Assembly: GCF_001708965.1 (NCBI RefSeq)
Contig: NZ_LVJW01000003.1
Span: 744,001-808,000 of the forward strand
Direction of reading: 5' to 3'
Source of the DNA: Candidatus Thiodiazotropha endoloripes
GTDB taxonomy: Bacteria; Pseudomonadota; Gammaproteobacteria; Chromatiales; Chromatiaceae
Length of the DNA stretch: 64,000 bases
Positions 1 to 64,000 of the stretch are shown one piece after another. Each line of letters opens with the position of its first letter. The stretch's first letter is position 1. A program made the position numbers and the translations under genes. Under the pieces are notes generated by a model. It saw nothing but the letters and a program-made list of their open reading frames with translations. It ran no database searches and was not told the origin of the DNA.

Positions 1-315
1 CAGGTTGTTCTGACTGACGACGCTCAGCTTGAGAATGACGTTTTGTTGTACATAGGGGGTTTCGGTAGAGATCTTTGTCTCTATGAAGGGTTTGGTTGTC
101 TGGTTGCCGTAGTAGTTGGAGGCTGGGTAGCCTGGTCTCTGTTGGGAAGGCCAGGCATTGCCGTAGGGATTGTTTGATCTTTGCCCCCCGGTGGCTGGCG
201 CCGGTTGCCTCTGCTTGGCGGCCGGATAGTTCCATTGACCCGGTGCCGGGTTGTACCAATAGTTTTGACCCGGATACTGATTAGCCGTTGCACTGGTCGA
301 CAGGACCATGAGCAT
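1..315 (-). CDS. batD: BatD-like aerotolerance protein, N-terminal part (runs off the window)
   Basis: The reading frame is open to the left edge and begins just after the TPR gene. Its N-terminus has a hydrophobic stretch ending STSATA, a plausible signal-peptide cleavage region. A Gln/Pro/Asn/Tyr-rich linker follows, then a beta-type segment (FIETKIS, NVILKLSVVSQNN) like the first domain of BatD proteins, which are periplasmic, membrane-anchored partners of the VWA proteins BatA and BatB. Position as the last gene of a moxR-DUF58-batA-batB-batC operon supports BatD. The first in-frame ATG is at 315, but it cuts the signal peptide short. A better signal peptide (VKLALSAIMLMVLSTSATA) would need an ATC start at 342 or 348, behind a GGGGGAGG ribosome-binding site. 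No ATG, GTG or TTG lies in frame there. Most of the protein is outside the window. Confidence 0.7.
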   Translation of the reverse strand, partial: MLMVLSTSATANQYPGQNYWYNPAPGQWNYPAAKQRQPAPATGGQRSNNPYGNAWPSQQRPGYPASNYYGNQTTKPFIETKISTETPYVQQNVILKLSVVSQNNL

Positions 316-365
316 GATGGCGCTTAATGCGAGCTTGACGATGTCGATAGTGCCTCCCCCTTGTT

Positions 366-1592
366 CTACCAGGGTCTGGTTTCTCTGTCCCGGCCTCCAC
401 GGCTGCGCAGATAGTTGTACTCTTCCAGTTTGAATTGTTGTTGCATCAGTTGGGTTGGATCGCCTTCAACCTGATCCAGCCACTGCTCCATGAGTGGATT
501 GAGCTTGCTCCGGGGGCCGCTTTTCTCTTCGCCTCCCTCGGTTTCATCCTGACCCTCTTCTGATTCGGGGCTCTCCTGTTGGTCTACCTGATCGACGGCC
601 TCGGAATTTTGCGGGTCGTCAGGATTCAACTCGGGATCTTTCTGTTGCTGACCGAGACTCTCCTGTGATCGGCTTCTGTTTTTATCGTTATCCGGTCTAT
701 TGAGGTTAGCAGACCTTTCACTGTTTTGTTCTTCTTCATCACCTTCCAGGCTCTCCTCTCTGTCCTTGGCTCCACGCGCTTGGGAATCGGTTTCCTGCTC
801 CTCACCTTGATCGGACTCCTGCTCCTGTGACTCGTCCTGTTCACCGGTCTCCTGCTGCTCGTCCGATGACTCACTTTGCTGTTCCTGCTGCTGCTCTTCC
901 TCTTCCTCGCCCGACTGGGAATCACTCTGCTCATCCTGGTCGCCGCTCTGTTGTTGTTCCTGCTCTTGTTCTCCAGAGGATGACTGCTCTTCTTCCTGCT
1001 CTTCCGATTCACCTGAAGACTGCTGTTCTTGCTCCTGTTGCTCCTGCTCCTGTTGTTCCTGCTCCTGTTGTTCCTGCTCCTGTTGTTCCTGCTCCTGTTG
1101 CTCCTGCTCCTGTTGCTCCTGCTCCTGTTGCTCCTGCTCCTGTTGCTCCTGCTCCTGTTGCTCCTGCTCCTGCTGCTCCTGCTCCTCTTCCCCTTCCTCC
1201 TCTTCCTGCTCTTCGACCAGCTTATCCCTGGCGAGCGCTAGATTGTGTCTGGCATCTTCGTGCTCCGGATCTTCCTGGAGAACGGATTCATAGGCTTTAA
1301 CGGCCTGCTCAAACTCCTCCATCCGGTAGTGGCTGTTCCCCAGGTTGTATTGGGCATCAAGCTTGACCTCTTCCCGTTCAACCTGTTTGAAGTCTTTGAT
1401 CGCGTTTTCGTAATCACCGGTCCGGTAGTTGGCCACGCCTCGGCGATAGGGGTCCAGAAACCCCTCGGCTGCCTCTTCATAGAGACCCTGCTGATAGTTC
1501 TCTGCGGCCTGTTGCTCCTGGTTCAGGAACCAGTCGGCGTCCACCAGTGCGGCATAGCAGAGCAGGAGTAAAACCGAGTAGCGCCTGCTCAT
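366..1592 (-). CDS. batC: BatC-like TPR protein with long Gln/Glu-rich region
   Basis: A 408-residue exported protein. Residues 1-19 form a signal peptide, and residues about 48-118 hold two or three TPR-like helical pairs (NYRTGDYENAI, AQYNLGNSHYR, AVKAYESVL). Residues 137-191 are eleven copies of EQEQQ, followed by about 150 residues rich in Glu, Ser, Gln and Asp. A conserved-looking C-terminus (LMEQWLDQVEGDP...YNYLRSRGG) resembles the end of Bat TPR proteins. It overlaps batB by 4 bases and is followed by batD, so the three are translationally coupled. The family is thought to scaffold a periplasmic Bat complex linked to stress or aerotolerance; the exact role is not established. The low-complexity block is longer than usual and is encoded by a near-perfect 15-bp DNA repeat. 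Confidence 0.75.
   Translation of the reverse strand: MSRRYSVLLLLCYAALVDADWFLNQEQQAAENYQQGLYEEAAEGFLDPYRRGVANYRTGDYENAIKDFKQVEREEVKLDAQYNLGNSHYRMEEFEQAVKAYESVLQEDPEHEDARHNLALARDKLVEEQEEEEGEEEQEQQEQEQQEQEQQEQEQQEQEQQEQEQQEQEQQEQEQQEQEQQEQEQQEQEQQSSGESEEQEEEQSSSGEQEQEQQQSGDQDEQSDSQSGEEEEEQQQEQQSESSDEQQETGEQDESQEQESDQGEEQETDSQARGAKDREESLEGDEEEQNSERSANLNRPDNDKNRSRSQESLGQQQKDPELNPDDPQNSEAVDQVDQQESPESEEGQDETEGGEEKSGPRSKLNPLMEQWLDQVEGDPTQLMQQQFKLEEYNYLRSRGGRDRETRPW
1020..1184 (-). repeat. 15-bp tandem repeat inside batC (11 copies, encodes EQEQQ)
   Basis: Eleven contiguous in-frame copies of a 15-bp unit, read on the plus strand as (T/C)TCCTGCTCCTG(T/C)TG with mostly silent changes. They encode residues 137-191 of the TPR protein. 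The period is a multiple of three, so gain or loss of units would keep the frame. On the plus strand the same DNA reads as long leucine or proline-alanine runs, which are not genes. Confidence 0.9.
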
Positions 1593-2617
1593 GGTGTTTG
1601 TTTCCCGGGCGCTACAACGCGAAAGTAGGGCAGCAGCAAAAGCAGCAAAGGTACCAGCAACCAGTAGAAACGTTCATTCCATATTCTCGTCTTCTCCTGG
1701 GTCTGGCTCGGCGTGCCTGAGTCAATGCTGGAAAGGTCGAGTATCCGACGGCTGTCCTGGTCACGAAAATCGGCCTCCAGGTATTGCCCGCCGCCGGCTT
1801 GTGCGAGACGCTGCAGCAGAGGTTGATTGAGTTTCGATTCGATCACTTTCCCATTGTTGTCCCGCATCAGGTCGCTCTGTCCAATGCGCGCCGGGACCGG
1901 TCCGCCGCCGCCGGTGCCAATGCCCAGGGTATGCAGTATGATCCCCTGATCCTTCATGGCTTCCACTTGTTTAATCAGCCCCGGCTCGACGAAATCCCCG
2001 TCACTGATGAGTAGAATCGTGCGGCTGTTCTGCAGGGAGTCGCTGCTGAACAGCTGTTCGGCCCGCTCCATGGCCGCAACCAGGCGACTGCCTTGCAGGT
2101 TGGCCAGTTCCGAGGTTACGGCAGGCAGTGCCGCCAGAATACTCTGGCTGTCTTCGGTAATCGGCGAGATCACATGGGGGACTGTGGCAAAGGCGATCAT
2201 ACCGATGCGCAACTGATCATTCAGCATCACCAGGTCCTGGACTTCCTGGCGGGCTCTGGCAAGTCGTGAAGGTGGGGTGTCAGCGACATTCATCGAGCGG
2301 GAGATATCCATCAGCACGACCAGGTCATTAGTCGGCGAGAATGCCTGGATGTCTTTGAAATCCCAACGGGGGCCTGCCAGTGCAACAATCAGAAACAGCC
2401 ACAACAGTGCCCAACGGATGAAGCGGCTCCATCGTTCATTCACGCTCAGTTCCCGGATACCGACCAGATGGGGGAGTAGATGCTCATCGGCATAGCGGTG
2501 AAACGGGCCTTTTCGGGGACGAACCACACTGAAAATCAGCCAGGCCAAAACCGGAATAATGCCAAGCAGGGCAAACAGCCATTCAGGTCTGGCAAAATGG
2601 AATACACCCTCAGACAT
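1589..2617 (-). CDS. batB: VWA-domain membrane protein, BatB-like
   Basis: A 342-residue inner-membrane protein. Two N-terminal hydrophobic segments lie at about residues 12-30 and 68-85, a von Willebrand factor A domain at about 92-290, and a C-terminal membrane segment (WLLVPLLLLLLPYF) near 318-335. The metal-dependent adhesion site is intact: the DISRS motif follows VVLMD, and a later ISDGD follows ILL. In Bat operons, paired VWA proteins are held in the membrane with the domain facing the periplasm or cytoplasm, and they work with a MoxR ATPase. The gene overlaps batA by about 8 bases and batC by 4. BatA and BatB are paralogues, so naming one B rests on gene order. Confidence 0.8.
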   Translation of the reverse strand: MSEGVFHFARPEWLFALLGIIPVLAWLIFSVVRPRKGPFHRYADEHLLPHLVGIRELSVNERWSRFIRWALLWLFLIVALAGPRWDFKDIQAFSPTNDLVVLMDISRSMNVADTPPSRLARARQEVQDLVMLNDQLRIGMIAFATVPHVISPITEDSQSILAALPAVTSELANLQGSRLVAAMERAEQLFSSDSLQNSRTILLISDGDFVEPGLIKQVEAMKDQGIILHTLGIGTGGGGPVPARIGQSDLMRDNNGKVIESKLNQPLLQRLAQAGGGQYLEADFRDQDSRRILDLSSIDSGTPSQTQEKTRIWNERFYWLLVPLLLLLLPYFRVVAPGKQTP

Positions 2618-3650
2618 AGCCGCCTCCCTTGAGCTGCCGTTGCCTGCCCTCCGGGTAGATTCCCAGGATCAGCAACAGCAGCAGGGCTGCAGACAGCGGC
2701 CAGTGGTAGAGAGGCTGGGGGACATAGACAGTGCGGGATTCCGCCTCGGTCTTCTCCAGCTCATCGATCTTCTGATAGATCTTCTCCAGGGCCTCAGTGT
2801 CGGTGGCGCGGAAGTAGGCACCACCCCCGGCTTCCGCGATATCCCGCATCGCCTGTTCATTGAAATTCAGGTCTGTGCGGGTAACGATGCGGCCATTCTC
2901 TTTGATGGGGATGCGTTTTTTGTTACTGCCCACACCGATGCTGTAGATACGGATCTGTTCCTGACCGGCCAGTTCAGCCGCGCGCAAAGGGGGGATGGTA
3001 CCGGCTGTGTTCTCCCCATCCGCTATCAGGACCAGTACTCGTGAGCCGGCCGGGCGTTCCCGCAGTTTTTTCACGCCCAGTCCCAGGGCATCGCCAATGG
3101 CTGTGCCATCCCCGGCAATGCGCGGCACCACATTCTGAAGCAGACTGTTAACTGCTTTCCGGTCATAGGTGAGGGGAGAGAGGACATAGGCGCGGCTACC
3201 GAAAATCACCAGACCGACTCGGTCGCCCTGGCGCCCTTCAATAAATTTGGAGACCACGCCTTTGACTACCTGCATTCGACTGACCTGTTTCTTATCGAGG
3301 GTAAAATCCAGGGCATTCATCGAGTGCGAGGCATCCACCAGTAACATCAGGTCGTAACCTGCTGTGCGGTTTTCGGTATAGGGTTCAAGCCATTGCGGGC
3401 GCATCATGGCCAATACCAGAGATAGCCAGATCAGGGAGAGGAGTCCGAGATAGAGCCGTTTGCTGAGCGGTACCTTTGGACGTTTGGTCTGAAAGGCGGC
3501 TTCCAGATGGAGTAGGCTTGGGTGCAACAGGGTGGCCTGCAGACCCTCCACCGTTTCAAACTGTTCTGTAGCAGGTCGCCTCCAGAAGAGCCTGACCAGC
3601 AGTGGCAATACCAGAAGAAGCGCCATCCAGGGCCAGTGAAACTCAAACAT
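2610..3650 (-). CDS. batA: VWA-domain membrane protein, BatA-like
   Basis: Starting at the ATG at 3650 (MFEFHWPW) gives 346 residues, with a GTGAGG ribosome-binding site upstream; a longer GTG start at 3665 is possible. Layout matches the Bat family: membrane segments near residues 8-22 and 58-80, a VWA domain with an intact metal site (DASHS, then DGTAIGDA and IADGENT), and a C-terminal membrane segment (WPLSAALLLLLILGIYP) just before the end. The start overlaps the DUF4381 stop in CATGTTTGA, indicating coupled translation. It is the probable partner of the next VWA protein and of the MoxR ATPase upstream. Function within the Bat complex is known only in outline. Confidence 0.8.
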   Translation of the reverse strand: MFEFHWPWMALLLVLPLLVRLFWRRPATEQFETVEGLQATLLHPSLLHLEAAFQTKRPKVPLSKRLYLGLLSLIWLSLVLAMMRPQWLEPYTENRTAGYDLMLLVDASHSMNALDFTLDKKQVSRMQVVKGVVSKFIEGRQGDRVGLVIFGSRAYVLSPLTYDRKAVNSLLQNVVPRIAGDGTAIGDALGLGVKKLRERPAGSRVLVLIADGENTAGTIPPLRAAELAGQEQIRIYSIGVGSNKKRIPIKENGRIVTRTDLNFNEQAMRDIAEAGGGAYFRATDTEALEKIYQKIDELEKTEAESRTVYVPQPLYHWPLSAALLLLLILGIYPEGRQRQLKGGGYV

Positions 3651-4122
3651 GGCAGGCATCCTCACTGACCCAGTGGATCGCCGCGTCGATCAGCTGCACG
3701 AGAGTCTCATTGTCGGCTGAGCGGTCGGGAGGCGCATAGGGGAGCTCGAGCAGCAGCCGTCCCTTCTCCTGCCAGGGGAATCCACTTGAGTCATTGCGCT
3801 GCAGCCACGCCAGCCAGGCTTCGTCAGTGAGTGAGGCGGTCATGCTTCGACCGCAGCGGGCGATCGCGATACGCCTGAGCAGTTCGGAGAGATCGCTGGC
3901 AACCGGTTTTGCAGGTTCCTGTTTGATGCGACGTTTCAGGTCGATCAGGTGGCGCCGGGCATCCTGTTGCCAGCGGCCCAGAGGGTAGAGTCTGCGTCTG
4001 CGGATGGCCCACCAGACCAATAGCACCAACAGTGCGATACCGATCAGAAGCAGCCACCAGCCCGGGGCGAGAGGCCACCAGGAGACCGTATCAATACCTC
4101 GAATGTCGCGTAACGGATCCAT
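3643..4122 (-). CDS. DUF4381 family membrane protein
   Basis: A 159-residue protein with an N-terminal motif LRDIRGIDTVSWWPLAPGWW, characteristic of the DUF4381 family. One membrane span follows at about 24-44 (WLLLIGIALLVLLVWWAI), then a basic stretch and a soluble alpha-helical C-terminal domain. Family members are found almost only between DUF58 and VWA genes in Bat-type operons, as here, where the gene abuts DUF58 (one shared base) and overlaps batA. No enzymatic motif is visible. It is probably a small membrane partner of the VWA proteins; this role is inferred from context only. Confidence 0.75.
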   Translation of the reverse strand: MDPLRDIRGIDTVSWWPLAPGWWLLLIGIALLVLLVWWAIRRRRLYPLGRWQQDARRHLIDLKRRIKQEPAKPVASDLSELLRRIAIARCGRSMTASLTDEAWLAWLQRNDSSGFPWQEKGRLLLELPYAPPDRSADNETLVQLIDAAIHWVSEDACHV

Positions 4123-5033
4123 CAGTGCCGACCGAAGTGTTTCGCCAGCCCACGGGTCAATGTGAGGTGTATCTCTTCATTGGTGGTGATCGGCATCAGG
4201 GTGATGCCCAGACCGCTGGCCATGGCGTTTAATTCATTGCGATGTTTCTGCCAGGTCTCCGCATAGCGCGATCTGGCCCCCCGGTCACGGGTGTCGATCT
4301 CGATGGCATTCCCGTCCGGGCCGACAAAGGTAACCCGGCCCATCTCCGGAAGCTCCCTGTCGGCCGGGTCATCCACCGGTATCAGCACCACCGTATGGTG
4401 TTGGCATAAACGCCCCAGGGTTTGCTGTAGTCCCATGACTTCACGGTTCAGGTCGGCGATGACGAAGATCAGAGAGCCGGTTGAGGTGCCTTTGTCGGCC
4501 CTTTGCAGGGCTTCCGACAGGCAGTCCTGGTTCGGTTGATTGGGTGTGCCTTCATGGGTGAGGGCGTGCAACAGTCGCCATAAGGCGCGCCGGTCCTTGG
4601 TCGGTTGAAAGTACTGCATACCCTGTTGCAGATCGCCGAACAGCATACCGCCGACCCGATCATGCAGACGTGATGCGGCCCAGCCCAACAGGGCCGCCGC
4701 TTTGGCAGCCTGTACCGATTTGAATGTGCCGCGGGTGCCAAAACTCATATGCGGCCCCCGATCGATACACAGCACCACACTGCGTTCCCGCTCTTCGCGG
4801 AAGATCTTCATATGCGGTACGTTGGTGCGGGCGGTGACATTCCACTCCATATTGCGAATATCATCTCCCTGCCGATACTCCCGCACCTCTTCGAAGTCCA
4901 GGCCGGTACCGCGAAACACAGAGGCATAGAGTCCACTGAAACTGGTATTCACCAAATGGTGAGAGGCCAGCCCCAGGGTGTGGGCCTGGTGACGCAGTTC
5001 GAGCAGGTCATCAATATGGGGATGGAGACTCAT
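4122..5033 (-). CDS. DUF58 domain protein (VWA-like), Bat operon
   Basis: A 303-residue soluble protein. The diagnostic DUF58 block lies at about residues 48-75 (REYRQGDDIRNMEWNVTART), followed by the VWA-like core. The first metal-site motif is DRGPHM rather than DxSxS, a deviation common in this family. DUF58 proteins are encoded next to MoxR ATPases and VWA proteins across bacteria and are thought to be clients or adaptors of the ATPase. The start ATG at 5033 lies 20 bases after the moxR stop, and its end abuts DUF4381. Confidence 0.8.
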   Translation of the reverse strand: MSLHPHIDDLLELRHQAHTLGLASHHLVNTSFSGLYASVFRGTGLDFEEVREYRQGDDIRNMEWNVTARTNVPHMKIFREERERSVVLCIDRGPHMSFGTRGTFKSVQAAKAAALLGWAASRLHDRVGGMLFGDLQQGMQYFQPTKDRRALWRLLHALTHEGTPNQPNQDCLSEALQRADKGTSTGSLIFVIADLNREVMGLQQTLGRLCQHHTVVLIPVDDPADRELPEMGRVTFVGPDGNAIEIDTRDRGARSRYAETWQKHRNELNAMASGLGITLMPITTNEEIHLTLTRGLAKHFGRH

Positions 5034-5053
5034 ACAGGTTGCAGGATGAGCCG

Positions 5054-6010
5054 TTACGGGATGGCGACCATGTCCAGCAGACGGGATAGGAAATCATCTG
5101 TGGTAATGCCTTCCGCCTCTGCCTCGAATGTGAGCAGAATGCGATGCCGAAGAATGGCTGGAGCAACCGCCTGGATATGATGTGGCGCAACAAACTCCTC
5201 ATCATCCAGCCAGGCTCGCGCACGGGCACAACGGGCCAGCGCAATACTGGCGCGGGGTGAGGCACCGAAGCGACACCAGCGGGTCAGATCCTTGTCATAG
5301 GCCTGGGGATTTCGACTCGCCTGTACCAGGTCGACGATGTAACTGTTCAGTTTTGGATCCAGATAGAGCTTGTTCACCTCCTGGCGAATGGCGAAAAGCT
5401 CCTTTTGGCTGAGTGGATTACTCGGTGGTGTTGGTTTCTGCTGTTGCTGGGCATTATCCAGTTCCAGAATCTGCAGTTCTTCGTTTCGGTCCGGATATTC
5501 CACGTTCGCCTGCATCAGAAAACGATCGAGTTGGGCCTCCGGCAGGTGATAGGTACCCTCCTGTTCAACCGGATTCTGGGTGGCCAGCACCATAAAGAAC
5601 TCTGGCAGTTGATAGGTGGTCTGTCCAACGGTGATCTGATGTTCACCCATCGCTTCCAGCAGGGCGGATTGAACCTTGGCCGGTGCCCGGTTGACCTCGT
5701 CTGCAAGCAGAATGTTATGGAACAGAGGGCCCTGACGAAACTCGAATTCGCCTTTTTCATGGCGATAGATATCGGTGCCGATCAGGTCGGCAGGCAGCAG
5801 GTCGGGAGTGAACTGAATGCGGTGGAAGTCGCCTTCAATCGCTTCTGCCAGAGCTTTGACCGCCGTGGTCTTGGCAAGTCCGGGGAGGCCTTCGATAAGC
5901 AGATGGCCATTGCTCAATAGACAGATCAGCATGCTATCGATAAAACTGGTCTGGCCGATTACTCGCGTAGCCAAGTGCTCGCGTAATGGAGCAAGGACGG
6001 ATGAGTTCAT
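5054..6010 (-). CDS. moxR: MoxR-family AAA+ ATPase
   Basis: A 318-residue AAA+ ATPase of the MoxR/AAA_3 class, first gene of the Bat operon. Walker A is GLPGLAKT near residues 41-48, and Walker B is LLADEVNRAPAKVQSALLEA near 103-122. The sensor-1 region reads MVLATQNPVEQEGTYHLPEA, and the AAA lid holds GASPRASIAL. MoxR ATPases act as chaperone-like factors for the VWA proteins encoded beside them. Length and all key motifs are normal. The ATG at 6010 is followed by MNSSVLAPLREHL. Upstream is a 700-bp intergenic region shared with divergently transcribed typA, which must hold both promoters. Confidence 0.85.
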   Translation of the reverse strand: MNSSVLAPLREHLATRVIGQTSFIDSMLICLLSNGHLLIEGLPGLAKTTAVKALAEAIEGDFHRIQFTPDLLPADLIGTDIYRHEKGEFEFRQGPLFHNILLADEVNRAPAKVQSALLEAMGEHQITVGQTTYQLPEFFMVLATQNPVEQEGTYHLPEAQLDRFLMQANVEYPDRNEELQILELDNAQQQQKPTPPSNPLSQKELFAIRQEVNKLYLDPKLNSYIVDLVQASRNPQAYDKDLTRWCRFGASPRASIALARCARARAWLDDEEFVAPHHIQAVAPAILRHRILLTFEAEAEGITTDDFLSRLLDMVAIP

Positions 6011-6716
6011 TAACTTCTACTACTTTAGGCTGTGTTAGTTGTTATTCAGCACTTAGGTATCAGAGGACTTAGTCATCGATCCAGGCTTTATTCATGCCTG
6101 TGCTGTTGCGTGTCTGACTATCCTGGCTATTATTTGGTTCAAGTGCAAGCTCTAGAAGCACTCAAATCTATTAGATTATTCTCATCTCTTAATTCACATT
6201 TCGATCCAAGCTGATCGATTCAGCTTCCCCCTTCAGGTTGAACTCACCCCCGCAATGACCCTGGGCGGATGATTCAAAAACAATGCTTAAAATAGGGGTA
6301 TTGGAATCCGAGTCAAACTCTTGACGGGCTGAAATCGAATCTGTTCACAATCCCTCTAAACTCCCCGATCGAGACCCTGACAGACCTTGGCAGGCAATTT
6401 TATTATACGCTGTGTAGAATGTAAGCTATTGAAATATAATTGATATATGTAACTGTTCAATTTTTTTACGATTTAATGTCTGGTCCCGAATTTACTGGCC
6501 TGGGCAGACATTTTCAGCGTTTATCAACAATGTTATCCACAGGAGCTGTGGGTAAATCTGAAAGTTTCGTAATCAAAAGAAGTTGACAATAGTTTCTCTC
6601 TATTGTTTTTAATTGTTGAAACAACTCGTTGTATTTCAATAATAAATTAAATAAAGAGAACCAATCCCATAATCATGGGTATAATCCGCCCTCATTTTTG
6701 TTTGCGGACCACCCCG
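6011..6716. other. Divergent intergenic region between moxR and typA
   Basis: About 700 bases with no convincing ORF. It becomes strongly AT-rich from 6400 onwards. It separates two divergent genes, so promoters for both should lie here; a typA promoter candidate is listed separately. No terminator, repeat or RNA structure was recognised. Confidence 0.6.
6616..6645 (+). promoter_or_regulatory. Candidate sigma-70 promoter for typA
   Basis: TTGAAA at 6616-6621 and TAATAA at 6640-6645 are separated by 18 bases in AT-rich DNA, about 70 bases before the typA start. A second possible -35 (TTGACA) is at 6583-6588, but its -10 match is poor. Assigned by eye. Confidence 0.4.
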
Positions 6717-8528
6717 ATGATCGAGAATCTTAGAAATATCGCCATAATCGCTCACGTTGACCATGGCAAAACCACCCTTGTGGATGAGTTGCTGAAACAG
6801 TCCGGTACGCTCGGAGAACGATTCGGCAAGGTCGAACGAGTGATGGATTCCAACGACCAGGAGCGGGAGCGGGGTATCACCATCCTCTCCAAGAATACCG
6901 CAATCCGCTGGACCGACTACCGTATCAACATCGTTGATACCCCCGGACATGCGGATTTCGGTGGTGAAGTGGAGCGGGTGCTCTCGATGGTCGATTCGGT
7001 ACTGCTGCTGGTGGATGCCCAGGAGGGCCCGATGCCGCAAACCAGGTTTGTAACCCAGAAGGCTTTTCAGCACGGCCTTCGACCCATCGTGGTGGTGAAT
7101 AAGATTGATAAACCCGGATCCCGTCCGGACTGGGTAATCGATCAGGTGTTTGAGCTTTTCGATCGACTTGGCGCCACTGATGATCAGCTCGATTTTCCGA
7201 TTGTCTACACCTCGGCGGTGGGTGGTTATGCAGGTCTGGAAAGCGATATCACAGAAGGTGACATGACACCGCTGTTCAAAGCCATAGTCAGCCACTGTCC
7301 TGCGCCAGATGTGGATCCTGAAGCGCCTTTCCAGATGCAGATTTCCAATCTCGATTACAACAGTTATGTTGGTGCCATCGCAGTTGGTCGAGTGACCAGG
7401 GGAAGCATCAAGCCCAATCAGCAAGTGATGGTGGTGAAGTACGACGGAGAGCAGCATCGGGCCAAAATAGGTGTGGTCTATGGCTATCTGGGGCTTGAGC
7501 GATTTGAAGTCAATGAGGCGTCAGCGGGAGACATTATCGCCATCAGCGGTATGGAAGCACCGAACGTCTCGGATACCCTGTGTGATCCTGACAATGTGGA
7601 GAGTATGCCCCCACTGACGGTGGATGAGCCAACCGTCTCCATGACATTTCAGGTCAATACCTCGCCTTTTGCCGGTAAGGAGGGTAAATACCTGACCTCG
7701 AGGCAGCTTAAGGAGCGGCTTGAGCGGGAGTTGATACACAACGTTGCGTTGCGTGTCGAGGAGGGGACGGATCCTGAGAAATTCAAAGTCTCCGGACGAG
7801 GTGAACTGCATCTTTCGGTACTGATTGAAAGTATGCGGCGGGAGGGATTCGAATTGGCCGTCTCCCGCCCCGAGGTGATTTTCCGCGAGGTCGACGGTGA
7901 GATATGTGAACCCTACGAGCAGTTGACCGTGGATGTGGAGGAGGACCACCAGGGAACGATCATGGAGGCCCTGGGCGCTCGCAAAGGTGAGCTCAAGGAT
8001 ATGGTGCCGGATGGCAAGGGAAGAGTGCGGCTCGACTACATCATACCCTCCCGGGGATTGATCGGTTTTCAGACAGAGTTCATGACCAGCACCTCAGGTA
8101 CCGGACTGATCTACCACGTTTTCGACCACTACGGTCCAGCCCAGCATGGGGGTATCGCGCCGCGTAAAAATGGCGTGCTGATCTCAAACAGTCAGGGAAA
8201 ATCATTGGGCTTTGCCCTCTTTAATCTGCAAGAACGGGGCAGACTCTTCAGCTCACCGGGTGATGAAGTCTATGAGGGACAGATCGTGGGGATACATGCC
8301 AGGGATAATGATCTGGTGGTCAATCCTTTGAAGGGTAAGCAACTGACCAATATACGCGCAGCCGGCAAGGATGACGCCATTATCCTGACACCGCCACTAC
8401 AGTACAGTCTGGAACAGGCGCTGGAATTCATCGAAGACGATGAACTGGTGGAGGTCACACCCCAGGAGATTCGTATCCGTAAGAAGTACCTCAAGGAGCA
8501 TGAACGAAAAAGGGCTTCCCGGGAGTAG
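6717..8528 (+). CDS. typA: Translational GTPase BipA/TypA
   Basis: A 603-residue ribosome-binding GTPase of the EF-G/LepA superfamily, needed for ribosome assembly and growth under stress or cold. The start is placed at 6717 because the family begins [20 protein letters not shown]; an ATG at 6675 would add 14 unconserved residues. GTPase motifs are intact: G1 AHVDHGKT, switch I with RGITI, G3 DTPGHADF, G4 NKIDKP. The EF-G-like domain II, domain III, domain V and the TypA-specific C-terminal domain ([25 protein letters not shown]) follow in order. Length is normal. It is a single gene facing a small-RNA array on the opposite strand just downstream. Confidence 0.95.
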
Positions 8529-8580
8529 CAGGCTCGGTTGTCGAGATCCATGCTCGTGTGGGTGATCGTCCATTCATACA

Positions 8581-8704
8581 AAAGAAGAAGCCCAACCGCA
8601 ATCCTTGCGGTTGGGCTTACAGTCGTCGGCTTGGTTGGCTAAGCATTTCTTCCTTGTGCAATCCTTTGCTAATAATCCCTGAAGTAACATCCTTGATGAC
8701 GACA
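8581..8704 (-). ncRNA. Rsm/Csr-type small RNA, copy 1 (five GGA motifs)
   Basis: On the minus strand, a segment of about 124 nt begins near GTCGTC (8703-8698) and ends in a strong GC hairpin (stem 8588-8618) followed by CTTCTTTT, a Rho-independent terminator. It contains five GGA motifs, one exposed in the terminator loop (GCAAGGATTGC). GACGAC near the terminator (8627-8622) can pair with the 5' GTCGTC. Between them sits a GCTT-N8-AAGC mini-hairpin. Multiple GGAs, size, and an upstream TGTAAG-type box pair match CsrB/RsmY/RsmZ RNAs, which titrate the translational repressor CsrA/RsmA. Identity is inferred; the transcript ends are estimates. Confidence 0.75.
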
Positions 8705-8758
8705 ATCATATTTTGACACATAATTTTACATTTACTGTGGGAATACGCACCATCTGCA

Positions 8759-8798
8759 TGTGAGAATTTTCTCAATGAGCTGTAAGATTTTTCCTACA
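8759..8798 (-). promoter_or_regulatory. Paired GacA/UvrY-type boxes upstream of small RNA copy 1
   Basis: Two palindromic boxes: TGTGAGAATTTTCTCA (8759-8774) and TGTAAGATTTTTCCTACA (8781-8798). The known GacA upstream activating sequence is TGTAAG-N6-CTTACA. The near box is centred about 62 bases upstream of the predicted RNA start, a usual place for this activator. The same pair recurs before all four RNA copies. Confidence 0.65.
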
Positions 8799-9032
8799 AG
8801 CTAACCTATTGAAAATTAAGGTTAAAATATGTGTCAAATTTGTGGAAATTGACCCATTTCTGTCATAATCAAACAGAGTTGGCAGAATTCTCTATCTCTC
8901 GGTGGATTTTTTCTTGCATCGCATCTCTGCAGACGGTTTTTATTTTCGCTTTGTGAGGTGGTATGCAGAGCTTGGATGCAATGTCTGAACTTGTTGGGAA
9001 CCATCGAAGCGGATCGGATTTCTTTGGCCTGA
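8799..9032. other. Spacer between small RNA copies 1 and 2
   Basis: This 230-base AT-rich stretch lies upstream of the copy 1 activator boxes and downstream of the copy 2 terminator. It has no counterpart between the other copies, whose spacers are only about 70-80 bases. No ORF or hairpin stands out. It may be leftover DNA from the duplication. Confidence 0.4.
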
Positions 9033-9158
9033 AAAGATAAAAGCCCAACTGCGATCCTTGCAGTTGGGCTTACAGTCGTCGGCTTGGTTGGCTAAGCTTC
9101 CCTTCCCTGCAAAATCCTTTTCGAAGTTTTCCCTTTAGAGACGTCCTTGATGACGACA
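9033..9158 (-). ncRNA. Rsm/Csr-type small RNA, copy 2 (six GGA motifs)
   Basis: Second copy of the same minus-strand RNA. The 5' GTCGTC is at 9157-9152 and its 3' partner GACGAC at 9080-9075. The GCTT-N8-AAGC element is conserved. The terminator hairpin (9041-9071) has GGA in its loop and is followed by CTTTTATCTTTT. Six GGA motifs are present, several as AAGGA or AGGGA in the variable middle. The middle shares little sequence with copy 1 apart from these motifs, the pattern expected if GGA count and structure are selected rather than sequence. Confidence 0.75.
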
Positions 9159-9212
9159 ACTGAATTTTGACACATTTTTTTACAGTGAACATGGGAATAT
9201 TCACAGTTTAAG

Positions 9213-9252
9213 TGTGAGATTTTTCTCTTATGGCCGTAAGAAAATTCTTACT
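9213..9252 (-). promoter_or_regulatory. Paired GacA/UvrY-type boxes upstream of small RNA copy 2
   Basis: TGTGAGATTTTTCTCTTA (9213-9230) and CGTAAGAAAATTCTTACT (9235-9252), the latter with a near-perfect GTAAG/CTTAC palindrome. The near box is centred about 63 bases upstream of the predicted RNA start. Confidence 0.65.
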
Positions 9253-9334
9253 TTACAACTACGGTGTTTGACAGTCGGGCGGTGGTATCTGCATTAGCGA
9301 GATCCGACTCTGTTTGCTGGGAGGGGTAAATAGG

Positions 9335-9462
9335 TGAAATGAAAAAGCCCAACTGCAATCCTTGCAGTTGGGCTTGGTTGTCATCGGCTTGGTTGGCAAA
9401 GCTCCTCGTCCATCTACCATCCATTGTGGCTTGTCCTGTAACACGTCCTTGATTGACGACAA
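9335..9462 (-). ncRNA. Rsm/Csr-type small RNA, copy 3 (six GGA motifs)
   Basis: Third copy. The 5' TTGTCGTC (9462-9455) pairs with GATGACAA (9385-9378); the changed base makes a G-U pair and the helix is extended by two pairs. The mini-hairpin reads GCTTTGCCAACCAAGC. The terminator hairpin spans 9345-9375, with GGA in the loop and a U-rich tail (CTTTTTC). Six GGA motifs are present, including CAGGA, ATGGA and GAGGA. Confidence 0.75.
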
Positions 9463-9516
9463 TTAAATCATGACACGGAATCTCTCGAATTGAATTGGGA
9501 AATGTTACCCTTGTTG

Positions 9517-9556
9517 TGTAAGAATCATCCTGTTGGCGTGTAAGAATTTTCCTACA
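9517..9556 (-). promoter_or_regulatory. Paired GacA/UvrY-type boxes upstream of small RNA copy 3
   Basis: TGTAAGAATCATCCTGTT (9517-9534) and TGTAAGAATTTTCCTACA (9539-9556). The far box is an almost perfect TGTAAG-N6-CTTACA match. The near box is centred about 63 bases from the RNA start. Confidence 0.65.
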
Positions 9557-9623
9557 TGGGCTCTACCCACTGGTTTAATATCTGCTACCGGTGGTGATCA
9601 AGATTGCCAGTTTCACTCGTTTA

Positions 9624-9743
9624 AAAAGTGAAAGCCCAACTGCAATCCCTGCGTTGGGCTTTCTGTCATCAGCTTGTTTTGCTAAGCAACCTGTCCATGG
9701 TTTACTTTGTGTGCTACAAGCCAGTTCTTCCTTGATGATGACG
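9624..9743 (-). ncRNA. Rsm/Csr-type small RNA, copy 4 (three GGA motifs)
   Basis: Fourth and most diverged copy. The closing helix is kept by compensatory change: 5' GTCATC (9742-9737) with 3' GATGAC (9670-9665), against GTCGTC/GACGAC in copies 1 and 2. The mini-hairpin is GCTTAGCAAAACAAGC. The terminator hairpin (9632-9662) carries GGGA in its loop and is followed by CTTTCACTTTTT. Only three GGA motifs remain, so CsrA binding capacity should be lower. Its activator boxes overlap the leader of the divergent peptidase gene. Confidence 0.7.
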
Positions 9744-9798
9744 GGAATATCTTGGCATAAAGTTCTGCCTATTGAAGTGGGAAAATTAACCGGCAACA

Positions 9799-9838
9799 CG
9801 TAAGAATTGTCTTGTCAGAGCATAGGGTGATTCTTACA
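9799..9838 (-). promoter_or_regulatory. Paired GacA/UvrY-type boxes upstream of small RNA copy 4
   Basis: CGTAAGAATTGTCTTGTC (9799-9816) and CATAGGGTGATTCTTACA (9821-9838), both weaker than in the other copies. They end 16 bases before the divergent proline iminopeptidase start, so a regulator bound here could affect both genes. Confidence 0.55.
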
Positions 9839-9853
9839 CTTAACAGATCGATT

Positions 9854-10804
9854 ATGAATGACCTCTATCCAGCCATAGAACCCTATAAGTTACAGCGGCT
9901 TGCTGTTGATCATCACCACCATCTCCACATTGAAGAGGTGGGTAATCCTGCCGGTATCCCTGCGCTTTTTTTACACGGCGGGCCGGGTGCCGGTTGTGAA
10001 CCTTACCATCGGCAGTTTTTTGACCCGGATCTTTACCGGGTCGTACTCTTTGACCAGCGGGGTAGTGGTCGCTCAACACCCCATGCCTCATTGCAGGATA
10101 ATACGACCTGGGATCTGGTTGCAGATATTGAACGAATCCGTGAAGCGCTGAAGATAGATAAATGGTTGCTGTTTGGTGGATCCTGGGGCTCAACCCTTGC
10201 GTTAGCCTATGCTCAAGCCCATCCTGAGCGGGTTACGGGGCTGATCCTGAGAGGCATTTTTCTCTGTCGGGACCAGGAGATCGAGTGGTTTTATCAGCAA
10301 GGTGCGAGTTGGGTTTTCCCCGATTATTGGGAGGATTTTGTCGCACCGATACCTCAGCACGAGAGAGATAATCTGCTGCATGCCTACTACCGGCGATTGA
10401 CCGGTAGTGATGAGATCTCCCGTATGGCAACGGCCAAAGCCTGGTCAGTCTGGGAGGGCAGAACCTCCAGCCTACTGACCAATCAGTCTGTGGTCGGTTT
10501 TTTTTCAGAACCCCATACGGCCCTCAGTCTGGCGCGAATCGAAGCCCATTATTTTGTCAATCATGCCTTTCTGCGGCCTGATCAGCTGCTGAAAGAGGCA
10601 ACACAACTTGCCGGCATCCCCGGGACGATTGTGCAGGGTCGCTATGATCTGATCTGTCCAATGAAGTCTGCCTGGGAGTTGCACCAGGCCTGGCCCGATA
10701 GTGAACTGAAAATTGTCGCGGATGCAGGTCACTCTGCGACAGAATCGGGTATTCGCAGCGCACTGGTGGAAGCCACTCGGCATTTCGCGAGATTGCTCGG
10801 ATGA
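9854..10804 (+). CDS. pip: Proline iminopeptidase (alpha/beta hydrolase)
   Basis: A 316-residue cytoplasmic serine peptidase of family S33 that removes N-terminal proline. Family motifs are present: HGGPGAG (oxyanion loop), DQRGSGRSTPHA, the nucleophile elbow GGSWGSTLAL, and the catalytic His in DAGHS near the C-terminus. The start MNDLYPAIEPY at 9854 fits the family. A 14-residue upstream extension from 9812 would run through the small-RNA activator boxes and is unlikely. The stop overlaps dtd in ATGA (10801-10804), so the two form a coupled pair. Confidence 0.92.
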   Translation: MNDLYPAIEPYKLQRLAVDHHHHLHIEEVGNPAGIPALFLHGGPGAGCEPYHRQFFDPDLYRVVLFDQRGSGRSTPHASLQDNTTWDLVADIERIREALKIDKWLLFGGSWGSTLALAYAQAHPERVTGLILRGIFLCRDQEIEWFYQQGASWVFPDYWEDFVAPIPQHERDNLLHAYYRRLTGSDEISRMATAKAWSVWEGRTSSLLTNQSVVGFFSEPHTALSLARIEAHYFVNHAFLRPDQLLKEATQLAGIPGTIVQGRYDLICPMKSAWELHQAWPDSELKIVADAGHSATESGIRSALVEATRHFARLLG

Positions 10805-11238
10805 TCGGGCTGCTGCAGAGGGCCAAACAGGGACGGGTATTGATCGATGGAGAGTCCGTGGCAGAGATCGGTACAGGTTTGGTGGTGCTGGTTGGTGTCG
10901 AGAAAGGGGATGACCGGAGCAGAGCGGATCGCTTGCTGCAACGGCTGCTCGGTTACCGGGTGTTTCCCGATCAGCAGGGTAGGATGAATCTGAGCCTGAG
11001 TGAGATAGCCGGCGGTTTACTGTTGGTTCCCCAGTTCACACTCGCTGCCGATACCCGCAAAGGGATGCGCCCCGGTTTTTCCACTGCTGCTGAGCCACAG
11101 CTTGGTAAGGAACTGTTCAGTTATCTGTCAGAGCAGGCGGCAGACCATCACAATCAGGTTGCCTGCGGTGTGTTCGGCGCGGACATGCAGGTGGAGCTGA
11201 TCAACGACGGTCCTGTGACCTTCTGGTTGAACAGCTGA
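10801..11238 (+). CDS. dtd: D-aminoacyl-tRNA deacylase
   Basis: A 145-residue homodimeric enzyme that hydrolyses D-amino acids, and mischarged glycine, from tRNAs. Diagnostic motifs are present: LVPQFTLAADTRKGMRPGF (with the SQFTL-type loop, here PQFTL) and the C-terminal NDGPVTFWL with the Gly-cisPro-type element. Full family length. The usual Ser before QFT is replaced by Pro in PQFTLAAD, a variation seen in some proteobacteria. Translation is coupled to pip. Confidence 0.93.
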   Translation: MIGLLQRAKQGRVLIDGESVAEIGTGLVVLVGVEKGDDRSRADRLLQRLLGYRVFPDQQGRMNLSLSEIAGGLLLVPQFTLAADTRKGMRPGFSTAAEPQLGKELFSYLSEQAADHHNQVACGVFGADMQVELINDGPVTFWLNS

Positions 11239-11373
11239 CAACCATACTGACTCCACTGTTTTAATCGCTACCAGGCCCGGTCACAATCTACTCCGCTGAC
11301 CAATGCCAATGCGTGCCTCTGCCATGGGCGGGACGCGACACAAGAAAAAATCCATAACAGAACACTTATCACC

Positions 11374-12330
11374 ATGAAACAACTGATATTAAAGAGCATC
11401 TTGCTGATTTTTCTTTTCCATTCTCTCGCTGTATTCGCTGAGCGGGGTGCTGCCGTACCGGACTATACGGCAGATGAGATCACCAAGGGGGTTTATGTCA
11501 TTCACGGTCCTCTGGGGGTGCCCTCGGTGGAGAATCAGGGTTTTATCAACAATCCGGCCTTTATCGTGGGTGAACAGGGTATTCTGGTGGTTGATCCGGG
11601 GTCCAGCGTTCAGATCGGTGAAATGGTACTGCGTCAGATTGCCAAGGTCAGTGATCTGCCGGTGGTCGCGGTGTTCAATACGCACATTCATGGGGATCAC
11701 TGGTTCGCCAATCAGGCGTTTAGGGAAGCCTACCCAGAGGTCCTGATCTTCGGCCATGAGACGATGCGTAAACTGGTGGAGAAGGGAGAGGGCAGGAGCT
11801 TCATGCAAACCCTCATGAGAATGACCGATGGCGCCGTCAAGGGAACAGTGGAGGTACCGCCCAATCGGTCCGCTGCCCATGGTGAGGAGATCAAACTGGC
11901 AGGTGTCAACATCAGGATTCACTACCAGCCCAAAGCCCACAGTCACTCAGATATCATGCTCGAACTGCCGCAGCAGAAAGTGATCTTCCTCGGCGACAAT
12001 GTGATGAGCAAACGCCTGGGCCAGATGGACAGTGCGACTTTTCGGGGCAACATCGAAGCCATCGACATGGCGCTGGCGACCTCCGCCGAGCGCTTTGTTC
12101 CTGGCCACGGGCAGACCGGTGGCAGAGAGGTTCCGCTACGCTACCGGGAGTACCTCTCCCGGCTCAAATCCGAGGTGGCGAAATATTATGAAGAGGGTAT
12201 GAGCGATTTTGAGATGAGTGAAGCGGTGAGCCAAAGTCTGATCGGGTTTCATGACTGGGTCGATTTCGATCGCAATGTGGGACGCCATATCAGTCTTGCC
12301 TACCTGGAGGTTGAGGCGGAGTTATTCTGA
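11374..12330 (+). CDS. Secreted metallo-beta-lactamase-fold hydrolase
   Basis: A 318-residue periplasmic MBL-fold protein. Residues 1-22 form a signal peptide ending VFAE. The metal-binding motif is THIHGDHW (about residues 107-114); further ligands are the His in KAHSHSD, the Asp in FLGDNVM and the His in VPGHGQ, so the dinuclear site is complete. Similar proteins occur beside sulfur-oxidation (SoxH-like) or quinoprotein genes, but none lies here. The substrate cannot be told from sequence. It stands alone, 136 bases after dtd and 138 before hisB. Confidence 0.8.
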   Translation: MKQLILKSILLIFLFHSLAVFAERGAAVPDYTADEITKGVYVIHGPLGVPSVENQGFINNPAFIVGEQGILVVDPGSSVQIGEMVLRQIAKVSDLPVVAVFNTHIHGDHWFANQAFREAYPEVLIFGHETMRKLVEKGEGRSFMQTLMRMTDGAVKGTVEVPPNRSAAHGEEIKLAGVNIRIHYQPKAHSHSDIMLELPQQKVIFLGDNVMSKRLGQMDSATFRGNIEAIDMALATSAERFVPGHGQTGGREVPLRYREYLSRLKSEVAKYYEEGMSDFEMSEAVSQSLIGFHDWVDFDRNVGRHISLAYLEVEAELF

Positions 12331-12467
12331 TCTGCCGAGCCGATTGGTGGCTGAATCAGCTTCAATACTGTCATTTTCTCCGATTTTCTCTAGAATAAGC
12401 GGTTTGATCGGGGGGATGGGAACATCACCCTGTTGACCATGGCATTCATTGATCGGAGTCTTTAGCT

Positions 12468-13058
12468 ATGCAGCGTACCGCGCAGGTTGAGCGCAATACC
12501 CTGGAAACCCAGATCAGCATCACGCTCGATCTGGATGGTCGTGGGGAATCGGATTTTGATACCGGTGTGCCATTTCTCGATCACATGCTGGATCAGATAG
12601 CGCGCCACGGATTGATCGATCTGAAGGTGGTTGCCAAGGGCGATCTGCACATCGATGCCCACCACACGGTGGAGGATATCGGTATCACCCTGGGGCAGGC
12701 GCTGTCAAAAGCCGTAGGTGATAAAAAGGGCATTCGGCGCTATGGCCATGCCTATGTGCCGCTTGATGAGGCCCTGTCACGGGTGGTCGTGGACTTTTCC
12801 GGACGACCGGGGCTGATCTATGAAGTGGCGTTCACCCGTGCCCGAATCGGCGAGTTCGATGTGGACCTGTTTCAGGAGTTTTTTCAGGCGCTGGTCAACC
12901 ATGCGGGTATCACCCTGCACATCGACAACCTGCGTGGCACCAATGCGCACCACCAGGCCGAGACGATCTTCAAGGCAGTTGGTCGGGCGTTGCGCTTTGC
13001 GCTGGAACCGGATCCACGCATGGCTGAGCAAATACCCTCGACCAAGGGCACTCTGTAA
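12468..13058 (+). CDS. hisB: Imidazoleglycerol-phosphate dehydratase
   Basis: A 196-residue enzyme for the dehydration of imidazole glycerol phosphate in histidine biosynthesis. It is the monofunctional form, without the histidinol phosphatase domain of enteric HisB. The manganese-binding His/Glu motifs are visible: [24 protein letters not shown] and the later [12 protein letters not shown]. First gene of hisBHAFIE; hisG, hisD and hisC are not in the window. Confidence 0.96.
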
Positions 13059-13081
13059 AGAAACGCTTCACAGGTATCAAG

Positions 13082-13723
13082 ATGTCACAGCGTATCACCG
13101 TTATCGACTACGGTATGGGAAATCTGCGCTCAGTCGCAAAAGCGGTTGAGCATGTCGCTTCTGCTCAGGATGAGGTACTGGTTACCGATGATCCTGAGTT
13201 GATTCTAAATTCTGACCGGGTGGTTTTTCCCGGGCAGGGTGCTGCCAGGGACTGCATGGCGGCAATCTCCGGTCACCATCTCAACCGGGCGGTTCTGGAG
13301 GCAGCCAACAGTAAGCCATTTCTTGGTATCTGTATGGGGCAGCAGGTGCTGCTCGAACAGAGTGAAGAGAATGGTGGCACCGAACTGCTGGGACTGTTTG
13401 CCGGTCAGGTAAGGCACTTTCCCGGTGGGGTGGCTCCGGATGGCGAGGCGTTGAAGATCCCGCACATGGGTTGGAATAGAGTCAACCGACAGACCGATCA
13501 CCCTCTCTGGCAGGGTATCGATCAGGATAGCCGTTTCTATTTTGTACACAGCTATTATGTCGATCCACAGCAGCAGGACTTGATAGCAGCAACGACCGAT
13601 TACGGGGTCAGTTTTGCCAGCGCCATTGCCCGGGAGAATCTGTTTGCCGTCCAATTTCATCCGGAAAAGAGTGCGGATGACGGCCTGCGTCTGCTGAAGA
13701 ATTTCGTCAACTGGAATCAATGA
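13082..13723 (+). CDS. hisH: Imidazole glycerol phosphate synthase, glutaminase subunit
   Basis: A 213-residue class I glutamine amidotransferase that supplies ammonia to HisF. The nucleophile Cys is in FLGICMGQQVL, and the His-Glu pair in FHPEKS near the C-terminus completes the triad. The oxyanion region FPGQGAA is also present. Normal length. It lies 23 bases after hisB and is separated from hisA by 66 bases. Confidence 0.96.
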   Translation: MSQRITVIDYGMGNLRSVAKAVEHVASAQDEVLVTDDPELILNSDRVVFPGQGAARDCMAAISGHHLNRAVLEAANSKPFLGICMGQQVLLEQSEENGGTELLGLFAGQVRHFPGGVAPDGEALKIPHMGWNRVNRQTDHPLWQGIDQDSRFYFVHSYYVDPQQQDLIAATTDYGVSFASAIARENLFAVQFHPEKSADDGLRLLKNFVNWNQ

Positions 13724-13789
13724 AATCCTACTCACCCGGCTGGGCTGGAATAGGCTGAATCAAGTAACCAATCAATCAGGATACCGCTT

Positions 13790-14530
13790 GTGCTGTTAAT
13801 ACCTGCAATAGACCTTAAAGATGGCCAATGTGTGCGCTTACGCCAGGGCCGTATGGAAGACGATACCGTGTTTTCCGACAACCCCTTGCTGATGGCAAGC
13901 CAATGGGTTGAGGCTGGAGGGAGAAGGCTCCATCTGGTGGATCTGAATGGCGCTTTTGCCGGCGAGCCGGTGAATGGTGGTGCGATTCGTGAGATTGCCA
14001 ACGCGTACCCGGATCTGCCGATACAGGTGGGTGGTGGGATACGTGACGAAGCCACCATCGAGGCCTATCTGAAGGCTGGAGTGGAGTTCTGTATCATAGG
14101 AACCCAGGCGGTCAAAGAGCCGGATTTCGTCACCCGGGCCTGTCGGGAATTTCCCGGTCATGTGATTGTCGGCCTGGATGCCAAAGAGGGTATGGTGGCG
14201 ATCAATGGCTGGGCGGAGGTGACCGATCAGGAGGTGACCGAACTCTCCCGGCGCTTTCAGGATGATGGGGTCTCTGCGATTGTCTATACCGATATCGGTC
14301 GGGATGGCATGATGAGCGGGCCCAATGTGGAAGCAACAAGGGATCTGGCCAACGCGATCACGATTCCGGTCATCGCCTCGGGTGGCATCACCGATATTGG
14401 TGACATTGAGGCCCTTTGCCAGGCGCAAACTGACAACATCATGGGTGCAATCACCGGCAGGGCGATCTATGAAGGTACATTGGATCTGGCACAAGGACAG
14501 CGCCTCGCCGATCAACTGACGGGTTCATAA
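13790..14530 (+). CDS. hisA: ProFAR isomerase (phosphoribosylformimino-AICAR-P isomerase)
   Basis: A 246-residue (beta-alpha)8-barrel enzyme. The N-terminus [16 protein letters not shown] carries the catalytic Asp, and the second half has the acceptor Asp region ([13 protein letters not shown]). Phosphate-binding glycines ([14 protein letters not shown]) are in place. The reading frame opens with GTG at 13790, matching the family start; no ATG is available nearby. Closely followed by hisF. Confidence 0.95.
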
Positions 14531-14545
14531 CAAGGGTCTACCGGA

Positions 14546-15316
14546 ATGCTAGCGAAACGAATTATTCCATGTCTCGACGTCGATGCAGGACGTGTGGTGA
14601 AAGGGGTAAAGTTTGTCGATATACGGGATGCCGGTGATCCGGTAGAGGTGGCGCGGCGCTATAACGAAGAGGGGGCGGATGAGATCACCTTCCTCGACAT
14701 CACCGCCAGTTCCGACAACCGGGAGACCATCGTTCATGTGGTTGAACAGGTGGCCAGTGAAGTCTTCATCCCTCTGACGGTTGGGGGCGGGATACGCACT
14801 GAGGACGATATCCGCAGGATGCTCAACGCAGGCGCGGATAAGGTCGCCATCAACACCGCAGCGGTATTCAACCCGGAGTTCGTCAAGCAGGCTACCGATC
14901 GATTCGGCTCCCAGTGTATCGTGGTGGCGATCGATGCGAAAAAGGTCAGTGCCGAAGGTGAACCCTTGAAATGGGAGATATTCACCCACGGCGGACGCAA
15001 GCCTACCGGCCTGGATGCCATCGAATGGGCACAGCGGATGAGTGACTATGGCGCGGGAGAGATTCTGCTTACCAGTATGGATCGTGACGGTACCAAAATC
15101 GGCTTCGATAATGAACTGACCCGGGCGATCGTTGAGGCAGTGCCAATCCCGGTGATTGCTTCCGGAGGTGTCGGAGAGCTGCAGCATCTGGTGGATGGGG
15201 TCAAAAAAGGCGGTGCTGATGCGGTATTGGCCGCGAGTATCTTTCACTTTGCTGAGTACTCCATCGGTGAGGCAAAACAGTTTATGGATCAACAGGGTGT
15301 CGAGGTAAGGCAATGA
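14546..15316 (+). CDS. hisF: Imidazole glycerol phosphate synthase, cyclase subunit
   Basis: A 256-residue barrel enzyme that joins ammonia from HisH to PRFAR, giving imidazole glycerol phosphate and AICAR. Catalytic Asp residues lie in [15 protein letters not shown] and in TSMDRDGTK. The family hallmark FLDITAS is present. The stop overlaps the hisI start in ATGA (15313-15316). Confidence 0.96.
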
Positions 15317-15693
15317 CTTGGCTCGAGCAGATTAAGTGGGATCAGGATGGCCTGGTGCCGGCGATTGCCCAGGAGCGGGGCAGCGGCAAGATACTGATGA
15401 TGGCCTGGATGAACGCTGAAGCGCTGACCCTGACCAGGCAGACCGGTCATGCGGTCTATTGGTCCAGATCGCGAAAAAAACTCTGGCACAAGGGGGAAGA
15501 GTCTGGAAATCAGCAGGTTGTTCATGCAATACGCCTCGATTGTGACGGGGATGTGGTGTTACTGGAGGTTGAGCAAAAGGGTGGAATTGCCTGTCATACT
15601 GGAAGACACAACTGTTTCTATCGGGAATTGCAGGACGATCAGTGGCAGGAGATACTGCCGGTACTGAAAGATCCAAAGCAGATTTATAAGTGA
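15313..15693 (+). CDS. hisI: Phosphoribosyl-AMP cyclohydrolase
   Basis: A 126-residue monofunctional cyclohydrolase, not fused to HisE as in enterics. The zinc and magnesium motifs are present: [26 protein letters not shown] with the Asp triplet, and [11 protein letters not shown]. Translationally coupled to hisF and 8 bases before hisE. Confidence 0.95.
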
Positions 15694-15701
15694 GCTGAGG
15701 C

Positions 15702-16028
15702 ATGAGTGATCTACTGCAACAACTGGCACAGGTACTCGAAGAGCGTAAGCAGGCGGCGCCGGATAGCTCCTACGTGGCCAAGCTCTATGACAAAGGTCTC
15801 GACGGGATCCTGAAAAAGATCGGCGAAGAGGCGACCGAGACTGTGATGGCGGCAAAGGACGGGGATGCAGAAAAAATTGTCTATGAAATCGCGGATCTGT
15901 GGTTTCATACCCTGGTACTGCTGGCACATCAGGGGCTGGCGCCCGATCTGGTGCTGCAGGAGTTGCAGCGGCGTTTTGGACTTTCCGGGCTGGAAGAGAA
16001 GGCCCAACGGGGCAAATCGGTCTCATAA
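15702..16028 (+). CDS. hisE: Phosphoribosyl-ATP pyrophosphatase
   Basis: A 108-residue all-alpha MazG-like pyrophosphohydrolase. Motifs are [21 protein letters not shown] and [14 protein letters not shown], with the acidic metal ligands, and [15 protein letters not shown]. Last his gene of the cluster; tatA follows after 155 bases, an arrangement common in gammaproteobacteria. Confidence 0.95.
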
Positions 16029-16182
16029 GAGAGGCTGTTTGTTGTCTCAATAGTATGAGAGAGCACTCTTAGGTATCATTCCGGGGCTGTTCCTGAATAG
16101 ACATAGGCGCGAAGAGACTGATCAGGTCTAATAAACGCGCTACATTCAAATGAAACCGGCTAGTCCGGAGGTGGAGAAAATT

Positions 16183-16425
16183 ATGGGTTTTGGTGGTATC
16201 AGTATCTGGCAGCTGTTGATTATCCTGGCGATTGTCCTGCTGCTGTTCGGAACCAAACGGCTGAAAAACATCGGCTCTGACCTGGGTGGCGCTATCAAAG
16301 GCTTCAAGGGCGCCATGAAAGATGGTGAGAAAGAGTCGGCAAAGGCCAAAGAGCAGATCGAACAGTCCGAGTCCGGAACTGTTGTGGATGGTGAAGTTAC
16401 CTCGAAAGAGCGTGAGAAACACTGA
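16183..16425 (+). CDS. tatA: Twin-arginine translocase subunit TatA
   Basis: An 80-residue pore-forming subunit. One N-terminal membrane helix ([19 protein letters not shown]) with the FGTKRL hinge is followed by an amphipathic helix ([15 protein letters not shown]) and a charged tail. The start at 16183 is chosen because GGAGGTGGAG lies just upstream and [12 protein letters not shown] fits the family; an upstream ATG at 16150 would add 11 polar residues. Confidence 0.95.
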
Positions 16426-16462
16426 GCCCGGATTGCAACCCAAGCATTGACTAGAGAACAGC

Positions 16463-16816
16463 ATGTTTGATGTCGGTTTCTGGGAGTTGTCGATCATTGC
16501 ACTGGTTGCATTGATCGTTATCGGTCCCGAACGTTTACCAAAAGTGGCCCGTACCGTCGGTCATTGGCTCGGTCGTGGCCGACGTTTCGTCGCCAATGTA
16601 AAGGCTGATATCGATCAGGAGATCAAAGCGGAAGAGCTGAAGGAGATCCTCGATAAGCAGGCCAAAATGGCCAATCCCGTGCATGAGATACTGGAAGAGA
16701 CAAAACAGGATCTGAACCAGTTCAAGCAGCGTACGGAGAGCCAGATTGAAGCGGCCCGGGATGAGATGGACTCCACACAGGCTCCGCAAAATAAAAAACC
16801 GAATCAAGCAGAATAG
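16463..16816 (+). CDS. tatB: Twin-arginine translocase subunit TatB
   Basis: A 117-residue receptor subunit. It opens MFDVGFWELSIIALVALIVIGPERLP, with the conserved Glu in the helix and GPERLP hinge. An amphipathic helix and a long charged tail follow. Its stop codon directly abuts the tatC start. Confidence 0.95.
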   Translation: MFDVGFWELSIIALVALIVIGPERLPKVARTVGHWLGRGRRFVANVKADIDQEIKAEELKEILDKQAKMANPVHEILEETKQDLNQFKQRTESQIEAARDEMDSTQAPQNKKPNQAE

Positions 16817-17938
16817 ATGTCGGCACCCAATTCACCAGAAACCACCAATCAAGAGCAACCGCTGGTCTCGCACCTGATCGAACTCCGCGACCGGGTACTG
16901 CGTATGGTGCTGGCTGTGCTGGTGGTTTTCGCAGTGCTGTTTCCCTTCGCCAACGATCTCTATAGTGCGATTGCCGGGCCGATGCGTGCCGCCCTGCCGG
17001 AAGGCAGCACCATGATCTCCACCAAGCCCATCGATCCGTTTCTGATCCCTTTCAAGCTGAGTCTTCAGCTGGCCATTTTCATCGCCATACCGTTCATCCT
17101 TTCTCAGTTCTGGGCGTTTGTGGCGCCGGGACTCTACCGCCATGAAAAACGTATGGTGGTGCCGCTGCTGGTCTCAAGTACGCTGCTGTTCTATTTGGGT
17201 ATGGCGTTTGCCTATTTTGCGGTATTTCCCCTGGTCTTCACCTTTCTCGCGGGAACCGCCCCTGAAGGGGTTGAAGTGGCCACCGACATGGGCAGTTATC
17301 TCGATTTTGTGATGACCCTGTTTTTTGCCTTCGGTGTGGCTTTCGAAGTCCCTATTGCCACCATCATTCTGGTGTGGCTTGGCATCACCACACCGGAAAA
17401 GCTGCGCCACAAGCGCCCGTATGTGATTGTTGGTGCCTTTGTTGTAGGAATGTTCCTCACACCCCCTGATGTGATCTCACAAACCCTGCTGGCACTGCCG
17501 ATGTGGGTGCTGTTCGAGCTGGGTGTGATCTTTTCCAAGGGATTCGTTAAGAAACCGGATGAGGAATCCGAGACAGCAGCCGTCGAAACCACGCCAGAGG
17601 CTGTGGAAGAGACGCAACTGGAGACAACCGAATCACCTGTTGGGAGTGATATCGATCCAGCCCAGGACTATGTAGATCCCGATCGATTCGTCCCCATGAC
17701 CGATGATGAGATGGAAGCGGAGCTGGATGCCATCGAAGCCGATGAGGAGAGTCCTCCGGCTGAGTCGGTGCAGGGCCAGGACCCAGTAGAGGCAAAGCTC
17801 CAGCAGGTGCAGCAATATCGGGCAGCTGGAGAAGTGGAACAGGCCAGGGAACTACTCTATGAGATCCTCCAGGATGGTAATTCAGATCAGCGCATGGTGG
17901 CCAGAAATATCCTGGCTCAGCTCGATTCCGAGAATTGA
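16817..17938 (+). CDS. tatC: Twin-arginine translocase subunit TatC with FimV-like C-terminal tail
   Basis: A 373-residue protein. Residues 1 to about 245 are a complete TatC with six membrane segments, the SHLIELRDR signal-peptide-binding motif and [13 protein letters not shown] cores. The remaining 125 or so residues are unusual: an acidic, Glu/Asp/Thr/Pro-rich cytoplasmic linker, then a C-terminal helical segment ([20 protein letters not shown]...[10 protein letters not shown]). The latter closely resembles the small TPR-like C-terminal domain of FimV. Typical TatC ends soon after the last helix (about 250-260 residues). The tail is in frame, with codon use like the rest of the gene. Confidence 0.9.
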
Positions 17939-17939
17939 A

Positions 17940-18281
17940 TTATCCTCTGACCCTGATCCGGGTGCCGTGTACCAGTGACAGGGTAATCTCTGCAGCCGAA
18001 ATGGATGCCGGGAAGTAGGTTCCTGAGATCTTTGCACTATTGATACTCGCGCCTTCAAGTATCGTCTGTCTCAAGTCCACCCCTCGCAGATCAGCATGAC
18101 GCAGATAGGCGTCAGCCATGTTTAGCCCTCTGGCATCCAGGGTTCTCAAGTCCACACCGCGCAGGTCTGCACTCTCCAGGCTGCACTCCTCGCCTGCTGC
18201 CCTCCGTTCATTGAACTCCTCGATCTGACCATGCTTCAGCAGCTGGTACATGGGATCCTGACTAAGCTCTCGGTGTGCCAT
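17940..18281 (-). CDS. Small pentapeptide-repeat protein
   Basis: A 113-residue protein, taking MAHRELSQDP at 18281 as start (18296 is also possible). Its middle consists of A(D/N)LRGVDLR-type pentapeptide repeats (SADLRGVDLRTLDARGLNMADAY and so on), predicted to fold as a short right-handed beta-helix. Its tail is non-repetitive. No signal peptide. It converges on tatC with only one base between the stops. Function unknown; short pentapeptide proteins can be DNA mimics, but nothing here shows that. Confidence 0.7.
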   Translation of the reverse strand: MAHRELSQDPMYQLLKHGQIEEFNERRAAGEECSLESADLRGVDLRTLDARGLNMADAYLRHADLRGVDLRQTILEGASINSAKISGTYFPASISAAEITLSLVHGTRIRVRG

Positions 18282-18424
18282 AGTGACCTCTTTCAATTAT
18301 CTCGCTTCGGTTTTTTAAATTCTCAAAGTGACAATTTAGTTCATAGATTCGATGAGCAGGTATTAATGAAATATGTATTTATTGTTGATATTAACGCACT
18401 CTCCATCTAGTATTGGAAATATTA

Positions 18425-19354
18425 ATGCTTCGAGTGACGAAAATGGCTGGCACCCCACAAATTCATTATAAACAAAACCGACTCAAGCAGTTGAGGGCCT
18501 TTTGCCATGCGGCACAAACAGGATCCATCAGCGAAGCTGCAGAACGACTCTATTTGAGTCAACCCACCGTTTCATTGCAGATACAAGCCCTGGAGAGGGA
18601 GCTGGAGACCGTTCTGTTTGAGCGGCGGGGACCGAAGATCAAACTCACACCGGAAGGTGAGACCCTATACAAGCTCTCTCAGCCCCTGGTCGAGGGTATG
18701 GACAAACTGCAGGAGACCTTCTCCGCCTCCTGCGGAAAACTGGAGAGCGGTGAATTGAATATTGCCGCTGGGGAGTCCACCATTCTCTACATTCTGCCTG
18801 AGCCGATTCGCCGCTTTGCTGAGCGTTATCCCGGCATTCGGGTGAAGTTGCACAATGTTACCGGACGTGACGGAATGGCCATGCTCAGGGCGGATGAGAC
18901 CGATCTTGCGATTGGCTCGATGATCGAGATTCCGGATGACGTAACCTATCAACCGGTGGTCAACTATGCACCGGTACTGATTACGCCTAAGGATCATCCT
19001 TTAGCTAAAAAAGAACAAATTCGACTGCATGATATCAGCCCCTATGGTTTGATACTGCCACCCCACCACTTGAGCACCTGGAGGATGGTCGACCTGGTGT
19101 TCAAGCAGCACAATGCCAGTTATAACGTAACCCTCGAAGCGGGGGGGTGGGAAGTAATCAAAAAATATGTGGAGATTGGTCTTGGTATCTCGATTGTCAC
19201 CGATGTCTGTCTGACCGGTGAGGAGCAAGTGGCCACCATTCCTTTGGGTGATTATTTCCCCGATCGGAGCTACGGCATCGTGCTCAGACGGGGTAAGTTT
19301 CTATCGCCCCAGGCCAAACGATTTCTGGAGATTGTCCGCGAACTCTATAATTAG
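18425..19354 (+). CDS. LysR-family transcriptional regulator
   Basis: About 309 residues. The N-terminal winged HTH is clear (LRAFCHAAQTGSISEAAERL, then QPTVSLQIQALEREL), followed by a two-lobed periplasmic-binding-like effector domain. The start is uncertain between TTG 18413, ATG 18425 and ATG 18443, none with a strong ribosome-binding site. The gene is divergent from the pentapeptide gene and is followed by a sigma-54 activator 147 bases downstream. The ligand is not identifiable. Confidence 0.85.
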   Translation: MLRVTKMAGTPQIHYKQNRLKQLRAFCHAAQTGSISEAAERLYLSQPTVSLQIQALERELETVLFERRGPKIKLTPEGETLYKLSQPLVEGMDKLQETFSASCGKLESGELNIAAGESTILYILPEPIRRFAERYPGIRVKLHNVTGRDGMAMLRADETDLAIGSMIEIPDDVTYQPVVNYAPVLITPKDHPLAKKEQIRLHDISPYGLILPPHHLSTWRMVDLVFKQHNASYNVTLEAGGWEVIKKYVEIGLGISIVTDVCLTGEEQVATIPLGDYFPDRSYGIVLRRGKFLSPQAKRFLEIVRELYN

Positions 19355-19501
19355 CTGCTGAAAACAACTCTTTTTCCTATTATTTGGATGTGAATGACTC
19401 TATTTTCAGCCGGTTGGCGTTATTTCTGTCTATTTGGTCATTGTCATTTTCCTCACGCAAAAAAGTGTTTTAGAATAGACCGGCTTGTAGAGGAGATGGA
19501 T

Positions 19502-20443
19502 ATGATCGGAAAGGCCCCGGAATTTCAAACCTTGCTTCGTGCCATGCGAATTGTGTCTGCGACAGATGCAACTGTATTGGTGACGGGTGAAAGTGGCACT
19601 GGCAAGGAGTTGCTGGCTCAGGCACTGCATGAAAACAGTCGTCGTTGCAACAAGCCCTTTGTTACTGTGAATTGTGCCGCACTGCCCACCCAGCTGGCTG
19701 AGAGTGAGCTGTTCGGACATCGCAAAGGAGCCTATACCGGCGCAACCTCTGACAGTATGGGAAAGGTCCAGGCCGCACAGGGTGGCACCCTGTTTCTGGA
19801 TGAGATCGGTGAATTGCCCACCAACGTGCAGGCAAAGCTGCTGCGCTTTCTTGAGACTGGTGAATGCCAGATGGTTGGTCGGGCCAATAACCAGCGGGTC
19901 GATGTGCGAATCATTGCCGCAACCAATCGTGACCTCTCTAAATCCCTTGATGAGGGAACATTCCGGAGTGACCTCTACTATCGTCTGAATGTGGTTCCTT
20001 TGGAGCTGCCACCCCTGCGTGAACGTTCCGGGGATATGGAGTTGTTGCTCAACGGGCTAACCTTTGAACTCTCCAAAAGCTACAATCTGCGTGCACCGGT
20101 TTATAGCCGCCAGGTGTTGAAGAGTTTGAACTCCTATCCTTGGCCTGGAAATGTTCGTGAATTGAAGAATTTCGCTGAACGTATGCTGATTCTCTTCTCA
20201 GGCAGAAGAGTCGAAGTTGAAAATCTGCCGAATGAGTTCCGCAGTCAGGTAAAGCGGAGTGCGGTCAATGAAGGCGGTTTTGTCCTGCCGGATCAGGGGT
20301 TGAGCATGGATCAGCTGGAAGCCGACCTGATTGAACAGGCCCTCTCCAAAACCCTGGGTAATCGCAGCAAGGCCGCTCGTCTGCTTGGTCTAACACGGGA
20401 TACCCTGCTCTACAGGATGAAGAAATACGCGATCGATTGTTAA
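19502..20443 (+). CDS. Sigma-54-dependent activator lacking a sensory domain
   Basis: About 313 residues from MIGKAPEF at 19502, with GAGGAG 6 bases upstream; a longer frame opens at 19394. It is essentially an AAA+ domain plus a Fis-type HTH. Walker A is GESGTGKE, the sigma-54 contact loop is GAYTGAT (a GAFTGA variant), Walker B is GGTLFLDEIGEL, and the arginine finger region is FRSDLYYRL. The C-terminus holds the Fis HTH (NRSKAARLLGLTRDTLLYRM). No receiver, GAF or PAS domain precedes it, as in PspF-type activators. Partners and target promoters are not evident. It is next to a LysR gene and convergent with an SH3 protein gene. Confidence 0.85.
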   Translation: MIGKAPEFQTLLRAMRIVSATDATVLVTGESGTGKELLAQALHENSRRCNKPFVTVNCAALPTQLAESELFGHRKGAYTGATSDSMGKVQAAQGGTLFLDEIGELPTNVQAKLLRFLETGECQMVGRANNQRVDVRIIAATNRDLSKSLDEGTFRSDLYYRLNVVPLELPPLRERSGDMELLLNGLTFELSKSYNLRAPVYSRQVLKSLNSYPWPGNVRELKNFAERMLILFSGRRVEVENLPNEFRSQVKRSAVNEGGFVLPDQGLSMDQLEADLIEQALSKTLGNRSKAARLLGLTRDTLLYRMKKYAIDC

Positions 20444-20458
20444 CAGGCCCTGGGGGGA

Positions 20459-21082
20459 TCAGTAGATTCTGAAACCACCATGGCGTCTGCGGCTGCGATA
20501 ATCGAACAGAGCAATCCCGGCGACTATGCCTAAAAGGAAGGTGACCGCGGTTGCGATCAGCCCCCATTTCAATGGGAGCATTGTTCCAAACTCCCCCTGT
20601 TGCGCTCTGAGACTCTCGTTCTCCTGCTGAATACGATCCAGTGCCGCGACGATTCCCTCTGTATTTTCCAACTGATCCTGTAACTCGGTGTTGGTTTGCT
20701 GTTCCTGGCTTTTCAGGTTGTTGAGCAACTTTTCCGCCTCACTGAGCTGTTGCCCCTTAGCCTGCAAACTCTCCTTGAGCTCGTTATTTTCAGCTGTCAG
20801 CTCGATCACAAGCGTACGGGCAGGTTTGGATTTGATTAAAAAACCGGCTTTGGTCCAACCGACTATGCCGTCCTTCGTTCTTACTTCGGCGAAAAACCCC
20901 TCTTCACTGAGTAACTCCAGCTCAGTTCCGCTTTTGAGACGTTTTAGAAGCTTCCCTTTTGAATTGATCAACTCGTAGAGAGATAGATTCAGTTCGTCAG
21001 TGACGTAACGGGTCTCGGAATGGGCAGACATACTGACACAGAGTAGACAGCTACAAAGCAGTGAAACTATAGAGAACTTCAT
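20459..21082 (-). CDS. SH3-domain membrane protein (YgiM/TIGR04211 type)
   Basis: A 207-residue envelope protein. It has a signal peptide (about 1-22), a bacterial SH3 domain at about 24-85 (YVTDELNLSLYE...VGWTKAGFL), a long coiled coil (about 90-165) and a C-terminal membrane helix (WGLIATAVTFLLGIVAGIALF), with a basic tail facing the cytoplasm. The order is that of the TIGR04211 family, whose E. coli member is YgiM. Function is not established. It converges on the sigma-54 activator gene, 15 bases apart. Confidence 0.85.
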   Translation of the reverse strand: MKFSIVSLLCSCLLCVSMSAHSETRYVTDELNLSLYELINSKGKLLKRLKSGTELELLSEEGFFAEVRTKDGIVGWTKAGFLIKSKPARTLVIELTAENNELKESLQAKGQQLSEAEKLLNNLKSQEQQTNTELQDQLENTEGIVAALDRIQQENESLRAQQGEFGTMLPLKWGLIATAVTFLLGIVAGIALFDYRSRRRHGGFRIY

Positions 21083-21302
21083 TAGAGTTATAGGCCCTAA
21101 CCTATCTCGCGGGAATTCCGCATCAAATCAAACAATCGTTCAGAAAAAGCATATCGAATAGGTGACCGGCATACTAGTCCCAATCTTGCCAGTGAGGCGT
21201 GGTTCACTGAAACCGTAGGATCCCCGGTCTGTTCAGTTTCCGTTCAGTAAGCCCCGATTATGCTGAACTCGAAACAGAGCAAAAGATCACAGGAGACATC
21301 TG

Positions 21303-21701
21303 ATGAACGCAATCCACAAAATGGTTGTTGCCGCGACATTGAGCCTGATCGTCACCGGTCCAACCCTGGCTGGCCATACGGATCGACAGAGAGTTTGCGA
21401 TCAAGAGTGGACGGAAAGAATTGATCAGCGTTTGGATCGTCAGTATCGACGCATACAGCGGGGTGTTGATCAACACAGCCTGACCTACAAGGAGAGTAAG
21501 CAGTTAAACAGAAAATACAGAAAAATTAGAAGATTGTCTCGAGAGTATCAAGAGGATGGCTATCTTTCCCGAAAGGAGTTCAAACGCCTGTCCGGCAAAC
21601 TCGACAGGCTCAGTGACAGGATCTGGGAGTACAAGCACAATGATCTGGAGCGCTATATGATCTATCACGATCGATATGCGCATCAGAACAAGCATAGGTG
21701 A
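21303..21701 (+). CDS. Small exported charged protein, unknown function
   Basis: A 132-residue protein with a signal peptide (MNAIHKMVVAATLSLIVTGPTLAG) and an excellent ribosome-binding site (AGGAGACATCTG before ATG). The mature part is very rich in Arg, Lys, Asp, Glu and Tyr and predicted helical, with pairs of similar segments (RIDQRLDRQYRRIQRGV, KQLNRKYRKIRRLSREY, KRLSGKLDRLSDRI). This is the look of a small periplasmic helical-hairpin protein. No known family recognised. A GC-rich inverted repeat follows it. Confidence 0.75.
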   Translation: MNAIHKMVVAATLSLIVTGPTLAGHTDRQRVCDQEWTERIDQRLDRQYRRIQRGVDQHSLTYKESKQLNRKYRKIRRLSREYQEDGYLSRKEFKRLSGKLDRLSDRIWEYKHNDLERYMIYHDRYAHQNKHR

Positions 21702-21730
21702 TCTCTGAACAGCCGGTATAATCATTTTAA

Positions 21731-21755
21731 CTCCTTCTCCTTCCGGGAGAAGGAG
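21731..21755. terminator. Hairpin between convergent genes
   Basis: CTCCTTCTCC - TTCC - GGGAGAAGGAG forms a 10-bp stem between two convergent genes. The flanks lack a clear T-run on either strand, so it may be a weak bidirectional terminator or a dispersed palindromic repeat. A comparable CTCTCCC/GGGAGAG hairpin occurs at 50847. Confidence 0.45.
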
Positions 21756-21788
21756 TCCGCTATGAGGCGGGCTTGGTACGGCTCTCTC

Positions 21789-24116
21789 TCAGACTTTGAA
21801 ATGATTTACAAAATTCTCGACATGAGCCAATAGCTCCAACAGCTCATCGTCAATCAGTGCTTCCGGTTGATTTTCTCGTTTCATGATCGACTTCAGGTAC
21901 ATTGCTTTGGCATGGATCGATGTGGCTCCGCTATTGCTCGCAGATCCGGCCAATTTGTGCACCGCCTGATAGAGAGCGGACTTATCCTTTTTCAGCGAAG
22001 CCTGCCGGATGTCGCTGGATATTTCCGGCAGCATGGCTAAAAAATCTTTCAGAATCAGACGAGCAGTCTGTTCGTTCCCAGCCACACTTGCCAGGGCTGT
22101 ATCACGGTCATAAATGTGATTGCCCGCTTGTGGACTATGGCTCCATTGGCCGTTTGAGTTTTGATAGTTAATTTTTTTACACCATTTTGCGATGATGCCG
22201 TATAACTGCTCAGGCAGGTAGGGTTTTGGTAGAAGGTCATTCATTCCCGCATCGGTCACCTCCTTGCGTTTTTCAGGCAGTACATGGGCGGTAACTGCAA
22301 TGATCGGTATGTTTTCCGTGGCTGAGTTAGGCTGTCTCAACTGTATGGCCGCGTCGATACCGCTCATAATGGGCATCTCGAGATCCATCAGAATCAGATC
22401 GAAATTGATTTCAGAGATTTTCTCCATTGCCTCGATGGCACTGTATACGGCCACCACTTCCGCACCTTCGTTGAGCAGTAGTGTCTTGGCCAGCATCAGA
22501 TTGACATTACTATCGTCTACGACCAGGATCCTCATATCATTGAGCAGTGAACCGTGAGGCTCCAATGATTGAGCTTTCACATCATCTGAGTGATCGATGA
22601 CTGATATATCCTTCATCTTCTCTTTCTGAGGAAGCGATAGGTAGATGGTGATGGTGAACTCTGATCCCTTGTCGGGAGCACTCTTGAGAGAAATACTGCC
22701 GCCCATCAGATGGACCAGGCGCTTGGCAATAACCAGACCCAAACCGGTACCTCCATAGTGTCGGGTCAATGAACCGTCGGCTTGCTGAAACGGTTTAAAA
22801 AGTTGCTCTTGCTGATCCTGTGCAATACCGATTCCGGTATCACGGATTTTGATGGCGAGGGCAATTCTGTCGTTTTTTTGCCGCTGTTTCTCAATGTTGA
22901 TGGTAACCTGACCCTGGTCGGTAAACTTGATGGCATTACCGATCAGGTTGATTAAAATCTGTCTTAAACGTGTTGAATCGCCATACAGAACGGGGGGGAT
23001 GTCATGGGCCACATAGGTGACCAGTTTCAGTCCCTTCTCCAGTGCTTTGGGAGTGAATAACACCTGGACGCTTTTGATCATCGATTCCAGTACAAAATTA
23101 CTGTTCTCCAGCTTTATCTTGCCGGCTTCCATTTTTGAGAAGTCAAGAATGTCATCAATGATGTCAAGCAGGGAGTTTGCGGAGCTGGTGATAATACGCA
23201 GATAGTCCGCTTGTTGATCATCCAGTTCAGTTTTCTCTAGCAAGTGAGCAAAGCCGATGACACCGCTCATTGGGGTGCGAATTTCGTGGCTCATGGTCGC
23301 CAGAAAATCACTTTTTGCCTGACTTGCAGCCTCTGCACCTTCTTTTGCCCATTCCAACTCCTGAGTGCGTTCTGCCACCACTTGTTCCAGGTCCTGTTGG
23401 TATGCGTTCAAGTCCCGGTCATATTGCTCGATTTTATTCAGCATGATGTTGAACTCGTCGACCAGTGTACCCAACTCATCATTACTGACCCGTATCGCAC
23501 GGCGGCTGAAATCGTGATCAGCTGTGATTGCTTCTATGGTGGTTAACAGTTGTTTGACTGGAGCAGAGACGATTTTTTGAAATCGACTTGAGAGCAGTAC
23601 TGCAAAAAGCATGGAGATAATGAAAACACCAAGTATCAGGAGTGCCTGTTGAATCAATACTGAACGGGCATTACTCATATCACCAACGATAACGAAATAG
23701 CCGATCAGCTCATCATCAAGAACAATTGGTTCTTCGACTTCTATCAACCCAAAGGGCAGAAAAGAGCTATTGGGAGCATCGGTCTGCTGTTTCTCAGGAG
23801 TATTTGATCTGCTCAGGTATTCTGCAAAAGCCTTTCGATTCAGATTAAGTATTTTTGCGCTGACAACATCGCTTTGTGTGGCAAGGGTTGAGAGAATATC
23901 TTCGGCAGCCTGATCGTCACGAAAAGTGATAGCTGCGCTACTGTTGGCACCTAAGACCCTGGCCAGTGTGTGTAGCCGCGAAACTGTTTCATCGCGTGTT
24001 GAGGTGATTTCCAAAACCATAAATAGAAACAGGCTGAGCAATAGTACAGAGGCTGCAGTGGCCAGAATAATGGCTTCAATTTTTTGCTTGATAGAAGCAT
24101 TGCGCAGTAGGTTCAT
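21789..24116 (-). CDS. Hybrid sensor histidine kinase with receiver and HPt domains
   Basis: A 775-residue inner-membrane phosphorelay kinase. It has two membrane helices (about 15-37 and 168-190) around a periplasmic sensor of about 130 residues, HAMP, and a short coiled coil ([20 protein letters not shown]). HisKA has the phospho-acceptor His in [15 protein letters not shown]. The HATPase has an N box [15 protein letters not shown] and GGTGLGL. The receiver has its Asp in LILMDLEMP. The C-terminal HPt has its His in [14 protein letters not shown]. All phosphotransfer residues are intact, but no output domain or cognate regulator is encoded nearby. It overlaps the yfiR-like gene by 4 bases, so the YfiR protein is the likely periplasmic partner. 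Confidence 0.9.
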
Positions 24117-24667
24117 TGCTCAGCCTCATCATTGATAATTGTAGCTAGATCAAGTAGTCGTGAACTGAGCCTTAAGCCGGATGATTGCGTGTTGTTGAGA
24201 TTGATGATGAAACGAAGTTTATCCCGATCCTGTGTCAGTTCGATCATTCCGCCATATTGACTGAATCGGTCCATTTCACTGATTGTTAAAACTGGTTTCA
24301 TCTTGATCGACTGCAAGACTTCCTGAATGCGGCTTTGTGTTGATTCTGCAAGATAGAGTACATGGCAGATACTCAGGTCTGATTCATCATTGACCTTAAC
24401 AATCTTGATTGGTTTTCCTCGTAGCACCCGGCCGGCCAGTTTCGGCAGGTTGTTGGTTAAATTGTCTTCGCCGATCGAGCATATTGTTAAGGCATCCTGT
24501 ACGGTTTTTGATTGATTCTCAGGCCAACGGGTGAATTTTGCAAAATTGTAGATAAATACTGTTTTTAATAGAGCTGCCTCCAGCTCAGAGTCCTGGGCAG
24601 CAGAGGTTGTCATTGCGAACAATGAAAACATCACCATAGTTATGAAGGTCAACAGCCTTGTTGCCAC
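24113..24667 (-). CDS. YfiR-family periplasmic protein
   Basis: A 184-residue exported protein with a signal peptide ending TTSAAQ. The core is of the YfiR/DUF4154 family: [19 protein letters not shown] near the N-terminus and [11 protein letters not shown] in the middle. In Pseudomonas, YfiR is a periplasmic, redox-sensitive inhibitor of the diguanylate cyclase YfiN. Here it sits between a TonB receptor gene and a membrane histidine kinase gene. The inference is that it links outer-membrane receptor status to the kinase. Confidence 0.85.
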
Positions 24668-24976
24668 GATTTCAATCCACTTTAAAGCGCTATTCGTTAT
24701 TTAGTTGCTAGCGACCATCTCAGAATCAAAACTCGGTCATTACTTTTATGTGCTTTGTAAAAGGTGAGTGAAACAGATTGCAAAATGGAGGCTGGTTTGA
24801 CAGATGGTCGTTTCGTGATACAGATTTAACGACTGCGCCTCCAGTGAATAAGTTTAGCCTCACTCTTTGTGGGTCATTCGTAAGGTTTGCACTGGCTTTT
24901 GCCTTGGATTTGTGAGTTTTGTTCATTGTGTGGTTTAACTCTTTTATTTGGCTATTGTTGAATGTCGCTTGTAGGA
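24668..24976. other. Intergenic region between TonB receptor and yfiR-like genes
   Basis: About 310 bases. A 66-codon minus-strand frame (24726-24926) has no ribosome-binding site or recognisable protein features and is not called. No terminator hairpin was found, so readthrough from the receptor gene into the yfiR-like gene is possible. Confidence 0.5.
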
Positions 24977-27052
24977 TCAGTTGTTGAATCTGTATCTGAT
25001 CTCTGCGTAAAAATTTCTTTCCGGTAGAGGTAGGCCTTCAGGAATGTTCGGACTGGTGTACTCTCTTGCATCTTCATCGAAAAGATTTCGAATTGAAGTG
25101 GCAAACTCCCAGTTCTTACCCGGAAAGTATCTGAATGTTGTGTCGACAATCAGGTAGTCATCAAGTGTGGATCGGCTGTCGTTTGCTCTCCGTTCGCGTT
25201 CGCCGATCCAGTTGAACTGAAGATTCCAGTTCCAGTGATCAAGAAAAAACCAATCGCCTCGTAGATAGGCATCCTGCTCCGGTTGATCGAACGCACGAAA
25301 AGCACTGTCGTCCTGATCCCGAAAGGTGTAGTTACCGGATAGCCTCAGGTTGTCTGTCAGTTGCCATTTGGCTTCCAGCTCAATGCCATGAATGGTGTGC
25401 TCACCGATATTGGTAAAGGTACCGACTGTATCCCCCGGTTCTTTTACATCGTCAATCAGATCAGTCTGCTGGTAGCGGAACAGATTCAACGCCAAATTCA
25501 GATTCGAATAGAGTCTGTAAGAGAAAGCCAGTTCCCAGGTCTCAGAGCGTTCAGGCTTTAACTCTGGATTGGGTAGGGCATTAGAGGTACTGGCATAGAG
25601 CTCCTGAAATGATGGGGGGCGGAATGCTCGACCATAAAAGAGTTTGGCTGTCAGCCGATCAGTGCTTTGCCAGACCAGGCCAAGACGTGGATTGAAAGTG
25701 TTACCGAAGTCTGAGTAGTGATCATACCTGGCTCCGGCAGTCAGTTCCCAGTCAGTAGCCAGTTGCCAGATGTCCTGGGCGAAAACATAATAGATCTTAC
25801 GTCTCTTTTCCGGTGAAAATGCGTAAGGTGTATCGCTGAGGTCAACCAGTCCACTACCAAGTGGGATTTCATTACCATCAGCCCCGGATCCGGAGTTGAC
25901 GTACTGCTCTACCCGATAGAGATCCTGCCAGATGTAACCGGTCCCCAGGCGAATGGATTGCCCCTGAAATCCACGATAGAGGCCACTGGCTTCTGCGGAG
26001 ATTCTGCGCTCAGCTGAACGCATCTGGTTGATTATTCCGGATGTGTTTGCTTCTGACAGGGCGCCCGGGGGGCGTTCCTGGAAGCCGTCACCGGAAGAGT
26101 AACTGTAGTCCTGAAAACGTAATTCTGCATCGACAATCCAGTGTGGGTGGAGTTGACTGTCATTGTAAAAGAGGTCTGCGTTGATCCGTTTGTCATCGGC
26201 TTTGGTGATTGGGTCCAGCACACCAAGTCCGGTCATGCCGGTTTCGATTTCGTTATGCTTGGCATAGTCAAGATTCAGTCGCCAGTTTGAGTATGCAGCG
26301 GAAAAACGGATCTCTTCACTCTTCCAACCATATTGGGCCTTATCCGGTGCGAGTGAGGCATTGGTATCAGATCGACTGTCTGAGATCGATTGGGCATCAG
26401 TATTGATCTGGGGGTCGTGACCGTCGGTATTGTAAAAATCCATAGTCAACCCGATATCAAAACCATTCAGAGTGTCACCATATTGCATCCAACCGTTATC
26501 CGTATCAAAACTGCCACTACGCACACCAACTTCGTTATGGCTGACCTTGCCGGCTGCTTTGGTAATGACATTAATCACACCAGCCGAGGCGTCGGCACCA
26601 AACAGAGCAGAGCCAGGGCCACGAATAATCTCAATACGGTCGATACTGCTGATTGGCATGCCTTTCCAGAAGAAACCAAAGCCCCACAACAGATCACGCA
26701 TTGAGACTCCGTTGACCATTAACAGAGTCTGGGTGGCTGTGGCGCCTCTTATCTGTATCAGTGGGCGAAAACCAAACTGATTGGCTCTGATGTGAATACC
26801 CGGAACACTCTCAAGAATGTCGACAAGATTTGTCGCTCCGGTTGCCTTAATATCCTCTTCGGTAATCACGGTTACTGCAGAGGGAGCCTTCGCGAGTGTC
26901 TGCTTTGTATCGGTAGAGATCGTAACTTCCAGTTCCATCAACTCTTCCAGACTGAGGGAGAGAAAATGGTCAAGTTTCTCATCATGTACGGCGTGAACCT
27001 GCGGTCCAAACAGTAGCAAGAGTGACAATAAAAAATTGTTTTTATTGAACAT
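24977..27052 (-). CDS. TonB-dependent outer-membrane receptor
   Basis: A 691-residue receptor. The signal peptide ends at about residue 22 (GPQVHAVHD). A plug domain follows at about 50-160 (APSAVTVITEEDIKATG, IEIIRGPGSALFGADASAGVINVIT), then a 22-strand-type beta-barrel. The C-terminus ends in an aromatic strand (FYAEIRYRFNN) as expected for barrel insertion. The barrel has CirA/vitamin-B12-receptor-like motifs (RPPSFQELY, NPELKPERSETWEL). Substrate unknown. It is first in a minus-strand set with the yfiR-like and hybrid kinase genes, a recurring grouping in marine gammaproteobacteria. Confidence 0.9.
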   Translation of the reverse strand: MFNKNNFLLSLLLLFGPQVHAVHDEKLDHFLSLSLEELMELEVTISTDTKQTLAKAPSAVTVITEEDIKATGATNLVDILESVPGIHIRANQFGFRPLIQIRGATATQTLLMVNGVSMRDLLWGFGFFWKGMPISSIDRIEIIRGPGSALFGADASAGVINVITKAAGKVSHNEVGVRSGSFDTDNGWMQYGDTLNGFDIGLTMDFYNTDGHDPQINTDAQSISDSRSDTNASLAPDKAQYGWKSEEIRFSAAYSNWRLNLDYAKHNEIETGMTGLGVLDPITKADDKRINADLFYNDSQLHPHWIVDAELRFQDYSYSSGDGFQERPPGALSEANTSGIINQMRSAERRISAEASGLYRGFQGQSIRLGTGYIWQDLYRVEQYVNSGSGADGNEIPLGSGLVDLSDTPYAFSPEKRRKIYYVFAQDIWQLATDWELTAGARYDHYSDFGNTFNPRLGLVWQSTDRLTAKLFYGRAFRPPSFQELYASTSNALPNPELKPERSETWELAFSYRLYSNLNLALNLFRYQQTDLIDDVKEPGDTVGTFTNIGEHTIHGIELEAKWQLTDNLRLSGNYTFRDQDDSAFRAFDQPEQDAYLRGDWFFLDHWNWNLQFNWIGERERRANDSRSTLDDYLIVDTTFRYFPGKNWEFATSIRNLFDEDAREYTSPNIPEGLPLPERNFYAEIRYRFNN

Positions 27053-27311
27053 TATTCAACGGCGCTTTTTTTAGACCAGCAATGCTGGTTCATATCAGAG
27101 CCGGTCTGATGGAATTGATAAATGGAGTGATAAAATGTCATCAATTTCAGGAGAATGGTAACTCGCATCTGTTTTTTATTGATAATTGATAACTTCTGGG
27201 TCAGGTCTGCAATTCGCCAACAAGCTGAATCAGCATTTTGCATCGGTGCACCCGATAAAATGAATTCAGATAATTTACTGACTACAGTAATTGTAATTCA
27301 AAAAGAACAAA

Positions 27312-27348
27312 AGAGATAAAAGAGATAAAAGAGATAAAAGAGATAAAA
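27312..27348. repeat. 9-bp tandem repeat, four copies
   Basis: AGAGATAAA is repeated four times head to tail in the region between the TonB receptor and MFS genes. It is upstream of the receptor start (27052) by about 260 bases. Such a short array could vary in copy number. Confidence 0.8.
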
Positions 27349-27450
27349 GAGAGTGGGAATTAATTGATCGATTGCAGTGGGGAGTGGGAGAGGTGCTATT
27401 GGGATTTGGATTAATATGAAAATCTTTCGTTCAGTTTATGAATATATATC

Positions 27451-28626
27451 CTAGCTCTGGTTGGGCTGTTCGATACGCTTCAAATACCATAATAGGATTG
27501 TGCCTATGACCATCATCCCGGCTGCCAAGTAGAGTCCGTGGTGGTAGTTGCCGCTATAAGCTGCAACAGCACCCGTCACCGCAGGGGCCAGGATTTGGGC
27601 GATGCCGTAAGCTACGGTCATTTTCCCCATCATTTTTGCGGGTCGGGTTGGGTAGTAACGGCCTGCCATTGTGAGTACAAGGCTGACAATGCCGATGAAG
27701 GTGGCTCCGAATAAAACCGCACCCAGCATGGCGAGGAGCAGATCAGCCTTAACAACCGGTAGCAGAATACCGATGATTTGTAAGATTGACGCGATGATCA
27801 AAGCATTCAGGTAGCCGGTTTTACGTGCGATCAGGTCCCACAAGATACAAGCCGGTGTTGCCGCCAGGCCGAGCAAGAGAAATGTCCAGGCGCCCTGGCC
27901 CTGGAGGCCGGGCAGTCGATCGACAATGGCCACAATGAATGTGGCGCTGACAACATATCCCACACCGGCGCAGAAATAGACCACCATAAAAAGACGTAGA
28001 AACAGTGGGCTTGGTGGATTGTCAGTCATGGTCTGTCCACTCTGGGTCACACTCTGGGTTTCAGGGCGAGGCAGCCAACGCCAGGCGGGGAAGATCAGGA
28101 TCAATCCGAGCAGAGTCAGTAATTGCCACTGCTGGCTCCAATCCAGATGTGACTTCATGACTTCAACCAGTGCTGCACAGATTGCGATTCCTGCCCCAAG
28201 ACCGCTGAAATGGATACCCAGTTCACTGCGATGGTCATGACGTATCAGCCAATTGAGAATCAGTCCCGATCCCAGTAAAAGTCCTGCGGCACTGCTTAGG
28301 CCGGCAAAAAATCGTAACAGGGACCAGATCCAGAAGTTCTCCGTCATTCCCATGCCGATTGTGGTTACCACCGCGACGATCAATCCAATCCGGTATAACC
28401 GGTCCTTAATCATGAGGTCGCTGATCAGGGCCGCGGTAATCGCGCCGGACAGGTAGCCGATGTAGTTGATCGAGGCAAGCCAGCCCGCTTCCGAGATACC
28501 AAGTCCGGCTTGTAACTGCATGATGGGAAGTAGGGGCGTATAGGCAAATCGGGCGATACCCAGGGTGAGGATCAGGCTGAGAATGCCGGCTACCAGTATC
28601 TTCAGTCGCTCTCTATTTTGATTCAT
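27451..28626 (-). CDS. MFS transporter, YbfB/YjiJ type
   Basis: A 391-residue major-facilitator protein with twelve hydrophobic segments and the characteristic N-terminal start LTLGIARFAYTPLLPIM, typical of the YbfB/YjiJ family. The first cytoplasmic loop and the YIGYLSGA segment of helix 2 also match. Substrate unknown. It is divergent from a LysR regulator gene, with 91 bases between the starts, so that regulator probably controls it. Confidence 0.88.
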   Translation of the reverse strand: MNQNRERLKILVAGILSLILTLGIARFAYTPLLPIMQLQAGLGISEAGWLASINYIGYLSGAITAALISDLMIKDRLYRIGLIVAVVTTIGMGMTENFWIWSLLRFFAGLSSAAGLLLGSGLILNWLIRHDHRSELGIHFSGLGAGIAICAALVEVMKSHLDWSQQWQLLTLLGLILIFPAWRWLPRPETQSVTQSGQTMTDNPPSPLFLRLFMVVYFCAGVGYVVSATFIVAIVDRLPGLQGQGAWTFLLLGLAATPACILWDLIARKTGYLNALIIASILQIIGILLPVVKADLLLAMLGAVLFGATFIGIVSLVLTMAGRYYPTRPAKMMGKMTVAYGIAQILAPAVTGAVAAYSGNYHHGLYLAAGMMVIGTILLWYLKRIEQPNQS

Positions 28627-28717
28627 CGGTCGCCCTTGAGTTTGATGGTCAAAACTTACATACTTCTATGTATCAAATAAAGCGAATATTACAGAAGAAT
28701 TCATTCTGAATTGGAGA

Positions 28718-29602
28718 ATGGTTGTGGAGTTGAATTCACTCTTAACATTCAAGGCGGTGGTGGAGGAGGGGGGAATACTCTCAGCCTCCAGAAAGCTGAA
28801 TACAGTTCAGTCCAATGTGACCAGCAGGATCAAAAGGCTCGAACAGGAGCTGAATTCAGAGCTCTTCTATCGCAAGGGGCGAGGTCTGGCCTTGGCGCCC
28901 GCCGGTCATGTGTTGTATGAGTATGCATGCCAGATTCTGCAACTGGAGAATCAGGCGGGTATGGCGGTTCGGCAGGTTGGCGAGCAATCCGGTGAACTAC
29001 GCATCGGCGCCATGGAGACCTTTGCTTCCCTGCGCCTGGCGCCTGCATTGAAAAGATTAAAAGCCTGTCACAAAGGGGTGGAGCTGAGAGTTGTGACCGA
29101 TACTTCATCCGCACTGGTTGAGCGGGTATTGAATCATAAACTGGAGTGTGCTTTTGTAGCCGGCAGGGTGGATCAGGAGGAGTTATTGGTCTGTGACATC
29201 GGTCGTGAAGAGCTGGTCCTGGTTCGGGCCAGAGGAAGCGACTGCCAATCCCAGCTTATCCTGTTTCGTGAAGGCTGTGCCTATCGGGCCCGGGCACTGG
29301 CCTGGCACAGAGAGTGTGGTCAGCAGGTCAGCGAGGTTATGGAACTGGGAACCCTGGACGGCATACTCGGATGTGTCTCGGTCGGTCTGGGTTGTACCTT
29401 GATGCCTGCCTGGGTGGTTGCACAGAGTCGTTATGCTGATGAGCTGGCGATAGAGCAGATTCCACCACACCTGTCGATGGTGCCAACCGTAATGATCCGG
29501 CATAAACAGGGGGTGCCGATGAAAGCGTTGGAGACACTGGCCCAGGCAGTCATCGAGTCAGCAGAAAATGACAATCGGGCTTCTGAGTTGAAAACGGCGT
29601 GA
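28718..29602 (+). CDS. LysR-family transcriptional regulator
   Basis: A 294-residue regulator with an N-terminal winged HTH (LLTFKAVVEEGGILSASRKLNTVQSNVTSRIKRLEQEL) and a substrate-binding-like effector domain. The closest resemblance is to PtrR/YjiE-like regulators found beside YbfB-type transporters. It is divergent from the MFS gene, and the short shared promoter region suggests direct control. Start ATG at 28718. Confidence 0.88.
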   Translation: MVVELNSLLTFKAVVEEGGILSASRKLNTVQSNVTSRIKRLEQELNSELFYRKGRGLALAPAGHVLYEYACQILQLENQAGMAVRQVGEQSGELRIGAMETFASLRLAPALKRLKACHKGVELRVVTDTSSALVERVLNHKLECAFVAGRVDQEELLVCDIGREELVLVRARGSDCQSQLILFREGCAYRARALAWHRECGQQVSEVMELGTLDGILGCVSVGLGCTLMPAWVVAQSRYADELAIEQIPPHLSMVPTVMIRHKQGVPMKALETLAQAVIESAENDNRASELKTA

Positions 29603-29738
29603 TCAATTCAACCGGGAACCTTAGGACACCGGATAGACAAGCCACAACTCGAACCAGACGGCCACAGCCCCAATGAGTATCAATAACAGGGGCAATAAGC
29701 CCTGATCCGTCAATATCATAAAAACGGTTACTGACCTG

Positions 29739-30887
29739 ATGGAAAACCCCAAAAGTATTGCTCAATTCGATCACTTCATACCTGTTAGTACGTCCCGATT
29801 GGTTAGCGCCTTGGTCAGGGCGGGTCTGTCCACTGAACAAGTCAGGGTTGTGCATAAGATCAGACGACTGATTACCCTGCAATTCTCTGATCGATTGATA
29901 AAGTTGAAGCAGCTCTATCAACCCTTCAATCCTGACCGTGAACTATTGGCTGAGGATGATGAATCGATTCAATCTGCAGATGCAATCCAACAGATAAAGC
30001 AACTGTTGCATGAGGCAAATTATAGTGAACTCACTCGACAGCAGATTGAGTACGCATTGGAGCAAACCTCTCCCTACGGTCTGGATGTAAAGATCGATTT
30101 TGATCAATTTACAGATGTTTCTCTGTTTTATCGTGCAAAAAGCCAACGTACCGTGATGGTTCGGAACTGGAAGACCTTGTTCATCAAGAAACGGAGTGTC
30201 AATCTGATCGCATATCAGAGAATCTGCTTGCTGCTTCACTATCCAAAACAACACCACAAGTCAGGAATTCATATCAAGTTGTTCAAAGATATTTTAAGGC
30301 CTGATCTCGAAATGCTTTTTCCTGACTGTAAAATAAGAATGAAAACCATTGATAAGATAAAGCTTGCGGTTACCGGTGGTGGTGGTACGGCTGGTGGCTT
30401 GGTGGCTACCATTGGCAAATTAACTGCTGCAGTTTCACCTCTGGCGATCATTATGGCTGTCGCAGGTTTCGCGGCATTACTGTGGCGTCAAATCAACAAA
30501 GTGTTTGTGCAGCGAACCCGGTATATGGCCTCCCTGGCACAGAATCTCTACTTCAATAATCTTGATAACAACATGGGGGCAATCACCTATCTGATCGATC
30601 AGGCACGACAGGAAGAGATCAAAGAGACGCTGCTTGCCTATGGCCTGATCAACCTGCAAAAGATCAATAATAGTATGGAGCTTGATTCGGCTTGTGAAAC
30701 CTGGTTGATGGAACAGTTTGATTGCACAATCGACTTTGATATCGAGGATGGGCTGAAAAAACTTGTTGATTACAAACTTATCGAACAGCAAAACGAACCA
30801 TTGAGTTGCCAGTCTGCGGAAACCTTGTGTGAATTATTGGATCATCAATGGCAGGAGTATATGGAGCTGCCAGAGAGTCGGATCTGA
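29739..30887 (+). CDS. DUF3754 (TMEM143-like) membrane protein
   Basis: A 382-residue protein. The N-terminal two-thirds are soluble, with DUF3754 hallmarks (YRAKSQRTVMVRNW, IHIKLFKDILRPDLEMLFP). A Gly-rich turn and membrane hairpin follow at about 210-250 (VTGGGGTAGG, AAVSPLAIIMAVAGFAALLWRQI), then a helical C-terminal domain (RTRYMASLAQNLYFNNLDNN). The family also includes eukaryotic TMEM143 and has no assigned biochemical role. A stand-alone gene with a 137-base upstream gap and no clear partners. Confidence 0.8.
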   Translation: MENPKSIAQFDHFIPVSTSRLVSALVRAGLSTEQVRVVHKIRRLITLQFSDRLIKLKQLYQPFNPDRELLAEDDESIQSADAIQQIKQLLHEANYSELTRQQIEYALEQTSPYGLDVKIDFDQFTDVSLFYRAKSQRTVMVRNWKTLFIKKRSVNLIAYQRICLLLHYPKQHHKSGIHIKLFKDILRPDLEMLFPDCKIRMKTIDKIKLAVTGGGGTAGGLVATIGKLTAAVSPLAIIMAVAGFAALLWRQINKVFVQRTRYMASLAQNLYFNNLDNNMGAITYLIDQARQEEIKETLLAYGLINLQKINNSMELDSACETWLMEQFDCTIDFDIEDGLKKLVDYKLIEQQNEPLSCQSAETLCELLDHQWQEYMELPESRI

Positions 30888-31028
30888 TTGCCGTTTTTCA
30901 AAAATCCATACCTTTCAAGGGTTGGTAACAACTGTCCGGATAAGATATAAAAAATCAACTGGTAGCAACTGCCGATCTATTCGAATCAGCAACAAACACC
31001 TTATATGGCTTTAAAGATGGAATACAGG

Positions 31029-31688
31029 ATGAACTCTAAACTGATTGTCTTAACTCTCTTGGGAATGCTTTTTTTTACACTGACAGCTCAGGGGCTGGAG
31101 GTAAACATAACACCGCAGATTGACGAATTTGAGGTCAATCATCAGGGTAAGATGATCACCATCCGTCGTAATCAGGATACCGAGGCAATGCTGGAGTTTG
31201 ATTTCGCACGGACCTCAAGACCCTGTCCGCCATTTTGTGCCCAGCCAATGAAGGTTGCGGATGGGATTGAAACCATTGGTGAAGTTGAACTGATCGCATT
31301 TTTACAGAGTCAGCTTGCAGAGCAGCAAGGCCTGCTGATCGATGCCAGGACAGAAGATTGGCATGAGCGCGGGACCATCCCCGGTTCGATCAATATTCCA
31401 TTTACTCATCTTAACCCTGAGCAGGGTGCAGACGAGATAACCCTTGAGGAATCTTTACAACGTTTAGGGGCTCGGCTTGTTGAAGGGGTATGGGACTTCA
31501 GTCAGGCAAAGCAGCTGGTTTTTTGGTGTAATGGTCCCTGGTGTGGTCAGTCTCCTACCGCAATCCGGGGCTTGATAGGCGTCGGTTATCCCAAGCAGAA
31601 ATTGCTCTACTACCGGGGAGGGATGCAGTTGTGGCGGATATTCGGTCTGCCAGTAGTCTCTCCAGATGGCGTCTTACTCGATGAATGA
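31029..31688 (+). CDS. Periplasmic rhodanese-domain protein
   Basis: About 219 residues from MNSKLIVLT at 31029; an ATG at 31005 is in frame. It has a signal peptide ending TAQG and an N-terminal region of about 80 residues with a CPPFC pair. The rhodanese domain follows: LLIDARTEDWHERGTIPGS marks its start, and the active-site loop FWCNGPWCGQS carries two Cys, the first in the catalytic position. Exported rhodaneses handle sulfane sulfur in the periplasm, in keeping with a sulfur-metabolising host; substrate unknown. Confidence 0.85.
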   Translation: MNSKLIVLTLLGMLFFTLTAQGLEVNITPQIDEFEVNHQGKMITIRRNQDTEAMLEFDFARTSRPCPPFCAQPMKVADGIETIGEVELIAFLQSQLAEQQGLLIDARTEDWHERGTIPGSINIPFTHLNPEQGADEITLEESLQRLGARLVEGVWDFSQAKQLVFWCNGPWCGQSPTAIRGLIGVGYPKQKLLYYRGGMQLWRIFGLPVVSPDGVLLDE

Positions 31689-31968
31689 TCATACAGGTTG
31701 ACTCTATCATGCGGCTCGGAAGGCCGATTCCTGAGTCCGGCTTTTCTGGACTGAACTGCTGGCTGGTCCAGTTTCCAGATACTCAAATGTATATCGGTCT
31801 CTATCTGCGTTTCGTAAGGACCTATACCTACATCATGGAATTTATCCATAAGGCTTCCTATGCTGACCGATGGAATCCATGGAAGGTCTCCAGAGTTGTA
31901 AAAAAAGATCATTTATAGTCAAACTGTTGTTGTTCCTGCAAAAGCTTATCAAAAGTCATATCCTGTTT

Positions 31969-32919
31969 TTAGATCTGCTTGAAATATTGCGCCATCTTCA
32001 GCCGTGTCTTTGCATCGGGAAGGGCTCCGTGACAGGCGCCCATGTTGTCCACCATATGGTGGGTTTTACTGGTAGCGGGAATCGCACAAGTGACTGCTGG
32101 ATGGGATACGGTATATTTAAGAAAAAACTGTCCCCAGCTATGGCAATCGAACTCCTTGGCCCACTCCGGCAGACGTTTGCCTTTGCTCTTTCTGAAGAGA
32201 CTGCCCCGGGCAAAGGGGCGATTGACGATCACCGCAATGCCTCGCTCCCTGGCCAGCGGCAACAGACGTTGTTCCACTTCCCGGTCAACAATGTTATAGC
32301 TCAGCTGTACGAAGTCGAAAGCATGTTGCTTAAGCGCCTGGTAGAGTTCATCGTGGTCCCGTCCATGGGAGGTGGTAATACCGATGTAGCGAATCTTATC
32401 TGCCGCTTTCATCGCCTTTAATGTCTCCAGGTGGACCTGCCAGTCCACCAGATTGTGAATCTGCATCAGATCAAATCCTGGCACTCCCCAAAGTTGACGG
32501 GAGTTCTCCATCTGTCTGATGCCTGACTCTTTGCCACTGGTCCACACTTTTGTGGCAGAGAACAGTTCGCTCTTTTTCGTTTCTGTTTTCAGTAGTTGAC
32601 CGAGTACCTCTTCAGAGCTGCCATACATGGGAGAGGAGTCGATCATGGTGCCTCCATTGGAGAAAAACAGCTTCAACACCTTGGCAAGGTTTTGCAGCTG
32701 TTTTGGATCGCCTGAAGAATCGAATGTGCGGGAGGTTCCCATACCGATTACCGGTAACAGTTCACCGCTGGCGGGGATCGCTTTCTTAATGATTGTCGCC
32801 GGTTCGGCAAACAGTCTGGTTGGGGGAAGGATCATTAATCCGCCGATACCTGCCATGGTTTTCAGTACTCTACGTCTATCAAAGTGGATATCGGTTTTTT
32901 TCATTTCACTCATCTCCAT
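31969..32919 (-). CDS. Tat-exported aldo/keto reductase
   Basis: A 316-residue enzyme. The N-terminus has a twin-arginine signal (DRRRVLKTMAGIGGLMILPP), so the folded, cofactor-bearing protein is likely sent to the periplasm. The aldo/keto reductase barrel shows the catalytic Asp/Tyr/Lys/His pattern (MIDSSPMYGSSEEVLGQ, ATKVW, LMQIHN). Substrate unknown. It overlaps the upstream transporter gene by 14 bases, so the two are probably one transcript. Confidence 0.87.
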   Translation of the reverse strand: MEMSEMKKTDIHFDRRRVLKTMAGIGGLMILPPTRLFAEPATIIKKAIPASGELLPVIGMGTSRTFDSSGDPKQLQNLAKVLKLFFSNGGTMIDSSPMYGSSEEVLGQLLKTETKKSELFSATKVWTSGKESGIRQMENSRQLWGVPGFDLMQIHNLVDWQVHLETLKAMKAADKIRYIGITTSHGRDHDELYQALKQHAFDFVQLSYNIVDREVEQRLLPLARERGIAVIVNRPFARGSLFRKSKGKRLPEWAKEFDCHSWGQFFLKYTVSHPAVTCAIPATSKTHHMVDNMGACHGALPDAKTRLKMAQYFKQI

Positions 32920-34240
32920 TCAGTGTATTGGTTTGAGCTGCAATCCGGTTCTGCTTCTGACCCAGCCTGAACGCCACCCAGGCCCAGATCAGAGCGATCG
33001 GTGTAGCGATCCAGGCAATCGTCGAGAGATTCATGCCAAGGCTGCGGAAGCCGGTATAGATCCAGGAGCTGACAGCATCCCCTCCACGATAGACAACAGT
33101 ATCGATGAAATTCTTCGCCTTATATTTCTCTTCCCGACTGAGCACCACATAGAGCATCTCCCTGGATGGTCTCATCACAGCGTAATTGCCTGCACGTCTC
33201 AACACCTGGACTGTGATCAATACAGGCAGTACTGGGAACAGTGCTAATGCTATGAAACCGATTGTGAGTAACAGCGGGATCAACGCCAATACCAGGGCCA
33301 AACCCATCCCTTTGATCAGGCGGGCGGTTATAAAGGCTTGAATTACCAGGGTAAGTCCATTCACGGCCAGATCGATGGTGGCGAACAGGGCGGTCCGTGC
33401 CTCGGAATCTGCAACCGCCAGTTTAATAATCTGTGCCTGTTGAAAATAGAGAAATGTGGAGAGCAGGGTGAACAGAAGCATCAAAACGCAGATTCCCATC
33501 AGGTAGGGGGAGCGAAATACCAGCAGGATGCCGTCCCAAATGCTTCCGCCAATCGGCCTCTCAATATCCTCAATCGCTTGTTTACAATCCTTTTTTCCCC
33601 CGGATTTCTTTGACTGCCACTGGATCAATTGATGTATGCACAAAACAGACAGACATAGCAATCCGGCAGAAATCAACAGCATCTGGCTGGTTCCCAACTG
33701 CTGCACGAGTGTTGCCGTCAATAACGGGCCGGTCAGCGCCCCCAGGGTCCCACCGGTGGCAATCAGCCCGAACAGGCGCTTGGCCTGTTGGTTTTGGTAA
33801 AGGTCTGTCATGAAGCTCCAAAACACTGAGACGACAAACAGATTGAATACACTCAACCAAATAAAGAAGCCACGAGCGGTATAAATCAGTGAATACTCGG
33901 ATTCGAAGGCCAGATAGAAAAGTATCAGATTGAATATGAAGAAGAGATAGACGAAGGGCAGAAACTGCTTGCGCTGTAATCGGGAGGTTATAAAACCGAA
34001 TAGGGGTACCACCAACAGCATGGCAACGAAGGTACCCGTAAACAACCATTGCAGTTGGTCAACACCTGCGACGATACCCATTTCATCACGAATCGGCCGA
34101 AGAACATAGTAGCTGCTTAGTAGAGAAAAGAAGTACAAAAATGACCAAAAAACGGCACGACCTTCACCCGAATGAACAGATGCCAGGTGTTGTAGCATTG
34201 TTTCCCATACAAGGGTAATGGACTTCGTGTCACGTTTCAT
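32906..34240 (-). CDS. MFS/NTP-exchange-like transporter
   Basis: A 444-residue membrane protein with about twelve hydrophobic segments. The start SSYYVLRPIRDEMGIVAG and the later RPSREMLYVVLSREEKYKAKNF match a bacterial family distantly related to the plastid/rickettsial ATP-ADP translocases (Tlc). Free-living members have no proven substrate. First gene of a two-gene unit with the aldo/keto reductase. A 1-kb intergenic region lies upstream. Confidence 0.8.
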   Translation of the reverse strand: MKRDTKSITLVWETMLQHLASVHSGEGRAVFWSFLYFFSLLSSYYVLRPIRDEMGIVAGVDQLQWLFTGTFVAMLLVVPLFGFITSRLQRKQFLPFVYLFFIFNLILFYLAFESEYSLIYTARGFFIWLSVFNLFVVSVFWSFMTDLYQNQQAKRLFGLIATGGTLGALTGPLLTATLVQQLGTSQMLLISAGLLCLSVLCIHQLIQWQSKKSGGKKDCKQAIEDIERPIGGSIWDGILLVFRSPYLMGICVLMLLFTLLSTFLYFQQAQIIKLAVADSEARTALFATIDLAVNGLTLVIQAFITARLIKGMGLALVLALIPLLLTIGFIALALFPVLPVLITVQVLRRAGNYAVMRPSREMLYVVLSREEKYKAKNFIDTVVYRGGDAVSSWIYTGFRSLGMNLSTIAWIATPIALIWAWVAFRLGQKQNRIAAQTNTLNGDE

Positions 34241-35276
34241 CTGTAGTTAACGGTTACAAATGCAGAGGAGCTCGATGGCCTTAAGACATTTATATTACGT
34301 ATGATCAACTTTTGACTGCTCGGATAGTCATGGCTCATGTGCTCGATTTCCAAAATTCCGATAACCGATGGGAAGGGAATAGAGAATTATTTTGAAGTTG
34401 ACACGAAATCGAAAGCCGCAGAATTTGCCAAAGGGATTAAGTAGAAACCAGTAATGATCATTCATCTCTCGGTTCGGTTGAAGCACTCAATCGTGATCGG
34501 GCATTCATATGTCGAAGATGACAACGCTTGATCTATCGCAATCTACATTTTGTTAAATAATAGTCTTTTTATCAGTGAGTTCCACATTGTGCGCACACGA
34601 GTGGATTGATTGTTTCGTAGTTTTATGTGAAGTGTCGGGTGCTTGCCACAGAAGTCAGGGTTAAAGGTGGCCAAGTCCTTTGAGGAATTTCAACCTGTAT
34701 CGATTAACCTCGCTCAGGAGCAGGCATGATCTCAAGCGGATTCGATTGCTGGCAATATTCGATCTATTCCTGGCCTTTGAACAGCCAGTCTCAGCAGAGA
34801 AATTAAACGTGTTTTATACGTTTTCAGGGAGAGTGGGTATGCCCAGTCGGCTTGTTTTAGACAGAGGTTACGGCGTCAGGTGCTTCTTTAGTCGGTGGTC
34901 GGTCGTAGAAATAGTAACTGATTGATTTTTGATGTATTAGAGCTGTTTCGGCCAAGAAGCGGGTTTAATTATGATCTAAATCAATACTTTATAAAATCGG
35001 CTTTAAAGTCGATCAAGTCAAAATGACGGCAAAATATTTACCCTGAATTATTTGTGATCTTTATCCCAAAATTGGATTTCCAATAGATACTAATAAAGTG
35101 ATGGATGGATTACCTCACAGATTTTATCTGTTCATAGAAGTAGCATTTTCCCATACCAGTACATCATTGAGATTCTCAATTAAATACTGAGTGGTCATGC
35201 AAATGACCAATGGCATAAGTGTTTCAGGACAACCGATGTTGCCCGTATTTATACTGAAATGGTTGGGATGAGAACT
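34241..35276. other. Long intergenic region upstream of the multihaem cytochrome gene
   Basis: About 1 kb separating two divergent genes. An 81-codon plus-strand frame at 34680-34925 lacks a ribosome-binding site and protein-like composition, and is not called. An FNR-like palindrome is listed separately. The rest is AT-rich, with no hairpin of note. Confidence 0.5.
34972..34985. promoter_or_regulatory. FNR/Anr-like box
   Basis: ATGATCTAAATCAA matches the FNR consensus TTGAT-N4-ATCAA at all but one base. It lies about 290 bases before the multihaem cytochrome start, distant but possible with a long leader. Oxygen-responsive control of a multihaem cytochrome would make sense. Confidence 0.4.
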
Positions 35277-37925
35277 ATGAACAGATTGTCTTTCCAGATG
35301 TTGTCACTAGTGGTTTTGGTTTTACTATCAAACAGTGTGGCTATTGGCGCAGACTTTAAAATCGAGAAGGCGCTATGGAAAGCAGAAAAGTCTGTGCTGG
35401 TCGTCAAGGCCACTGCCGACAAAGGGCAGAGATTACGCATTGAAAATGCCTATGACTCAGCTCAGGTGTTAAAAGAGTCCAAGTTGAGAAAGGAGACTCT
35501 TACTGCCAGGCTTCGCTCACCGGAACAACTTCCCTGTCGTATCCGGGTTGTGAATTTGACGACGGGTCGTGAGGTGGAGAAGGATGTCATGAGCAGTGAG
35601 ACAAAACAGACTCCAGAAGGTTGCTATCCAACCAGTGACTCTGAACCAGCTGTCAACAAAGCACCTGTCGCAAATGCAGGTGTTGATCAGCAGAAACAGT
35701 TGCAAACAGGCCAAACCAGCTTGACAGTTACCCTCGATGGAAGTCGTTCAAGCGATCCGGACGGTACGGTTGCCGAGTATATCTGGTCAGGTTCACCTGA
35801 TCCTGCCGATATTGTCTCCCCCTCAATTACTCTGGGTGAAGGTTCTCATAAGCTCAGCTTGATCGTGGTAGATGATGAAGGTGAATCAAGTGCATCTGAT
35901 AGCGTGCTGATCACTGTTGAAGCAGTAGCTACAGAACCACCTCCGGTTAATGAAGCGCCTGTTGCCGATGCCGGAGCAAATCAGAATCATCAACTCAGTG
36001 TTGGACAGACCAGCCTGACTGTAACCCTGGATGGCAGTGGTTCTGCAGATCCGGACGGCTCTGTTGCCAGTTACCAATGGGATGGTATACCGAATCCAGA
36101 AGATACAGTTCTATCTGACGTAGCACTCACCGAAGGCAGCTACGAATTCACCCTGATGGTATCTGATGATCAAGGTGAAATGAGTGTTTCCGACAGTGTA
36201 TGGATTACGGTAAATGCAGCATCCACAGAACCGCCACAGACGGCTGCAGAGGCCCATGCCAGTATCGTTGTCTATGAAGGTCCCTCAACCTGCATCAGCT
36301 GCCATGAAGACCAGGCAGAGGCCATGCACGGTTCGGTGCACTATCAACAGTCCGGGTACACCCTAAACCTGACCAATGATATGACACCATTCAGCAGCAG
36401 CGGTTTACCCCGTGCCGGTGAGCGTGGTGATGGCGCTATCGGCATCAACACCTACTGTGGTTCCCATTTGAATTCACCCCGGTTTACCTGTGCGGGCTGT
36501 CATGTGGGCAACGGACGTTTCCCCGACTCCGAGCTGCCTCTTGATGAGACAGCGCGTCAGGCTGAACTGAGTAATATCGACTGCCTGATGTGCCATCAGG
36601 ATAGCTATAAGCGCTTCCCAACCGGTGAGTTCGAACCTCTGGAAATCGTCGAAATGGGTGCAGACGGTAAACCCGATCCAAACCTGCCTCCGATTGTCAG
36701 AACCGGTTCTCAGGGTATTCCTGTGGTTGATCCGGTCAGCCTTGATTTCGAGTTCGAGCCGGCCGATGCCAACAGTACCCTGGTGGATCTGGGTGGATCT
36801 CCGATGATGCAGGATCGTGTGTCTGCAGCACAATCAGTACACGCGACCACCAGAAAGTCATGCCTCAACTGTCATGCCAAAGCGGGTGGCGGAGACGGCA
36901 CCAAACGTGGTGATTTGTCATCCGCTCTGATCGATCCCGCTCCAAGCATTGACATCCATATGAGTTCAGGCGGTGAGAACCTCTCATGTGCCGATTGTCA
37001 TGACGCAGGCGGTCATCGTGTGAAAGGTCGTGGTCTTGATCTAAGACCGAATGATGTTGCTGAGCACTTTACCTGCGAAAGCTGCCACGATCAGCCTCAC
37101 GGCGACTACAGCAACCGTAATGGCAGCAGTCGTGATAAGCATGCCACCCGGGTTGCCTGTCAGACCTGCCATATTCCGACCTATGCCAAGGGAGTGCCTA
37201 CTGAAACCAATCGTGATTGGGAAGATCCGCACTTTTCAGCAGCAGCCTGTAACGGTCGCGGTGGCTGGTTGCCAAGAGAGGATAAGGCATTGAACCTGAC
37301 ACCGACCTACCACTGGTTCGATGGCACCAGTCAGGTCTATGTGCTGGGTGAAGATCTGGCGGACTACCCGGTAACTGTGCTGGAAGACGGTAGTGATGCG
37401 ATCACCCTTGGCCAACCCAATGGTTGGGTCAACACACAGAATGCCAAGATCTATCCTATGAAGGAGCATACCTCGAAGTCTGCCGTGCATGATGCAAGCA
37501 ACAGTCTGATTGCACATTCTACCTTTGAGTTCTTCCGCACCGGCAGTTTTGATACTGCGGTTCAGAGTGCACTGGAACAGACCGGTAGATCTGGCGACAG
37601 CTATAGTGTGAAAACTGTGCATACCTTCCAAACCCTCAACCATGGTGTGGAAGACTCCTCTGCAGCGTTGGAGTGCGGTGCCTGTCATGCAAGCCTGAGT
37701 GGTGGACCATTACGCATGGATCTGGCGAATGACCTGGGTTACGGCATGAAAGGCAATGAAGCCGAGGTTTGTACCCAGTGTCACGAGAACAAAGGCGGCA
37801 TGAGCTTCACCAAGGTGCATGAAAAGCATGTGAAGGATAAGGGCATTGATTGCTCAACCTGCCATGAGTTCAGCAGACCCGAGCGTGGTTTGAATGCAAA
37901 TGTTGCCCAATTCGTAGAGGACTAA
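35277..37925 (+). CDS. Decahaem c-type cytochrome with two PKD domains
   Basis: About 882 residues; start chosen at MNRLSFQML because it gives a clean signal peptide ending SVAIGA (ATGs at 35259 and 35268 are also in frame). After an N-terminal domain of about 100 residues come two PKD-like beta domains (each with ANAG/ADAG...LTVTLDGS...SDPDG). The cytochrome part begins near residue 340. Ten CXXCH motifs are visible: CISCH, CAGCH, CLMCH, CLNCH, CADCH, CESCH, CQTCH, CGACH, CTQCH and CSTCH. It is related to octahaem/OmcA-type families but not assignable to one. It is probably a periplasmic or surface electron carrier. A strong terminator follows. Confidence 0.85.
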   Translation: MNRLSFQMLSLVVLVLLSNSVAIGADFKIEKALWKAEKSVLVVKATADKGQRLRIENAYDSAQVLKESKLRKETLTARLRSPEQLPCRIRVVNLTTGREVEKDVMSSETKQTPEGCYPTSDSEPAVNKAPVANAGVDQQKQLQTGQTSLTVTLDGSRSSDPDGTVAEYIWSGSPDPADIVSPSITLGEGSHKLSLIVVDDEGESSASDSVLITVEAVATEPPPVNEAPVADAGANQNHQLSVGQTSLTVTLDGSGSADPDGSVASYQWDGIPNPEDTVLSDVALTEGSYEFTLMVSDDQGEMSVSDSVWITVNAASTEPPQTAAEAHASIVVYEGPSTCISCHEDQAEAMHGSVHYQQSGYTLNLTNDMTPFSSSGLPRAGERGDGAIGINTYCGSHLNSPRFTCAGCHVGNGRFPDSELPLDETARQAELSNIDCLMCHQDSYKRFPTGEFEPLEIVEMGADGKPDPNLPPIVRTGSQGIPVVDPVSLDFEFEPADANSTLVDLGGSPMMQDRVSAAQSVHATTRKSCLNCHAKAGGGDGTKRGDLSSALIDPAPSIDIHMSSGGENLSCADCHDAGGHRVKGRGLDLRPNDVAEHFTCESCHDQPHGDYSNRNGSSRDKHATRVACQTCHIPTYAKGVPTETNRDWEDPHFSAAACNGRGGWLPREDKALNLTPTYHWFDGTSQVYVLGEDLADYPVTVLEDGSDAITLGQPNGWVNTQNAKIYPMKEHTSKSAVHDASNSLIAHSTFEFFRTGSFDTAVQSALEQTGRSGDSYSVKTVHTFQTLNHGVEDSSAALECGACHASLSGGPLRMDLANDLGYGMKGNEAEVCTQCHENKGGMSFTKVHEKHVKDKGIDCSTCHEFSRPERGLNANVAQFVED

Positions 37926-37970
37926 AAAGGAGATGGCTTAACAGCAGGGACGCTGAATAGAACTCAATAC

Positions 37971-38004
37971 AAAACCCATCCTGTTATCAGGGTGGGTTTT
38001 TTTT
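37971..38004 (+). terminator. Rho-independent terminator after the decahaem cytochrome gene
   Basis: AAAACCCATCCTG and CAGGGTGGGTTTT form a stem with a short loop, followed by a run of eight T. Placed 46 bases after the stop codon. Confidence 0.9.
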
Positions 38005-38395
38005 GGACTACAGTTCTTGGGAAACATGAAATCTATATCATCAGTAGCATAATTAAATGGATGCCGCTCACCATATTAGCATGCTACTGAACAAGAAAAA
38101 TCAGTCCACTAATGAATGGTAATAAGCGTCGCAAATTGTATTGAGTGTTTGGAGTTGGACAGGACACATGCAGCAACATAAGCTCTGGTTTTTTGCACTC
38201 ATTGGAGGTGCTTGGCGTCTATTTTTATCTTGATTCAATGGCTCCAGACCGATCTGTATCAGTAAAGCCATGAGCCTTTAATCGCGTTCATTCGCGGACT
38301 TAAATCATAAACACAATCCGCTACAGGCTCCCAACACAGAATCCATCTCCACAATAGAGCAGGAATATCAGATCACTGGTCACTGGGATTGCAGG

Positions 38396-38872
38396 TCAAT
38401 CGTAGTCCGGTCCTTGCAGCACAACCAACACAAAGCCAAGATTCTGGTAGTCACGTATTTGTGCCGGGCCGGATGGTGAAACGTCGATATAGTCCGGAAA
38501 ATCCTCTGGAGTATATCCATCCCAACTGGCATGGGTGCCACAGACATGCAAATCGATCTCATCGGACCGTAGTTGACGGGCATCTTGATGAATTGAAGCC
38601 AGCAGACCATCGGCTTCGTCCGATAACAAGGCAAATTGTTCCCTGCCATGAGTGACCACGGCAATCGCCAGATCAGGAAAACGCTCCCGTAAACGGGCAC
38701 TGAGTTTTACTATTTTGGGCAGTGCCCAGCCCAGGGCATCATCATCATCCTCAAGAATCTCAAAGACCACTCCGGCCGGTTCTTCCTTGGCCTGCAGAAG
38801 ACGCTTGATCTCGGCATCGGCCAACAGTGGGTTGGTGAAGCAGAACATAAGTATGAGGGCGAAAAAACGCAT
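38396..38872 (-). CDS. Exported DsrE-family protein
   Basis: A 158-residue protein with a signal peptide (MRFFALILMFCFTNPLLAD). Its fold matches the DsrE/DsrF-like family: a VVFEILEDDDDALGWALPKIVKLS start, AIAVVTHGREQFAL, a conserved single Cys in DLHVCGTHASW, and a C-terminal FVLVVLQGPDY. Exported members are common in sulfur-oxidising bacteria. Unlike cytosolic DsrE they are not part of the DsrEFH sulfur relay, and their role is unclear. The single Cys could carry sulfur. Isolated gene. Confidence 0.8.
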   Translation of the reverse strand: MRFFALILMFCFTNPLLADAEIKRLLQAKEEPAGVVFEILEDDDDALGWALPKIVKLSARLRERFPDLAIAVVTHGREQFALLSDEADGLLASIHQDARQLRSDEIDLHVCGTHASWDGYTPEDFPDYIDVSPSGPAQIRDYQNLGFVLVVLQGPDYD

Positions 38873-39766
38873 CAGAAAATCCTATTAAGTTATGATCACG
38901 ACTTACTTGGTCGTCAGGTTAGTGGCATCTGAGTTGATAGACATTGGTCACTGCATCAAGTTTCAAAAAACACCATTAGCAATGACAGGCTCTTAAATCG
39001 ATGGTGACATGAAAAAATTTATCATAGGGTGAATCAGGATTGATATGGTTGATGGGTGCTTGATACAGTCCAATGGGAGAGCAGGGATAGTATCGATTAC
39101 CAAATGATGTGATGAACTATCGGTCCGGTCGTCAATTGGGATGTTTTTGAGATGAATCCCGATGGCCAGATATCCTCGAAAATATCGATAGTAATAGAGC
39201 CTGTTGGATTAGTGTTAGCAGGCCCTAAGTGATCGCACACGCCAATCCGGTCGATGAATATTCTGTAAAAAGGGTAACTGAGTCACTCCAGTTTCGATCT
39301 TCTCCATAACCGATTTTCGACCCAATTGCACGGTAACATTCACTTTGAAAGAGTATTTTCGTCCCTCTACACTGGGATTTACATTCCCATGCATGTTCTC
39401 CCAAGTTATTGGGGGGGCCGATGCCTCTGATGGCTCATCGGGAAAGGATTTTCAACCTCAGTTTTGCATAAGCTGTGGGGTATCTTAGGACCGGCAAAGG
39501 AGCAAGCCAGTGAACTCAGCATCCATCTCAAATCGGTCTCTACAGGGATTGGACCAGGTCCAGGTGTGCTGTTGTTACATGACTCAACTGTTCGGATATC
39601 GTCCCGCATCGCCTCCAAGGGCGGGTTGTCACCCGCTTGAGAAGCAATAGTTGTCTGAGAGTCGAGAAAGCTGACGACCAACAGTTTATTTGTGAGGGAA
39701 GTTGGAAGGATGCCTGTTGCACAGGATTTCCAGCAGTTTTGATTGTTCTAATAACGGAGGAGAGCG
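38873..39766. other. Intergenic region before the large peptidase-like gene
   Basis: About 890 bases with no supported gene. A 91-codon minus-strand frame at 39406-39681 has no ribosome-binding site and an atypical composition. The final bases carry a strong ribosome-binding site (ACGGAGGAGAG) for the next gene. Confidence 0.5.
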
Positions 39767-42700
39767 ATGAAACACCGCCTCGAAGCAGAACTTAACGCCA
39801 CCACCACCCGGGATGATGACGGCACCATCCGGGCAATCACATTCACTGAAAACGGCTCGGCAACCCAAGGCACCGCCACGGCAAAGTCTCATCTACGGCG
39901 GCTGGCGGACAAATTTGATCTTGATATGAGTGAGCTCGGTGAGCTCGATCGTAACGCGAACCATGTCGAGCCAAAAAAATCGGGACCATCGTTTCATCTT
40001 GCTGACAAAAAGAGCTTCTTCGATACCACCACCTATGTCTATGACCAGACCTACCTCGATACCCCGGTCTGGGGGGCGGGGATTTCAGTAACCCTGAACG
40101 ATGAAACCGGTCGTATTCTCTCAATCGTCAACACAAGCAAGGTGGGAATTGATGCTGAGCTTCCAGCAGCACGTGACATCAACCGCTACCGTAAACTTTT
40201 TTGCGCGGGTGAGTCGGGCCCAGCTGCAGAGGAGAGTCGATCAAAACAGGCGATTAACGCTGCAACATCACAGCTCACAGAGATTCTCGGTTCAAGTCTC
40301 GAGGGATCGGGTAAAGGCAAACAGCGAGCGACTCCTGAACTGATATCCGGGCGATTCTATGTGCATCAGCTCGACCGTGCACGACGACAGCATGACCTTC
40401 CGCAGCGATCTGAAAAACAGCAGGAGTATCCGGCTGAAGCACATGAGCATGAAGATTTGCCAACCCTGCCGCTTGCTGCCCTGTCAGATTCGTTGCAGGA
40501 TGGCAGCTGGCACCTCGTTGCTGAACTCATCATTCGGCTTCCCTACCAGGGGCATAAAATGAACTGGCGGTTGTTGGTCAGTGTTTCGGCAGACGAGATT
40601 CTCTATCTGCGTGCGCTGACTTCCCATGTCAACGGTTTGGTCTTTACCTATGATCCGATCATATCAACCGGGGATACGGCAAACGATGCGAGTCAAACAA
40701 ACGCTGTGCTCAATCCCCTACGTGACGATGTGGAGTTGCTCGGGCTTGATCCCGCCGTAGCAGGAACACAATCTCTCAGCGGCGAATATGTCCAGGTGAC
40801 GAATGTGCATAATCCCAATATCGCACCACCGACACAGCCTGAAGGTGTGGATTTCGATTACGAAGTGCGCACCGATGAGTTTCTCGCCGTCAATGCCTAC
40901 TATCACAACGACCGTTTTTTTCGTTTGGTTGAAGCATTGGGTTTTCCCCTGGATAGCTATTTCGATGGCACGAATTTTCCGATCGATGTTGACCACAGAG
41001 GATTCGGTGGCAGTAACAACGGCCACTGTATCGGTGACGGTGATGGAATCGACCATACCTGTTACGGTCGCATCGACAACACCGGCGGAACCCCAACCGG
41101 TAACGCTTCCGACTGGTATCTGGTGCTGCACGAACTTGGTGGACATGGCATCCTCTACGATCACGTGAACAGCGCCAACTTCGGTTTTGCCCACAGTGCC
41201 GGTGACAGCTTCGGTATGATTCTGAACGATCCCTATTCCGGATGGCACAATGGGGGTAACAATGATCGTTTTCTGCTCTGGCCCTATTCTGCTCTCGGAC
41301 GACGCTCAGACCGTGATCCTGCTGCCGGCTGGGGCTGGGGTGGCACCAATGACATCGGTAGTTACTCGTCAGAACAGATCCTCTCAACGACCCTGTTCCG
41401 TGCCTACCGCAGCATGGGTGGCGATTCAACAGACCTGACACGCCGTGAATTCTCGGCTCATTTCATGTGCTATTTAATGCTCCGTGCCGTCAGTACTCTG
41501 TCACCTGCGACCAATCCCAACTCCCCGGCTGGTTTCCTTGATGCGCTGTTGACCGCCGATGCTGGTGACTGGACCACCCGCGGACTCTCGGGTGGCGCCT
41601 ATGCGAAGGTTCTGGAATGGTCATTCGAGATGCAGGATCTGAATGACGGTAATCCACCACTCGTGGATGTCTATATCGATGATGGACGTGGTGGTGAGTA
41701 TGCGTATCTGGCCGATCACCGTGCCACCACAACCATCTGGAACCGGCATCAGCCCGATGGGGGAGGCACCCATGAGGAACCGGTGTTGGGCACCAATTAC
41801 GCCTATGTGAGAGTCAAAAACCGTGGCAGTTCGACTGCCGATCATGTCAACGTCCGGGGTTTCCACTGCAAGCCGATGGCGGGGCACCTTTGGCCGACAG
41901 ATTTCAAAACCATGGAGACCACGGAGATCGGCGCTGCTTCGATCCAACCGAACAATGGAGAAGAGATTGTCGTCGGTCCCTTTGAGTGGATTCCGAATCC
42001 GAATGAAGAGGGTGAAGACAGTATGATGATGGTGGTTTCGGCTGAAGGTGATGATGATCATGCTGACAAATACCATGCAGATCGCACCATCGAGGATTGG
42101 CGCCTCGTACCCAACGACAATAATATTGCGATCCGCAGCGTGCAACTGCGACCAAGACTGGTCACTGTATTACCCGATAACGGTGCTTTCATGAACGTAT
42201 GCATTGGGCGTTCGAAAGATATGATGCTGACCCTATCCAACAGCGGGTTTGGTATGCTATCGATTACCAACATCGTCTCGAATTCAGGTGAATTCATAGC
42301 ACCGGGTGTCGGCTCCTACCCGATTGTGATCGCTTCTGGTGACAGTATCGATGTTCCGATACGCTTCCAGCCCACATCCTTCGGTAACAAGACGGCCCTG
42401 ATACGAGTCTTCTCTAACGATCCCGATGGAATCCGTGTGCTGAATGTCTCTGGTAAATCCGCGCCACCTCGCCTGGTCTCGGTGATTGCCAATAATGGAG
42501 ACTTTGGCAACACCTGTGTCGGTGATTTCACCGACCGGATGTTGACCCTCTCCAACAGCGGCCACTGTTCACTGACCATCCAAAGTATCGACTCATCAAG
42601 TGGCGACTTTGTTGTGCCAAGCGTGTTGAGCTTTCCGGTGATGATCGGTGCGGGTGACTCTATCCAGGTTCCGATTCGATTCCAGCCTAACGATTTCGGC

Positions 42701-43228
42701 TCGAAAGCGGGTACTCTCAAGATCAAAAGTGATGATCCGCATGGCACGAAGACAATCCGTGTCAGTGGTAAGGCGCCGTCGGGGCGTCTCGCGATCAGTG
42801 GGTCGACCTGTATTGGTGGTGTCAAGGCCTGTTGTGTCGGTGAACGGACATTGACCCTGGCGAACTTGGGCCACTGCCCGTTACATGTATCGCATGTCGA
42901 TCTGGTCAGACAGAGTAAATACTGGAAGCTGATCAACAATCCGTTTCCGGCGACACTCCAACCAGGTGCAAGTCTCGATCTACTCATACGCTACAAAGCT
43001 GAAGAGAAGTGTCCTCGAGCACAAGGGATCGTGATCAAGAGCGATGATCCGAAAAATTCAAAACTGACTCTGGACCTGCTTGCCTACACGGTTTGGGAAA
43101 AGATCTCGACCAAGGAGTGTGGTGAATGCGGTTGCAATGAGAGTTGCTGTGATCGCGGATGTACACCGCAAAGCATCGATGCCTGCTGTTTCGATGAGGA
43201 GTGTACAGAGAAACCTGAAGACGGTTAA
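39767..43228 (+). CDS. Large HExxH zinc-peptidase-like protein with ASH-type repeats and Cys-rich tail
   Basis: A 1153-residue protein behind a strong ribosome-binding site. The N-terminal 330 or so residues resemble a propeptide. The middle contains a gluzincin motif HELGGH at residues 455-460, followed by FAHSAGDSFG; His476 stands where thermolysin-type enzymes have a Glu ligand. Residues about 640-780 form a CARDB-like beta region. Three tandem ASPM-SPD2-Hydin-like 'choice-of-anchor D' repeats follow (FGNTCVGDFTDRMLTLSNSG, VPIRFQPNDFGSKAG, SDDPHGTK), then a Cys-rich tail with about ten Cys. No signal peptide or membrane segment is visible, odd for such an extracellular-looking architecture. 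Substrate and localisation unknown. Confidence 0.75.
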   Translation: MKHRLEAELNATTTRDDDGTIRAITFTENGSATQGTATAKSHLRRLADKFDLDMSELGELDRNANHVEPKKSGPSFHLADKKSFFDTTTYVYDQTYLDTPVWGAGISVTLNDETGRILSIVNTSKVGIDAELPAARDINRYRKLFCAGESGPAAEESRSKQAINAATSQLTEILGSSLEGSGKGKQRATPELISGRFYVHQLDRARRQHDLPQRSEKQQEYPAEAHEHEDLPTLPLAALSDSLQDGSWHLVAELIIRLPYQGHKMNWRLLVSVSADEILYLRALTSHVNGLVFTYDPIISTGDTANDASQTNAVLNPLRDDVELLGLDPAVAGTQSLSGEYVQVTNVHNPNIAPPTQPEGVDFDYEVRTDEFLAVNAYYHNDRFFRLVEALGFPLDSYFDGTNFPIDVDHRGFGGSNNGHCIGDGDGIDHTCYGRIDNTGGTPTGNASDWYLVLHELGGHGILYDHVNSANFGFAHSAGDSFGMILNDPYSGWHNGGNNDRFLLWPYSALGRRSDRDPAAGWGWGGTNDIGSYSSEQILSTTLFRAYRSMGGDSTDLTRREFSAHFMCYLMLRAVSTLSPATNPNSPAGFLDALLTADAGDWTTRGLSGGAYAKVLEWSFEMQDLNDGNPPLVDVYIDDGRGGEYAYLADHRATTTIWNRHQPDGGGTHEEPVLGTNYAYVRVKNRGSSTADHVNVRGFHCKPMAGHLWPTDFKTMETTEIGAASIQPNNGEEIVVGPFEWIPNPNEEGEDSMMMVVSAEGDDDHADKYHADRTIEDWRLVPNDNNIAIRSVQLRPRLVTVLPDNGAFMNVCIGRSKDMMLTLSNSGFGMLSITNIVSNSGEFIAPGVGSYPIVIASGDSIDVPIRFQPTSFGNKTALIRVFSNDPDGIRVLNVSGKSAPPRLVSVIANNGDFGNTCVGDFTDRMLTLSNSGHCSLTIQSIDSSSGDFVVPSVLSFPVMIGAGDSIQVPIRFQPNDFGSKAGTLKIKSDDPHGTKTIRVSGKAPSGRLAISGSTCIGGVKACCVGERTLTLANLGHCPLHVSHVDLVRQSKYWKLINNPFPATLQPGASLDLLIRYKAEEKCPRAQGIVIKSDDPKNSKLTLDLLAYTVWEKISTKECGECGCNESCCDRGCTPQSIDACCFDEECTEKPEDG

Positions 43229-43344
43229 TGCAAACTGCGGGGGCCGTATTCGTACGGTTCCCGCCAGCAATCATAAAAAGTAGCGCATCCACTCTGTATG
43301 TTTCATTGACTGTTCCTGCAACAACCCCCTGGTACGGTAATCAT

Positions 43345-44661
43345 CTATTGGTTTTTCAGATAATCGATTAAAGCTGCACGTTTTTCACCATCCGGGATTT
43401 TCTGCAGTGGCATTTTGGAGCCGGGAACCACGTGATTGGGTCCTTTAACAAACAGCTCATCCATGGTCTGTTCTGTCCAAACCAGATCGGATTGGATTAA
43501 ACCCTGTGAATAGGGGTATTCAGCGAGTGTGCCTGCCTTCCGACCCATGATTTTATACAGGGATGGTCCAGCACGATTGGTCACTTCGGGATTGAGACTG
43601 TGACAGACACTGCATTTCCGCGCAAACTGCAACTCACCAAGGGGCACTCCAGTGGTTACCTGAAAACGTCTCTGTTGATGGTGCTTACCCCAGTCCGTAC
43701 TATCGGTGTCCGATATCTTCCAGAATTTAACCTCATCATCAAGAGAGCCAAAATAGATACCCTTGCCATCAGCGGTAAAAGCCAGAGCCCATACCGGTCC
43801 GGGTATGCCTGATGTTTCACCGATCACTGACCACTCCTGGGTGTCCCATACTCTGATCACGCCATCGATGCCGCCACTGGCAATCAGACCATGTTTGTCC
43901 GATACCGCGAGTCCCATCACGGGTTTTTCATGGGGTATGAGTACCTTGGAGATGGTGGTGGACGTTACATCGAGTAGCTGCACATCACCATTACTCGTAC
44001 CGAACAGAATCTTATCCGAATACCAACGCATGATGTTGATTGGCCAGTCGTGGTCATGAAGAATTTTGATGAAATCACCGGTCTTTGTATCCCAGCTTCT
44101 AACTTTTCCATCATAACCACCCGAATAGACGGTTTGTCCATCATGTGATAAGAGTACAGCGTGCATGGTTTGTTGATGCACCTTGATCTCATGCAGAGGT
44201 TGTCTGGATGCCAGATCCCACAGACGAACAGTGCCATCCCAACTTGCCGATGCCAGCATTTTTCCATCCACTGTGATATCGACAGAAACCACTTTGGCCT
44301 GGTGTCCGACAAACCGGTGTAACAACTTTTGTTGTTTTACATCCCATAGATAGATTGTGCCGTCATCTCCACTGGAGACAGCCTCAACCCCTGAGGGCAG
44401 AAAGCGAACCTCACTCACGGCACCCCGGTGTTCCAGGAAACGTTTTGTACTCTTAGGCTGAGGGTTATCAAGATCCCACAACATGACGGTGTAGTCGAGA
44501 CTGCCGGAGATGGCCTGTTTGCCGTCGGGACTGATCGAAACGCAATTGACCGGACCTCCATGACCACTGAGCTGCTTGTTGGGTTCAGGAGATTCAGCAC
44601 CTGTTGACGAAATATGACTGAACAACAGGAAAGCAAAAAAAACATTTTTTAAAGCTTTCAT
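43345..44661 (-). CDS. WD40-repeat protein fused to a cytochrome c domain
   Basis: A 438-residue exported protein. After a signal peptide (ending SSTGAES) come seven WD40 repeats forming one beta-propeller (GHGGPVNCVSISPDGKQAISG, VMLWDL, IYLWDV, VRLWDL). A class I cytochrome c domain at about 335-438 has the haem motif CSVCH, a NRAGPSLYKIMGRKAGT loop and an axial-Met candidate in PGSKMPLQKIP. The domain order suggests a periplasmic electron carrier docked on a protein-interaction propeller. Partner unknown; the neighbouring hydrolase-like gene is in the same direction, 319 bases upstream. Confidence 0.88.
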   Translation of the reverse strand: MKALKNVFFAFLLFSHISSTGAESPEPNKQLSGHGGPVNCVSISPDGKQAISGSLDYTVMLWDLDNPQPKSTKRFLEHRGAVSEVRFLPSGVEAVSSGDDGTIYLWDVKQQKLLHRFVGHQAKVVSVDITVDGKMLASASWDGTVRLWDLASRQPLHEIKVHQQTMHAVLLSHDGQTVYSGGYDGKVRSWDTKTGDFIKILHDHDWPINIMRWYSDKILFGTSNGDVQLLDVTSTTISKVLIPHEKPVMGLAVSDKHGLIASGGIDGVIRVWDTQEWSVIGETSGIPGPVWALAFTADGKGIYFGSLDDEVKFWKISDTDSTDWGKHHQQRRFQVTTGVPLGELQFARKCSVCHSLNPEVTNRAGPSLYKIMGRKAGTLAEYPYSQGLIQSDLVWTEQTMDELFVKGPNHVVPGSKMPLQKIPDGEKRAALIDYLKNQ

Positions 44662-44980
44662 TTGTATTTCCTTTTATATCGGCAAACTGCGAACAAAAAG
44701 GCGTGGAAAGGGAATGATAAACCGAAATCTGCCTATTGCTACAAGCAATGCTCTACCAATGGCTGATATTTTAATTGCAATGCAATTGAACTTTGTTTGC
44801 TACGTATGTGATTTAAATGAACTATTTTGTTGAACAAAAAATCCCATCAAAAAATTAATGGATTGCCGCAGCCTATGGATCTAAACTTGTTTGGAACGTA
44901 AATATCAGAACTCTCACCTGATGATCCGCCGCCTATCTGTTATATCGGCAACACTATTTTCGATGCTCAATTGGGTCAAA
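44662..44980. other. Intergenic region between hydrolase-like and WD40-cytochrome genes
   Basis: About 320 AT-rich bases that should hold the promoter of the WD40-cytochrome gene. A plus-strand frame starting at 44891 runs antisense into the hydrolase gene and is not called. No hairpin was recognised. Confidence 0.5.
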
Positions 44981-45967
44981 CTACGGTTTTTTCCACCTCT
45001 CCAGGTGTTGTTTCATAAAGGAGGCGCTACGCAGTGTTGCGTCTTTTGTTGCCAGCTCATCGGCAAAAGTGCGTACATGCCCGGGTCGAAAATCGAAACC
45101 GCGCCCAACACCTGGATAGGTGATCAGGCGTACATCTTTACCTGCCTGCTTCATAGACAAGACTGCAGTTTCGATAGAGCGTCGACGCTGATACTGTTCA
45201 TACTCACCAATTATGATCATTGTCGGGATATGTAGACTGTCCGCTTCGATAGCATAGCGGTATACCTGCATCGGCTCCTCTGCATTGGGATTCTGCCAAT
45301 GTGGGTAAAAGGAGAGATAGCAGGCCACTTCTGTATCTTGCCGCTTGAACTTAACAGCTACCTGAAGGGTGTAATAGCCTCCACGGGTGTGTGAATATAG
45401 ACAGATTTTTGAGGTGGAAACATCGGCATGTGCCAGCAGATAATCGACCGCGGCATTGGTATCGCTCTCTGTTTCAGGTAGATGTTCAATGGGTAGTTTA
45501 TCAATGAATCTGGCCGAATAGATATCGGGGGCCAAAACAACAAATCCCCTCGCTGCCATTCTTCTGGGCAGACGCTGAACCAGCTCATCCAAACCTCGCC
45601 TGCCATGTTGGAAAAGGACACCTGGATATTTGCCGGATTTTTTGGGTCTGTAGACTATTGCTGGTATTTCTGTGTTATCCAATGGATTCACGAAGCTGAC
45701 TCTTTGCTCGGTCACTTCATGGGTGGTTGGATTATCTACTACCCCATGTTCATACCATGCCTCGTCCCACCAAAATTTTTCCGATAGTGATTTGGTATTT
45801 ACCGGTGCTTCAAGGTTACGACCGACAACAGTGTCAGATGCGGTTAAAGCGGTACTGCTTTTAGAGTGATTTTCACCTTGTATGCTTGCCGGCAGGATAA
45901 GCGTCAAAAGGGACAGGCAGCAAATAAAGAAAGGAGCTTTGATGACTCTCATTGCCATCTCCAACAA
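44981..45967 (-). CDS. Exported dienelactone-hydrolase-like protein
   Basis: A 328-residue alpha/beta-hydrolase-fold protein with a signal peptide (to about residue 30) and a DLH-type domain (YPGVLFQHGRRGLDELVQRL, GFVVLAPDIY, YEQYQRRR). The nucleophile-elbow region reads YSHTRGGYY. Relatives have GHSRGG or GFCFGG there, so the nucleophile appears to be Thr instead of Ser or Cys. An acid and a His are available (VGRGFDFRPGH). It may be inactive or may use a different residue. Substrate unknown. Confidence 0.75.
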   Translation of the reverse strand: MLEMAMRVIKAPFFICCLSLLTLILPASIQGENHSKSSTALTASDTVVGRNLEAPVNTKSLSEKFWWDEAWYEHGVVDNPTTHEVTEQRVSFVNPLDNTEIPAIVYRPKKSGKYPGVLFQHGRRGLDELVQRLPRRMAARGFVVLAPDIYSARFIDKLPIEHLPETESDTNAAVDYLLAHADVSTSKICLYSHTRGGYYTLQVAVKFKRQDTEVACYLSFYPHWQNPNAEEPMQVYRYAIEADSLHIPTMIIIGEYEQYQRRRSIETAVLSMKQAGKDVRLITYPGVGRGFDFRPGHVRTFADELATKDATLRSASFMKQHLERWKKP

Positions 45968-46164
45968 TGTTTGTTTCGATTGGTACTATAAACGCATTTC
46001 TAAATTGAAGTTACATCATCCATTATAACAGCTGAGTTAAAAACGGTAGCTGGCAGCAGATTGAATATGGGATGGTCATAGGCTTCAATTTTGTCAAATC
46101 ACTAGCCCTGGTAACAAGCACAAACGCAGAAGGCGGTGTCTGACCAAAAATGCAATGGTTGACA

Positions 46165-48654
46165 TTAAACAGATACGGATGAATCAACGACTGACTTCAC
46201 TTTCTGGGCTGACGATACCCAGGTTGCGAGCTCATCAAAAGGCAGTGGTCGACTTATCAGAAAGCCTTGGATCAGGTCACAATGCCAAGAGCGCAGCATT
46301 TCGAGTTGTTCTTCATTCTCCACACCTTCGGCTATGCTATCAATCTTCAGGCTTCGTGCCAGTCCAAGTAGTGCCGTTGTAATCTGAGCATCCTCTATAT
46401 CATTGGTTAAGTCACGTATAAAGGAACGGTCAATCTTAAGTGCGTCGACGTGAAATTGTTTTAAATAAGTGAGTGAGGAATAGCCTGTACCGAAGTCATC
46501 AATGGCAAGCCGAATACCACGAGCTGCTAGTTCTGCAGCATTTAACTGGCTGAGATCACGTTCCAATAGTGTGCTCTCGGTAATCTCCATTTCCAACTGC
46601 TGAGGGGTAACACCTGATTCACTTACTGCTTCATCGATGAGTGACAGCAGTTCAGGTTGTTGAAACTGCACTGCTGAAAGATTGATACACATGCGTAAGC
46701 CGGATACGCCTCCCTGTTCCAATTGTCTGAGCGCATAGCATGCCTTTTGCAATATGCTGCCAGTGAGGCGGGTGATCAGGCCGGTCTCTTCCAGTACTGG
46801 CACAAAGTGTTCTGCTGACTGCAGTTCACCATCTTTTCTCCAGCGCAAAAGTGCCTCGATGGCAATCAGCTCATTGGTATTACTATCTACCTGGGGTTGG
46901 TAATGCAGTTCAAATTCGTCATTTTCAAGTGCTTGGCGCAGATCCGATTCGAGCGCTAGACGTTCATGAGCCAAGTGGTCGAGTTCCGGGGTGAAGAAGC
47001 TGAATACTGCCTTTCCTTGTTCCTTGGCCAGATACATTGCGGTATCCGCATTTTTGATCAGAGCGTCAGTTTCTGTTGCGTCCTTCGGATAGAGTGCGAC
47101 GCCAATACTGGTTGTGATGAACAGATCACGGTGGTCGACCTTGAATGCCGGTGTCAATGTGCGGATGATATTTTGTGCGACCTTTTGCGGACTGAACTCT
47201 TCATTGAGATCCTCGATGATCAGTGTGAACTCATCACCTCCCATGCGAGCCAGGGTGTCACTTTCGCGGACAATGGATTTCAGTCGTTTCCCGACATGGC
47301 GCAACAATTCATCGCCGACATCGTGGCCAAGTGCATCATTGATTGATTTGAATCGATCCAGATCAAGGAATAACAATGCAAATTCGCTCTGCCTGCGGCG
47401 AGCCTGCTTGATGGTATGGTTGAGTCGTTCATAGAATAGATTTCGGTTGGGTAAGCCGGTCAGGGCATCATAGTTTGCAAGCTGCTGTAACTGCTCGTTG
47501 GAGCGTTGTTGTTCAGTGATATCCTGGATAGTACCGATAAAACCGACAATCCCATCCTCCTGATGGTGTTCGGGTTCACCTCGGATGAACAGGGTGCGGG
47601 ACTTACCATCAGCACGACGGATGTTAAAATTAGCTGATACAGGCTGTTTGAAACGTCCCTGCAAAATCGCAAAAACCCTTTCCTGGTCTTCCGGTACGAC
47701 ATACTTGAGCAGGTTCTGTACCTCAGGTTCAAATGCTTGATAGTCGACACCGAATGTCTTGTAAGCGCCATATGAAAGCACCAGATCCGTTTTGCCCGGT
47801 CGCCACTCCCAGTAGCCGAATGCGGCCATTTCCTGAGCCCGGTCGAGTAACCTTCCTGCCTTATCAAGGTCGTTTGCCATTTTGTTCAATGAACCGGCAA
47901 GACGGCCAAGCTCGTCACTGGTGTCTTCGATAAGTCTGTGTTCAAGATTACCTGCTGCATAGTGTTCTGCTGCATCCGCCATCTTGCGGAGAGGGCGTGA
48001 TAGTGAAACCGACAGACGCCAGCTGATAATCGTTGTGATGATGACTACCAGCCCCAGGCTGGCGACAGCTATCAAGAGGAAGCCCTCTTGGAATTCCTGC
48101 CATGCTTTGGCTACTTCAGTTGCCAAAACGTTAGAGAGTTGTTTATGACCCAAATCAGATGTTTCGACTCTTGCATACCCGGCAATCTCATCACCATAAC
48201 CGACAACGAAATAGAGCAGATCGCCATCCTGGGTCGGTACAATAACTGGGCTACCAGGTATTAGATTGTCCGGGATATCAACCTTTTGCCCATAGCTTGG
48301 GTTTTCGATTGAGCCATCGGTAACAACACGACGGTGGGTGTCGAGGATCAACAGGGAGTCCGGTTGCAGCCAGCTCTGGATCTGAGTCAGCTCCTCGTTA
48401 AGAGTCGAAATGTCGATGTTGTATAAAGGGTTGAACAGCCGGTTGCTAAGGTAGTTGCCACTGTTATGAAGGGCAATAAGATCAAATGATGTGTGCACCG
48501 CTGAAAATGACTCGACTAATTCTGTACGCATTTCATTGGTGCGTTGAAACACAAGATATCCCGACAGAGTGATAATCAGAAGAATGACTGCAACTAGAAA
48601 TGCAGCAAAATGCAGTGCATATTTAGTACTAAGTTTGCGTAGGGAAAGGTTCAT
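46165..48654 (-). CDS. Membrane GGDEF/EAL protein with HAMP and PAS domains
   Basis: An 829-residue c-di-GMP enzyme. Two membrane helices (about 13-35 and 190-212) enclose a periplasmic sensor. HAMP, a PAS domain (about 275-380), GGDEF (intact MGGDEFTLI) and EAL follow. The EAL domain has its signature IAIEALLRW and the metal ligands in MEITESTL and AIDDFGTGYSSL. All key motifs are intact, so it could both make and degrade c-di-GMP, though dual proteins usually act in one direction. It overlaps the PhnD-like gene by 4 bases, which points to that protein as its periplasmic ligand sensor. Confidence 0.9.
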   Translation of the reverse strand: MNLSLRKLSTKYALHFAAFLVAVILLIITLSGYLVFQRTNEMRTELVESFSAVHTSFDLIALHNSGNYLSNRLFNPLYNIDISTLNEELTQIQSWLQPDSLLILDTHRRVVTDGSIENPSYGQKVDIPDNLIPGSPVIVPTQDGDLLYFVVGYGDEIAGYARVETSDLGHKQLSNVLATEVAKAWQEFQEGFLLIAVASLGLVVIITTIISWRLSVSLSRPLRKMADAAEHYAAGNLEHRLIEDTSDELGRLAGSLNKMANDLDKAGRLLDRAQEMAAFGYWEWRPGKTDLVLSYGAYKTFGVDYQAFEPEVQNLLKYVVPEDQERVFAILQGRFKQPVSANFNIRRADGKSRTLFIRGEPEHHQEDGIVGFIGTIQDITEQQRSNEQLQQLANYDALTGLPNRNLFYERLNHTIKQARRRQSEFALLFLDLDRFKSINDALGHDVGDELLRHVGKRLKSIVRESDTLARMGGDEFTLIIEDLNEEFSPQKVAQNIIRTLTPAFKVDHRDLFITTSIGVALYPKDATETDALIKNADTAMYLAKEQGKAVFSFFTPELDHLAHERLALESDLRQALENDEFELHYQPQVDSNTNELIAIEALLRWRKDGELQSAEHFVPVLEETGLITRLTGSILQKACYALRQLEQGGVSGLRMCINLSAVQFQQPELLSLIDEAVSESGVTPQQLEMEITESTLLERDLSQLNAAELAARGIRLAIDDFGTGYSSLTYLKQFHVDALKIDRSFIRDLTNDIEDAQITTALLGLARSLKIDSIAEGVENEEQLEMLRSWHCDLIQGFLISRPLPFDELATWVSSAQKVKSVVDSSVSV

Positions 48655-49547
48655 TGGCTCTTTTCAAGTACGGTTGACCAGTAATTCAGGTTCTCCCGGT
48701 CTTGATCGTTGAGACGCTCCAGCTGTTTGATACGCGCCGCCTCCTGCAGTGCCTTTCGTCCAAGATCGTTGGTATGCGCTTCCAGCAATGCCTCGACTAC
48801 AGCCTGTCGCACTGACATCTCAACCTTGGGTGTAAAGGAGAATAGCCAACGTACTACTGGTCGTGTGCGGTGGATGATTTTCAGGTCTTTACGGATGCCA
48901 GTTGGTAGCCGATCCCAGTCACCATTATTGAAAGCACCAGCATCGGTACGGCCACGATGTACCCAATAGGCCTGATTGATCTCAGAATCAGCGAACACAT
49001 AGCGCACAGAATCTGAGGGGAGATTCCTCTCCTCGTCAGCACCAAGTGGGATACCTGCAGCCAACAATTCGGCGCGTGGTACGAAATAGGCTGATGTTGA
49101 GCGTGGTGCCTCGAAGGCTATGGACTTTCCCCTTAGCTGTTCGAGACTGTTGATTCCGCTGTCGCTGCGGACAAAAAATACCGTGTGGTATTGTCGCTGT
49201 CCCTTTCGCCAGACCAGTAGGGTCGGCTCCAGCTCGACACTACGACGTTTGATCACCAGTGTTGGCATTACGCCCTCAATCAGAGCATCAACCCTGGCAT
49301 TGCCAATATGATTGGCCATTTCGTTGATATCATCTGCGATAACCAGCTTCACAGGGCCGATTCCATGGGGGGTCAGTTCACGCTCCAGATAGCGGTGCAG
49401 GGCGGAGAATTGGGTCAGTGCATGATCGGGTTTGTCGGTTCGCTCATTGATCACGCCAAGACGAAACTCTGAGGCTGATACCATCTGACAAGGTACGCCA
49501 AAACTGAGTAAAACCACGAGAAGATTTGATACCAGCCAAACCCGCAT
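48651..49547 (-). CDS. PhnD-like periplasmic binding protein
   Basis: A 298-residue protein with a signal peptide (ending VSASEF) and the PhnD/phosphate-phosphonate binding fold (RLGVINERTDKPDHALTQF, LRGKSIAFEAPRSTSAYFVPRAEL, KIIHRTRPVVRWLF). No ABC permease or ATPase accompanies it. Instead it is translationally coupled (ATGA overlap) to a membrane GGDEF/EAL protein, the arrangement of a ligand-sensing subunit rather than a transport component. The ligand cannot be predicted. Confidence 0.85.
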   Translation of the reverse strand: MRVWLVSNLLVVLLSFGVPCQMVSASEFRLGVINERTDKPDHALTQFSALHRYLERELTPHGIGPVKLVIADDINEMANHIGNARVDALIEGVMPTLVIKRRSVELEPTLLVWRKGQRQYHTVFFVRSDSGINSLEQLRGKSIAFEAPRSTSAYFVPRAELLAAGIPLGADEERNLPSDSVRYVFADSEINQAYWVHRGRTDAGAFNNGDWDRLPTGIRKDLKIIHRTRPVVRWLFSFTPKVEMSVRQAVVEALLEAHTNDLGRKALQEAARIKQLERLNDQDRENLNYWSTVLEKSQ

Positions 49548-50111
49548 TATTTATCCCTCCCCATCTGCTAATTTTAGTCAATAATCCAATGGTTCAGTGG
49601 ATTATCGGCCAAAATATGGCGCTATATACCCTATGGGATATAGGGGGAAATCTCGATGGGTTGATCAGTAGATTACTCTCGTGGAGATATGGAAAATATT
49701 ACAAGAAGGCTACTGTTTCATGACCAGATAACCAGAAGTTTGTTTAATTATATGATTTAACTTGTATTATTTTAACAAATACCTGTCTGCGCATTCTGAC
49801 TTGATCCATGGCAATCTATAATTACTGGTTTATGTTGTTGGCATGGGAGCTCAACTGCTCTTTCGTTGAGACTGAAAGAGGTTGTCATCCTGGCTCCAGT
49901 GGTGAACTAGAAAATCTATGCGGATGATCTAAAAAATGATCGAATCAGTGTCAGGGTCAGGAATAGTTACAGAGATCAGTTAAAATGAGGCAATGGCAAG
50001 AAATATGAATTTAGATACTATTTCACAGCAAAAGAGTCATCTGATTTGTGTTGTGAGAAGAGTCGACTATGGATTAAATCACTTGAGCTTAATTGCTATG
50101 GGATGATTCAC
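49548..50111. other. Intergenic region upstream of yajD
   Basis: About 560 AT-rich bases between divergent genes. A small palindrome (ACCCTATGGGATATAGGG, around 49628-49645) is present. Upstream in-frame codons for yajD start at 50046, but that extension is not family-like. Nothing else recognised. Confidence 0.45.
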
Positions 50112-50480
50112 ATGAAATCGGAAAGTTCACCAGACAAACTTGATCAAATTGTTGCCGAGGCACGGCGAAACCGGGAACAGCGGGAAAAGGGTTATCGTGA
50201 GCAGGCGTTGAAGATGTACCCCTGGGTATGCGGTCGATGCGCAAGGGAGTTCACCCGTGAAAACTTGCGTGAGCTAACTGTACATCACCGGGATCACAAT
50301 CACGACAACAACCCAGCTGATGGCAGCAACTGGGAGTTGTTGTGCATCTACTGTCACGATAACGAACACTCCCGCTACAAAGATTCCAGCTACGGCGATG
50401 CATCCGACGGTAAACAGGCAAACAGAGCGACCCACAGCCCATTCGCCGAACTGGGAAACATGCTTAAGGAGAAGAAGTAA
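50112..50480 (+). CDS. yajD: HNH nuclease-family protein YajD
   Basis: A 122-residue protein whose start MKSESSPDKLDQIVAEARRN at 50112 matches YajD of E. coli. Zinc-finger Cys pairs (VCGRCAREF and CIYCHDNEH) frame an HNH motif (HHRDHNHDNNPADGSNW). The cellular role of YajD is unknown; HNH proteins are usually nucleases. It precedes a DUF2164 gene by 3 bases. Confidence 0.9.
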   Translation: MKSESSPDKLDQIVAEARRNREQREKGYREQALKMYPWVCGRCAREFTRENLRELTVHHRDHNHDNNPADGSNWELLCIYCHDNEHSRYKDSSYGDASDGKQANRATHSPFAELGNMLKEKK

Positions 50481-50483
50481 CTC

Positions 50484-50738
50484 ATGTCTGCAATAGAGTT
50501 TTCAAACGATGAGAAAATGCTCATCGTGCATAAGATCAAAAACTACTTCAGTGAAAAACTCGATCAAGAAATTGGTCAGTTCGATGCAGAGTTTCTTCTG
50601 GATTTCTTCTCTGAAGAGATTGGTTCTTATTACTACAACCGCGGCTTGCAAGATGCCCGGGCAGTACTTGAAAGCCGATTGGAAAACATCGATGAAGCTC
50701 TGTATGAGATTGAAAAACCAACTGAGTTTGCGCACTAG
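50484..50738 (+). CDS. DUF2164 family protein
   Basis: An 84-residue soluble protein (IEFSNDEKMLIVHKIKNYF, LDQEIGQFDAEFLLDFFSEEIGSYYYNRGL) with the hallmark composition of DUF2164. Its ribosome-binding site is inside the end of yajD (AAGGAGAAG), so the two are co-translated. Function unknown. Confidence 0.88.
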   Translation: MSAIEFSNDEKMLIVHKIKNYFSEKLDQEIGQFDAEFLLDFFSEEIGSYYYNRGLQDARAVLESRLENIDEALYEIEKPTEFAH

Positions 50739-50846
50739 TGGCTATTTGAGCAATCAGTTGCCATACACTTAAAGTGGTTGTAAATAAGATACATTATCTC
50801 ATTGCAGTCACACTAACTTTCAGACTAACCCACACAAATCTTAAAG

Positions 50847-50870
50847 CCCCTCTCCCTTTGCGGGAGAGGG
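50847..50870. repeat. Palindromic element in intergenic DNA
   Basis: CCCTCTCCC - TTTG/C - GGGAGAGGG forms a strong hairpin 110 bases after the DUF2164 gene, inside a 400-base gap with no gene. There is no T-run, and the continuing TGTACGCGAAGCG suggests a dispersed REP-like unit rather than a terminator. A similar hairpin is at 21731. Confidence 0.5.
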
Positions 50871-51142
50871 TGTACGCGAAGCGTTTCATGTCTCAACTCT
50901 CAATCTGCAGGAAAAGCTAAAGACAATTCATCAGCTAACGGCATAACCTTCGAAGTTAATGGGACAGCTGTGACATTATCTGCTTAAATCAAAATAGAAC
51001 TGCGGAAGCAGCAAGAAATATGACGACTTATTCAGTAGTTAAACTGGATGGGAAAGGGTGTCTTCACAGAAAGTACCTGTTAACAATATTTGGTATAATT
51101 TTAGTAGTTTAGTGATCAAACAAAACCCAATACGTTGATCTG

Positions 51143-52069
51143 TTATTCTGCCATATCATCAAAGGTTTTTCGTAGCTTGCTTAGCGCTTCCTCTCTCTGC
51201 TCTGAAGTCAGGCGCTGTATGTTCTGCAGTTTCCAACGGACAGCTGGCAGATCCTGTGAATGAATGTATTTCAGAAGATCCCATTTTGGTTCTCCACTCT
51301 TGAGAGATAGCAGAAAACGCTTGTGATGATCAGTCAATTGGTGCCTTAGGGTTTCTATCATTGTATGGCGGGTATGTTCCAATCGTTTGACTGTAACAAT
51401 CTGCAGAGACATGCCTTGGAACTGTTGTTCAAAGACAGGTTGCAGAGGCTGCAGTCTCGGTGCGAGTAGTTCAGCAATAGGGCGGTTGCTGCTTATCAGG
51501 TAGACAACGAACAACTCCATCAACTCAGAGGTTATGCCATCATTCTCTAGCAGTATCATCACGTCAAACAGGTCGCGGGGATGTTGCCTGTCGAGAGCGG
51601 CCACCAGTTTGCCTGCGTACAGCTCTTCCAGCGACAAAACATGGGTTTCAACGTAACCAAACTGATCGGCTACCGAATCCATGACAGGGATCTCACTCGC
51701 ATCAAGCACGCTACCCCGGAGAACCGGGGAGACCTCAAGCTTGATCGAAACACCACCGGCAGTTATCTGCAACCGTTGAATGTAATTACCTTCTCCTGGT
51801 ATTGCAGTCACAGATGTATCAGCAAGCACGCGTTCTACATCAGCGGCAATCCCTTTCACCCCATCTTCAATTGCAAAGAGTGCGGTATCCCGGTTATCCA
51901 AAGGGAGATAAGTCAAATCGATATCCACAGACAGGCGTGGCAGGTCTCGAATAAACAGATTGATCGCGGTGCCGCCCTTCAGGGCAAATCGAGGTTCCCG
52001 TGCCACCAGCGGTAGAACACGCATAACAAGCTCCACCTGACGATAATAGGGGTTATTCCGGTTTAGCAT
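51143..52069 (-). CDS. abiEii: AbiEii-type nucleotidyltransferase toxin
   Basis: A 308-residue nucleotidyltransferase of the AbiEii/AbiGii family, the toxin of a type IV toxin-antitoxin and phage-abortive system. The catalytic motif is LKGGTAINLFIRDLPRLSVDIDLTY near residues 29-53, with GG and the DxD pair. A C-terminal YAGKLVAALDRQHPRDLFD motif is also typical. It overlaps the antitoxin gene by 17 bases. It lies on the host side of the tRNA fragment at 53030, so it may not belong to the Dnd island. Confidence 0.9.
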   Translation of the reverse strand: MLNRNNPYYRQVELVMRVLPLVAREPRFALKGGTAINLFIRDLPRLSVDIDLTYLPLDNRDTALFAIEDGVKGIAADVERVLADTSVTAIPGEGNYIQRLQITAGGVSIKLEVSPVLRGSVLDASEIPVMDSVADQFGYVETHVLSLEELYAGKLVAALDRQHPRDLFDVMILLENDGITSELMELFVVYLISSNRPIAELLAPRLQPLQPVFEQQFQGMSLQIVTVKRLEHTRHTMIETLRHQLTDHHKRFLLSLKSGEPKWDLLKYIHSQDLPAVRWKLQNIQRLTSEQREEALSKLRKTFDDMAE

Positions 52070-52838
52070 GGAAGGCGTCCGGTACCGTTATTTGGTAGTG
52101 TTTGTCCAATCTGCCGCCTCGCGTGACCAAACGTTTACCGCGCCCCAGATCGATGGCTTCTAAATCTATGCGCTTTGTCCACGGATAGGCATAGTGGTTG
52201 GCGAGAAAAAGGAACAGTCGTTTCGCCTTATTGTGAACACAAGACTCCAGCAAGGTATTTACCACGGCTGGTCGTGCTGTGGTCAATCCTTCGAAGAGCT
52301 CTGCGGCAAAGGAAAATGAGGTAGGTGTTTCATCCACTTCACTCAACACTTCAAGGATCGCCCGCTCTGGAGCAGACACGCGTATTGTCCAGTCACGCAC
52401 TTTTGTTGGCAGCATCACCCAAGCCTGTTCAGGTTCCTGGCTAAAGAGACAGCGGTGATGAAAAGACAACGCGACATTCAGTGAAACTTGTTCGACCCAG
52501 GATGGAGGCCGGTCTTTACCCCATACATGGACATTGGCATCGCCGCTGAGTGAAAGGTAATGGGCTAAACCCTGGCGATTAAGGGCGGTGACGCCACCGA
52601 TATGCAGCCGTAACTGCCCCAACTTTTGCAGCCCAAGTACTACCCCTTCCCAGGTAACCGGTTCACCAGGTCGAGCGTAGACACGACTGCCAAGCGAATT
52701 GAGCCATCCGCTTAGTACATATTTGCGAACCAGCTGGGGTGTGTAGCCATTGGCCGATAGCCAAGAGCTGGGGACAGCCACCCCCTCAGGAATCAACTGC
52801 TGTAATCGGTTTAATTTTTCGTCTTTACGTATACCCAT
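52053..52838 (-). CDS. abiEi: AbiEi-type antitoxin with winged-helix N-terminus
   Basis: A 261-residue antitoxin from MGIRKDEKLNRLQQLIPEG at 52838; an upstream ATG at 52886 would fall inside the promoter palindromes. The N-terminal winged HTH (VAVPSSWLSANGYTPQLVRKYV) and AbiEi C-terminal domain (LRLHIGGVTALNRQGLAHYLSL) are recognisable. AbiEi represses its own promoter through inverted repeats and blocks toxin action. The operator-like repeats lie directly upstream. Confidence 0.88.
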   Translation of the reverse strand: MGIRKDEKLNRLQQLIPEGVAVPSSWLSANGYTPQLVRKYVLSGWLNSLGSRVYARPGEPVTWEGVVLGLQKLGQLRLHIGGVTALNRQGLAHYLSLSGDANVHVWGKDRPPSWVEQVSLNVALSFHHRCLFSQEPEQAWVMLPTKVRDWTIRVSAPERAILEVLSEVDETPTSFSFAAELFEGLTTARPAVVNTLLESCVHNKAKRLFLFLANHYAYPWTKRIDLEAIDLGRGKRLVTRGGRLDKHYQITVPDAFHAKPE

Positions 52839-52907
52839 GGTATATTTATAGAGCAAATATTGAACTAAAGATAGATTTTGGTTCAATTAAACTAATAAAA
52901 ATATACC
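52839..52907 (-). promoter_or_regulatory. AbiE operator/promoter with inverted repeats
   Basis: GGTATATTTATA (52839-52850) faces TAAAAATATACC (52896-52907), an 11-of-12 inverted repeat. Between them on the minus strand is TTGAAC, 17 bases, then TCAATA, a plausible promoter. TTGAAC and GTTCAA themselves form an inner inverted repeat. Known AbiEi proteins bind two inverted repeats to repress their operon, which fits this layout. Confidence 0.6.
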
Positions 52908-53029
52908 TGTGGTTTATTTTCTTGGATTTTAACGAACGATGACAATATCAATTGCTGACTGTCCCGGTTTGGCACGGGAATGCCAAATCAAGCTTGCCAT
53001 TAAGAGGGTGAGATGTTTGTTTTTATTTT

Positions 53030-53079
53030 TGGTGGGCCCACTAGGACTCGAACCTAGGACCAAGGGATTATGAGTCCCC
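53030..53079 (-). tRNA. 3' half of a CAU-anticodon tRNA (tRNA-Met-like fragment, likely att site)
   Basis: On the minus strand this reads as an anticodon stem-loop GGGGA-CTCATAA-TCCCT, variable loop, T-arm CTAGG-TTCGAGT-CCTAG, acceptor strand TGGGCCC, A and CCA. The 5' acceptor strand, D-arm and the bases before the anticodon stem are absent; unrelated AT-rich DNA replaces them. A tRNA cut at the anticodon arm with its 3' half retained is the usual footprint of site-specific integration. The orientation places host DNA to the left and the inserted element to the right. Confidence 0.8.
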
Positions 53080-53640
53080 AAGAAAATCAAATAAATACAG
53101 CAGGATAAAGGTATTGCATTAAAAAAATAGACTATAAGTAGACGATGCAGGCGTGAAAGATTAGTTTTAAAAGGTACGTGTAGTTTTTATACGTGATACA
53201 GAGCATACACCTCAATACCCAACAAATACCCACGATCACAGTTGGTTATTGTATCTGTTGTTATACCCCCTGGGCAGGGACCATGGGGGGTATGTGCATA
53301 TGGGTATATATAGTCCCAACAATTTTAGTTCGTTTTTGATGTCCCTCTTTTATGAGAGATCATGACGTAATATGGAGGATAGTGCGAAAAGGAAGCTCTG
53401 GCCGAAACGTTTCCTCGCTTGTTGGCTCAAGGGGATACCTGCTAACTAATAATGACTCAATTCAAACTAATATAAACAGCCTGAAAATGCACGCCAGAGG
53501 AAATCAGGGTAATAGGTAGTAGCGGTAAGAGATACAAAATCACTTCGATTTTCGAGACGAAAGAATTGCCCTTGTTTACAAGAATTGGGCAGGTGGTGGG
53601 TTGCGGCCCGTTGTGTGTGATTGCCATGTCTTGACACAGT
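53080..53640. other. Island left end without a recognised gene
   Basis: About 560 AT-rich bases just inside the presumed island. A 61-codon minus-strand frame at 53467-53652 is not convincing. No integrase remnant was recognised. Confidence 0.45.
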
Positions 53641-53669
53641 TTGACAGGTCACAAGATGGATGCTAACTT
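53641..53669 (+). promoter_or_regulatory. Promoter upstream of the AIPR-like gene
   Basis: A perfect -35 TTGACA (53641-53646), 17 bases, then TAACTT (53664-53669). A second TTGACA begins at 53631. Transcription would start near 53677, giving a leader of about 180 nt that includes the hairpin cluster. Confidence 0.6.
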
Positions 53670-53690
53670 ATAACTGCCTATCGGATGATG

Positions 53691-53775
53691 GGTGAGCTCC
53701 GGATGGAGCAGTAGCTAGAGTCCCTGGTAAGGGACGCGGTAGCCGTAAGGCAGCCAACCGGCGAGGTTTGGCAGG
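53691..53775 (+). ncRNA. Hairpin-rich leader RNA of the AIPR-like gene
   Basis: Three hairpins sit in series: GCTCC-GGAT-GGAGC (53696-53709), GTCCCT-GGTA-AGGGAC (53720-53735), and a two-layer element CGGT/ACCG around GCC-GTAA-GGC (53737-53760), the last with a GNRA tetraloop. An alternative pairing GCCAA/TTGGC (53753-53772) would compete with the third. The element lies between the promoter and the start codon at 53860. It matches no riboswitch, intron or retron RNA I recognise. Confidence 0.5.
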
Positions 53776-53859
53776 CGATAATGTCCTCTCTAATAAAGTT
53801 GGATGATCTATCCTTCCATACCTCATGAAATTTACCCTGATTTACATAAGGGATTCGTC

Positions 53860-55203
53860 ATGAGTTCATTTATTCTAAGAATCAAAGACGCCCAGTCTCA
53901 AAATGGGAAAGTGAGTAAGTTGACTGGTAATGCAACCCTTTCAACGTTTGCTGACCTGATCACTCATTCGGATTTGGATGCAAACCCCAGGACTGCAAAG
54001 AAAAACCAGGTGGCTGACGACATTGTTGCAACGTTGCATGAAACCCCTGAGCTGTTCCAGTTTATGTCTAAAGGCATCTTGTTTGCGGCGAGAGGAGTTC
54101 GTCCTCTCGAGCGGTCTCGTTTCCAGATCCAGGTAGCGAACCCGAAGAAAGAAGGGGTCTTGGACGGAGGGCACAATACCTTCGCCATAGGTCGCTATAT
54201 TCTCGAGCATACCGGTTACGACAAGGTGAGAGAGGTGCGTGATTGGGGGGATCTGAAAAAACACTGGTCCGAGCATCTGACTGAAATTGAAAAGCAGCGT
54301 ACTGAGCTGCCGGAAATTCTCATCCCGATCGAGATCGTACATCCGGCGGATGCCCCATCAGGCGAGCAGGACTTCGAGGACTCGGTCCTTCCTATTAGCG
54401 CTGCTCGAAACAACAATGCTCAACTCAAGGAAACAGCAAAGGCCAACAAAGCCGGGCTGTATGACGAACTGAAGGTAAACATGGACCCTGCGATTCGTGA
54501 TGACGTTGAGTGGAAGGAGAATGATGGTGGTCGTTTGAAGGCAGCAGATCTCGTGTCATTAGCTCTTATCCCTTTGTCTGCTTTGCCGGCTGGAAAATAT
54601 CCTGTTGCCAAGCAGCTCAAGGATGCTCCGTCCGTTCTGTTCTCGTCTAAAGGGCAGTGCGTAAAACTCTACAATGACTTCATGAAGCAAAAGGGAGTCA
54701 CACAGCAAGTCACGGGTGATCGCATCGTCGAAGTTGTTGACCCAATGGTGAAGTCTGCCCTTGCCCTGATCAACGATCTCCCGCGGCTGCATGACCTAAT
54801 CTATACCCGTCTGCCTGATGCGTATAACAAGGCAAGCCCTGGGTTTGGACGCATTAACAGTGTGCGTACCCTGGATCCCGCGAAGTGGAAAAGTGACAAA
54901 AAATCATACATGCGTCATCCTGCGAAGACCAAGTATTATCAACACAACGTGAACTGGAGTTATCCAGATGGTTTTATGTATCCATTAGTTGTTAGTTTGG
55001 CTGAGTTGGTCGAGGTCGATGGTGACGAAGTTCGTTGGAGTAAGGACCCTGATGAGTTCATCAGGCAGAAGTTGTCGGTAGTTCTGAAAAGTGGCTATCA
55101 GGCGATTATCCGTGGGCAGGAGTATGACCCGGCCAAAGTGGGTAAAGAGAAGGGCTCATATGAACTGGTACAGAACATGTACAGGGTCGTTGAGCATCTC
55201 TGA
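53860..55203 (+). CDS. AIPR-like (abortive-infection phage-resistance) protein
   Basis: A 447-residue soluble protein. The start MSSFILRIKDAQ at 53860 is preceded by AAGGG, 7 bases upstream; an earlier ATG at 53803 is in frame. Residues about 66-115 (FQFMSKGILFAARGV...EGVLDGGHNTFAIG) follow the AIPR pattern of a 'NGI-I-A' strand and then an 'NGGQT' motif, here LDGGHNT. That block is also reminiscent of the DGQHR element of DndB. The rest shows no nuclease or transposase motif. AIPR proteins are linked to phage defence, but the mechanism is little known. It stands alone, with its own promoter, structured leader and terminator. Confidence 0.65.
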   Translation: MSSFILRIKDAQSQNGKVSKLTGNATLSTFADLITHSDLDANPRTAKKNQVADDIVATLHETPELFQFMSKGILFAARGVRPLERSRFQIQVANPKKEGVLDGGHNTFAIGRYILEHTGYDKVREVRDWGDLKKHWSEHLTEIEKQRTELPEILIPIEIVHPADAPSGEQDFEDSVLPISAARNNNAQLKETAKANKAGLYDELKVNMDPAIRDDVEWKENDGGRLKAADLVSLALIPLSALPAGKYPVAKQLKDAPSVLFSSKGQCVKLYNDFMKQKGVTQQVTGDRIVEVVDPMVKSALALINDLPRLHDLIYTRLPDAYNKASPGFGRINSVRTLDPAKWKSDKKSYMRHPAKTKYYQHNVNWSYPDGFMYPLVVSLAELVEVDGDEVRWSKDPDEFIRQKLSVVLKSGYQAIIRGQEYDPAKVGKEKGSYELVQNMYRVVEHL

Positions 55204-55246
55204 GAATTTCATGCTAGTTTAATTATGACTAGCTTTTGATCCACGA

Positions 55247-55267
55247 AGCCCCCGTTTTGGGGGCTTT
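55247..55267 (+). terminator. Rho-independent terminator after the AIPR-like gene
   Basis: AGCCCCC-GTTT-TGGGGGCT followed by TTTT, starting 43 bases after the stop codon. Confidence 0.9.
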
Positions 55268-55270
55268 TTC

Positions 55271-56298
55271 ATGTGCTTTAAACGCAGGCGCACTAATGTC
55301 GGTGCGAATCCTACCCTTAATTGATCACAACAACGAATTGAAGACGCAGGTTGAATGGTGACCGACCTTGAGGAGGAAGCGTGGAGCGAAGCTACTCATG
55401 AGTGTCAACGGGACCAAGCACGTGTTAGCAAGTGTGCGTGGTCGTAAGTGTCTCTGGTGTGATTCTGGTTTGGCCTAGAGTAACGAGCCGAAACGGAAGG
55501 TTACCGCTTTACCATTGAAGGCCTTCAAGAAACCGATCAATCAGCTACCCCTACGTGCGGAAAGTCGCTGCATGCTTTAGGTGGCGGGCTGATTATGCTT
55601 CTACTCGCTCTGTCGTAAAGCCTACTACTGGCTATCGTAGACTGATTGAACCACTGCAGCACCGGCCATGGTCCGTCTAGCTCAAGCAGAGGAGGGGAGG
55701 CTCAACGATGCACTGTGGAATTATATGCTCTTCTCACGAAGCCAATGGTGGTCCAGCGGGATACTGCATACACACGCTTTTGGTGGTACATGATTGCCAA
55801 GCAGTATATTTCGGTTATCAGTATTACCTACTTCGATCACCTTGGAGTTCCTAGTTTCTCATGACCTACGCCTGGCGCGCAGCACGGCTGCTCGCTTGTA
55901 TCCTGTTGCGGGGCCCTAACCTAGGGCCAGGGAGTTTAGTTGCTAGTAAATGGGGCGGCGGGGAAGTGTCATCTGTGCGTTTATGTTGATCATGTACTAA
56001 GTAGCCGGAATGATTATATTTATAGGTGCCTTCGTGTACCGTAGACAAGCGGTCTAATGGCAGAGATATAGGCACTGTCTGTTCTGCATAATTGTAGGCA
56101 ACCAAATCATCATTATGTTTGTGGACCCTAGTGCAGTCAAATAATGGGATGTTCTATATAGAATAAATTAACGTCCATTTCAGGTCATAAACTTCCTTGT
56201 CGAAACTCGCATAGACAAACAATAGCGCCAGGGCGTCGAGTGTGTTTTGTCGGATTGACAGGTTTGACTGCTATTTGAAGCAGTTCGACTGTCCAATG
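55271..56298. other. Intergenic DNA with RNA-like structure
   Basis: About 1 kb with no supported gene; a 72-codon plus frame at 55646-55864 is not credible. From 55285 to about 55600 the base composition is balanced and rich in local complementarity: GGCGCAC/GGTGCG near 55287-55310, CAAGCACGTGT/AAGTGTGCGTGG near 55416-55443, and GTAAC/GGTTACC near 55481-55505. The look is of a folded RNA or a decayed mobile RNA such as a group II intron, but no domain V or splice boundary was found. Confidence 0.35.
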
Positions 56299-56892
56299 TT
56301 ATTGGTAGGCTTTAGCGATAGCTGACACAGATTTCCAAGGCCCTAAAGTCCGAGGTTCGCCTCGAACAAACAAGTTGTTATTTTTGCTGATTAAATTGAG
56401 CTCACCCAGCCCTGACCTCTGAGTATATGCATCTAGGATTTTTCGGCAGATTACTTTATTCAGTTGGCTACCAGGCCCAAAATGCTGCTCACTGTGGCTG
56501 CGTAGCTTCCCTGTGAGACCGTCCAGTAACTCTCTACTAGTGAAGGTTGGGTGCTTGGGTAAGAAATTGTGGGCGAAATAATGCCATGCTTCTGCGCGTT
56601 CAGGATCTGTGGTTAGCTCGTGATGAAGAAACCACAGCGAAACAGATGAGTTCAGGCCTGGGTCGTGACTCCAAACTGCCGCCCCCTTGGGGGTGAGTTT
56701 AACCGGCATTCCTTGCTCTATGAGCCCAACTTTGTGGAGCCAGCTTCGGTACTTTTGTGCAAATGGTTTACCGTATCCTAGAGGTTTTGCTAGCTCGGTG
56801 TCGTCCCAAGAGGGATTTTGTAATGCGGCCTGCAAGACGGCAACAAAATTAGATCTGTTTAGGCCAAAACTGCCATGAAAGTAGACGGTCAT
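56299..56892 (-). CDS. DUF4007-like protein, short form
   Basis: A 197-residue protein. The N-terminus MTVYFHGSFGLNRSNFVAVLQAAL and the block LGYGKPFAQKYRSWLHKVGLIEQ resemble DUF4007, as does SVSLWFLHHELTTDPERAEAWHYFAHNF. Members usually reach about 300 residues, so this one looks short at the C-terminus. It reads like a nucleic-acid-associated winged-helix protein. DUF4007 genes are often near DndC-like sulfurtransferase genes, as here, where it is divergent from dndBCDE. Its role in DNA phosphorothioation is not established. Confidence 0.6.
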   Translation of the reverse strand: MTVYFHGSFGLNRSNFVAVLQAALQNPSWDDTELAKPLGYGKPFAQKYRSWLHKVGLIEQGMPVKLTPKGAAVWSHDPGLNSSVSLWFLHHELTTDPERAEAWHYFAHNFLPKHPTFTSRELLDGLTGKLRSHSEQHFGPGSQLNKVICRKILDAYTQRSGLGELNLISKNNNLFVRGEPRTLGPWKSVSAIAKAYQ

Positions 56893-57093
56893 TGTTCTTA
56901 TCCGGAAATACCAATACCATTTTTATAGGTCAATTCCCGCTACATGGGAAGGTAACAAGAGTAAATCCTAATACCACTTTTTCTTTGTGACATTAAGTGT
57001 GCTTCTCTCATTATCTAATTATATGAGAATGAATAGCAAAATTTTCGGATGATTGGCGTTCGCCTCCTGCGAAGCGGTGTTTTTTAACTATCG
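56893..57093. other. Divergent intergenic region between DUF4007 and dndB genes
   Basis: AT-rich region of about 200 bases that should contain the promoter of the DUF4007-like gene. It leads into the dnd operator at 57094. Confidence 0.4.
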
Positions 57094-57150
57094 CATGGAA
57101 GTTAACTTGAATTTTACTATCACTTCCTCTACTATCAATAAACTTCCATG
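57094..57150 (+). promoter_or_regulatory. dnd promoter flanked by a perfect 10-bp inverted repeat
   Basis: CATGGAAGTT (57094-57103) faces AACTTCCATG (57141-57150), a perfect inverted repeat. Between the arms are TTGAAT (57107-57112), a 17-base spacer and TACTAT (57130-57135), a plausible promoter. DndB-type proteins are known negative regulators of dnd operons, so this is a good candidate operator. The right arm contains the upstream ATG at 57148, making 57175 the better dndB start. Confidence 0.6.
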
Positions 57151-57174
57151 TTAGTCTCTAGTGGGTTTTTGAAA

Positions 57175-58260
57175 ATGAATGACACCGGCTACTCGAATAC
57201 ATTTCCAGCTATCCGTGGGGTACAAGCTGGCCGGCCTTGCTATATAGCCATGTGCCCGATGCGAATTGTGCCGAAACTGTTCAAGTTCGATGAGGAGGAG
57301 GTGCCTGCGGAGCTCCGTGCGCAGCGTGTATTGAATCGATCTCGGATACCAGAGATATCCACCTACCTCGTAGACAATGCTCGAAATTACACGTTGTCAT
57401 CATTGACCGCTTCGGTGGATGCTGTGGTTCACTTCGAGCCCTTGGCTGATACAGGGCATGGCCAGAATATCGGTACTCTGTCGATACCTATGGATGCCCA
57501 AATTTTAATCAATGACGGGCAACATCGCCGTGCGGCCATTGAGGAGGCCATAAAAGAAAACCCAGAGCTCGCGCACGACAACATTTCCGTACTGTTTTTC
57601 ATCGACCAGGGCTTAGCTCGTAGCCAACAAATGTTTGCGGATCTCAACAAACACGCAGTGAGACCTAGTGATTCTATCAGCACCTTATACGATCAGCGTG
57701 ATTCGCTTTCTGATTTAGCAAGGCACGTCCAAAAAAATGTTAATGTTTTCAGTCGCCTTACTGAAATGGAGAAATCCAGTATCTCTAATCGTAGTACCAA
57801 GCTTTTCACGCTTAGCAGTATAAAGAACGCCTCCAAGGCACTGTTACGTAAATCGCCTAAGGAGCTGGTCTCTAAAGACGAGAAAGAACTAGCTGTTGCT
57901 TATTGGAACGAGGTGGCTGCCAACATGCCTGATTGGCAATCTGCTCTTGAGAAAAGGGTGACGACCTCAGAGTTGAGGGAGCAGTACGTACATGCCCATG
58001 GTGTGATGTTGCAGGCGATGGGTAGTTTGGGTGCGGACCTCATACAGATGAAGGGGACCACCTGGAAACGCAAATTGAAGAAGTTATCAGGAATCGACTG
58101 GCTCAGAACCAACAAAGTCTGGATGCAGCGCTCTATGGAGAACGGACGTATCAGCAAGGCTCGTGTGAAGGTCGTGCTGACGGGTAACTTTATCAAGCAG
58201 CAGTTAGAAGTTCCATTGACCCATGAGGAAGAGGGTTTTGAGCAGGAGTACGCGCCATGA
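57175..58260 (+). CDS. dndB: DNA sulfur modification protein DndB
   Basis: A 361-residue DGQHR-domain protein from MNDTGYSNTFPAIRG at 57175. The signature INDGQHRRAAIEEA lies at about residues 112-125, and LFFIDQGLARSQQMFADLNKHAVRPS follows, as in other DndB proteins. DndB adjusts the level or pattern of phosphorothioation and can repress the operon; it is not essential for modification. Its stop overlaps dndC in ATGA (58257-58260). Confidence 0.9.
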   Translation: MNDTGYSNTFPAIRGVQAGRPCYIAMCPMRIVPKLFKFDEEEVPAELRAQRVLNRSRIPEISTYLVDNARNYTLSSLTASVDAVVHFEPLADTGHGQNIGTLSIPMDAQILINDGQHRRAAIEEAIKENPELAHDNISVLFFIDQGLARSQQMFADLNKHAVRPSDSISTLYDQRDSLSDLARHVQKNVNVFSRLTEMEKSSISNRSTKLFTLSSIKNASKALLRKSPKELVSKDEKELAVAYWNEVAANMPDWQSALEKRVTTSELREQYVHAHGVMLQAMGSLGADLIQMKGTTWKRKLKKLSGIDWLRTNKVWMQRSMENGRISKARVKVVLTGNFIKQQLEVPLTHEEEGFEQEYAP

Positions 58261-59789
58261 CTCAGTCCTTGCCGATTGATAGTTACCTGGCGCACGATAA
58301 AGCCGTTAGTACGCTGAATATCGCGGAACAGCCCTTACAAGAGATCATCAATGGAATGAAAGAGGTCTATCTGGCTGATACCAGGCCATGGATTATTGGT
58401 TTTAGCGGGGGAAAAGACTCTACTGTCGTGCTGTCATTGGTATTCACGATGCTTAATCAATTGACTACAGACCAACGCAGAAAACAAGTATACGTAGTCT
58501 CTTCCGATACCTTGGTAGAAACGCCAGTCGTTGTTGATTTAATCAAGAAGGTACTTCGAAATGTAAATGAATCAGCACGGTATGGTAATCTTCCTGTCTC
58601 AGCGCATGCTGTGCACCCAAAGATGGATCAAACCTTTTGGGTTAATCTACTTGGGCGTGGTTATCCTGCACCTAAGCAATCATTTCGTTGGTGTACGGAG
58701 CGTATGAAAATCGATCCGGTCAGTGACTTCATAACCGACAAGGTGGCAAAATTCGGAGAAGTAATTGTCGTTCTGGGTTCTCGTCGCCAGGAAAGTGCAT
58801 CTCGCGCGCAGGTGATTGCTAAGCACAGAATAAGAAATTCAGCGCTAAGTCGGCATACAACACTCCCTAACGCCTATACTTTTATGCCTATCGAAAACTG
58901 GAGCGCAGACGAGGTGTGGGAGTACCTCATGGCAGGACCTTGCCCGTGGGGTGGTGATAATGCTGAGTTGTTTGAGCTTTATAAAGGCTCTAATCAGGGC
59001 GAGTGCCCTTTGGTTATCGATACTAGCACTCCCTCATGTGGTAACTCTCGTTTTGGTTGTTGGACTTGTACTGTTGTTAGCGAAGACCGAGCCCTTCATG
59101 GTCTTATCGAAACAGGTAACGCATGGATGCAACCATTATTGGATTTTCGCAACAAGCTGTATGACTCGATAGACCCAAAAAATGCCTCTGCTTACCGCCA
59201 TGTAAAACGACGGACCAATCGCGTGACTTACCGTCATACCCGCGGCAATGAAAAAGATGACATTAAAGTTCGTCATATTCCCGGTCCATACAAAATGGAA
59301 CACCGGCAGAGATGGCTGAAAGATTTGCTCGAGATACAAAAGCAACTCGAGGTATCTGGTCATAGCTTCGAGTTGATTCGTAAAGAAGAGCTTCAATCTA
59401 TTCGACAGCAATGGCTTAGGGATCCGATCGAACCTGATGTTGTAGATTCGTTGCCACAAATTTATCGCGAAGTGTTTGGCGAGCGCATTGAATGGGTTGA
59501 CAATGACGCAGGAGTATTCTCTACACCAGATGCATTGTTATTACGTGACCTCGGTGAGCGTTATGGCGTACCAGCTGAGCTGGTAACGAAACTACTAGAA
59601 GTGGAGTTATCAAAAAGTGGCCTTGGAAAACGCATTGGTATTATGCGAGAGTTAGAGATGGTGTTGCGGCAAGATTGGGATATTGATGAGGCTCTTGAAT
59701 ATCGGGAGCTGGAGTTTGAAACAAATTCCGCCTGGCGTGAAAAGATCCGCACTTTACAAGAGGCGTACGATAAGGCCCCAACAGTATGA
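58257..59789 (+). CDS. dndC: DNA phosphorothioation sulfurtransferase DndC
   Basis: A 510-residue PAPS-reductase-like ATP pyrophosphatase that activates the DNA backbone for sulfur insertion. The PP-loop SGGKDS is at residues 50-55. Iron-sulfur cluster cysteines are likely those in RWCTERMK and in TPSCGNSRFGCWTC, the arrangement of characterised DndC. The C-terminal region is normal in length. It overlaps dndB by 4 bases and dndD by 4. Confidence 0.95.
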   Translation: MTQSLPIDSYLAHDKAVSTLNIAEQPLQEIINGMKEVYLADTRPWIIGFSGGKDSTVVLSLVFTMLNQLTTDQRRKQVYVVSSDTLVETPVVVDLIKKVLRNVNESARYGNLPVSAHAVHPKMDQTFWVNLLGRGYPAPKQSFRWCTERMKIDPVSDFITDKVAKFGEVIVVLGSRRQESASRAQVIAKHRIRNSALSRHTTLPNAYTFMPIENWSADEVWEYLMAGPCPWGGDNAELFELYKGSNQGECPLVIDTSTPSCGNSRFGCWTCTVVSEDRALHGLIETGNAWMQPLLDFRNKLYDSIDPKNASAYRHVKRRTNRVTYRHTRGNEKDDIKVRHIPGPYKMEHRQRWLKDLLEIQKQLEVSGHSFELIRKEELQSIRQQWLRDPIEPDVVDSLPQIYREVFGERIEWVDNDAGVFSTPDALLLRDLGERYGVPAELVTKLLEVELSKSGLGKRIGIMRELEMVLRQDWDIDEALEYRELEFETNSAWREKIRTLQEAYDKAPTV

Positions 59790-61801
59790 TTATAGAAAAC
59801 CTAACCTTGCGAGACTTCCGAGTTTTCGATGGAGAGCATCAGTTCGATCTGCAACCTCGCGTCAAGTACAACAAGAAGCGACCTATCATCTTGTTTGGCG
59901 GCTTGAATGGCGCCGGAAAGACAACCATCCTGTCCGCGATACGTCTCGCTTTATATGGACGGATGTCACTTGGGTCTAATGTATCCAAGCGAGAGTATGA
60001 TGAATTTCTCAAAAGAAGCATTCACCGCACTAGAGGAGACGAAGGGGGCCGAGATTCTGCAGTAGTGGAATTGACATTCAGCTACGCCTCGATGGGTATT
60101 ATTCAGCAATACATTATTAAACGTTCTTGGCGCTTGACTTCCAGCGGGATTAAAGAAGATCTCTCCATCACTCAGGATGGCGAACTTTTACCAAACATGA
60201 CAGCTGAACACTGTCAGGGATTCTTGAATGAACTCGTTCCCATTGGAGTGTCTGACCTTTTCTTTTTCGATGGCGAGAAGATTGCCGATCTTGCCGAAGA
60301 TGCTACTGGCGAAGCACTAGGAGAAGCCATCAAAAAGCTTCTTGGCTTGGACTTAATCGAAACGCTGGATGCTGATTTGGGCATATTTCTTCGCGGCCTT
60401 TCTAAACAAGCAGCACCCAAAGAGGTCAAAGCAAGGATGCAACAACTTGAGGCCAAGCTCTGTGAACTGGAGAACGCAGCAGGAGAGGCACTTTCCCACT
60501 ACGAGCAGCTTAAGCCGCAGGAAATTGAGCTAAAGGCAACGTTGGAGAGGCTAGAGTTGCAGTTATCTTCAAAGGGTGGAGCTTGGGCAGCAACAAGAGA
60601 TGATGAAATACGAAAAGAAGCGGAGTTATCCGAAGAGAAGAGACAGATTGAGAAAGAAGTTCGTGAAGTACTTGATGGTTCGTATCCGTTGTCACTAGCA
60701 ACCAAATTAATGAAGCGGACATGCCAACAGCTTGAGCGCGAGGCCAAGCAGATGGAGTTAGTCGCGGCTAGTAAACTGGCTACGGAAAGATTGACGGCGT
60801 TGGATAAGCGATTATGCAAGATCTTAGAGGATGAACAACTATCGAGGGTTCGCAAAACGATCAATGAGGAATTTGACGAGTTATTGTCTTTAGCTGACAA
60901 CCAAGAACTAATTCACGGAGTATCCGGAAGGGCATTAGCAACGGTTCTTGAAACAATGAGAAATGCCAAAGGTGCTGCCAGAAAAAAGGCTGTCGCTTTA
61001 GCGAAACAAATGCAGGCAACCCAAGATAAGATTGACGTGGCAGGAAAAAATATTGCCAGAGCACCGTCTGAAGAACAGCTTCAGCCAATCGTCGACCTGA
61101 TCGGCAAGACACATGAGCTCCTAGGTAGTTGCAAGCTGAAGCAAAGACAGCATATAGAGGATCATAAGCATAAGTTAAGAGAAGCACTTGTCGTGGCGAG
61201 AAAGCTTGAACAGGAGTCCTCTCTACTGACCGCTGGTAAAGAAAAAGACCGAACCACCGCCTACGCCAATGGTACACGAGGGCTGCTGAAAGATTTTGCG
61301 GCTGAGATAGCGAAGAGCAAAGTACAAGACCTAGAAAACGAGTTTATTCAATCGTTTCATCGGCTGACCAGGAAGGATGATATTGATTATGTGGCATCTA
61401 TTGATCCAGAAAACTTTTCTGTAAAGTTACTGAGAGCAGATCGAACTGAAGTTGATAAGAATGAGTTATCGGCAGGTGAGAAACAGATTTATGCAATTGC
61501 GATATTAGAGGCACTTGCAAGAACCTCTGGCAGGAACTTGCCGATCATCATTGATACTCCACTTGGTCGCCTTGACTCCATTCATCGCTCAAACTTGGTC
61601 AACCACTATTTTCCAGCTGCTAGCCATCAGGTGATTATACTGTCAACAGATACCGAGGTGGATGAGTCTTTTTATGCTGATCTATCGAAAAGTATATCTC
61701 ATGCATTTGAACTGAGGTACTCACCTCAATATGGTCATACGTGCGCAGAAGAAGGATACTTCTGGAAACAAAGAAACTTAGATTTACAGGGGGCAGTCTG
61801 A
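59786..61801 (+). CDS. dndD: DNA phosphorothioation ATPase DndD
   Basis: A 671-residue SMC/Rad50-like ATPase thought to nick or open DNA for modification. Walker A GGLNGAGKTT is at residues 38-47. A long coiled coil runs from about 215 to 515. The ABC signature LSAGEKQIYAIAIL and Walker B PIIIDTPLGRLD lie near the C-terminus, with a D-loop and His-switch-like region after (QVIILSTDTEVDE). Its stop shares one base with the dndE start (TGATG). Confidence 0.95.
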   Translation: MIIENLTLRDFRVFDGEHQFDLQPRVKYNKKRPIILFGGLNGAGKTTILSAIRLALYGRMSLGSNVSKREYDEFLKRSIHRTRGDEGGRDSAVVELTFSYASMGIIQQYIIKRSWRLTSSGIKEDLSITQDGELLPNMTAEHCQGFLNELVPIGVSDLFFFDGEKIADLAEDATGEALGEAIKKLLGLDLIETLDADLGIFLRGLSKQAAPKEVKARMQQLEAKLCELENAAGEALSHYEQLKPQEIELKATLERLELQLSSKGGAWAATRDDEIRKEAELSEEKRQIEKEVREVLDGSYPLSLATKLMKRTCQQLEREAKQMELVAASKLATERLTALDKRLCKILEDEQLSRVRKTINEEFDELLSLADNQELIHGVSGRALATVLETMRNAKGAARKKAVALAKQMQATQDKIDVAGKNIARAPSEEQLQPIVDLIGKTHELLGSCKLKQRQHIEDHKHKLREALVVARKLEQESSLLTAGKEKDRTTAYANGTRGLLKDFAAEIAKSKVQDLENEFIQSFHRLTRKDDIDYVASIDPENFSVKLLRADRTEVDKNELSAGEKQIYAIAILEALARTSGRNLPIIIDTPLGRLDSIHRSNLVNHYFPAASHQVIILSTDTEVDESFYADLSKSISHAFELRYSPQYGHTCAEEGYFWKQRNLDLQGAV

Positions 61802-62154
61802 TGTTGCCTAGGGCAGTAACACTATCTAAAGCCGCTACAGATAAATTCCGGATGATGAAGGGTATGACTGGAGTTACTCCCAACATACTAGCTAGAATGG
61901 CATTGATGCTCGCGGTTGAAGATGGGACAAGTCTAAAGAACGCTAGTGTCTCGGACTCAGATGGACAGGTTCTATCTAAGGATGTTTTGTTCGGAGAGTA
62001 TGCTGCTGCATACGAGGCAGTAGTATTGCAATATATATCTGAAGTGAAAATCAATAAACCTATGCAGGAAGTGATCGTTTCCCTTATCGAAGCCGGAGCC
62101 CACAAGATGGGACACGTAAAGTCATTAGCAGATCTATTATCACTGAAGGCGTAG
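61801..62154 (+). CDS. dndE: DNA phosphorothioation protein DndE
   Basis: A 117-residue protein from MLPRAVTLSKAATDKF at 61801. The family motif LKGMTGVTPNILAR-type helix is here MMKGMTGVTPNILARMAL, followed by DGTSL, LFGEY and the C-terminal GAHKMGHVKSLADLL. DndE is a small DNA-binding protein that assembles with DndC and DndD. Last gene of the operon; no dndF, dndG, dndH or dndA follows within the window. Confidence 0.93.
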   Translation: MLPRAVTLSKAATDKFRMMKGMTGVTPNILARMALMLAVEDGTSLKNASVSDSDGQVLSKDVLFGEYAAAYEAVVLQYISEVKINKPMQEVIVSLIEAGAHKMGHVKSLADLLSLKA

Positions 62155-62273
62155 AAAGCATCAATGACTTGGAGTAGCCTAGGCCAAATCTGAACAATCC
62201 CCTGAATAGATATGGGTTGCCGGTTTTGATTGAAGTCTGAACTTTTGTCAAAATAACTCAAGAGGTAACCCTC

Positions 62274-63105
62274 ATGATCAATAGTAACGAAAGAATCATT
62301 AAACGCAACGTTGGTCTGCTGAATCTGGTTGAAGAACTCAATAAGGTCTCCCAGGCTTGCAAAGTCATGGGGCTGTCGAGAGACGCCTTTTATTGATATA
62401 AAACGGTTGTAGAGGAAGGTGGTGTTGAAGTACTTTTGGATAAAAATGACACCAAGCCCAATATCAAGAATCACATCGATGAGGCCAGAGAGGCGGCTGC
62501 CTGTCTGTGATTGATTCTCCTGCCCATGACAAGACTCGTACGAGTACCGAGATTAAGAAACTTGGTGTATTTGTATCCGGCCGTAGTGTTCGTCACATCT
62601 GGTTGTTTCATGGTCTGTCGAATATCAAGTATCGTCTTAAGGTGCTGGAAGTGAAAATGGCTGAGGTAGGCCTGGTGTTAACGGAGGCCCAGTTGCAGGT
62701 GCTGGAAGAGAAAAAGCTGGATGATGAAGCCTGTAATAAAGCAAAATGGCCCATCCAGGCTATCTAGGTTCACAAGACACTTTCTACCTCGGCACCCTGA
62801 AAGGTGATGGACGGGTTTATCAGCAGGCCTTTGTGGATACCTAATCTGGTGATCAATGGCATTGAGCATGCCAAGACACGGGTCAAATCGCCGCAGACCG
62901 ATGGTATCTGCGAGCGCTTCCACAAGCCATTCTGCAGGAGTTTTAACAGGTAACGTTACGTAAGAAGATCTATTCGGACCTCGAATCACTGCAGACGGAT
63001 CTGAACGAATGGCTCCAATGCTACAATTATGATCGCACCCATCAGGGGAAGATGTGCTGTGGTTGCACACCTATGATAACCTGGGAAAAAGGCAAACAAA
63101 TCTGA
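62274..63105 (+). pseudogene. Decayed IS481-family transposase
   Basis: Fragments in order match one IS481-type transposase: the HTH start (NERIIKRNVGLLNLVEELNK...KVMGLSRDAFY) followed by a stop, LLDKNDTKPNIKNHIDEA, a shifted frame SPAHDKTRTSTEI...EAQLQVLEEKKLDDEAC, then GYLGSQDTFYLGTLKGDGRVYQQAFVDT, and finally KSPQTDGICERFHK...RTHQGKMCCGCTP. At least two frameshifts, several stops and an internal deletion of roughly 75 codons removed the second catalytic Asp. It cannot be active. Terminal repeats were not identified with confidence. Confidence 0.85.
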
Positions 63106-63231
63106 CAGGAGAAGTTCTTGAATTGAACTTAAGATGACAGTCACTTCCGGATAATCCGGTAACTGTCAGATCAGGTCGCTATTACTACAAGCTCTGGAAA
63201 GTCAAGCATATCAAAGCAACATTGTAAGTAT

Positions 63232-63262
63232 TGTGGTCAAGTCATTTTGACCACAGTTTTTT
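63232..63262 (+). terminator. Rho-independent terminator-like hairpin
   Basis: TGTGGTCAA-GTCAT-TTTGACCACA followed by a run of six T. It lies 130 bases after the decayed transposase with no intact gene upstream on the same strand, so it may end the remnant or the dnd transcript. Confidence 0.75.
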
Positions 63263-63603
63263 GTTCTTTCCGGTACTGCTCATAACTACTCTGTGTGCTA
63301 TTCCTTCATTGTGAATATGCGGCCTCTAATTGACATATATAGAGAGTAATACAGCTTGATAACTAGTACTGTGCTTCCATCGTTGCCACGCAATCTAACA
63401 TATACCCTTAGAGTCAACACTAACGGAGTTTATCGGAACATGTGACTATAGCATTTACATTACCCCTACATCTCAGCCTCACATTATACAAGACCCTCAA
63501 CCCCTACCACTCTCCAATAGTATTATTATGGAACATGGTAAGGGTTTTGTACGACGAGTATTATCTGTCTGATTCGCAAATATGGGAGATAAGTCTTGTT
63601 ATC
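63263..63603. other. Intergenic region near the right edge
   Basis: About 340 AT-rich bases downstream of the terminator-like hairpin. No gene, repeat or RNA recognised. Confidence 0.4.
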
Positions 63604-63987
63604 CTAATGGGCCTGATTTGACAGGGGTTTACGCCTAAGGAAAGATTGTCCATTTGAAGGTCTAGTCCACTCATATTGAAGCTTCTCTACTCGCTTTATT
63701 GCATCTCTCCAGGTACGACTATTTGTCTGTGTGATGCCAAGAAATTTTGTAATGCTCTTGATAGAGCACTTTCCTTCAGAATCAGGAAGAGAATTAAGAT
63801 AAGCAATTATCCTCTCTGCTATATCTAATACTGCATCAGAGATACCATGCAGAGCTAAGTGTTTTGGGGTGTATACCATCTTTTTTGCATTGGGCATGAC
63901 ACTTAGCAGGAGGTTCATTGCGTGTTCTTCTTTATGCAAAACCCAGCATATCATATTGCCTGCTTTTCCATTGATCACGTGCCGCAT
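63604..63987 (-). CDS. Winged-helix-like protein, possibly C-terminal part of a longer gene
   Basis: A 127-residue frame if it starts at 63987, but the frame stays open to the window edge and may be longer. Residues about 50-115 look like a winged helix (ISDAVLDIAERIIAYLNSLPD...SIKSITKFLGITQTNSRTWRDAIKRVEKLQYEW), followed by a basic tail. The rest is not recognised. In a defence island it could be a regulator or the DNA-binding end of a larger enzyme. Confidence 0.5.
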   Translation of the reverse strand: MRHVINGKAGNMICWVLHKEEHAMNLLLSVMPNAKKMVYTPKHLALHGISDAVLDIAERIIAYLNSLPDSEGKCSIKSITKFLGITQTNSRTWRDAIKRVEKLQYEWTRPSNGQSFLRRKPLSNQAH

Positions 63988-64000
63988 ATTACCCCTGGAT

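Follow-up and report, generated by a model that had tools for sequence, protein, structure and literature searches.

Four tandem genes for predicted CsrA-sponge RNAs between typA and pip in Candidatus Thiodiazotropha endoloripes

Why would a bacterium keep four copies of one small gene side by side? The question is raised by a gap of 1.3 kb between typA and pip in the stretch of 64,000 nucleotides analyzed here as a whole and called the window. This gap holds four diverged minus-strand copies of a single RNA gene of about 120 nt, arranged head to tail at window positions 8581-9845 and named U1 to U4. The initial annotation had proposed precisely such copies; all four were located, and its GGA counts of 5, 6, 6 and 3 (plus strand, left to right, that is U4, U3, U2 and U1) were identical on recounting. 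As repeats, the copies U1 to U4 stand at 9625-9745, 9338-9463, 9034-9160 and 8581-8706 on the minus strand; the limits of the predicted RNAs are those listed below. In each unit of the array, a pair of activator boxes precedes an RNA that has a closing helix, GGA motifs and a terminator whose loop contains GGA. In the predicted RNAs, 119-124 nt in length, a 5' GTCRTC can pair with a GAYGAC situated about 70 nt downstream, a short hairpin precedes this GAYGAC, and the terminator comes last. The features are given below, with the bit scores of R1, a model built from the four units together with the lone copy found in Candidatus Thiodiazotropha endolucinida (L004).

6675..8528, plus strand: typA/bipA, a conserved neighbour that converges on U4
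about 8581..8703, minus strand: U4, predicted RNA of ~123 nt with 5 GGA, 145 bits
8618-8588, minus strand: U4 terminator
8644-8629, minus strand: U4 hairpin GCTTAGCCAACCAAGC, the same sequence as in U3
8703-8698 with 8627-8622, minus strand: U4 closing helix, GTCGTC with GACGAC
8773-8759, minus strand: U4 box 2, GAGAAAATTCTCACA
8798-8781, minus strand: U4 box 1, TGTAGGAAAAATCTTACA, exact
about 9034..9157, minus strand: U3, predicted RNA of ~124 nt with 6 GGA, 135.2 bits
9071-9041, minus strand: U3 terminator
9097-9082, minus strand: U3 hairpin GCTTAGCCAACCAAGC
9157-9152 with 9080-9075, minus strand: U3 closing helix, GTCGTC with GACGAC
9228-9213, minus strand: U3 box 2
9252-9235, minus strand: U3 box 1, AGTAAGAATTTTCTTACG, 2 mismatches
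about 9338..9460, minus strand: U2, predicted RNA of ~123 nt with 6 GGA, 125.1 bits
9375-9345, minus strand: U2 terminator
9402-9387, minus strand: U2 hairpin GCTTTGCCAACCAAGC
9460-9455 with 9385-9380, minus strand: U2 closing helix, GTCGTC with GATGAC
9530-9517, minus strand: U2 box 2
9556-9539, minus strand: U2 box 1, TGTAGGAAAATTCTTACA, exact
about 9624..9742, minus strand: U1, predicted CsrA-type RNA of ~119 nt with 3 GGA, 113.8 bits
9661-9632, minus strand: U1 terminator, imperfect stem, tail TCACTTTT
9687-9672, minus strand: U1 hairpin, loop AGCAAAAC
9742-9737 with 9670-9665, minus strand: U1 closing helix, GTCATC with GATGAC
9812-9799, minus strand: U1 box 2, loose, centre at -64, 4 mismatches to the pattern used
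9838-9821, minus strand: U1 box 1, TGTAAGAATCACCCTATG, centre at -87, 2 mismatches
9851..10804, plus strand: pip, an alpha/beta hydrolase gene that diverges from U1; its name, proline iminopeptidase, is that of the initial annotation, and Pfam supports the alpha/beta-hydrolase fold only

No open reading frame overlapping positions 8582-9800 exceeds 74 aa. The structure of the RNA was examined in an alignment of 45 homologues (A8), picked by hand and de-duplicated from sets of 57 and 30 matches, with near-identical rows and one locus that aligns over 199 nt (L008) omitted. Pairing holds in 100% of the cells of the closing helix and in 96.4% of those of the terminator; both partners have changed at 3 of the 6 pairs in the former and at 8 of the 10 in the latter. 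The covariation score reached 0.460 against 0.171 for shuffled alignments, none of 500 shuffles being as high, and pairing fell to 30-59% when the partners were shifted by 1-3 columns as a control. This family thus displays the conserved secondary structure expected of a CsrA sponge. GGA occupies the terminator loop in 45 of the 45 homologues, a count biased, like the other motif counts, by the retrieval of homologues with models derived from the same sequences and sharing these features.

An excess of GGA, also expected of a CsrA sponge, was found for the array as a whole and for U2, U3 and U4, not for U1 alone. The array totals 20 GGA against a mean of 9.4 in mononucleotide shuffles, a fraction of 0.001 of 5000 shuffles being as high. 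With mono- and dinucleotide shuffles respectively, the p values are 0.016 and 0.009 for U2, 0.020 and 0.023 for U3, 0.041 and 0.029 for U4, and 0.41 and 0.32 for the 3 GGA of U1. The folding z-scores are -4.65, -3.41, -2.15 and -2.68 from U1 to U4. A consensus terminator scan recovered the terminators of U2, U3 and U4, among 4 matches on the two strands of the region where 1.4 would be expected, and missed that of U1, which was detected through folding only. The covariance-model search with the Csr/Rsm families of Rfam that the initial annotation had suggested gave a negative answer: Rfam 15 returned no family at its gathering cut-off over the window, no Csr/Rsm family in the array even when E values of up to 10 were admitted, and no match at gathering score in 18 related loci. 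Rfam being blind to these RNAs, the support comes from models built in this analysis, R1 and a broader one, R3, derived from the 45 homologues.

The promoters provide a further line of evidence. TGTAAGN6CTTACA is described as the Gac box preceding rsm genes of Pseudomonas (in the account of PMC11837529) and as a putative box of the csrB genes of Shewanella (in that of PMC3171408). Box positions were measured with TGTARGN6CYTACA for box 1, allowing up to 3 substitutions, and with a loose pattern for box 2, allowing up to 4. A GacA/UvrY box, as expected for a sponge gene, lies upstream of every unit, with 2, 0, 2 and 0 mismatches in box 1 from U1 to U4, and the spacing of 23 nt between the two boxes is common to all units, U1 included. 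Relative to the predicted start, the centre of box 1 falls at -86 or -87 in 20 of 20 array units from five genomes, and that of box 2 at -63 or -64 in 19 of them, the exception being U1 of G152; 12 of 16 single-copy genes have their boxes at the same positions. The exact pattern TGTARGN6CYTACA occurs at two places only in the genome of 4.46 Mb, before U4 and before U2. Tolerating one mismatch gave 7 places in the genome for the Gac box against 23 for the reversed control, and tolerating two gave 6 over the window against 5.1 expected, which is the level of chance. Mismatched boxes not rising above chance, the Gac-box argument rests on the exact sites and on the positions. A sigma-70 scan yielded no minus-strand promoter, its three matches (2.6 expected) all lying on the plus strand; the -10 hexamers, read by eye, are for this reason claimed weakly. 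In four single-copy species (G154, G155, G156 and G158; loci L166, L167, L168 and L170), both boxes are 21 nt closer to the start with the spacing of 23 nt kept, a shift of about two helical turns, as if DNA had been lost or gained.

The initial annotation had named the lack of a CsrA or GacA homologue as evidence against its reading, a condition that the gene content does not bear out. The genome encodes two CsrA proteins, a UvrY/GacA-like regulator and a BarA/GacS-like hybrid kinase, the partners expected of sponge RNAs, the two-component proteins scoring below their curated NCBIfam cut-offs. The regulator, near uvrC and pgsA, obtained 277.9 bits as a top match, just under the cut-off of 280, and the kinase, of 913 aa, 705.9 bits, also as a top match and well under the cut-off of 890. 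The first csrA adjoins the aspartokinase (lysC) gene, and its product scored 115.8 and 98.0 bits with two NCBIfam models; protein names are those of NCBIfam or Pfam, lysC, ate, aat and pgsA having been named by eye. The second CsrA is divergent, 83 aa long with a basic C-terminal tail, and is encoded beside ate/aat (L002:1402-1653). The two paralogues are 41% identical over 51 residues, and the second retains an REE stretch, which we take to be the position of the RNA-binding arginine.

Is the array a peculiarity of this genome? A search with R1 detected the RNA at the typA locus in all 22 genomes of the genus. Of 80 typA loci collected, 44 were also searched with R1. Four copies are present in G000, the genome of the window, and in G063, G150, G152 and G161; 16 of the 22 genomes contain one copy at this locus, and in G151 the contig starts 6 bases before the single visible copy, the length of the array being cut by the contig end. 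In the 21 other loci of the genus that were examined, typA adjoins the RNA in all and pip is found in 19, being absent from L156, where the contig is cut, and from L160. A second, divergent RNA adjoins a DUF1015 gene in 22 of 22 genomes, 11 of them recognized by R1 and the other 11 by synteny, with at least 2 R3 matches in each of the 22. The idea that the array replaces this second locus, prompted by the 11 cases missed by R1, was consequently abandoned. A folK-like gene, read by eye, lies on the far side of the RNA in two of these loci. In the genome of the window, the RNA is located as follows:

C6:252851-252979 (L213; L217:3352-3481): fifth Csr-type RNA, beside the DUF1015 gene

With the four array units, this genome thus has at least five such RNAs. 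R3 matches were obtained in at least 121 of 210 genomes of the order, a lower bound due to stricter filters, which points to a Csr-RNA family unrecognised by Rfam 15. Five matches were reached exclusively by the five array genomes, in agreement with the earlier statement that four genes head to tail are unusual. G086 comes next with four matches; three of these could be placed, on two contigs, and one of the three is weak. Tandem pairs of the RNA were observed in G036, G047 and G037. The literature searched on tandem or multiple Csr RNA genes and on this genus gave no four-copy array, even if one may exist in print; as far as these searches reach, the four-gene array and its RNA family are unreported forms of a known kind.

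The comparison of the five array genomes, that of the window included, is informative about the maintenance of the copies. Invariant columns represent 90, 82, 91 and 91% of the RNAs U1 to U4, 62-81% of the promoters (74% for that of U1), 21-31% of the spacers and 14% of the gap on the typA side. These four islands of conservation between unconserved spacers make all four RNAs, U1 included, look selected. Each unit forms a clade across the five species in a tree of 37 sequences, made up of 20 array units, the 16 single copies and an outgroup (with G151 omitted on account of its contig end), with supports of 100/100 for U1, 97/90 for U2, 100/99 for U3 and 93/94 for U4, in a short alignment that carries a long-branch warning. 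The copies are therefore old and were not homogenised. In a tree of the DUF1015 gene, the six species of the array clade stand on one side of a branch with a support of 100/100. Most simply, the array would have arisen once, by duplication of the single typA-side gene in the ancestor of this six-species clade; the tree being unrooted, it may instead have been lost elsewhere.

The second CsrA has a similar distribution. It was detected in G000, G063, G150, G151 and G161, five of the six genomes of the array clade; those of the last four are 93-98% identical to that of G000 over 83 aa and, as there, encoded beside ate. At the sensitivity of the search, no instance of it appeared among the 16 single-copy genomes of the genus. 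No csrA of either kind was found in G152, perhaps through an assembly gap; G147 yielded no CsrA and G150 the second one only, which points to draft gaps or to the limits of the search. Since the second CsrA and the array are both confined to one clade, their association counts as one coincidence. For Pseudomonas, Moll et al. (cited in PMC7911923) proposed that the numbers of sRNAs and of CsrA proteins are linked. A simple proportionality of this kind is weakened here by genomes devoid of the array: G118, G153 and G159 give two or three CsrA-like matches with one RNA copy at the typA locus, and G136 gives a divergent CsrA only. These proteins were rejected as equivalents of the second CsrA of the array clade, being at most 42.5% identical to it, with no ate match in the 3.0-3.5 kb examined around their genes.

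The architecture, covariation, conservation and Gac boxes together support the earlier reading of these genes as Csr/Rsm-type RNAs, and we consider it very probable that they are four Gac-driven CsrA-sponge RNA genes that were duplicated and kept. We infer that the four are separate sRNA genes of the CsrB/RsmX/Y/Z type, each transcribed from its own promoter to its own terminator. The BarA/GacS-UvrY/GacA phosphorelay would activate each promoter through the boxes located about 63 and 86 nt upstream of the RNA start. The GGA sites of the helix-closed RNAs, one of them always in the terminator loop, would bind CsrA dimers and thereby lift CsrA off mRNAs, as suggested by their structure and by their resemblance to RNAs of this kind. 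All four copies would be retained under selection; together with the fifth RNA, they would raise the sponge capacity freed by one Gac signal, and they may divide labour.

One element does not belong to this scheme. Ahead of the 3' strand of the closing helix stands a hairpin whose loop is free of GGA (8629-8644, 9082-9097, 9387-9402 and related loci). The loop position is occupied by CCAACC in 41 of the 45 aligned RNAs, both paralogous loci included, and by GCCAACC in 39 of them; exact CCAAC is present in 5 of 21 matches from 20 weaker loci chosen for diversity, so that the element changes outside the closer relatives. U1 lacks CCAACC, its loop being altered to AGCAAAAC. CCAACC does not fit what CsrA binds; it might serve as a seed for base pairing or as the site of a second protein. 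Pairing of this loop with the terminator arm GGTTGGG was considered and dropped, the loop being kept elsewhere with unrelated terminators.

This element lies at the heart of an alternative in which the RNAs act chiefly by base pairing, in the manner of the Vibrio Qrr RNAs, with CCAACC as antisense seed and CsrA binding secondary or absent. Like Qrr, they are multiple small RNA genes; they have in common with it the 8-nt UAGCCAAC, and CCAACC extends to both paralogous loci. The match to the Qrr family (18.2 bits, E 2.9) is nevertheless far under its gathering score of 50, and a scan for sigma-54-like sites that tolerated up to 2 mismatches gave nothing on the array's minus strand (78 such sites in the window against 70.5 expected, one of them within the array on the plus strand); the array RNAs thus show neither the Rfam score nor the sigma-54 promoter of a Qrr. 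The Gac boxes and the GGA in every terminator loop suit CsrA sponges, and CCAAC is found in 5 of the 21 matches from the weaker loci and lost from U1. We regard a chiefly base-pairing role as improbable. It is very unlikely, in turn, that the extra copies are passive duplicates heading for decay and devoid of dose function: even if tandem duplication is common and 16 of 22 genomes of the genus have a single copy here, the RNAs are 82-91% invariant against 14-31% in the spacers and the typA-side gap, and the orthology is four-way over five species. Least credible of all is the view that the repeats function at the DNA level, or by stopping read-through between typA and pip, and not as RNAs. Hairpin repeats between genes are common, and the U4 terminator faces the end of typA; against this, promoter boxes at a fixed distance belong to the repeat, the strands of the closing helix covary about 70 nt apart, and a homologue exists at an unrelated locus.

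The status of U1 is more delicate. With its three GGA and its altered hairpin loop, it is probably specialised. One may go further and accept only U2-U4 as full CsrA sponges, U1 being a weak sponge or having been recruited to another role, such as the binding of the second CsrA or of a target by base pairing; we give this view slightly less than an even chance. It accounts for the absence of GGA enrichment (p 0.41), the changed loop, the two mismatches in box 1 and a long stem branch (1.04) in the unit tree, yet U1 is 90% invariant in the five genomes. Against this view, U1 still has its two-box promoter, the first GGA site and GGA in the terminator loop, and its closing helix is intact, a compensatory change having occurred in it. 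A more elaborate proposal, which appears rather unlikely at present, is that the array and the second CsrA co-evolved, with U1 adapted to one of the two CsrA proteins and U2-U4 to the other; if true, the CCAACC hairpin would furthermore make most members of the family dual-function RNAs that titrate CsrA and also pair with, or bind, a second partner.

The preferred reading, that of four sponge genes, has several parallels. The rsmX-1 and rsmX-2 genes of P. brassicacearum, described in PMC7911923 as tandem duplicates of 110-111 nt encoding a Gac-controlled sponge RNA, are likewise short and duplicated in tandem; as far as that description extends, they number two instead of four and have different neighbours. 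The array RNAs differ from RsmX/Y/Z of Pseudomonas by their lack of an Rfam match and by their two boxes per promoter. In Shewanella, according to PMC3171408, csrB1 and csrB2 depend on BarA/UvrY and are neighbours with separate transcripts, which adjoin each other in S. putrefaciens CN-32 and have a transposase gene between them in S. oneidensis; as reported there, they are two copies of about 420 nt with numerous CsrA motifs. P. syringae, in the account of PMC6715622, has the sponge RNAs rsmX1-5, rsmY and rsmZ alongside several RsmA proteins, and resembles the present case in combining many sponge-type RNAs with more than one CsrA/RsmA, the array having no Rfam match. Repeated GGA motifs are shared with CsrB and CsrC of E. 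coli, where they bind CsrA; PMC11882849 gives 22 and 14 motifs for these two RNAs, against 3-6 in each short RNA here. Sister species with one or with four tandem copies at the same locus form a natural series, by which it becomes possible to test whether bacteria keep several Csr RNAs for the sake of dose, of robustness or of a division of labour, in the presence or absence of a second CsrA.

Two further forms were observed during the survey. Beside typA, L008:5819-6017 holds a 199-nt version with two GCCAACC elements, perhaps an internal duplication or a fusion of two units. In a different genus of the family, another type of Csr-like RNA (L234, L235 and L241) starts near CACCGTCA, carries TTCTGCCA and has GACGG ahead of its terminator.
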